Assembly: GCA_019348555.1 (NCBI GenBank)
Contig: JAHWJH010000013.1
Coordinates: forward strand, 1-33,864
Length of the DNA stretch: 33,864 nt
Source: Actinomycetota bacterium
GTDB taxonomy: Bacteria; Actinomycetota; Acidimicrobiia; Acidimicrobiales; CADCSY01
Reading direction: 5' to 3'
Shown here: in pieces, positions 1-33,864 of the stretch
Layout: every line of letters begins with the position of its first letter
How positions within the stretch are numbered: the stretch's first letter is position 1
Notes under the pieces: generated by a model
Database searches by the model: none
What the model was told of the DNA's origin: nothing
Seen by the model: the letters and a program-made list of their open reading frames with translations, nothing else
Program-made: the position numbers and the translations under genes

Positions 1-102
1 GAAGGCGGAGGTGATCGCCGTCACCGCGGCGGAGAAGTCGTCGGCCGACAGCGCCGGCCTGTCGGATGCCGACGGGCCCGGGTCGGGGAGTTCGGGCTCC
101 AC
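1..102 (-). CDS. Partial N-terminus of unknown protein (MEPELPDPGPSASDRPALSADDFSAAVTAITSAF...), runs off the window
   Basis: 34 stop-free codons from a GTG at 102, divergent from the Mrp gene; composition looks like a real protein N-terminus. No family recognised. Confidence 0.35.
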   Translation of the reverse strand, partial: MEPELPDPGPSASDRPALSADDFSAAVTAITSAF

Positions 103-147
103 ACCGCTACTGTACCCCTCGTCCTCGGCCCGACCGGAGGCGATGCC

Positions 148-1257
148 GTGCCCGTCACTGAACACCAGGTGCGCCAGGCTCTGCGCCCGGTGCACGACCC
201 GCAGCTCCACGGCAGCATCGTCGACCTGGGCCTGGTGCGGCGCATCGACGTCGGAGGTGGCGGCGACGTCGACGTGGTCGTCGCCCAGATCTTCCCCGAG
301 TCGCCGGCCGACGAGCTCCGCCGCCAGGTCACCGAGGCGTTGTCGGGCCTCGAGGGGGTCACCGAGGTGAACGTCGAGTTCGTCTCCATGACCGACGACG
401 AGCGCGAGGACCTGGCCCGTCGCCTCGACGAGGAGCGAGCCGGGGCCATCTCCTTCGTCGCCCCGGGCTCGCGCACGCGCGTCCTGCTGGTGGCCTCGGG
501 CAAGGGCGGGGTGGGGAAATCGTCGGTGACGGTGAACCTCGCCATCGCCCTGGCCCAGCGTGGCCGGCGGGTGTGCGTGATCGACGCCGACGTCTGGGGC
601 TTCTCCGTGCCGGCCATGCTCGGCATCGACCACCCTCCCACGGTGCTGGGCAACCGACTCCTGTTGCCGCCGCGGGCGTACGGCGTGGAGTGCGCGTCGA
701 TCGGCTTCTTCGTGCGCGAGGACCAGCCGGTCATCTGGCGGGGTCCCATGCTGCACAAGGCGCTGGAGCAGTTCCTCACCGACTTCTGGTGGGGCCAACC
801 CGACTTCGTGGTGGTCGACCTGCCTCCGGGAACCGGTGACATCTCCCTGTCGCTGGCGTCGTTCCTGCCAAGAGCCGAGGCCTATGTGGTCACCACCCCG
901 CAGATCGCGGCGCAGCGGGTGGCGCAGCGCGCCGGCCTCATGTTCCTCAGCAGCCAGATCGACATCGCCGTGCACGGCGTCATCGAGAACATGAGCTGGT
1001 TCACCGGTGACGACGGCACCCGCTACGAGCTGTTCGGCCACGGCGGTGGGCTGTCGCTGGCCGAGCGCCTGGACGTTCCCCTCGTCGGGCAGGTCCCCTT
1101 CGTGCCCGAGCTGCGCGAGGGCGGCGACGCCGGTCTGCCCGTGGTGGTGTCCCACCCCGAGGGGGAGGCCGCCAGGGCCTTCGCCTCCATCGCCCGGCGC
1201 GTCGACACCGAGCTGGCTCCCACCCGGCGCGACCACCCCGGCCTGCGTGTGGTGTGA
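148..1257 (+). CDS. Mrp/NBP35 (ApbC)-family iron-sulfur carrier P-loop ATPase with N-terminal DUF59/MIP18 domain
   Basis: GKGGVGKSSVTVNLA Walker A, DLPPGTGDISLS, and N-terminal VRQALRPVHDPQLHGSIVDLGLV; GTG start. Confidence 0.93.
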   Translation: MPVTEHQVRQALRPVHDPQLHGSIVDLGLVRRIDVGGGGDVDVVVAQIFPESPADELRRQVTEALSGLEGVTEVNVEFVSMTDDEREDLARRLDEERAGAISFVAPGSRTRVLLVASGKGGVGKSSVTVNLAIALAQRGRRVCVIDADVWGFSVPAMLGIDHPPTVLGNRLLLPPRAYGVECASIGFFVREDQPVIWRGPMLHKALEQFLTDFWWGQPDFVVVDLPPGTGDISLSLASFLPRAEAYVVTTPQIAAQRVAQRAGLMFLSSQIDIAVHGVIENMSWFTGDDGTRYELFGHGGGLSLAERLDVPLVGQVPFVPELREGGDAGLPVVVSHPEGEAARAFASIARRVDTELAPTRRDHPGLRVV

Positions 1258-1371
1258 GCGAGCACGCCGAACCGCCACGTCGTCGGTCTCGTTGCCGGGG
1301 GCGCCGCCTACGATGGCGCAGCACCGCAGCACGGACCCTTTCGGCCGGCCCAGCATGAGGAGATCAGTTTC

Positions 1372-1608
1372 GTGGACGTACGCATCGGCGTGACCTACTC
1401 GGCCAAGGAGATCGACGTGGAGATGGGCGACGACGTCGATGTGGCCCGCCTCAGGTCCGAGATCGAGTCGGTGCTGGACGGAGCCGAGGGAGTGCTCTGG
1501 CTCACCGACCGCAAAGGCCGCCAGGTGGGCGTGCCCGCGGCCAAGGTCGCCTACGTCGAGATCGGCAGCCCCACCGACGCTCGCCGGATCGGCTTCGGAG
1601 GCAGCTGA
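1372..1608 (+). CDS. DUF3107 small protein
   Basis: MDVRIGVTYSAKEIDVEMGDD...YVEIGSPTDARRIGFG is typical of the actinobacterial DUF3107 family. Confidence 0.85.
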   Translation: MDVRIGVTYSAKEIDVEMGDDVDVARLRSEIESVLDGAEGVLWLTDRKGRQVGVPAAKVAYVEIGSPTDARRIGFGGS

Positions 1609-1622
1609 GCTCGTTCCGTCCG

Positions 1623-2564
1623 GTGGCCCTGCTCGACCGCCGGCTCCTGTTCGTCACCGGCAAGGGCGGCGTCGGCAAGACCACCGTCGCCGCCGCCCTG
1701 TCGGTGCTCGCCGCCCGCGAGGGCCGTCGCACGCTGGTGTGCGAGGTCGACGCCAAGGGCGACCTGACCGCCGCCTTCGAGACCACGGACGTCGGCTTCG
1801 CCGCCCGCGAGATCGAGCCCCGGCTCTTCGCCATGTCCATGGACACCGAGGAGTCGCTCAAGGAGTACCTGGCCCTGCAGCTGCACCTGCCCCGCCTGTC
1901 CCGGCTGGGCCCGTTGGCCCGCACCTTCGACTTCCTGGCCAACGCTGCCCCGGGGGTCAAGGAGATCCTCACCGTGGGCAAGCTGGCGTGGGAGGTGCGC
2001 GAACGCCACTACGACCTGGTCGTGGTCGACGCCGCCGCGTCGGGCCACGTGGTGGGCCAGCTGAGGGCACCGCAGGCCATCAACGAGTTGGTCTCGGTCG
2101 GCCTGGTGCGCGAGCAGACCGACTGGATGCTCGAGCTGCTCACCGACGCCGCCACCACCGGCGTGGTGGTCGTGGCTGCCCCCGAAGAGATGCCGGTGAC
2201 CGAGTCGCTCGAGTTGGTGGACCATCTCGACGCCACCGGCGTCGATCTTGCCGCCGTGGTGGTCAACCGGGTACTGCCCGAGCTGTTCGGGCGGACCGAG
2301 GAAGAGGTCTTCAGCCGTCTGACCGAACCTGCGGTGTCCGAGGCGCTCGCCCACGCCGTCGGTGGGCAGTCGGTCGGTCCTGTCCTCACCGCCGCCCGTC
2401 TGGCCGTCACCCTGCGCCGGACGAGGGCGGCGCATCTCGCCCGCCTTCGAGAAGGCCTCGGAGCCTCGAAGGCGGTGCTCTACATCCCTGAGCTGTTCAG
2501 CCGCGGCCACGGGCGCCGCGCCATGCTGCAAGTGGCCGAGGCATTGGCGGGGGAGCTGTCGTGA
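1623..2564 (+). CDS. ArsA-family ATPase (first of pair, Rv3679-like)
   Basis: RRLLFVTGKGGVGKTTVAAALSVLAA; VVVDAAASGHVVGQLRAP. Confidence 0.9.
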   Translation: MALLDRRLLFVTGKGGVGKTTVAAALSVLAAREGRRTLVCEVDAKGDLTAAFETTDVGFAAREIEPRLFAMSMDTEESLKEYLALQLHLPRLSRLGPLARTFDFLANAAPGVKEILTVGKLAWEVRERHYDLVVVDAAASGHVVGQLRAPQAINELVSVGLVREQTDWMLELLTDAATTGVVVVAAPEEMPVTESLELVDHLDATGVDLAAVVVNRVLPELFGRTEEEVFSRLTEPAVSEALAHAVGGQSVGPVLTAARLAVTLRRTRAAHLARLREGLGASKAVLYIPELFSRGHGRRAMLQVAEALAGELS

Positions 2565-3733
2565 GCCTGGTCGGTCCCACCGTCGAGCAGCTTCTGGCCG
2601 CCAAGGAGATCGTCGTGGTCTGCGGCTCCGGCGGCGTGGGCAAGACCTCTACCGCCGCCGCCCTCGCCACCATGGCCGCCGCCGACCTCGGTGGGAAGGT
2701 GCTGGTGCTCACCGTCGACCCCGCGCGGCGCCTGGCCACGGCCATGGGACTCTCCGGGCTCGGCAACGTCGAGACCAGGGTCAGTCCTCGAGCCTTCGCC
2801 GACGCCGGCATCGAGCCACGTGGCGAGCTGTGGGCGGCGATGCTCGACACCAAGCAGAGCTGGGACGACCTGATCCGCCGCCATGCCCCCGACGCCGCCA
2901 CCACCGACGCCATCCTGGACAACCCGCTCTACCGCAACGTGGCGGGGCGGTTCGTGCAGAGCCACGACTACATCGCCATGGAGCGTCTCTACGAGCTGCA
3001 CACCTCGGGTGCCTACGACCTCATCGTGGTCGACACCCCACCCACCCGCCACGCCATCGACTTCCTCGAAGCCCCCGAGCGCATGGCCGACTTCTTCTCG
3101 AGCCGGCTGCTGCGCTGGCTGATGGCGCCCTACCGCAGCCGGCTTATCAACGTGGCCTCCCGGCCCTTCTACCAGGTCGCCGACCGGGTGCTCGGCACCG
3201 CGTTCCTGCGCGACATCGCCGAGTTCTTCCTCCTCTTCCAGTCGATGCACGACGGCTTCGTCCAGCGGGCCTCGGCGGTGGAACGGGTGCTCGGGGACCG
3301 CCGCACCACGTTCGTGGTCGTGACCACCCTGGAGTCGACGCCGGCACACGAGGCCCGCCGCTTCGTCGAGGTGCTCAAGGCCAAGCACCTGCACCTGGGG
3401 GCGCTGGTGCTGAACCGGGTCCTGCCGCCCCAGCTGCTCGATCCATCGTCGACCGAGGTCGCCCGCCAGCTGAGCGCCCGCTCCGAGGCGGTGGCCGCCC
3501 AGGTGCTGGCGGTGCGCCCGGAGGTCGCTGAGGACCCGACGGTCCTGGCCCGTGTGCTGGAGGAGCTCGGCGACAGCTTCTTGAACTTCCAGGTGGTCGC
3601 CAAGCGCGAGGCCGAGCAGCGGGCCGAGTTCGGGGTCAGCGCCGACGTGGTGGCCACCGTGCCGTCACTGCCGACGGACATCTTCGACCTCGCCGGCTTG
3701 GCCAGCCTCGCCGAGCACCTGCGCCGGGCCTGA
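2561..3733 (+). CDS. ArsA-family ATPase (second of pair, Rv3680-like)
   Basis: VVCGSGGVGKTSTAAALATMAA, LTVDPARRLATAMGL, VVDTPPTRHAIDFLEAPERM; overlaps the upstream gene by 4 bp. Confidence 0.9.
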   Translation: MSLVGPTVEQLLAAKEIVVVCGSGGVGKTSTAAALATMAAADLGGKVLVLTVDPARRLATAMGLSGLGNVETRVSPRAFADAGIEPRGELWAAMLDTKQSWDDLIRRHAPDAATTDAILDNPLYRNVAGRFVQSHDYIAMERLYELHTSGAYDLIVVDTPPTRHAIDFLEAPERMADFFSSRLLRWLMAPYRSRLINVASRPFYQVADRVLGTAFLRDIAEFFLLFQSMHDGFVQRASAVERVLGDRRTTFVVVTTLESTPAHEARRFVEVLKAKHLHLGALVLNRVLPPQLLDPSSTEVARQLSARSEAVAAQVLAVRPEVAEDPTVLARVLEELGDSFLNFQVVAKREAEQRAEFGVSADVVATVPSLPTDIFDLAGLASLAEHLRRA

Positions 3734-3772
3734 GGGCAGGGCTCCCCGGCCCGGGCGCTAGGTTGGCTCGGC

Positions 3773-4675
3773 GTGCTCGACTACCACCTGCACCTGTGGC
3801 AGCACGGTCCCGGCCCCCTCGAAGCCACCCTCGACCAGGTCGCCGCCTACTGCGAGGCGGCCCAGGCCGCCGGGGTCTCCGAGATCGCCCTGACCGAGCA
3901 CCTGTTCCGGTTCCGCCAAGCCGACGCCGTGCTCGGCGGCTGGTGGCGCGACCACGACGACCAGGTGATGGCCTCGACCATGGAGCGGTGGTGGGCGAGC
4001 GAGCAGGGGGCCGACCTCGACGAGTACGTCGAGGTGGTGCTGGCGGCCAAGGCGGCGGGGCTGCCGGTGGTGCTGGGCCTGGAGGTCGACCACTACGCCG
4101 GTCGGATGCACCAGGTGGCCGACCTGCTCGCCGACTACCCGTTCGACGTCCTCCTGGGGTCGGTCCACTGGCTGGGCGCATGGGGCTTCGACAACTTCGG
4201 CCAGCAGGAGTTCGTCGACCGCTGGGACGCCACCTCGGTCGAGGCGGTGTGGGAGGCCTACACCACCTCCCTCGAGGAGCTGGCCGACTCAGGGGTGTGC
4301 GACGTGCTCGCCCACCCCGACCTGTGCAAGATCACCGGACGCCGCCCGGCCGTGCCCGACGAGTTCCACGACCGGATGGCGGAGGCGGCGGCGCGCTCGG
4401 GCATGGCGGCCGAGGTGTCGTCGGCCGGGTGGCGCAAGCCGGTGGGCGAGGTGTATCCGGCACCGGAGCTGCTGGCCCGGTTCCGAGCGGCGGGGGTGCC
4501 GGTCACCACCGCGTCGGACGGCCACCGGCTCTCCCAGGTGTCCGAGCGAAGGGGCGACGTGGCTGCGGTCGTACGTGAAGCCGGCTACGACGCCCTGGCC
4601 GCCTACCGCCGGCGCGTCCGGCGAGCGGTGCCCCTCGACGTGGTGCCGGTTCCGACGCCGACCGCCGCCGTCTGA
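3773..4675 (+). CDS. PHP-domain phosphoesterase (histidinol-phosphatase-like)
   Basis: LDYHLHLWQHG, EIALTEHLFRF, GLEVDHY, LLGSVHW, VLAHPDLCK, TTASDGH motifs. Confidence 0.85.
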   Translation: MLDYHLHLWQHGPGPLEATLDQVAAYCEAAQAAGVSEIALTEHLFRFRQADAVLGGWWRDHDDQVMASTMERWWASEQGADLDEYVEVVLAAKAAGLPVVLGLEVDHYAGRMHQVADLLADYPFDVLLGSVHWLGAWGFDNFGQQEFVDRWDATSVEAVWEAYTTSLEELADSGVCDVLAHPDLCKITGRRPAVPDEFHDRMAEAAARSGMAAEVSSAGWRKPVGEVYPAPELLARFRAAGVPVTTASDGHRLSQVSERRGDVAAVVREAGYDALAAYRRRVRRAVPLDVVPVPTPTAAV

Positions 4676-4676
4676 C

Positions 4677-6224
4677 GTGACCGGCCTGGCTGGGGTCACC
4701 CGTTCCTTGGCCGGCATCGACGGGCCCGCCCTGGCTCACCTCCACCGGTTGGTGGCGTCGTGGGGGCCGCTGGCCGACCTGTGCTTCGCCGACCTGCTGC
4801 TGTTCGTGCCGCTCGACGACGAGGCGCCCGAAGGCGGCGATCGCTTCGTGGTGGTCGGCCACGTCCGCCCCACGACCAACCAGACGGTGTACCGCGACGA
4901 CGTCGTGGGTGCGGTCTACGATGCCACCGAGCGTCCGTTGGTGGCCGAGTGCCTGGGCTCCGGGACCATCGTCGAAGGCGAGGTCGAACTCGGCGGCGGC
5001 GAGGGCCGCTTGCAGGTGCTGGCCATTCCGATCCGCTGTGAAGGACGGGTGGTGGCGGTCTGCACCCGTGAGTCGATGCCGGCCCTGGGCCGTCAGCCGG
5101 GCGAGCTGGAGCGGACCTACCTGTCGGTCTTCCACCGCTTCGCCGCCATGATCGCCGAAGGCAGCTTCCCCTTCGCCGCCGAGGACGCCGAGTCCGAAGA
5201 GGCTCCACGCGTGGGCGACGGGGCGCTGGTGCTCGACGCCGAGGGCAGGGTCACCTACGCGTCGCCCAACGCCGTGTCGGCCCTGCACCGCCTCAAGGTC
5301 CACGTCAACGCCGAAGGCGAGCGCCTGACCGACCTGGGCCTCGAGGAGGTGGCGGTGCAGACCGCCTTCACCATCGGTGCCCCGGTCACCGAGGAGATCG
5401 ACCGTGGCCCGGACGTCACCGTGGTCCTGCGGTGCCTGCCGTTGCTCGAAGGGCGACGAGCCACCGGAGCGCTGCTGTTGCTCCGTGACATCTCCGAGCT
5501 GCGTCGGCGTGACCGCCTGCTGGTGTCGATGGACGCCACCATCCGCGAGATCCACCATCGGGTGAAGAACAACCTGCAGACGATCTCCTCGTTGTTACGG
5601 CTGCAGGGACGTCGCCTCACCTCGCGCGAGGCCAAGGACGCCATCGAGGAGTCGGTCCGGCGTATCCGCTCGATCGCCCTGGTCCACGAGACACTGTCGC
5701 GGGAGGGCAGCGGCGAGGTCCCCTTCAACGACATCGTCCGGCCCCTGGTGCGAACGGTCGAGGAGAGCCTGGGTTCGGCCGAGCGCCCCGTGCGCTTCAA
5801 GGTGGAGGGTGATGCCGGTCGCCTGCCCGCCCGGGTGGCCACCCCCTTGGCGGTGGTGCTCACCGAGCTGCTCCAGAACGCCGCCGACCATGCCTTCCCC
5901 TTGCGTGCGGTGGCTCCGTCGCCGGCGCCCGATGCCGCTTCTCCGCCGGAGGGTGTCGCCGGCCCCGAGCCCGCTTCGGTGGGCGTGCGGCTCGACAACG
6001 ACGGTGAGCGCCTGCTGGTGGAGGTCGCCGACAACGGTGTGGGCCTTCCCGCTGGGTTCCGCCTCGAGGACTCCAGAGGCCTCGGGCTGTCGATCGTGCG
6101 CAGTCTGGTCACCACGCAGATCGAGGGGTCGATCTCGATGCGCAGCCCGCTGGCCGATGGGCGGCCCGGCACGGTCATCGAGGTCCATGTGCCGCTGGTG
6201 CCGGCGCACCACGTCGTCCGCTGA
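4677..6224 (+). CDS. GAF-like/PAS/HisKA_2 sensor histidine kinase, PdtaS-like
   Basis: IREIHHRVKNNLQTISSLLRLQGRRL HisKA_2 box; ELLQNAADHAF and VADNGVGLP ATPase motifs; GTG start 4677 immediately after the PHP stop. ORF track start 4575 is too far upstream. Confidence 0.88.
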   Translation: MTGLAGVTRSLAGIDGPALAHLHRLVASWGPLADLCFADLLLFVPLDDEAPEGGDRFVVVGHVRPTTNQTVYRDDVVGAVYDATERPLVAECLGSGTIVEGEVELGGGEGRLQVLAIPIRCEGRVVAVCTRESMPALGRQPGELERTYLSVFHRFAAMIAEGSFPFAAEDAESEEAPRVGDGALVLDAEGRVTYASPNAVSALHRLKVHVNAEGERLTDLGLEEVAVQTAFTIGAPVTEEIDRGPDVTVVLRCLPLLEGRRATGALLLLRDISELRRRDRLLVSMDATIREIHHRVKNNLQTISSLLRLQGRRLTSREAKDAIEESVRRIRSIALVHETLSREGSGEVPFNDIVRPLVRTVEESLGSAERPVRFKVEGDAGRLPARVATPLAVVLTELLQNAADHAFPLRAVAPSPAPDAASPPEGVAGPEPASVGVRLDNDGERLLVEVADNGVGLPAGFRLEDSRGLGLSIVRSLVTTQIEGSISMRSPLADGRPGTVIEVHVPLVPAHHVVR

Positions 6225-6249
6225 GCGGGTTTCCGTGAGCGCGTGTGGC

Positions 6250-7260
6250 ATGGCGCGCCTCGGTGTGCTGGATCAGGTCCCGATCCCGGCGGGGTCGAGC
6301 GCCGCTGAGGCGCTGGCCTGCACCGTGGCGCTGGCCCAGGCGGCGGAGCGACTCGGGTACCGGCGCTTCTGGGTGGCCGAGCACCACAACACCACGTCAC
6401 TGGCCAGCTCGGCGCCCGAGGTGCTGATCGCCCACGTGGCGGCCCACACGAGCTCGATGCGCGTCGGTGCCGGCGGCATCCTCCTGTCGCACTACAGCCC
6501 GCTGAAGGTGGCCGAGGTCTTCCGGACCCTGCAGACCCTGCACCCCGGGCGTATCGACCTCGGGATCGGGCGGGCGGCGGGCACCGACGAGCGGACCGAA
6601 GCGGCGCTGGCCCATGGTCCCGGTGCGCTCGGCGACGAGTGCCATCCCGACCAGCTGGCCGACCTCCTCGGCTTCCTGCACGACCGCCTCGGGCGCGACC
6701 ACCCCTTCGCCGGGGTGGTGGCGATGCCCGCCGGCACGACGGCGCCGGAGGTGTGGGTGCTCGGGTCGAGCGCCTACGGCGCCTCTTTGGCGGCGAAGCT
6801 GGGGCTGCCCTTCGCCTTCGCCCACTTCGTGGCGCCCACCTTCGCCGCCCAGGTGGTCGCCGGCTACCGCCGCCGGTTCCGGCCGTCCCGGGTGTGCCGG
6901 GCCCCCATCGTCGCGCTCGGCGTGTCGGTGCTGTGTGCCGATTCCGATGCCGAAGCGGAGCGCCTGGCGATCAGCGGCGACCGCTGGCGCCTCCGCAGCG
7001 AAGGCAGCGAGCGCGGCCCGCTGCTGGCCGTCGAACACGCCGAGGCCCAGGCGCTCACCGACGTCGAGCGGGCACGCCTGGCCCAACAGCGCGATCGGCG
7101 GATCACCGGGGCACCGGACCGGGTGCGAGCCGTCCTCGACGAGCTCCGCCGTGCCACCACCGCCGACGAGCTGGTCGTGCTCAGCATCTGCCACGATCCG
7201 GCAGCTCGACTGCGCTCCTACGAGCTGTTGGCCGACGCCTTCCAGCTCCCGGCGATGTGA
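6250..7260 (+). CDS. LLM-class flavin-dependent oxidoreductase (luciferase-like)
   Basis: LGVLDQVPIPAG...AERLGYRRFWVAEHHNTTSLASSAPEVLIAHVA; RIDLGIGRAAGTD. ORF track start 5809 is too far upstream; GTG 6235 is an alternative start. Confidence 0.88.
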   Translation: MARLGVLDQVPIPAGSSAAEALACTVALAQAAERLGYRRFWVAEHHNTTSLASSAPEVLIAHVAAHTSSMRVGAGGILLSHYSPLKVAEVFRTLQTLHPGRIDLGIGRAAGTDERTEAALAHGPGALGDECHPDQLADLLGFLHDRLGRDHPFAGVVAMPAGTTAPEVWVLGSSAYGASLAAKLGLPFAFAHFVAPTFAAQVVAGYRRRFRPSRVCRAPIVALGVSVLCADSDAEAERLAISGDRWRLRSEGSERGPLLAVEHAEAQALTDVERARLAQQRDRRITGAPDRVRAVLDELRRATTADELVVLSICHDPAARLRSYELLADAFQLPAM

Positions 7261-7334
7261 CCCGCGCCCTCGCCTCGCCCAAGTGGACGCACGGCAGCGC
7301 CCCACGATGCCAGGGCTCCGCACCTCGGTTTTGC

Positions 7335-7628
7335 TCAGCCGGCGAGGCGGCGATGCTTGCGCAACCTGCGACGTTCCTCCTCAGAGGCGGCACCCCACAC
7401 GCCGGAGTCCTGGTTGGTCATCAGGGCGAACTCGAGGCACGGCCCCTGCACGGGACACGCCCGGCACACCGCCTTGGCTGCTTCGATCTGGGACACCGCC
7501 GGACCGGTCGTCCCGATCGGGAAGAACAGCTCGGGGTCCGCGCTGCGACACGATGCCCGGCCGCGCCATCCGTCGAGCGCCCATTCCTGGGCACCGGTTG
7601 CCGTCAACACCACGCCACCTCCGACCAT
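7335..7628 (-). CDS. WhiB-family [4Fe-4S] transcriptional regulator (WhiB1-like)
   Basis: CRSADPELFFPIGTTGPAVSQIEAAKAVCRACPVQGPCLEFALMTNQDSGVWGAASEEERRRLRKHR: four Cys with CxxCPxxxxC, GVWGG-like turn, basic tail. Confidence 0.92.
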   Translation of the reverse strand: MVGGGVVLTATGAQEWALDGWRGRASCRSADPELFFPIGTTGPAVSQIEAAKAVCRACPVQGPCLEFALMTNQDSGVWGAASEEERRRLRKHRRLAG

Positions 7629-7767
7629 CGCTCCCCCGGACCGGCCAGGTGGGGGTGCCCGCCCGGTGGGACCCACACGAGCGCGGTCGACCCGGGACGG
7701 CCTCCCCCCCGAAGGCCGGCTGCGGGACCGTAGTGCGTCGCTCCGTCGGAACGCAAGGGTTGTGCGC

Positions 7768-8808
7768 TCACCTCGGAGACGATTGAGCGGCCGGTACGGG
7801 CATGACCAGGCGCAACGCGTCGGGCTGGTGGCGGAAGTCGAGCTGGTCCACCTCGCCGAGGTAGTCGCCGTCGACCTGGTACGGGAACGGCCCATGGCCC
7901 CGGACCGTCACCGACGACAGGTCGCTCCGGTAGTCGGTGCGCGGCGAAGAGCGGGCCCGGCGACCCTTGCCGAGCGCCGAGGCGGTCACGGCCACGATGG
8001 TGGGCAGCGACAGCGACCGCAGGCTGAACATGGCCAGGCCCTTGTCGAAGGTGGCATCGGGCGCCAGGTGCAGGGGGCGTTTTCCCATGTAGGTGTAGGG
8101 ATCGGTGTTCAGGCACACCGCGAAGTAGGCGTCGTCGACCACCGCCCCTCCGGGGAAGTGCACGGCGAAGCGAGGTCTGGTTCGGTCGTAGTGGCGCTGC
8201 CAGGTCGACAGGGTGGCGTAGACGTACAACGGATGGCCGGCATAGCGCTTCAGGCCGGATCGACGCTCGACCTGGCTGACGACCGCGGCGTCGAAGCCGA
8301 TGCCGGTGTGGAACAGGAAGTAGCGCCCGTTCACCGAGCCCAGCCCCACCGGGGTGATGGCGTCGTGCTCGAGGGCCTCCATCACCACGGCGGTGGCGTC
8401 GACGGGATCGTTGGGCACGCCCAGCGTGCGGGCGAACACGTTGGTCGACCCACCAGGCAGGGCAGCCATGGCCGTCTCGGACCCGGCGAGGCCGTTGGCC
8501 GCCTCGTTGAGGGTCCCGTCACCTCCGAGGACGACCACCACATCGACTCCGCTGGCGGCTGCGCCCTGGGCGAGGCGGGTGGCATGACCACGACGGCTGG
8601 TCTCGGCCAGCTCGACATGGTGGTCGGCAGCCAGCGCCTTGCGGATGACCACCCGGGCACGGGCGGTCACCGCTGACGCCGAGGGGTTGACCACGAGCAG
8701 AAGGTTCGCAGCGGCGACGGTAGCAGCGCATGCCGTGGGCCGGAACCTCTGCGCGCCCGACCGAGGCCGGTAGCGTTCGTGCAGGATGGATGAGCCGATC
8801 AGGGTCAT
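7768..8808 (-). CDS. Diacylglycerol/lipid kinase family protein (DAGK_cat)
   Basis: NLLLVVNPSASA, VVVLGGDGTLNEAANGL, ALPGGSTNVFARTLGVP. Start uncertain: the first canonical in-frame start upstream of the conserved N-terminus is ATG 8808, inside the divergent regulator gene. Confidence 0.85.
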   Translation of the reverse strand: MTLIGSSILHERYRPRSGAQRFRPTACAATVAAANLLLVVNPSASAVTARARVVIRKALAADHHVELAETSRRGHATRLAQGAAASGVDVVVVLGGDGTLNEAANGLAGSETAMAALPGGSTNVFARTLGVPNDPVDATAVVMEALEHDAITPVGLGSVNGRYFLFHTGIGFDAAVVSQVERRSGLKRYAGHPLYVYATLSTWQRHYDRTRPRFAVHFPGGAVVDDAYFAVCLNTDPYTYMGKRPLHLAPDATFDKGLAMFSLRSLSLPTIVAVTASALGKGRRARSSPRTDYRSDLSSVTVRGHGPFPYQVDGDYLGEVDQLDFRHQPDALRLVMPVPAAQSSPR

Positions 8809-9163
8809 GGTGGTCGACGACACCGACCACGTGCGCAGGATGTTGCGCAACATGCTCGACCTCGACGGCTTCGCGGTGGTGGCCGAGGCCTCGAGCGGTG
8901 CCGAAGCGATCGAGGCGGTGGATCAGGTGTCCGTCGACGTGGCGGTGATCGACTACAAGATGCCGCTCCTCGACGGGCTGGAGACCGCCGCCCGCATCAG
9001 GGCGAAGCTCCCTGAGCTGGTGATGATCCTCTACACCGCCTTCGTCGACCCGGAGCTCGAGCGCCGAGCGGCGGAGGTCGGGGTCTCACTCGTGCTGGGC
9101 AAGATCGAAGGGCTCGAATCGCTCGAGCGCGAGATCACCCGCCTGTGCCGCACGCTGTTCTGA
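8786..9163 (+). CDS. Stand-alone response regulator receiver domain
   Basis: IRVMVVDDTDHVRRMLRNML, VAVIDYKMPLLDGLETA; ends after one receiver domain with no output or ANTAR domain. Confidence 0.88.
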   Translation: MDEPIRVMVVDDTDHVRRMLRNMLDLDGFAVVAEASSGAEAIEAVDQVSVDVAVIDYKMPLLDGLETAARIRAKLPELVMILYTAFVDPELERRAAEVGVSLVLGKIEGLESLEREITRLCRTLF

Positions 9164-9184
9164 CCCGATCCCTCTCGAGGGCGC

Positions 9185-9221
9185 GCTGCGGTGCTCGGCT
9201 CCGGTGGCCGAGCCGCGCAGC
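9185..9221. terminator. Candidate bidirectional stem-loop terminator
   Basis: GCTGCG-gt-GCTCGGC-tccggtg-GCCGAGC-cg-CGCAGC: 13 paired bases with one 2-nt internal mismatch, between convergent gene ends at 9163 and 9221. No U-tract. Confidence 0.5.
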
Positions 9222-9427
9222 TACGAGGCCAGCTCATAGCCGGCCTCCTCGACGGCGGCCCGGACGGCGTCGTCGTCGAGAGGCTCGTCGCTGATCACCT
9301 GGACCTGGTCGGTGGGGAGGTCGACGTTGACCTCGATGACGCCGGCCAGCTTTCCGAGCTCGGCGCTCACCGCTCGCACGCAGTGCCCGCAGGTCATCCC
9401 GGTGACGGTGTAGGTGGTGGTGCTCAT
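9221..9427 (-). CDS. copZ: CopZ-like heavy-metal-associated (HMA) domain protein
   Basis: MSTTTYTVTGMTCGHCVRAVSAELGKLAGVIEVNVDL...; GMTCxxC motif, 68 aa. Confidence 0.9.
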   Translation of the reverse strand: MSTTTYTVTGMTCGHCVRAVSAELGKLAGVIEVNVDLPTDQVQVISDEPLDDDAVRAAVEEAGYELAS

Positions 9428-9458
9428 GGTTCCTCCAGTGCCGATCGTCGACGGGACC

Positions 9459-9478
9459 GTACCCCTGGGGGGTATTCT
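9459..9478. promoter_or_regulatory. Putative CsoR-type copper operator upstream of copZ
   Basis: gtacccctggggggtattct: TACCCC..GGGGTA pseudopalindrome about 32 bp upstream of the copZ start. Confidence 0.6.
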
Positions 9479-9666
9479 AGACCGATCTGCCCGTCGGAGG
9501 TGCGCTGCAGGCGCGTCCCCGTCGATGCGCGAGGTGTGGCCTGGTGTTGCGTCAGGGTACGGCGTCGCTGTGAACAGGTGCGTCGGAGCGACGGCGAAAG
9601 ACCGATGGAGACCGTCATGGTCTCCCACGGCAGCGCCTGCAGCCACCATTCGGTCACGCCAGCGCT

Positions 9667-9691
9667 CCCCTCGCCTGTTCATGGCGAGGGG
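9667..9691. repeat. Perfect 9-bp inverted repeat, 7-nt loop
   Basis: CCCCTCGCC-tgttcat-GGCGAGGGG read directly from the sequence. Confidence 0.85.
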
Positions 9692-9821
9692 TTGAGGCAG
9701 CCCCGCCGGGCACCGAATCAGCGCCATCTCGGATGAACCAGCGCCAGAGAAGTGTCGTGGGCAGGTACCGGGCGCACGTCGCTGCCGCGGCCATCCGCGT
9801 GGCCGGCAGGGAGCTCGGGCA

Positions 9822-11210
9822 GTGACGCTGCGCCCATCGAGGGCGTACAGCAGGAACTCTCCCGGCGCCATCCCGTTCATCGGCTCGTTCGAGTCCACCT
9901 ACCAACCGTCACACGACGTCGACGTGGCGGAGACAACGGGACACATAGATCGCTTCGACCAGGACCTCGACCTTCTGCAGTCCTGCGGCATCAGTCGCCT
10001 GCGCTACCCCGTGCGCTGGCATCGCATCGAGGCCGCGCCCGGAGCATTCGACTGGCGAGCGACCGATGCGGTCATGGACCGCCTTCACGAACGGGGCCTG
10101 ACCCCCATCGTCGACCTGGTCCATCACACCAGCTATCCGAAATGGCTGACCGACGGCTTCGGTGACGGCCGGTTCCCGGCCGCCTACCTGCGCTACGTCG
10201 AGGAGGTGGCCCGGCGCTACGGATGGATCGAGGAGTACACGCTTTTCAACGAGCCCTTTTCGACCCTCATGCTGTGCGGTCACGAGGCGATCTGGCCGCC
10301 GTACCGGAGGGGGATGGAAAACTTCCTGGCCCTGGTGAGCAACGTCCTGCCCGCCGTGGCCGAGGCCAGCCGGCTGTACTCCGAACTGCTCCCCGGGGCC
10401 CGACACATCTACGTTGACAGCTGTGAACGGCACACGGCGGCGGGTCCGGGGGGAGTGGAGATCACGGAGTTGGCGAACGACCGCCGGTTCTTCGTGGCTG
10501 ACCTCTTCCTCGGGCGACACCTCGATCGTCGTCGTCCCTTCCTTCAGAAGGTCATCGAGGCAGGCTTCGAGGATCTGCTCACGATGGCGCCGGGACGTAT
10601 CGACGTCCTCGGCTTGGACTACTACGCCCACTGCCAATGGGAGTTCAGCACATGGGACTCCGGCATCGTTCCCACCCCCCGCCCCACCAGCCTCCGTGAC
10701 CTGATCGTCGAGTACTGGGAGCGGTACCAGATCCCTTGCATGCTGGGCGAGACGAACATCCGGGGGTTCGGTCCCGACCGGGCCACGTGGTTGAAGTACA
10801 CCCTCGAGCAATGCGAAGGGGCGCGCGAAGTCGGTGTCCCGCTCGACGGCTTCTGCTGGTTCCCTTTCATCGACAGCGCCGACTGGGACTCCCTGCTCTA
10901 CCGCTCTGACGGCAACATCGACCCCGTCGGGGTCTATTCCCTCGACGGCGATCTGGACCGTCAGGCGACGTCGATGACCGAGTCGTTTCGGCTGGCGGCA
11001 TCGGGTGCGCCGGCCAGCGCCTTGCCGGCCTTCGAACCGCAGGAGCCGGTCGCCACGTGGCTCAAGGGGTTCCGATCGCAGATGGCCCACTGGCGGTGGC
11101 AACCGCCGCCGGCGGGAGAGGTCGGTCCGGAGCAGACGCCGGGGATGCGCATCGAGCTCAAGATCGTCGACGGTGACGAATCTCCCGACTCTTGCGACAG
11201 CCGACCGTGA
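9822..11210 (+). CDS. GH1-like (beta-glucosidase-type) glycoside hydrolase
   Basis: LQSCGISRLRYPVRWHRIE, YTLFNEPFSTLMLCG (NEP acid/base motif), VLGLDYYAHCQWEF, CMLGETNIRG near the expected nucleophile. Confidence 0.75.
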   Translation: MTLRPSRAYSRNSPGAIPFIGSFESTYQPSHDVDVAETTGHIDRFDQDLDLLQSCGISRLRYPVRWHRIEAAPGAFDWRATDAVMDRLHERGLTPIVDLVHHTSYPKWLTDGFGDGRFPAAYLRYVEEVARRYGWIEEYTLFNEPFSTLMLCGHEAIWPPYRRGMENFLALVSNVLPAVAEASRLYSELLPGARHIYVDSCERHTAAGPGGVEITELANDRRFFVADLFLGRHLDRRRPFLQKVIEAGFEDLLTMAPGRIDVLGLDYYAHCQWEFSTWDSGIVPTPRPTSLRDLIVEYWERYQIPCMLGETNIRGFGPDRATWLKYTLEQCEGAREVGVPLDGFCWFPFIDSADWDSLLYRSDGNIDPVGVYSLDGDLDRQATSMTESFRLAASGAPASALPAFEPQEPVATWLKGFRSQMAHWRWQPPPAGEVGPEQTPGMRIELKIVDGDESPDSCDSRP

Positions 11211-11230
11211 GGACGGCAGGGCAGGAGGCC

Positions 11231-12124
11231 ATGGCGACTCGCAGGATCGGCGACACGGCGGTAAGCGCGATCGGGCTCGGGGCGATGCTGTTGTCGGTCG
11301 AGGGTCGACCCGATGAACAACAAGCCATGCGCACGATCCACGCTGCCCTTGATGCCGGCGTCACCCTCATCGACACCGCTGACGCCTACTGCCTCAACGC
11401 CGCGGAGAGGGGACACAACGAGCGGCTGGTCGGCCGGGCGGTGAGGTCCTGGAGCGGCGACCGCGATGCCGTTCTGATCGCCACCAAAGGCGGTCACTAC
11501 CGCGACCACCGCGGAGGCTGGCTCCTCGACGGTCGCCCCCAGTACCTCCGTGCGGCGTGCGACTCGAGCTTGGCCGCCCTTGGGGTCGACAGCATCGCCC
11601 TCTACCAGCACCACCGCCCGGATCCAGCCGTCCCCTACGCGGACTCCATCGGCGCACTGGCAGACCTCCAGGCGGAGGGCAAGATCCGGTTGGTCGGGAT
11701 CGGCAACGCCAGCGTGGCCCAGATCGGCGAGGCGATGGGCATCGTCGAGGTGTCCAGCGTGCAGAACGAACACTCACCCGCCTTCCGCAGTTCGGCTCCC
11801 GAGATCGAGCTGTGCGCCAGACACGGGATCGCCTTCCTGGCCTGGGGGCCGTTGGGGGGGCGGGAGGCGGTGGCACCGTTCTCCGATCGTCACCCCGAGT
11901 TCCAGGAGGTCGCACGGTCGCACGGGGTGTCGGCAGAGCAGGTGTGCCTGACATGGCAGCTGGCCCGTGCCCCGGTGGTCATCCCCATCCCAGGTTCGCG
12001 TCGGCCCGAGACCATCCTCGACAGCGTGGCGGCAGCCACGCTGCACCTCGACGCCGACGAGCTGGAGTTCCTGGACGGGACTCGGGGCGGGTCCTGCCCG
12101 TCGCCGACATCCACTCGGTCTTAG
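11231..12124 (+). CDS. Aldo/keto reductase
   Basis: TRRIGDTAVSAIGLGAM, AGVTLIDTADAYC, DSIALYQHHRPDPAVP, VVIPIPGSRRPETI. Confidence 0.88.
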   Translation: MATRRIGDTAVSAIGLGAMLLSVEGRPDEQQAMRTIHAALDAGVTLIDTADAYCLNAAERGHNERLVGRAVRSWSGDRDAVLIATKGGHYRDHRGGWLLDGRPQYLRAACDSSLAALGVDSIALYQHHRPDPAVPYADSIGALADLQAEGKIRLVGIGNASVAQIGEAMGIVEVSSVQNEHSPAFRSSAPEIELCARHGIAFLAWGPLGGREAVAPFSDRHPEFQEVARSHGVSAEQVCLTWQLARAPVVIPIPGSRRPETILDSVAAATLHLDADELEFLDGTRGGSCPSPTSTRS

Positions 12125-12975
12125 CCTTCCTCCAACAGGAAGTCCAAGGCGTAGTCCTGCACGATGGGTTCCAGCTCCTCCACCACGGTGGCCCTGCGCA
12201 GGTGGACCTGCACATCAGGGGGAAGGCGGTTGAAGTACCCCTCCGTCATGCTCAGCTCGTGGTCGGCGAAGGTCTGGTACTCAGAGCCCATCACCCCGAC
12301 GATCATCACCGGTCGTGGGCGAGAGGAGGTGTTCGCTGTGCCCCGGTGGATGGTGAGGCCGGTTCGCACCGAGATGTCGCCTCGCTTGGCCATGCGCTGC
12401 TCGATGCGGTCATACCTGCCGTACAGGCCTTTCGGCACACGCATGCCGCCGTGCTCGAAGTCGCCGCTGTCGTCGAACTGCGACCCGGGCACGATCTCCA
12501 GGGGCCCCATGTCCGGCGTGACGTCGACGCACGTGGCGTTGATGGCGAGCGAGCTCAGTCGGCCGGTAGCCAAGGTCTCCTCCGGCGTTGGGAAGTCCCG
12601 GTGCAACGGCTGGCGGACCGCGCCGGGAAGAGCGACGTCGAAGCCGACCTCGACGTACTGGTAGTCGTCACCGAGCACCTGGCGGCACACCGCATCCACG
12701 AGCGGGTGAGTGACGAGGTCGCGGAAGCCCGAGACCCGCTCGGGGTGAACGGCGATGTAGTAGCGCCTGGCGTCGTGTCCGGGGCCGCGGGGAACACGAC
12801 CGCGTGCTGAGCCGTCAGGGGACTGGAGGTCGCGCTGCTCCGCTTCTCGGTAGAGGACCTCGAAGTCCGCCATCACCTCGTCGGCCCATGCTGGCGGTAG
12901 GGCTCCCTTCAGGGTCACGATACCGTCGCGATAGATCGCCTCGGAGAGAGCCGGTCCGGGCTGTGTCGTGGTCAT
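12121..12975 (-). CDS. Phytanoyl-CoA dioxygenase (PhyH) family Fe(II)/2OG oxygenase
   Basis: LHRDF (HxD), GPLEIVPGSQ, TIHRGTANTSSRPRPV distal His/Arg. Convergent stop codons overlap with the aldo/keto reductase at TTAG. Confidence 0.82.
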   Translation of the reverse strand: MTTTQPGPALSEAIYRDGIVTLKGALPPAWADEVMADFEVLYREAEQRDLQSPDGSARGRVPRGPGHDARRYYIAVHPERVSGFRDLVTHPLVDAVCRQVLGDDYQYVEVGFDVALPGAVRQPLHRDFPTPEETLATGRLSSLAINATCVDVTPDMGPLEIVPGSQFDDSGDFEHGGMRVPKGLYGRYDRIEQRMAKRGDISVRTGLTIHRGTANTSSRPRPVMIVGVMGSEYQTFADHELSMTEGYFNRLPPDVQVHLRRATVVEELEPIVQDYALDFLLEEG

Positions 12976-13034
12976 GGTGGTCCTTCGTTTCGATTGTTCC
13001 TTCTGAGGGCCGGGATACCCGGTGATGTTGGTTC

Positions 13035-14855
13035 TCAGGCCCTCGGCGGTCGGCCGGGAAGGCCGAGCTCCCGCTCCCGAGCCGCCAGGGTGTCGAGGCG
13101 CCATGCGGCATTGATGAGGCCCACGTGCGAGAACGCCTGGGGGAAGTTCCCCAACAGCTCGCCGGTGTCCGAATCGATCTGCTCGGAGAAGAGTCCGAGG
13201 TCGTTGGCTCGGGCAGTCACCTGGTCGAACAACGAAGCGGCACGGCCCAGTCGGCCGGCCAGAGCGAGGCACTCGACGAGCCAGTAGGTGCAGAGGACGA
13301 AGCCGTTGGTGTCGCCTTCCCAGCGATAGACCAGGCCATCGCGGACGAGCTGGCGTTCAATGGCCCCGATCGTGGAGACCATCCGCTCGTCGTCAGCCGG
13401 CATGAAGCCGACCAGCGGCAAAAGGAGCACCGACGCATCCAGCTGATCGGAGCCCAAGGCGCCGGTGAAGGCACCCACGGTGTCGTTCCAGCCCTCTCGC
13501 AGCACGGTGTCACGGATCTCGTCCCTCGTCTCGGCCCAGCGATGTGCGTCCGAACCTTCGCCGAGATGGGGCGCGAGCCGCGCAGCTCGATCGAGGGCCA
13601 CCCAGCACATCACCTTGGACGTGAGGTAGTGGCGCTGATCGTCGCGGGCCTCCCACATGCCAGCGTCAGGGGATTGCCACGTGTCAGCGGCTTCGTTGGC
13701 CAGCCACACCAGGAGCTGCTTGACGCGATCGTCAAGGGGAGCGAGCTGGTCGATGAAGCGGTGTGCCATGTCCAGCACCTCCCCCATCACGTCGAGCTGC
13801 GCTTGGTCCCACGCGGCGTTGCCCACCCGCACCGGCTTGCTATCACGGAAGCCGGAGAGGTGGTCGAGCTCGTGCTCGGAGACGTCGCGGCGGCCGTCGA
13901 CGCCGTACATGATCTGCACGCGGCGACCGTGCGCTGGCTTTCCGGCGGCGCGGGCTATGAACCGGAGGTACTCGTCGGCTTCGTCGGGGCATGCGGCGAT
14001 CCACAGTGCTTGGGCGGTGAGGCTGAGATCCCTCAGCCAGACGTACCGGTAGTCCCAGTTTGCGCTGCTGCCTATGGCGGCTGGGAGCGACGTGGTAGCC
14101 GCAGCCAGCACGGCACCGGTGGGCTTGAAGGTGAGACCCTGGAGCACGAGGGCACTGGTGCGAGCCAACTGGGCGCGAGGACCGTCGTACCCGGGATGAG
14201 CGGCCGCCCACGACGCCCACGCCTGCTCGGCGTTGGCCAGCGCGTCGTCGATGTCGGGGTCGTCGAAGGGCCGCTCGTCGTGTGTCGTGGCGTGCGCGAC
14301 CGAGAAGGAGAAGCGGCTCCCGGCGGCAACCTCGAAGACACCGGTCGCCGCCGCATCGCGCTCCTCCAGTGCTACGGGTGAGCGCAGCCGTAGGGCCGTC
14401 GGGCCAGCCTCGGCGATCACGGCCCCGTCGTCGCGCCGCAAGTGTGGGGTGGTCAGACCGAACTCGAAGCGCGGCGCGAACTCACAGCGGACCCGGACCC
14501 TGCCCCGGATTCCCTCGATGGACCGAAGCAGTACGTGGGGCGAGCGCCGACCGACCTCGTGCCCGCGGGCGTCGGCCTCCATGGCGAGGGCGTCACGAAG
14601 CCGTATCTCGCCGGTGGTGGTGGTAATCGATGACTCCACCACCAAGCTCTCGGGCAGGTACCGCCGGCGGATCTCACGTTCATGCTCGACCTCGAGGCCC
14701 CAGTGGCCCCCGTTGGGGTCGAGCAACCCGGCGAAGACCGGTGGTTGATCGGCTCGAGGGGGGCACCACCAGTCGACCGACCCGTTCCTCGAGACCAAGG
14801 CCGGCGCGTGCCCATCGGAAAGGAACGCGTAGTCGTCGATGCGCACGGAGTTCAT
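13035..14855 (-). CDS. Glycoside hydrolase family 15 protein (glucoamylase/trehalase-like), copy 1
   Basis: MNSVRIDDYAFLSDGHAPALVSRNGSVDWWCPPRADQPPVFAGLLD; ANWDYRYVWLRDLSLTAQAL; FVLCTYWLVECLALAGR. Confidence 0.88.
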   Translation of the reverse strand: MNSVRIDDYAFLSDGHAPALVSRNGSVDWWCPPRADQPPVFAGLLDPNGGHWGLEVEHEREIRRRYLPESLVVESSITTTTGEIRLRDALAMEADARGHEVGRRSPHVLLRSIEGIRGRVRVRCEFAPRFEFGLTTPHLRRDDGAVIAEAGPTALRLRSPVALEERDAAATGVFEVAAGSRFSFSVAHATTHDERPFDDPDIDDALANAEQAWASWAAAHPGYDGPRAQLARTSALVLQGLTFKPTGAVLAAATTSLPAAIGSSANWDYRYVWLRDLSLTAQALWIAACPDEADEYLRFIARAAGKPAHGRRVQIMYGVDGRRDVSEHELDHLSGFRDSKPVRVGNAAWDQAQLDVMGEVLDMAHRFIDQLAPLDDRVKQLLVWLANEAADTWQSPDAGMWEARDDQRHYLTSKVMCWVALDRAARLAPHLGEGSDAHRWAETRDEIRDTVLREGWNDTVGAFTGALGSDQLDASVLLLPLVGFMPADDERMVSTIGAIERQLVRDGLVYRWEGDTNGFVLCTYWLVECLALAGRLGRAASLFDQVTARANDLGLFSEQIDSDTGELLGNFPQAFSHVGLINAAWRLDTLAARERELGLPGRPPRA

Positions 14856-14928
14856 GGGCGGTGCACCGGGGGGGGTCGAACGGCGGCGGGCGGTTGCTGA
14901 GCGCCGTTGCCCCGCCGCCGGTGAACCG

Positions 14929-15516
14929 TCACCGGTCGAGCAGGCGCTCGATCGCGAGCCTCGCCTCCGGTAGGACCTGGGGCACCATGGCCACGCTGGC
15001 GATGCTGGCCGCCAGGCACCACGAGCACAACTTGCGGTGCTTACTGACCTGCTCCGCCGTCAGGTAGAGCCCACCGGCCGCATCCAGAGCCACCTTCGCT
15101 GCCATCAGCAGCGGCAGCGCCGGCGTTTCCTGGTGGCGTCGGCTCGAGCCCATCCCCGCCAATGCCAACGTGACGCCGTAGCTGACGAGTCCGAGCGCGG
15201 CATCAGGCGTCCGGAACAGCGCGTACGCCTCGCCGGAGGCGTCAACTGCCTCCGCATCGAAGATGCCGACGCGTGGCTCGGGCAGGCGGCGGATCAGGCC
15301 GTTCTGGTAGGCGGCGACCGCACCCATAGCCGCCGACGCGACCAGCGAGAGCGCCGCAACCCGCCGTCGTCTGTCCAGCAAGTCTCCCGAATGCCGCCGC
15401 AGATCGTCGCTCACCTTTTCACCCGTGCGTGATGCCGGGCGTCCGATCCCGCCGGGGCGCCCCCCGACCTCGGATGCCTGCGGCCCAGCGGGTCGGCCGC
15501 GCAGTGCGTCTGTCAT
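14929..15516 (-). CDS. Vitamin K epoxide reductase (VKOR)-family membrane protein
   Basis: GLIRRLPEPRVGIFDAEAVDASGEAYALFRTPDAALGLVSYGVTLALAGMG...LTAEQVSKHRKLCSWCLAAS: CxxC and membrane helices. Confidence 0.72.
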   Translation of the reverse strand: MTDALRGRPAGPQASEVGGRPGGIGRPASRTGEKVSDDLRRHSGDLLDRRRRVAALSLVASAAMGAVAAYQNGLIRRLPEPRVGIFDAEAVDASGEAYALFRTPDAALGLVSYGVTLALAGMGSSRRHQETPALPLLMAAKVALDAAGGLYLTAEQVSKHRKLCSWCLAASIASVAMVPQVLPEARLAIERLLDR

Positions 15517-15551
15517 CGCTCCTCCTCGTCGTCTCGAGCAGTACCCCAAGG

Positions 15552-15564
15552 TTGCATAGTGCAA
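15552..15564. promoter_or_regulatory. Putative MarR operator (palindrome) upstream of the VKOR gene
   Basis: TTGCA-tag-TGCAA perfect palindrome, between the marR stop (15572) and VKOR ATG (15516). Confidence 0.65.
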
Positions 15565-15571
15565 GCGCGTC

Positions 15572-16048
15572 CTAGTCCCACCATCCGAGCGCCCACTCCC
15601 CCTCACCGGGTTCGCCGGCGGCGCGGCGGAACGTTTCCATGCAGCGCACGAGCTCCCGGCGCTCCGACGTGCTCATCTGGGCCACGATGGCCCCGAGCTC
15701 CTTCCTTCGAGCGTCGGTGATCTTGCGAACGAGCCCCACCCCGGCTCTGGTCAGCCGGAGCGACACCCCACGGTCGGCTGGGTCTCGCCGAACCAGTCCC
15801 TTTTCGATCAGGCGATCACACATGCGCGTGGCGGTGGAGGGGTGCACCCCGAGCGCGCCGGCCAGACCGACCAGGCTCTGCGGTCCCAGCTGACCCAGCG
15901 TTGCCAGCGCTCGGCATTGTGGGAGCGTCACGTCGTGTGCCGTGGCCGACAGCGAGCGGGTCGAGATGGCCACGAGGACGCGGGACCCCGCGACCACCGC
16001 GTCGAGCACCCGGTCGAGGTCGGGGTCACCTCCGAGTCGTCCGGTCAC
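15572..16048 (-). CDS. MarR-family transcriptional regulator
   Basis: LPQCRALATLGQLGPQSLVGLAGALGVHPSTATRMCDRLIEKGLVRRDPADRGVSLRLT. GTG 16048 is preferred over 16108 because the putative operator lies just upstream of it. Confidence 0.9.
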   Translation of the reverse strand: MTGRLGGDPDLDRVLDAVVAGSRVLVAISTRSLSATAHDVTLPQCRALATLGQLGPQSLVGLAGALGVHPSTATRMCDRLIEKGLVRRDPADRGVSLRLTRAGVGLVRKITDARRKELGAIVAQMSTSERRELVRCMETFRRAAGEPGEGEWALGWWD

Positions 16049-16068
16049 GGTCCGATTCTGCCCAGGCT

Positions 16069-16081
16069 TTGCACTGTGCAC
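16069..16081. promoter_or_regulatory. Putative MarR auto-operator upstream of marR
   Basis: TTGCA-ctg-TGCAC; same arms and spacing as the 15552 site, one arm mismatch. Confidence 0.6.
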
Positions 16082-16262
16082 CAGGGGTCGGATCGACTCG
16101 AGCGTCACAGCAGACGGACGAGGAGACTCGGAAGTCGACGGGTGAAAGTGCCGGTTCGGGACCGGTGACCAGACGGTGACGAGCGGCGACAGGTGCGTTA
16201 CTCGGGCTGGGAAACGCCTTGTCGTATTGACCTCTTACCACGGCCTAGAAGGAGAGGAGCGC

Positions 16263-16445
16263 ATGTTCAATGCAGCCGTCGTCCTGGCCCAGACCGATAG
16301 CGGGATCAGCGCCGGGCTTCTGTTGGCCGGCCTCGTCGCCGTCGCCGCCGGCATCGTGATCCTGGTCATCCCTCGGGTCCTCAACTACGTCGTGGCCATC
16401 TACCTGTTGGCCTCCGGGGCCCTACTGATCTTCGAGGCGCTGTAG
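16263..16445 (+). CDS. DUF3096-like small membrane protein
   Basis: GLLLAGLVAVAAGIVILVIPRVLNYVVAIYLLASGALLIFEAL; aaggagag upstream of ATG 16263. Confidence 0.8.
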   Translation: MFNAAVVLAQTDSGISAGLLLAGLVAVAAGIVILVIPRVLNYVVAIYLLASGALLIFEAL

Positions 16446-16930
16446 GCCTGTCGCCCTCCCCGCGGCGCCGCCTGCAGCATCATTGGGCATCGACTTCTCG
16501 TGTTCACCGATCTGTCCTGGCGAGCGCACAGCAGTCGTCCGGTTGCAGCCGTCGTCCGCCCCACGACGTCTCCTGCCTGAGTGGGTACCGTCCCTGATGG
16601 CGGAGCTCCCAGCACATCGGCGAGCCCCGAAAACTCGATCACCCGAGCGGCCAGTGGTGCCGCTGAGACCGCTTTGCAGGCAAAGCCCGACCGGGTCACC
16701 GCAGCAACCGCGACAGCCAAGAGCCGAGCTCCCGCCATGTCGATGAAATCCAGATCGGCGAGGTCGAAGATCACGTCCCGGTCGAGGTGGCGCAATTCGC
16801 CGGCGACGAATCCGGTCACCGCCTGCGCTGCAGCGAGGTCGAGGTCCCCGGTCAGGCCAACCACGACCGAGTCGGATCGACGGTCGACAACCACGTCGAA
16901 GTGGTCTGCCTTCTCATCCCAGTTCTCCAT
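16400..16930 (-). CDS. STAS-domain (anti-anti-sigma-like) protein
   Basis: FDVVVDRRSDSVVVGLTGDLDLAAAQAVTGFV...VIFDLADLDFIDMAGARLLAVA; the C-terminal tail runs antisense into DUF3096. Confidence 0.8.
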   Translation of the reverse strand: MENWDEKADHFDVVVDRRSDSVVVGLTGDLDLAAAQAVTGFVAGELRHLDRDVIFDLADLDFIDMAGARLLAVAVAAVTRSGFACKAVSAAPLAARVIEFSGLADVLGAPPSGTVPTQAGDVVGRTTAATGRLLCARQDRSVNTRSRCPMMLQAAPRGGRQAYSASKISRAPEANR

Positions 16931-17110
16931 GGGTCTCCTCGGCGATGAAACAGGCTGTAGTCACCCCGGGCTGGAGCGCGTGTAGCACGGACTTGGCAAC
17001 CTCAGGCTCGCGCCTCGTCGTAACACCGCCACCTCCCGCCGGTAACAGCTGTGTTGCCATCTACCACCTGATCCGGTCGAGGACATGGCCGGCTAGGACA
17101 ACATGGCGAT

Positions 17111-17133
17111 CGACGAAGGGCGCTATGTCGTCG
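17111..17133. repeat. Hairpin CGACGA-agggcgctatg-TCGTCG with ATG in loop (diverged copy of the 17274 leader)
   Basis: 6-bp perfect stem, followed by ggttGGAACCG as in the 17274 copy. Confidence 0.5.
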
Positions 17134-17155
17134 CGCCGGGTTGGAACCGACAGGA

Positions 17156-17169
17156 GAACGGCGCCGTTC
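17156..17169. repeat. 14-bp perfect palindrome GAACGGCGCCGTTC
   Basis: Read directly from the sequence. Confidence 0.8.
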
Positions 17170-17273
17170 CCGCCGCGAAGAGGGAGCGGGAGCAGAAGGA
17201 TTCGACAGCTCCGCTGCTGGTGACGTTGGCGGTACACCGCCGTTACCGCCCGGTTGCGTCGGTTCGCCATACT

Positions 17274-17296
17274 CCGAGGGGGCGATGTCCCCTCGG
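17274..17296 (+). promoter_or_regulatory. 8-bp stem hairpin enclosing the start codon of the lipoprotein-like gene
   Basis: CCGAGGGG-gcgATGt-CCCCTCGG: ATG (17285) in loop, G-rich SD-like sequence in 5' stem. Confidence 0.6.
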
Positions 17297-17740
17297 TGGG
17301 AACCGCAACAGCAGGGACGGTTGAGGGTGCGCTTGGCTTGCGGGTGCTGGCGTGTGGCGACAGCGGCCATGCTCACCACGTCGCTGACCGTCTGCGCCGG
17401 CGGCGATCGCCAGCAGAAGGCGGAAACGTCGAGCCCGTCCGTGCCCGTGCCCGCCGAGGAGCTGGCGGTGACCGCGCCAGTCACGCGCGTCCTGGCCCCT
17501 CACGCCCTAGAGCTGGGCGAGCCACCCACCCTGGTCATCGTCATCGACGGCGTACCGTCATCACTCCGGCCCGGAGTCGAGGTCCAAGCGACGGGGAGCG
17601 TCCGGGTGTTCCGTGCAGAGCTGGGGGCCGAGCTGGGCATCCCGCTCAGCGGCTGGGGACTGGAGTCGTTTGAAGGTTCCGAGTGCCTGGTCGTGGCCAG
17701 CCTCGTCCTCCCCGACAGAGCGGAAACGCCAAGGCAGTGA
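17285..17740 (+). CDS. Predicted lipoprotein/secreted protein of unknown function
   Basis: Signal-like N-terminus LACGCWRVATAAMLTTSLTVCAGGD with lipobox LTVC; about 151 aa. Confidence 0.6.
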   Translation: MSPRWEPQQQGRLRVRLACGCWRVATAAMLTTSLTVCAGGDRQQKAETSSPSVPVPAEELAVTAPVTRVLAPHALELGEPPTLVIVIDGVPSSLRPGVEVQATGSVRVFRAELGAELGIPLSGWGLESFEGSECLVVASLVLPDRAETPRQ

Positions 17741-17940
17741 CCAGCGACCTGGACGGTTGGGACTACCAGCTGCTCGCACCGTCACCCGCTGGTGGTGTTG
17801 CCCACATGGCTACGCTTCTCGCCCGGAGGTGCGGAATGGTGCGTTTGCGACCGTTCGACAGGCGTCGGCAAGTCACCGTTCCCGCCGCCCGCCACGAGGA
17901 ACGACGACGGCGCCGCAGCATGAGCAGCACAGCGACGCAG

Positions 17941-17959
17941 CGCCCGACATGGTCGGGCG
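17941..17959. repeat. Perfect inverted repeat CGCCCGAC-atg-GTCGGGCG
   Basis: 8-bp arms, 3-nt loop, in the gap before the response regulator gene. Confidence 0.8.
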
Positions 17960-18100
17960 GCCAGGATCTTCGGCGACCAAGGTGGCCAGCAGCAGCACAG
18001 CCCTCGGGGGCCTACCACCTCAACCTTCAAGCAACGTTGCGGAGCGAGCAGGTCAGCATGCCCCACGCCGCCGCGGCACGCACCAGGCAGGAGACCGGCG

Positions 18101-18781
18101 ATGAACGAACGCATCCTCTATGTCGAAGACGACGACTCGCTGAGGGAGAGCGCGACGCTCGTCCTCGAGCGGGTGGGGTTTTCGGTGACGGCAGTGGGCG
18201 ACGGCCAGAAGGCGCTCGACAACTTCTCGTCGAGTCGCTTCGACCTGGTGCTGCTCGACGTCATGCTGCCGTCGGTCGACGGCTTCGACGTCTGCCGGGA
18301 GATCCGGCGTAGGGCGCGCACCCCTATCGTCATGCTCACCGCCCGGACGGAAACCGCCGAGGTCGTCGCCGGGCTGGAGCTCGGAGCTGACGACTACGTC
18401 ACCAAGCCGTTCGAGGGGTCCGAGCTCGTGGCCCGTGTCCGCGCCGTCCTACGTCGTGGGGTGCCCGACAGCGAGTCGACGGTCCTGCGAGTTGGGGGCC
18501 TCGAGATCGACGCCGACGCCTTTCGTGTCAGCAACGACGGCATCGCCGTCGAGCTGACGGCCACGGAGTTCCGTCTGCTCCTGGAGCTCGTCCGCCACTC
18601 CGGGCGGGTCTTGACCCGCGAGCTGCTCCTGGACCTGGTCTGGGGGTACGACTACCTCGGCGACTCCCGGCTGGTCGACATGGCTGTCAAGCGCGTCCGC
18701 GACAAGCTTGGCGACGACCCCCGCACTCCCAGGTACATCACCACGGTGCGCGGCGTGGGCTACCGCTTCGACGAGCCGTGA
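18101..18781 (+). CDS. OmpR/PhoB-family response regulator
   Basis: ILYVEDDDSLRESATLVLERVGF, DLVLLDVMLPSVDGFDV, ELGADDYVTKPF; C-terminal LTATEFRLLLELVRHSGRVLTRELLLDLVWGYDY...TVRGVGYRF. Confidence 0.95.
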   Translation: MNERILYVEDDDSLRESATLVLERVGFSVTAVGDGQKALDNFSSSRFDLVLLDVMLPSVDGFDVCREIRRRARTPIVMLTARTETAEVVAGLELGADDYVTKPFEGSELVARVRAVLRRGVPDSESTVLRVGGLEIDADAFRVSNDGIAVELTATEFRLLLELVRHSGRVLTRELLLDLVWGYDYLGDSRLVDMAVKRVRDKLGDDPRTPRYITTVRGVGYRFDEP

Positions 18782-20217
18782 TGGCCACGACGGTTCCCAT
18801 CCCCGTACCGGGCGGGTTCCGGCGCCGTCTCACCGTCGCCTTCGTGCTGGTAGCCGCATCCGCTGGTGGACTCCTCGCCCTCACCAGCTACGTGCTGGTC
18901 CGCGAGTACCGGCATCAGACGTTCGAGAACCACGCCGAGGAAGGTGCGAAGCTGAGCTTGCTGTCGACGCCCGGTGAGTTGTCCCTGACGGATTTCGAGG
19001 CACTTCTGGCCGAGTTCCGTCGCCGCGGCGGGTTCGAGACGGTCGCCTTGGTCGATGGCGCCGTGTTCTCCTCCCTTCCCGAGCTCGGCATGGACGACAT
19101 CCCCGACGACCTCCTCGGTCGCGTCGAGCCGTCTCAGCTCCTCGGAGCGGACACCGTCGTCGACGGTCACCCCTACCGGGTGGTCGCAGGGCAACGTCGG
19201 GACAGCAGCGCCCGTCTCTACTTCTTCTCCTCCAAGCAGGAGCTCATCGCCAGCGTGACCGAGATGCGCAACGTGCTGGCCGTCAGCTGGCTGGTGGCCG
19301 TGGCGGCCGCCGCCCTGGTCGGGCGCCACGTGGCCCGGCGCACGCTGCGACCGGTGCGTGCCGCCGCCGAGGCCTCCCAGTCGCTTGCCGAGGGCCTGCT
19401 CGACACGAGGCTGACGCGCCTCTCCGATGACGAGTTCGGCGTGCTCGGTCACGCCTTCAACGAGATGGCCGACGCCCTGCAGGCCAAGATGGAACAACTC
19501 GAGCGCAGGGCGGAGAGAGAGCGGCGCTTCACCGCCGACGTGGCCCACGAGCTGCGTACTCCGCTGGCGGCGATGATGTCGGCCCTGTCCCTGGTCGAGG
19601 ACGGCCTCGGCGAACTGCCCTCGGACATGCGCCGCCCGGTGGAGCTCCTGGTCAGCGACGTACGCCGGCTCCAAGGCCTTGTCCTCGAGCTGTTGGAGTT
19701 GGCCCGGCTCGACGCAGGACGAGAGGACGCTCACCTCGAACCCCTGCGCCTCCAGGATGCGCTCAAAGCAGCCGTGGCCACCTGCGACCCCGACGACACG
19801 ATCGAGGCGGAGGTGCCTGACGACGTGTACGTGATGGCCGATCGCGTCCGGTTCCGACGGGTGGTGACGAACTTGTTGGACAACGCCTGTCGCCATGGTG
19901 CGCCGCCGATCAACGTGGAGGCGCAGGAACAGGCCGACACGGTCGAAATCCACGTGCTCGATCGGGGCCCGGGCATCGGCGACGGCGACGGCGACAATGA
20001 GCGGCTGTTTCACCGCTTCTACAAGGCAGACACTGCGCGCACCCGGGACGGAGCCGGTCTGGGGCTGGCCATCGCCCTCGAGAACGCCAAGCTGCAACGA
20101 GGAGAGCTACGAGCCTCCAACCGCGAGGGCGGAGGTGCCTGCTTCACGTTCGTGCTGAGGGCCACTTCGTCTGGCGCAGAACGCGACCACGAGCACCACC
20201 AGACGTCCTCCATCTGA
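18781..20217 (+). CDS. Membrane sensor histidine kinase (HAMP-HisKA-HATPase)
   Basis: FTADVAHELRTPLAAMMSALSLVEDG, NLLDNACRHG, DRGPGIGDGDG, GAGLGLAIALENAKL; start overlaps the regulator stop. Confidence 0.93.
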   Translation: MATTVPIPVPGGFRRRLTVAFVLVAASAGGLLALTSYVLVREYRHQTFENHAEEGAKLSLLSTPGELSLTDFEALLAEFRRRGGFETVALVDGAVFSSLPELGMDDIPDDLLGRVEPSQLLGADTVVDGHPYRVVAGQRRDSSARLYFFSSKQELIASVTEMRNVLAVSWLVAVAAAALVGRHVARRTLRPVRAAAEASQSLAEGLLDTRLTRLSDDEFGVLGHAFNEMADALQAKMEQLERRAERERRFTADVAHELRTPLAAMMSALSLVEDGLGELPSDMRRPVELLVSDVRRLQGLVLELLELARLDAGREDAHLEPLRLQDALKAAVATCDPDDTIEAEVPDDVYVMADRVRFRRVVTNLLDNACRHGAPPINVEAQEQADTVEIHVLDRGPGIGDGDGDNERLFHRFYKADTARTRDGAGLGLAIALENAKLQRGELRASNREGGGACFTFVLRATSSGAERDHEHHQTSSI

Positions 20218-20320
20218 GCGGCCCACTCGGCGCCAGTCCGGCGTGGGGAGCTGGACCTGGGCGTTGGCCTGTGCCGCTGGCACCGCTCAGCCTGGTCGTT
20301 ACCGGGAGGTGGCGTCGCCG

Positions 20321-20360
20321 CTACGCCGCCGTGACCGAGGGAGGGTACGCGCCGGCGTAG
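20321..20360. repeat. Inverted repeat CTACGCCG / CGGCGTAG in leader of the 20404 gene
   Basis: 8-bp perfect arms separated by 24 nt, 43 nt upstream of the start codon. Confidence 0.6.
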
Positions 20361-20403
20361 CCAAGCGAGGCGTTCACAACGGCACAGAGCAAGAGGAGGA
20401 GAG

Positions 20404-20895
20404 ATGGCCCAGCGGTTCGAGAGGTCCGTAACGACCGCTACGGCCAGCATCGATCGGAACGGCTGGACCGGCGGCGCCGGGGATGAAGCGCACTCGACAT
20501 GGGCGGAGTCGACCCAAGGCGACGAGACGGCGACGGTCCTGCGCCAGGACCCTCCTTGTCCCGAGCCGGGGCCTTCGGTCAGGCAGCTCCTGGGGACTGG
20601 CATCGCCGCCCTTGCCGCAGTGGCCCTGTCGGCGTGCGGTGGCGGAGCCGGAGGAGACACCGCTCAGTTCTGCGACGAGGCGGCCGATCGCATCGGTGCC
20701 TTCAGGGCGGCGGGCGGCGAGGTATCCCCGACGATCATCGGGACCCTGCGCGAGCTCTCTCTCCACGCCCCCGACGTCCTGACGGACGACTTTGCGACCG
20801 TCACCGAGGCGTCCGGCGACCAGGAGATGGACCGTGCACTGGACGACATCGAGAGGTTTCTCGTGGAAGAATGCGGGCTGGAGGTTCGAACATGA
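20404..20895 (+). CDS. Predicted lipoprotein of unknown function
   Basis: Strong SD (aggaggagagATG); lipobox LSACGGG after helix LLGTGIAALAAVA; helical C-terminal domain FCDEAADRIGAF. Confidence 0.65.
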   Translation: MAQRFERSVTTATASIDRNGWTGGAGDEAHSTWAESTQGDETATVLRQDPPCPEPGPSVRQLLGTGIAALAAVALSACGGGAGGDTAQFCDEAADRIGAFRAAGGEVSPTIIGTLRELSLHAPDVLTDDFATVTEASGDQEMDRALDDIERFLVEECGLEVRT

Positions 20896-21065
20896 CCGAC
20901 GCAAGGCCGAGGCCATGGCGGCTGGGCTTGGCGGTGCTCGCCTTGACCGGGCTTGCCCTGACCGGGGCCTGCTCCGACGAGGGCGACGACCTGAGGCCGT
21001 CGGAACCTGAAGTGGGCGAGGAGGACACTGAGGTCGTCCCCGGAGAGGGTGGCCCGGTCGACTGA
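20892..21065 (+). CDS. Small predicted lipoprotein (57 aa)
   Basis: MTDARPRPWRLGLAVLALTGLALTGACSDEGDD: n/h regions plus TGAC lipobox; ATGA overlap with upstream gene. Confidence 0.6.
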   Translation: MTDARPRPWRLGLAVLALTGLALTGACSDEGDDLRPSEPEVGEEDTEVVPGEGGPVD

Positions 21066-21088
21066 GCGGGATCTCGCTCCGCTCGCGT

Positions 21089-21601
21089 TCAGCGCTCCTC
21101 AGGAGCAGGCCCGAGCGACAAGCTCAACTGGGTGATGACACCCGCGTCCTCGCCGAAGCGCTCGATCGCCTCGAGGGTGTCCTCCACGGTGGCGCTCACC
21201 GTCAGCTCCCGTCCGTCGACCAGCCAACGCCCTCTGAGCGTCCCCACGCCGATCTCATGCGGCTGCTCCACCACGGCAGAAGCAGGAAGGCGCTCGGAGT
21301 AGAACGCCAGGACCATCTCCGGTGAGGTGTCGCGTACTGCGTAAGAACGCGACACCACGCCGTCCTGCTCGTTGCGCTGCCCCAGGGGTTCGGAGCGAGG
21401 GGGCAGCGGAAGCTCGTCGAAGTCCCCCTGCCCGAACGTGGTCACCGCGGGCGCGGGCTGCGTGCCCTCGTCGCTTGGGCTGCAGGAGGCGAAGGCGATC
21501 GACATCGCCACGGCACCCGCCATCAGGGCACCCGAGCAGGGTCGACGACGCTTTCGGTCGCTGGCATGTGGCCGGTGATGTACGCGGTCGCGCCACTTCA
21601 T
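21089..21601 (-). CDS. Predicted lipoprotein of unknown function
   Basis: MKWRDRVHH...GALMAGAVAMSIAFASCSPSDEG (lipobox FASC) followed by SPEMVLAFYSERLPAS domain. Confidence 0.65.
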   Translation of the reverse strand: MKWRDRVHHRPHASDRKRRRPCSGALMAGAVAMSIAFASCSPSDEGTQPAPAVTTFGQGDFDELPLPPRSEPLGQRNEQDGVVSRSYAVRDTSPEMVLAFYSERLPASAVVEQPHEIGVGTLRGRWLVDGRELTVSATVEDTLEAIERFGEDAGVITQLSLSLGPAPEER

Positions 21602-21883
21602 CTGGCGTCCCCCGTCGAGCTCCTGATAGAGCCGAGGATCACCCGGCGATGGTCCGTCATGGTCCGCTCCTTTGGTCACCCCCATTCGTGCCCAACGCTC
21701 GTCACTGCTGCGGTCACGACGTGTAACGATCACGTCACTCCGCCAGGAGGGCACCGGTCGCATGCGGGTGCTGCTCCACGCCGGTGGTGTCACCTGGGCG
21801 AGCTGCTGCCTCCGGAGTGCTGGTCCCCACTCAGACGCGTAGAGCCCCATGTTCCCGCCGATCCGACACGGGTAGGGGCACGC

Positions 21884-22234
21884 ATGGCCAAGTACAAGGT
21901 GAACGACGAAGGCGTGGCCCTTGCCCGCAAGCTGATCGACGACAGCAAGGTCGACACCGAGACGAACTGGTCGGACGCAGCTCCATCGACGGACGAGGAG
22001 AACGCCAAGATCGACCAGGAGGGCTACCGCGGCTACGGCAAGTGGCACCTGGCCATCGACACCGAGGCCTCGGAGGAGACCAAGAGCCGCTACGGGTTTC
22101 CCTACGGCGACTTCTCCAAGGTTAACCGAGCTGCCCTCATCCACGCCAAGCAGCGCGCGTCGCAGAACGACCACGACGACGTGGTGGAAGCGGCCGGCCG
22201 ACTGCTCGAGCACCTGGACAGCACCACCAGCTGA
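21884..22234 (+). CDS. Conserved hypothetical protein (116 aa)
   Basis: MAKYKVNDEGVALARKLIDDSKVDTETNWSDAAPSTDEENAKID...YGKWHLAIDTEASEETKSRYGFPYGDFSKVNR; protein-like composition throughout. Confidence 0.7.
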   Translation: MAKYKVNDEGVALARKLIDDSKVDTETNWSDAAPSTDEENAKIDQEGYRGYGKWHLAIDTEASEETKSRYGFPYGDFSKVNRAALIHAKQRASQNDHDDVVEAAGRLLEHLDSTTS

Positions 22235-22244
22235 TCGAGGGCCA

Positions 22245-23882
22245 TCACTCGATGAGCCTGAGCAGTTGGCCGGCCGCGCTGAGCTCGGCCGAGAGGGTCT
22301 TGTAGCCCATCTCGTCGAACAGCACGGTGACGGTGTCGCCTTCCACCCTGACGACCTGACCGTCGCCCCAGTCGTTGTGGTTGACCCGCGACCCCTGCGG
22401 AAACGGGGCATCCTCCACCGCAGCCGCCGACCGCTTGGCGGCTGCGCCGGACTCGCAGGTGTCGCAGAACCCGCAGTTGTGGTCGTACGTCTCGCCGAAG
22501 TAGCTGAGCAGGAACCTGCGCCGGCACGCCAGGGTCTCGGCGTAGGCGCGCATCATCTCCAGTCGGCTGGCCTCCACCTGCTTGCGCCGCTCCTCGTGGG
22601 CGGCAATGGCGTCGACCGCCCGAGCCGGGTCGTCGACCCGTGCCCTCACCTCTTCACCGTTGACGGCAACGGCGTCGTCGTCTTCGAGCCTGGTGAGGGC
22701 CAGGGTCATCTTGCGCCGGCTGAGCTCCACCGCCTCGTGGAGCTCGTCGACATGGGCTGTGCCGCCAGCCTGTCCGAGCGCCGCCGCCACGTCCTCGACG
22801 TCGGCGGACTTGACGCCGCCGCCGGCGCCGAGGAAACGACGCAGTCCGAGGTCGGCGGCGCGGTAGAACAACGTCGCCTCTGCTTCTTCACCGTCTCGCC
22901 CGGCTCGTCCGATCTCTTGGTAGTAGGAGTCGAGCGACTCTGGGACGTCACCGTGGAGGACGAAGCGGACATCGGGCTTGTCGATGCCCATCCCGAACGC
23001 CGTCGTCGCCACCACGACGTCGAGGTCGCCTGCGATGAAAGCGTGGTGGACGTCGTCCCGCTGCGAACCACGGAGACCGGCGTGGTAGGCGGCTGCTCGT
23101 ACCCCTCGGCCACAGAGTGCGTCGGCGAGCTCCTCCGTCCGCTTGCGAGTGGCGACGTAGACGATTCCGGCACGGTGTCCTGCCGAAAGCACCGTCGCCC
23201 GGTCGAGAACCATGCCGTCCTTCTCGCGGGCGTCGGTGGGGTGTTCGACAACAAGGTGGATGTTGGGCCGGTCGAAGCTGTGGACGACGACCTTGTGGTC
23301 GCGAAGGTGCAACCGCTCGGCGATCTCGCTCTGAACGGGAGGTGCGGCGGTGGCAGTCAAAGCGATGACGACGGGGTGGCACAGGTCGTCGATGATCTGG
23401 CCCAGACGGAGGTAGTCGGGTCGGAAGTCGTGGCCCCACGAGCTGATGCAATGGGCCTCGTCGACCACGAACACCGATGGCTGCGCCTGTTTGAGCGCCT
23501 GCATGGTGTCCGCTCGGGACAGTTGCTCGGGAGCAAGGAACAGGAACTCCACGTCACCGTCACGAAGGCCGTCGAAGGCACGCTGTCGGTCCCTCACCCT
23601 CATCGACGAGTTGGCGGACGCCGCATCGCCCACCGAGTCGTCGCCCAGGCTCTGGACCTGGTCGTGTTGCAGGGCGATGAGCGGCGACACCACCACGGTC
23701 GGCCCATCGACGGACGCGGCCACGAGTTGGTAGATCGCCGACTTGCCGTATCCGGTGGGCATCACCGCCAGGACGTCGTGTCCGGCCATTGCCGCGTCTA
23801 TGGCCTCACGCTGCTCCGGGCGCAACTCCTCGATGCCGAGTCCGCGCTGCGCCAAACGGGCTATGTCGCTGTCCGCTCCCAC
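22245..23882 (-). CDS. recQ: RecQ-family ATP-dependent DNA helicase with C-terminal UvrD/PcrA-like module
   Basis: [79 protein letters not shown]; Zn Cys [20 protein letters not shown]; tail [32 protein letters not shown]. Confidence 0.92.
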
Positions 23883-23958
23883 GTGGCCGCCTCCTTGCCG
23901 ACACCCGCACTACCCCGCGGGTGCCGCCGGCAACCGAGTGGTCTGGCGCGCCGGCCGC

Positions 23959-24844
23959 TCAGCCGTCAAGGCGCTGGAGTTGCGCCTCCAGCCAAGGTGG
24001 GGCGAGGTCCCTGGCTGCCGCCACCCACCACCCTCGAGCCAATGCCTCGATGAGCGCGGGTGCCCACACGGCGGGGGGCGCGGCCTTGAGCAGCGCCCAG
24101 CTACGCCCGGCAGCCACGTTGATCGGTCGTCGAAGCCAGAAGAACCACAGCGAGTTGCGAAGGTCGCGCCGTTGGCGCCACCGGCGATCCCGCTGGTGGG
24201 ACGGCTGGTGATGCACGGCGACGTCGGGCTGGTACCGCAGCTCCCACCCGGCCGCCGCAAGGTCGGTCGCCAGCAGCTGCTCCTCGCCTCCGAAATGGAA
24301 TCGCCGCTCGAAACCGCCGACCTGGAGGAAGGCCTCCCGGCGCAAGGCGACTGCGCAGGCGAGGAACCCCCACGGGTGTCCCGGGCACGTCGGCGGCGCC
24401 GGTCAGCGGGCTGGCCTCCATCTCGACAGAGACCGGGTCCTCCTTGCCGCTCGGCTCGACACGGACATGAGCGGCGATGGCGCCGAGCGCAGGATGGTGA
24501 TCGAAGAGCGAGACCGCCTCGCCCAGCGACCCCGGGGCCCACCACGAGTCGTCATCGTTGAACGCCACATACGGAGTCGTGGCGAGGCGCACGGCCGCGT
24601 TGCGAGCCTCCACGCCCAGGTTGCGCCTGAAGCGGACGACATCGATCGAGGGAAAACGCGACATGACGGCGTCGGCGGTGCCATCACTCGAGCCGTTGTC
24701 CACCACCATGATCGACGGCGCCTCCGGAAGCCGGACGAGACGATCGAGCACAGCCAGGAGCTCGGCCACCCGGTTGCGGGTCATGACCACGACCGTCACG
24801 CGCGACGTCAACCGGTCTCGCCGGTGACTCGATGCCGTCGTCAC
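23959..24844 (-). pseudogene. GT2 family glycosyltransferase interrupted by a one-base frameshift
   Basis: N-terminal half in ORF 24101-24844 (VTVVVMTRNRVAELLAVLDRL...MVVDNGSSDGTADAV), C-terminal half in ORF 23959-24345 (RREAFLQVGGFERRFHFGGEEQLLATDLAAAGWEL); junction at C5 run 24367-24371. Confidence 0.8.
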
Positions 24845-25872
24845 GACACATACCGCCGGGCTTTGGAGTCGATCTGCTGATCGTCGAGGAGGCGCAGTCC
24901 GTCGGCGACGGGCGTGGGCAGCGGGCGACGCGCCTGTCGGACCCAGCGCGCACCGGCCAGAGCCTCACCCAGTGCACGGACCGTGACCGTGTCGACGGGT
25001 GCGGACCTGATGGTCCGCCACGACCGGCGGACGGCATCAGGCCAGGGGCGCCTGAGCCACACGAACCACAGCGTGTTGCGGAGGCCGTTGGCGCGACGGC
25101 GGTGAGGGTCCCGTGCCCGGGAGGCATGGTGGTGCACCCGCAGCTCGGGCAGGTGGCGAAGTGCCCATCCCGCCGCGGCAAGGTCGGCGGACAGCAGCTC
25201 CTCTTCTCCGCCGATGTGGAGGCGCGGCTCGAACCCACCGACCTGCAGGTAGGCAGACCTGCGGACCATCGACGCCCCGGCCAGGACGCTGAGGAGGGGG
25301 TGGCCCGGCAACCCGCATTCGTTGGGCAGCGGACTGACTCGCATATCCCTGACGATCGGGTCTTCCCTTCCCGCTGGCTCCACGACGATGGTGGCGGTGA
25401 CCACGGCAACGTCGGCGTGGGCGTCGAGTGCATCGGCGGCCGCCGTCAGGGAGCCGGGTGCCCACCACGTGTCATCGTCAGCGAAGGCGACGTAGTCCTC
25501 CTCCGCCATGTCGACGGCGACATTGCGGCCCACCGCGCCGACGTTGCGGTCCAGCACCACCAGGTCCGCCCACGGGTGGTGCTTGCGAACCGCGTCGGCC
25601 GTGCCGTCGGTCGAGCCGTTGTCGACCACGACGAGACGAGGTTCTTCGGCCAAGCACGCCATCCGCCCGAGGTTGGTCAAGAGCTCTTCTCTGCGATTGC
25701 ACGTGATGACGATCACGGTGAAGCGTCGATCAGAGCCGACCGCTGGCCGGGTGCCACGGACGTGGGCCAGCACGCGGACCTGCTGACGTCCCCGGCGCTG
25801 TGCCGCCACCTCATCGATCCAAGGAGCCGGCTGGCGTGCGCGGAGGGGATGGTCGACGGCGACCGGCGGCAC
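24841..25872 (-). CDS. GT2 family glycosyltransferase (intact tandem paralog)
   Basis: FTVIVITCNRREELLTNLGRM, RLVVVDNGSTDGTADAV, FADDDTWWAPGSL, YLQVGGFEPRLHIGGEEELLSADLAAAGWALR. Exact start uncertain. Confidence 0.87.
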   Translation of the reverse strand: MPPVAVDHPLRARQPAPWIDEVAAQRRGRQQVRVLAHVRGTRPAVGSDRRFTVIVITCNRREELLTNLGRMACLAEEPRLVVVDNGSTDGTADAVRKHHPWADLVVLDRNVGAVGRNVAVDMAEEDYVAFADDDTWWAPGSLTAAADALDAHADVAVVTATIVVEPAGREDPIVRDMRVSPLPNECGLPGHPLLSVLAGASMVRRSAYLQVGGFEPRLHIGGEEELLSADLAAAGWALRHLPELRVHHHASRARDPHRRRANGLRNTLWFVWLRRPWPDAVRRSWRTIRSAPVDTVTVRALGEALAGARWVRQARRPLPTPVADGLRLLDDQQIDSKARRYVS

Positions 25873-26017
25873 GGTTGCGATAGGTGCCGCCTACCCAGGG
25901 TCGAATGGCGCAAACGACCTCTACGGCAAGAAGGAGTGTGGCGTAGGCGGTGGCGCCGGCCCAGCAAGGGAACGAACCTCGGTGTGTCGGTGAGGCCTTC
26001 AGGGAAACGACACGGCC

Positions 26018-26950
26018 GTGCCCAGAACAGTGAGCATCTCCCTGCCGCCGGAGCGCAGCACCGAGCTGAGCCGCCGTCTCCAGGACCTGGAGGGCACGCT
26101 CTCCGTACGGCTGCATCGCGGTGTGTCGGTGCAGCCAGAGGGAGATGTGGTGGAGGCCGAGGTCCTGGACCGAGACATCGGCCACGTCATGGCCCTCGTC
26201 GACGACGTCGGCCTCGGAAGCGATCCCTCCGTCTCGGTGACCACCAGCGCACCTTCGAGCGTGGTCAGTGCCGGTCAGATGACTGCCGTCGTCCGCGACA
26301 CCAGCACGTCGACGTGGGAAGAGATCGAGTTGACGCTCGGGCGCCAGAGCACGATGACCGTGCCCAAGGTCGTCGTGATGGCTCTGGTCGGCGTCGTGGC
26401 CGCGGCCGGCATCCTCACCGGTGCGTTGCACGTCGTTGTCGGGGCCATGGTGATCGCACCTGGGTTCGAGCCACTGGTGCGGATCGCCCTCGGGCTCGTC
26501 CAGCGACGTCGGAGCTGGCGGGACGGTCTGGTCGACGGCGCTCGCGGGTACGCAGCGCTGCTCGTCGGCGCCGCCGCCTGCGCCGGCGTTCTGTCCGCCT
26601 CGGGGATCTCGCTGCCGGAGGGAGCAGCGACCTACCACTCGGGCGCGGCGCTCGTCTCCTACTGGACCTCCACGACGGTGGCGTCGGTGATCGTCAGCGT
26701 TGCTGCGGGCGTTGCTGGTGCGCTGCTCGTCGTTGCCCGTCGGGCGGTGCTGACCGCCGGTGTGATGATTGCGTTGGCCCTCGTGCCGGCGCTCACCATG
26801 GTCGCCATATCGGCCATCTCAGCCGATCCAGATCTGCTGGGCAGCGCCGCCCTCCGCTGGCTGGTCGACGTCGCCGCGGTGGTGGGGTCGTCCGTGGTCG
26901 TGCTCGCACTTCACCGACGCACCAGCCGCAGGCCCGGTGCCGAGTCGTAA
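26018..26950 (+). CDS. DUF389-like integral membrane protein
   Basis: GALHVVVGAMVIAPGFEPLVRIALGLVQ and several hydrophobic helices. Confidence 0.75.
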   Translation: MPRTVSISLPPERSTELSRRLQDLEGTLSVRLHRGVSVQPEGDVVEAEVLDRDIGHVMALVDDVGLGSDPSVSVTTSAPSSVVSAGQMTAVVRDTSTSTWEEIELTLGRQSTMTVPKVVVMALVGVVAAAGILTGALHVVVGAMVIAPGFEPLVRIALGLVQRRRSWRDGLVDGARGYAALLVGAAACAGVLSASGISLPEGAATYHSGAALVSYWTSTTVASVIVSVAAGVAGALLVVARRAVLTAGVMIALALVPALTMVAISAISADPDLLGSAALRWLVDVAAVVGSSVVVLALHRRTSRRPGAES

Positions 26951-26998
26951 CCCACGAAACCACATGCCCTCGATCTCACGCATCGGCTGCACCTACTG

Positions 26999-28807
26999 TC
27001 ATCGTCTTCCATGGCGGGGCCACCGCAGACGCACGTACCGCACGATCCGCCATGCCAACAGCACCGGGGTGCCAAAACGGGCCCGCAGGGCAGCCGCGTC
27101 CAGTACGTACATGGCACGGGCGGCCTCGGCATGGGACCACACCAGTGGGACGTTGCCCAGGCTCTCACCGGTCTCGGGATCGAGCTCCTCGGACAGGAGG
27201 CGAGGAAGCCGGGCGCACAGTTCGTCGGCCCGAGCGCGCGCTTCATCGAGACGGCCCACGGTGGCGAGGGCGGACACCGCCCACCAGCACACTGGCAGGA
27301 ACACCCCCTCCTTGCCGCTGAAACCGTCGTCGCCGCCCGGCTGGTAGCGGTACAGGAACGGTCCAGTACCAAGGCGGTCGATGGTGGCCTGCACGAGCCG
27401 ATCGGCGCGCGGGTCCCGGCGCGAAAGCATCCCGAAGACCACCGCCATGAGCGCCGAGGCGTCGGGGCCGGGAGCACCGTCGTAGGCCTGCGGGAGGCCG
27501 CCGTCCCCGTCGATGGCGCCGAGGACTCGCTGGCGGATCGCCTGGCGGGCCCGCTTCCAGTGACGGCGACGGGCACGGGGCCGCCAGCCGCGGGCGATCC
27601 AGATGGCGCGGTCGAGACAGATCCAGCGCCCGATGTCGGCGCTGAGCAGGTCCCGAGGCTCGCGGAGCTCCCAGATCCCGCTGGTGGGCGCCGGCGTCGC
27701 CGAGGCCGCCTGATCGGCGGCCGCCCGCACCAGACGCCACGTGTCGTCATCGAGGCTGGCTCCGGTCTGCAGGTGCACGGAGATGCCCTCGAGAAGCAGT
27801 CCGAGGGCGTCGTGTTGCACCTGGGCCCCCGCATCGTTGCCCACCCGGATCGGCCGGGAGCCGGCCCATCCGGACACGCCCTGCACCTCGCGCTCGTCGG
27901 GGACCGGACGTCCACGGACGTCGGTTACCGGACTGGTGGGCGCCTCGCCGCCGTCGTTCAGGCCCACCACGAAGCGCAGGTACCGCTCCGCCCCCGAGGG
28001 GTTGCCGAGGAGGGCAGCGACGGAGATGCCCAGGGAGGCGTCGCGCAGCCAGCTGTAGCGGTAGTCGAACTGGCGGTCGGCGCCGGGCGCCTCGGGCAGC
28101 GACGTGGTCGGGGCGGCCACCACCGACCCCGTTGCCCGGTAGGTGCAGGCCTCCAGCACCGCCAGAGCGTCGGCCGCCCGCTCCGGGTGGTGGCGGGGCA
28201 GCCTGGTCCGCTCCAGCACGGACCTGCTGTCAGCCTCGACGGTGCTGAGGCGCCCGGCGAGGCGCTCGCCGTCGGGGTCGCTGAGCGCCACGTCGAGCCC
28301 GATGACCAGCGCCGCCCAGCTGCCCCTGGGGGCACGAAGGATGGTCGTGAGCGATCGCCCCGTGGCCTGCGACATCCCACCGGCGACGGTGACCACTGCG
28401 CTGTCGAGGAGACACTTCGGACCATCCCATGTTCCCCACGCCTGGTCGAAGCCACCGAGGGCCAGCTCATGGGTCACCTCCAGGTCGGCGTCGTTGGCTC
28501 GAACGAGGCGCACGAGCCCCTCCTCCACCAGCCCATCGCAGCACTCGATGTGAACGCCGTGGACGCGAATCACCGTACGGACCACCGAACCGGCGGGTTC
28601 GGCCGAGCGCTGCATCTCCTCTGCGCCCCGCCAGCGCGCAGCGGCGCCGGCCGCATCGAGCAGCGACCACAGTAACGGTGGCGAGTCGATCTCGGGCCCG
28701 CACCACCAGTCGACCTCGGCCGCGGGACCGATGAGGGCTGCGGAGCGCCCGTTGCTGATCAGGCGGTGCGCTGCCAGCGCAGGCCGGTGCAGAGCCGGGT
28801 CAGTCAG
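26999..28807 (-). CDS. Glycoside hydrolase family 15 protein, copy 2; non-canonical or uncertain start
   Basis: FDYRYSWLRDASLGISVAAL; GVFLPVCWWAVSALATVGR. The conserved N-terminus LISNGRSAALIGPAAEVDWWCGPEIDSPPLLWSLLD is encoded upstream of ATG 28615 in the same open frame. Confidence 0.8.
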   Translation of the reverse strand: MTDPALHRPALAAHRLISNGRSAALIGPAAEVDWWCGPEIDSPPLLWSLLDAAGAAARWRGAEEMQRSAEPAGSVVRTVIRVHGVHIECCDGLVEEGLVRLVRANDADLEVTHELALGGFDQAWGTWDGPKCLLDSAVVTVAGGMSQATGRSLTTILRAPRGSWAALVIGLDVALSDPDGERLAGRLSTVEADSRSVLERTRLPRHHPERAADALAVLEACTYRATGSVVAAPTTSLPEAPGADRQFDYRYSWLRDASLGISVAALLGNPSGAERYLRFVVGLNDGGEAPTSPVTDVRGRPVPDEREVQGVSGWAGSRPIRVGNDAGAQVQHDALGLLLEGISVHLQTGASLDDDTWRLVRAAADQAASATPAPTSGIWELREPRDLLSADIGRWICLDRAIWIARGWRPRARRRHWKRARQAIRQRVLGAIDGDGGLPQAYDGAPGPDASALMAVVFGMLSRRDPRADRLVQATIDRLGTGPFLYRYQPGGDDGFSGKEGVFLPVCWWAVSALATVGRLDEARARADELCARLPRLLSEELDPETGESLGNVPLVWSHAEAARAMYVLDAAALRARFGTPVLLAWRIVRYVRLRWPRHGRR

Positions 28808-28990
28808 GACCTACGGCCCCGGGCCTCGTGCAGGCCGTGCGGGCCTCCGGTACGACGTGGGGCACCATCGCCGCAGTCAACGCCGCCGCCAGCAGTCACT
28901 ACGAGGAGAACCGGCGGTGTTCGGAGCCCTGCTCCACGGTGATCCGCTGGACATCTCACCTCCCCTTCCCGCCGGCGGCGATGCCGCAAG
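28800..28990 (-). pseudogene. Decayed 3' fragment of a VKOR-family gene (paralog of 14929..15516)
   Basis: Conceptual frame EQGSEHRRFSS**LLAAALTAAMVPHVVPEARTA aligns to EQVSKHRKLCSWCLAASIASVAMVPQVLPEARLA; shared ATGGTGCCCCA(G/C)GTC(C/G)TACCGGAGGC. Confidence 0.8.
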
Positions 28991-29049
28991 TTAGCAACGT
29001 CGGGTGCTGGCTGACGGGGCGTCCGGCTGGCTTGGGCCCGGACCTCGCG

Positions 29050-29529
29050 TCAGTGCATGCGACGCAGGATAGGAAGCGCGAGCCACAGGGTGACGGCCAA
29101 GAGGAGCACGGCCAGGGTCACCGTGATGGCGACGACGCCAGGAAACAGCAGGTCGCTCACCAGGAACACCACCGCGACGAGGGCGACGACCAGGCAGATG
29201 ATGCCGGCGACGGCCTCGTGGCTGGCGGTCCGGATCAGCAGACGTTTGTCGTAGGGCTTGCCCCGGAGGCGGTGGTACGCGCTCTCTCCAACGAGACACA
29301 CCAGGGCCAGCGCCGAGGCGACGAACGCCACGAAGTACACCACACGGTCGAGGTCGCGCAGCTCCGGGAACCGGCTCGAGAACGGAACCGTGAGGAGAAA
29401 GGCCAACAACACCGCCACTCCGGGCAAGAGCACCCTCAACTCGCTGAGGACCTCGTCCAGTTCCCGGTCGAAGTCCTCCTCGGAAGTGGGCTTACCCCGG
29501 TACCCGGGGCTGGCGGGGTCCTGGCTCAT
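29050..29529 (-). CDS. DUF6328-like membrane protein
   Basis: LDEVLSELRVLLPGVAVLLAFLLTVPFSSRFPELRDLDRVVYFVAFVASALAL...GESAYHRLRGK. Confidence 0.8.
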   Translation of the reverse strand: MSQDPASPGYRGKPTSEEDFDRELDEVLSELRVLLPGVAVLLAFLLTVPFSSRFPELRDLDRVVYFVAFVASALALVCLVGESAYHRLRGKPYDKRLLIRTASHEAVAGIICLVVALVAVVFLVSDLLFPGVVAITVTLAVLLLAVTLWLALPILRRMH

Positions 29530-29851
29530 GGTCGCCTCCGGGGCTGGCGAGAAGAGAGTCTCCGGTGGCGACGTGACGTACGCCGCGGTGGTTGTTGCCG
29601 GCGACTCACCGGTTGGTCGCTCCATGGGTTTCGCTGGTCGTCGGGCCGAAGGCAACCGCCGAGTCGCTCGGTCAAGTTCAGCGCTCGCTGCGCAGGATAG
29701 AGACATCCGGTGACGGGTACGAAAACCGCCGAACCGGTCCGCCGTGCCGGGCGTTTCCTAACCCGACGTCTAGAGGAAGTGAAGCCATGGCCAGCCTCCT
29801 ACGTCCTCACGAAGTATCAGCCCTCAGCCTCCTCCCGGACCGGTAACGGTC

Positions 29852-30070
29852 GTGCCAGGTACACGCTCATCCCGCCTGCCCTTCAGTGCCCGCCAGTTGG
29901 CCGGCGTGGTGTTCCTCCTGATCGCCGTCGTCTTCATCCTGCAGAACAGGAGTAGCACGACTATTCGATTCCTCGGCCCTGAGGTCACGACGCCCTTGTG
30001 GGTTGCGTTGCTCCTCAGCTTCATCCTCGGGCTCCTTGCCGGTGGACTCTTGGCCCGCAAGCCCGGATGA
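29852..30070 (+). CDS. LapA/DUF1049-like small membrane protein
   Basis: FILQNRSSTTIRFLGPEVTTPLWVALLLSFILGLLAGGLL. Confidence 0.75.
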   Translation: MPGTRSSRLPFSARQLAGVVFLLIAVVFILQNRSSTTIRFLGPEVTTPLWVALLLSFILGLLAGGLLARKPG

Positions 30071-30088
30071 GCCCGGCTGACGAACACG

Positions 30089-31015
30089 GTGAGCATCCTG
30101 GTTGGGACGTCCTCGTGGACGGACCCGACCCTGGTGCGCGACACCGGCTTCTATCCGCCCGGCGCGAGCTCGGCGGAGGAGCGCTTACGTCACTACGCGT
30201 CGATCTTTCCGGTGGTCGAGGTCGACAGCACCTTCTACGCCCCACCGTCACCGGACGTCGCCCGACTCTGGGTGGAGCGGACGCCGCCCCGCTTCCGCAT
30301 GGAGATCAAGTCCTACGGACTGTTCACCGGTCACCCGGTACGACCAGGGACACTATGGGCCGACCTACGCAGGGAGGTGCCGGTCCAGTACAAGCACAAC
30401 GCCAGCGTCTACGCCGGGCACCTGCCTGGAGACGTGGTCGATGAGGCCTGGACCCGGTTCGATCGCGCGCTGAGGCCCCTCCACGATGCCGGCAAGCTCG
30501 GGGCTGTGGTGTTCCAGTGGCCACCGTGGTTCACGGCGAAGCGGGCCAACCGCGAGCAGCTGGAGGCCTTACGAGACCGGCTCCCCGACTACAGGATCGC
30601 CGTCGAGTTCCGTCACGGGTCGTGGCTCTCCGAAGGCGACCGCGACCGAACCCTCGAGCTGCTGGAGAAGTACGCGCTGACCTATGTCTGCGTCGATGAG
30701 CCCCAAGGCTTCAAGACGTCGGTCCCTCCCATCGTCGCAGCCACGACGGCAGAGCTCGCGCTCGTGCGGTTCCACGGTCGCAACGCTGACAACTGGCAGC
30801 GGAAGGGAATCACCGCGGCGGAGCGTTTCAGGTACCTCTACGACGAGGACGAGCTGCGGGCTTGGGTGAAGCCGCTCAAGGATCTGGCCGTGGAGGTGGA
30901 TGAGACGCACGTGCTCATGAACAACTGCTACCAAGACTATGGCGTCCGCAACGCCCACCAGCTCGGTTCGCTGCTGGGCGAAGGGCTCCAGCCGGGAGCA
31001 CCTGCCGAGGTCTAG
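30089..31015 (+). CDS. DUF72 domain-containing protein
   Basis: ILVGTSSWTDPTLV, FPVVEVDSTFYAPPSPDVARLWVERTPPRFRMEIKSYGLFTGHP, VEFRHGSW, NNCYQDYGVRNA. Confidence 0.9.
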   Translation: MSILVGTSSWTDPTLVRDTGFYPPGASSAEERLRHYASIFPVVEVDSTFYAPPSPDVARLWVERTPPRFRMEIKSYGLFTGHPVRPGTLWADLRREVPVQYKHNASVYAGHLPGDVVDEAWTRFDRALRPLHDAGKLGAVVFQWPPWFTAKRANREQLEALRDRLPDYRIAVEFRHGSWLSEGDRDRTLELLEKYALTYVCVDEPQGFKTSVPPIVAATTAELALVRFHGRNADNWQRKGITAAERFRYLYDEDELRAWVKPLKDLAVEVDETHVLMNNCYQDYGVRNAHQLGSLLGEGLQPGAPAEV

Positions 31016-31088
31016 GAGTCAACGGGCACGCGACCCTGCCCGCCGGAAATACCGGTTGCCGTCGGTGGGTGTCGGGGAGGTTCAGGCG

Positions 31089-31823
31089 GTGCACTCCCTG
31101 GAGCCGGCCACGCTCGCCGCAGCCTTGGCACTGACACTCGTGCACCTGACGGCGGGCAACCTCCGCTTGCTCGAGGGCATCCCTCGCAGCCGCTGGCTGT
31201 CGCTTGCCGGAGGGATCTCGGTCGCCTACGTCTTCGTCCACCTTCTGCCCGAGCTCCAAGAGGGCCAGGCCGCTTTCAACGACAGCGAGTGGCTGCCGTT
31301 CTTGGAGCGCGATGTGTGGCTCATCGCCCTCAGCGGATTGGCTGCCTTCTACGGGCTCGAGCGACTGGCACTGACGTCCCGGTGGCGTCGACGGGAGGAG
31401 TCGGGCGAGGACAGCACCGGGTCGGCGGCCTTCTGGGTGAGCATCGGGTCCTTTGCCCTCTATAACGGCCTCATCGGCTACCTGCTGCTGGAGCGAGAGG
31501 AGGATGGCTTGGTAGCGCTGACCACCTTCGCCTTCGCCATGGCGGTCCACTTCCTGGTGACCGATTTCTCGCTCCGGGAGCACCACAAGCAGGCCTACGC
31601 AGAGGTGGGGAGATGGATCGTCTCCCTGGCCCTGATCGCCGGTTGGGCGGTGGGTCTGGCGGTGGAGCTGTCCGCGGCCGCCATCACCGTACCGCTGGCC
31701 TTCCTTGGCGGAGGGGTCATCCTCAACGTGCTCAAGGAGGAGCTTCCGACCGAGCGGCAAAGCCGGTTCGGGCCGTTCCTCGCCGGCGCCAGCGCCTACA
31801 CCGTCGTTCTCCTCGCGGTGTGA
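31089..31823 (+). CDS. ZIP-like multi-pass membrane protein
   Basis: GGISVAYVFVHLLPELQEGQ, FALYNGLIGYLLLERE, AVHFLVTDFSLREHH, GGGVILNVLKEELP; GTG start after ggaggttcaggc. Confidence 0.65.
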   Translation: MHSLEPATLAAALALTLVHLTAGNLRLLEGIPRSRWLSLAGGISVAYVFVHLLPELQEGQAAFNDSEWLPFLERDVWLIALSGLAAFYGLERLALTSRWRRREESGEDSTGSAAFWVSIGSFALYNGLIGYLLLEREEDGLVALTTFAFAMAVHFLVTDFSLREHHKQAYAEVGRWIVSLALIAGWAVGLAVELSAAAITVPLAFLGGGVILNVLKEELPTERQSRFGPFLAGASAYTVVLLAV

Positions 31824-32007
31824 TCGTTCCTTTGATGCAGCCAGCGCCTGCGCTCGACGCCGCAAACGGTCGGGGGGAACCATTGACCGCTCCACCATCA
31901 CCGAGCAGCAGCACGACATCGAAGCTAGAACGGGGCGGATGACCAAGGACCTCCCTCAGGGCCCTCGGCGGGCGCCCGAGAGGCGATCCAGGCGAGTGGC
32001 GTAGCAC

Positions 32008-33372
32008 GTGCGGCTGTCCGTCAAGCTCGGTGCGCTGGTCGAGTACCTGCGGGGATCGCTGTGGTTTGGTCCTACCGTCGCCGTGGTCGTTGCGGTGGTC
32101 CTCGGCGTCGTGCTCACCGGCGTCAGGCCCTCAGAGGGCTCGCTCCTCGAGTCGTTGGCCTTCTCCGGCAGCGCAGAAGGCGCGGGTGGGATCCTCCGAG
32201 TCATCGCCACCTCGGCGATCACGATCAACACCCTCGTCTTTTCCCTGACGGTCCTCACCCTCCAGCTGGCGTCTCAGCAGTTCTCGCCGCGGCTGCTCCG
32301 CACCTTTCTCCGCGAAGGAAGGAACCAGGTGGTGCTGGGCGTGTTCTTGGCCACCTTCGTCTACGCCCTCGTGGTGTTGCGGGCCGTTCGCTCGGGACCC
32401 AGTCCCAACGAGCACGTGCCCGGCCTCGCCGTGACGGTCGCCTTCCTGTTCGTGCTCGCCACCATTGTCGCCTTCGTCGCCTTCATCGATCACATCGCCC
32501 AGTCCGTGCGCATCGACACCTTGATGAGACAGGTGGAGAAGGACACCCGATCGGTGATCCGCGCCCAACACCCCGAGCCGTGCCGCCCAGACGGGGAACC
32601 ACCCGTCCCGGAACCACCCGCCGACGCCGTGCCCGTCCCTGCCCGCCGTTCGGGGTTCGTGACCGCGGTGGCGATGCGATCATTGAAGCGACTCGCGCGT
32701 CGCCACGACCTAGTGCTGGCCGTGGTGCCGAAAGTGGGGGAGCGGGTGGTGGAGGGATCCCCGTTGGTCCTGGCCTGGCGAGGTCGGGAGGGTGACGGCC
32801 TCCCGGAGGCCGACGCCCTGGCCGAGGGCGTTCACGATGCCGTGGCGATCAGCTTCGAACGGACCATGCAGCAGGACATCGCTTACGGGCTGCGGCAACT
32901 GGTGGACGTAGCGGTGAAGGCTCTCTCGCCTGGCGTGAACGACCCGACCACGGCGGTGCATGCCCTTGGCCACCTGACCTCGGTGCTGTGTGTCTTGGTG
33001 GGCAGGGATCTATCTCCGCTCGTCCAAAGCGACGGTGACGGCGTCGCCCGGGTCGTCGTGCCGACACACGGGGTGAAGGACTATCTCGACTTGGCCTGCC
33101 GCCAGATCCGTCTCTATGGCGCTCGTGACACGGTGGTCACCGTGGAGCTGCTTCACCTGTTGCGAGACGTGGGCGGATGCGCGAGCAGGCACGAGGACCG
33201 CCGGGCCGTGCGGGACCAGGCGTTGATGGTGGTGGCGGCGGCCGAGAGGGAGGTCGTCGAGACCCACGACATGGACGCTGTCCGGCGAGCGGCTGCGGCG
33301 GTGGAGACAGCCTTGGCGAGTGCCGACGCGCGGCAAGGGCGCGTCCCCTCCGCTCAGATCGGAGTCACGTAG
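32008..33372 (+). CDS. DUF2254 membrane protein
   Basis: LRVIATSAITINTLVFSLTVLTLQLASQQFSPRLLRTFLRE...AIDHIAQSVRIDTLM-type region, DIAYGLRQLVDVAVKALSPGVNDPTTAVH. Confidence 0.9.
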   Translation: MRLSVKLGALVEYLRGSLWFGPTVAVVVAVVLGVVLTGVRPSEGSLLESLAFSGSAEGAGGILRVIATSAITINTLVFSLTVLTLQLASQQFSPRLLRTFLREGRNQVVLGVFLATFVYALVVLRAVRSGPSPNEHVPGLAVTVAFLFVLATIVAFVAFIDHIAQSVRIDTLMRQVEKDTRSVIRAQHPEPCRPDGEPPVPEPPADAVPVPARRSGFVTAVAMRSLKRLARRHDLVLAVVPKVGERVVEGSPLVLAWRGREGDGLPEADALAEGVHDAVAISFERTMQQDIAYGLRQLVDVAVKALSPGVNDPTTAVHALGHLTSVLCVLVGRDLSPLVQSDGDGVARVVVPTHGVKDYLDLACRQIRLYGARDTVVTVELLHLLRDVGGCASRHEDRRAVRDQALMVVAAAEREVVETHDMDAVRRAAAAVETALASADARQGRVPSAQIGVT

Positions 33373-33612
33373 GACTCCGCCCCCGTCCTGAGGTCGGCGC
33401 CCGTCTCTTCTGGAACGACCCCTCCCTTCAGACGCGCTCTCCCCCGGCGTCCCGTTCAGGAGACCTCTCCGTCTGCGGCGTCTCGTCGCCGTGCGGCTCG
33501 GATCACCGTCGGGCGGACCGGCGGGTTGACGACGTTGCCGTACCCGTCTTCGTGCACTCCCTTCGGTCTACCCTCTCACCACCGCCCTCGTCGGCTGGCG
33601 CAGTGTCGAGGC

Positions 33613-33864
33613 TCACGACTCGGCCTCGACCTCGACGCGAGCTAGCGGCTCGACCGTCGGGCCGTTCAGCACCTCCCCCTGGTGGGAGAAGCGGGAACCG
33701 TGGCATGGGCAGTCCCAACTGGTCTCGGCTGCGTTCCAGTGGAGCGTGCAACCCATGTGGGTGCAGGTGATCGATACCGCATGGACGATGCCCTCGGGGT
33801 CGCGGTAGGCGCCCACGGTTTGGCCATCGGCTTCGACGACGCCGCCCTGACCTCGTTCGAGGTC
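33613..33864 (-). CDS. Rieske [2Fe-2S] domain protein, C-terminal part (5' end outside window)
   Basis: CTHMGCTLHWNAAETSWDCPCHGSRF (CxHxGC...CPCHGS); frame open to the window edge. Confidence 0.88.
   Translation of the reverse strand, partial: DLERGQGGVVEADGQTVGAYRDPEGIVHAVSITCTHMGCTLHWNAAETSWDCPCHGSRFSHQGEVLNGPTVEPLARVEVEAES

Follow-up and report, generated by a model that had tools for sequence, protein, structure and literature searches.

A recent VKOR pseudogene remnant beside an intact GH15 gene in an Acidimicrobiales genome, probably derived from a horizontally acquired gene pair

The window analyzed here, a 33,864-nt stretch of contig JAHWJH010000013.1 from a genome of the order Acidimicrobiales, carries at positions 28804-28943 the real and recently formed pseudogene remnant of a VKOR-family gene, in kind a case of ordinary gene decay. 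It lies directly upstream of an intact gene for a glycoside hydrolase of family 15 (GH15 copy 2, or GH15-2). The account that we favor, with a probability of roughly 85%, is that horizontal transfer brought in a VKOR-GH15 pair like that of a relative termed G244, after which the incoming VKOR decayed and the resident VKOR was kept. The genome itself is a fragmented MAG of 283 contigs with 5.6% contamination. The features of the window that bear on this account are as follows.

13035-14855, minus strand: GH15 copy 1, 606 aa, beside the resident VKOR (Pfam GH15, E=5e-68)
14929-15516, minus strand: intact resident VKOR-like gene, 195 aa (Pfam VKOR, E=9e-14), four hydrophobic segments
15572-16108, minus strand: gene for a MarR-type regulator, preceding the resident VKOR (Pfam, E=9e-13)
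26999-28807, minus strand: GH15 copy 2, intact, 602 aa (Pfam GH15, E=4e-34; TREH_N, 3e-5)
28804-28943, minus strand: C-terminal VKOR-family remnant, about 46 of about 190 codons, the last quarter (tblastn and profile E-values 4e-5 to 8e-11)
28896-28901, minus strand: TAG (28901-28899) and TGA (28898-28896) at the Trp and second Cys of CSWC, by direct reading
28944-29049, minus strand: unrelated stretch separating the DUF6328 gene from the remnant, with no homology to the 5' parts of relatives' VKOR genes
29050-29706, minus strand: DUF6328 protein gene, upstream of the remnant (Pfam, E=2e-33)

The remnant, its lesions and the timing of decay

The original prediction placed a decayed VKOR C-terminus upstream of GH15-2, and this has been borne out. 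Translation of the minus strand from 28943 to 28824 aligns without gaps to the C-terminus of the resident VKOR (50% identity over 40 aa), a match that tblastn reports at E=4e-5 within the window and at 7e-5 in the whole 2.76-Mb genome. A search of the same 2.76 Mb with a profile of 11 intact VKOR-like proteins recovers the remnant at E=7.8e-11. With the G244 VKOR as query, 28 of 37 residues match (E=5e-9); the match to VKOR is far beyond chance. At the DNA level, identity to the intact VKOR of the window was measured at 67% across 98 nt, close to an earlier hand estimate of 60-65% over about 100 nt. A search of viral contigs found no relatives, and one of solved structures returned a single hit, to a designed protein, which was spurious and due to repeats, and none for GH15-2.

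The damage can be read directly from the DNA. The active-site motif, said to have changed from CSWC to Ser-Ser-stop-stop, does read TCC TCG TAG TGA, with TCC at 28907-28905 in place of the first cysteine and the two stops in place of the tryptophan and the second cysteine; the CXXC is thus absent and both cysteines are lost. Two lesions had gone unmentioned: a 1-nt indel, seen against the G244 DNA, that shifts the frame some 30 nt upstream of the former VKOR stop codon (TGA, 28806-28804), and the absence of the first ~150 codons. Homology starts sharply at 28943, from about codon 154, leaving the four-helix VKOR domain incomplete. Set against the intact G244 orthologue at the same place, the lesions of the pseudogene are therefore 5' loss, two stops and a frameshift.

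Position ~28943 is a deletion or rearrangement junction, and the DUF6328 gene upstream of it had no match in the regions around relatives' VKOR-GH15 pairs. Just before the junction lie a Shine-Dalgarno-like stretch and an ATG (28954-28952; 28952-28960 together). These could be what is left of the start of that VKOR, in which case the loss would have been an internal deletion.

Constraint on the VKOR was lost late. Over 37 codons the remnant differs from G244 at 4, 4 and 18 first, second and third codon positions, which are few sites, and this pattern is still like that of a constrained gene; the corresponding counts for GH15-2 are 94, 78 and 252 over 589 codons. Because most of the divergence of the remnant seems to have accumulated before selection on the VKOR ceased, its decay is best read as recent, and the same 4/4/18 pattern contradicts the view of the event as old.

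It is barely credible that the fragment still functions, whether as a short peptide, as a leader of GH15-2 or as a protein recoded by selenocysteine or stop readthrough. Such a role would suit the TGA at a cysteine position, the Shine-Dalgarno-like stretch and ATG ahead of the remnant, and the presence of GH15-2 immediately downstream. That ATG, however, is out of frame and leads into a 25-codon ORF, and with a TAG next to the TGA, the first cysteine gone, a frameshift and 150 N-terminal codons missing, there is no VKOR left to rescue. Selenocysteine recoding was rejected on three of these grounds, the TAG, the first cysteine and the N-terminus.

Counterparts in relatives and the start of GH15-2

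The closest counterpart is found in G244 (MAG AVDCRST_MAG10), a member of the Acidimicrobiales from a different family than this genome. There an intact VKOR-like gene stands directly before an orthologue of GH15-2 (74% identical), and a continuous DNA alignment with the window from 28942 to 28572 (372 nt, 74%, 1 gap, E=2e-65) spans the last VKOR codons, the VKOR stop, the gap and the GH15 start. Pairs with an intact VKOR at the orthologous place are also present in G001, G040, G170 and G144. In all five genomes it is a VKOR, and not some unrelated gene, that precedes GH15-2, which agrees with the original prediction that the GH15 was kept here and the VKOR lost.

Other relatives present a more varied picture. 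VKOR reading frames are broken in G236, G194 and G020, possibly in part through sequencing errors (one G236 indel sits in a C run), and we give no weight to "recurrent decay" across relatives. GH15-2 occurs without an adjacent VKOR in G002, G008, G011, G028, G148, G272 and JACCUL, and tblastn found no VKOR remnants upstream of it in these seven. A mirror case is seen in G020 (contig C57, locus L056, 7765-8758), where a VKOR with one frameshift is followed by a decayed GH15-2 that has lost ~450 internal codons, so that only residues ~9-33 and ~487-595 remain.

The junction of the two genes also bears on where GH15-2 begins. A CTG at 28807-28805, in the GH15-2 frame, overlaps the old VKOR stop as CTGA; the same overlap occurs in G244, and GTGA, TTGA or TGATG is found at this place in other relatives. 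Since relatives carry such overlaps with the preceding gene, translation is likely to start at the CTG at 28807, giving 602 aa. The first ATG of GH15-2 is at 28615, and a start there would remove 64 N-terminal residues and cut the conserved N-terminus, to which the relatives' homology extends. Glutamate is present in both GH15s of the window at two motifs that we take to be catalytic.

Duplication, vertical descent or transfer

VKOR is followed by GH15 on the same strand in both places in the window, as originally described. From this it had been proposed that one VKOR-GH15 block is present twice, through an old duplication or a transfer. A within-genome duplication of one block, with later decay of the second VKOR, would account for the shared order and strand and for the VKOR homology, which is real, but we consider it very improbable. 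The two GH15s are only ~30% identical and fall into distinct subfamilies, and copy 1 is 72% identical to the G008 copy that adjoins a VKOR. The remnant is closer to the G244 VKOR, from another family (28/38 residues), than to the intact VKOR of the window (20/38). With GH15s from such different subfamilies and VKORs of different lineages, there is no duplicated block, and the claim that the block is present twice by old duplication finds no support. Both the remnant and GH15-2 have their nearest relatives in G244, not in the other copy in the window, and constraint was lost late; as a recent or within-genus event, duplication is refuted.

Gene trees point the same way. In the VKOR tree the remnant groups with G244 at moderate support (86/66, from only ~40 codons), and the intact window VKOR groups with those of G008 and G011, of its own family (96/92). 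GH15-2 joins G244 at 100/100, with 74% identity to G244 against 58-60% to its own genus. Core genes behave in the opposite manner: the identity of rpoB is 95-97% with members of its genus and 81.8% with G244, and for a core gene from the same contig the values are 75-77% and 67%. The GH15-2 tree is thus discordant with the core genes. A contaminating contig was considered and rejected, as the contig's core gene agrees with the species tree.

Could the same distribution result from vertical descent? In that case the ancestor of the order would have had two VKOR-GH15 pairs, with the G244-type pair surviving only in G244 and this genome, an ancient paralogy followed by many losses. Intact pairs do occur in several families, as this would predict. 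Even so, such a history is unlikely: it requires every other sampled member of family f1 to have lost the pair, with other GH15-2 lineages taking its place, and it fits poorly with a GH15-2 that is nearer to G244 than to its genus when core genes show the reverse (67-82% against 75-97%). Nor does it sit well with a second cross-family match, at 85%, between G001 and G236.

Transfer, for which G244 provides the one close relative, is the most likely of these readings, so that of the proposed "duplication or transfer" the second part stands, through the discordance of gene tree and core genes, and the first does not. Under transfer, a lineage with its own VKOR-like gene (14929-15516) would have acquired a G244-type VKOR-GH15 pair horizontally, presumably in that direction. 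The first ~150 codons of the incoming VKOR would then have been deleted or replaced at ~28943, two stops would have appeared as both CXXC cysteines disappeared, and a 1-nt indel would have shifted the frame. GH15-2 would have survived undamaged, its start probably being the CTG that overlaps the old VKOR stop. The resident VKOR accounts for the tolerance of this loss, though its presence does not itself prove the cause, since several relatives retain GH15-2 with no VKOR adjacent.

The pair from G001 (contig C112, locus L048) and that from G236 (contig C8, locus L083), from two different families, are VKOR-GH15-2 pairs whose GH15s are 85% identical. This is likely to be another transfer, and as a second cross-family case it suggests that the pair moves repeatedly between families. 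The remnant described here would be a case of such movement.

The VKOR-GH15 neighborhood and known systems

Association of the two genes extends well beyond the window. Of 397 genomes sampled from the order, 14 contain GH15-2, 15 a VKOR-like gene and 11 both, against 0.5 expected to have both if relatedness is ignored. A sample drawn from the whole phylum gave 11 VKOR-like loci with sufficient flanking sequence; at 8 of these a GH15 gene, usually one of the copy-1 type, lies no more than ~2.2 kb away. Chance adjacency would be ~1% per locus if a genome is roughly taken to have three GH15 genes in every 2.5 Mb. Loci L099, L100, L101, L103, L104, L105, L108 and L110, from several Actinomycetota families, combine a VKOR-like gene free of loop cysteines with a GH15 that is adjacent or no further than ~2.2 kb off, in either orientation. 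MarR-type homologues lie divergently beside VKOR in G040 (67% identity) and G011 (53%).

By these comparisons, both pairings in the window belong to an old, recurrent VKOR-GH15 neighborhood, and because of this the arrangement can be seen twice without duplication. The remnant is in this sense a pointer to an adjacency that, in several Actinomycetota families, is far above chance. The pairing is widespread and apparently undescribed: a literature search for "vitamin K epoxide reductase" together with "glycoside hydrolase family 15" found none, which is weak evidence since coverage of subscription sources was thin. It is possible, if on balance doubtful, that across Actinomycetota the loop-cysteine-free VKOR-like protein and GH15 are functional partners of old standing that move horizontally together, in which VKOR would aid GH15 by an undescribed route, and that here one pair has lost its membrane partner with the resident VKOR serving both. 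The pairing would make testable the role of VKOR-like proteins that lack half of the classical electron relay.

The VKOR family (PF07884) comprises bacterial DsbB-like disulfide-forming enzymes, and the intact protein of the window resembles them over the whole Pfam domain, with four hydrophobic segments and a CXXC in the last. Residues described as fully conserved in the family are Cys43, Cys51, Ser57, Cys132 and Cys135 (human VKORC1 numbering; PMC4555120), in a survey that culled sequences without known conserved residues. The members seen here differ in that the loop cysteine pair is absent from all of them, relatives' proteins included; C164 and C167, of the CSWC at 164-167, are the sole cysteines of the resident VKOR, and the remnant itself is dead. 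Both GH15s of the window match PF00723 and TREH_N (PF19291), like the trehalase/glucoamylase-like enzymes of the family, but the scores of GH15-2 are well short of the NCBIfam cut-offs for archaeal trehalases. As for the remnant, its truncation, stops, frameshift and retained partner gene are those of bacterial pseudogenes in horizontally acquired operons, from which it differs in nothing essential.
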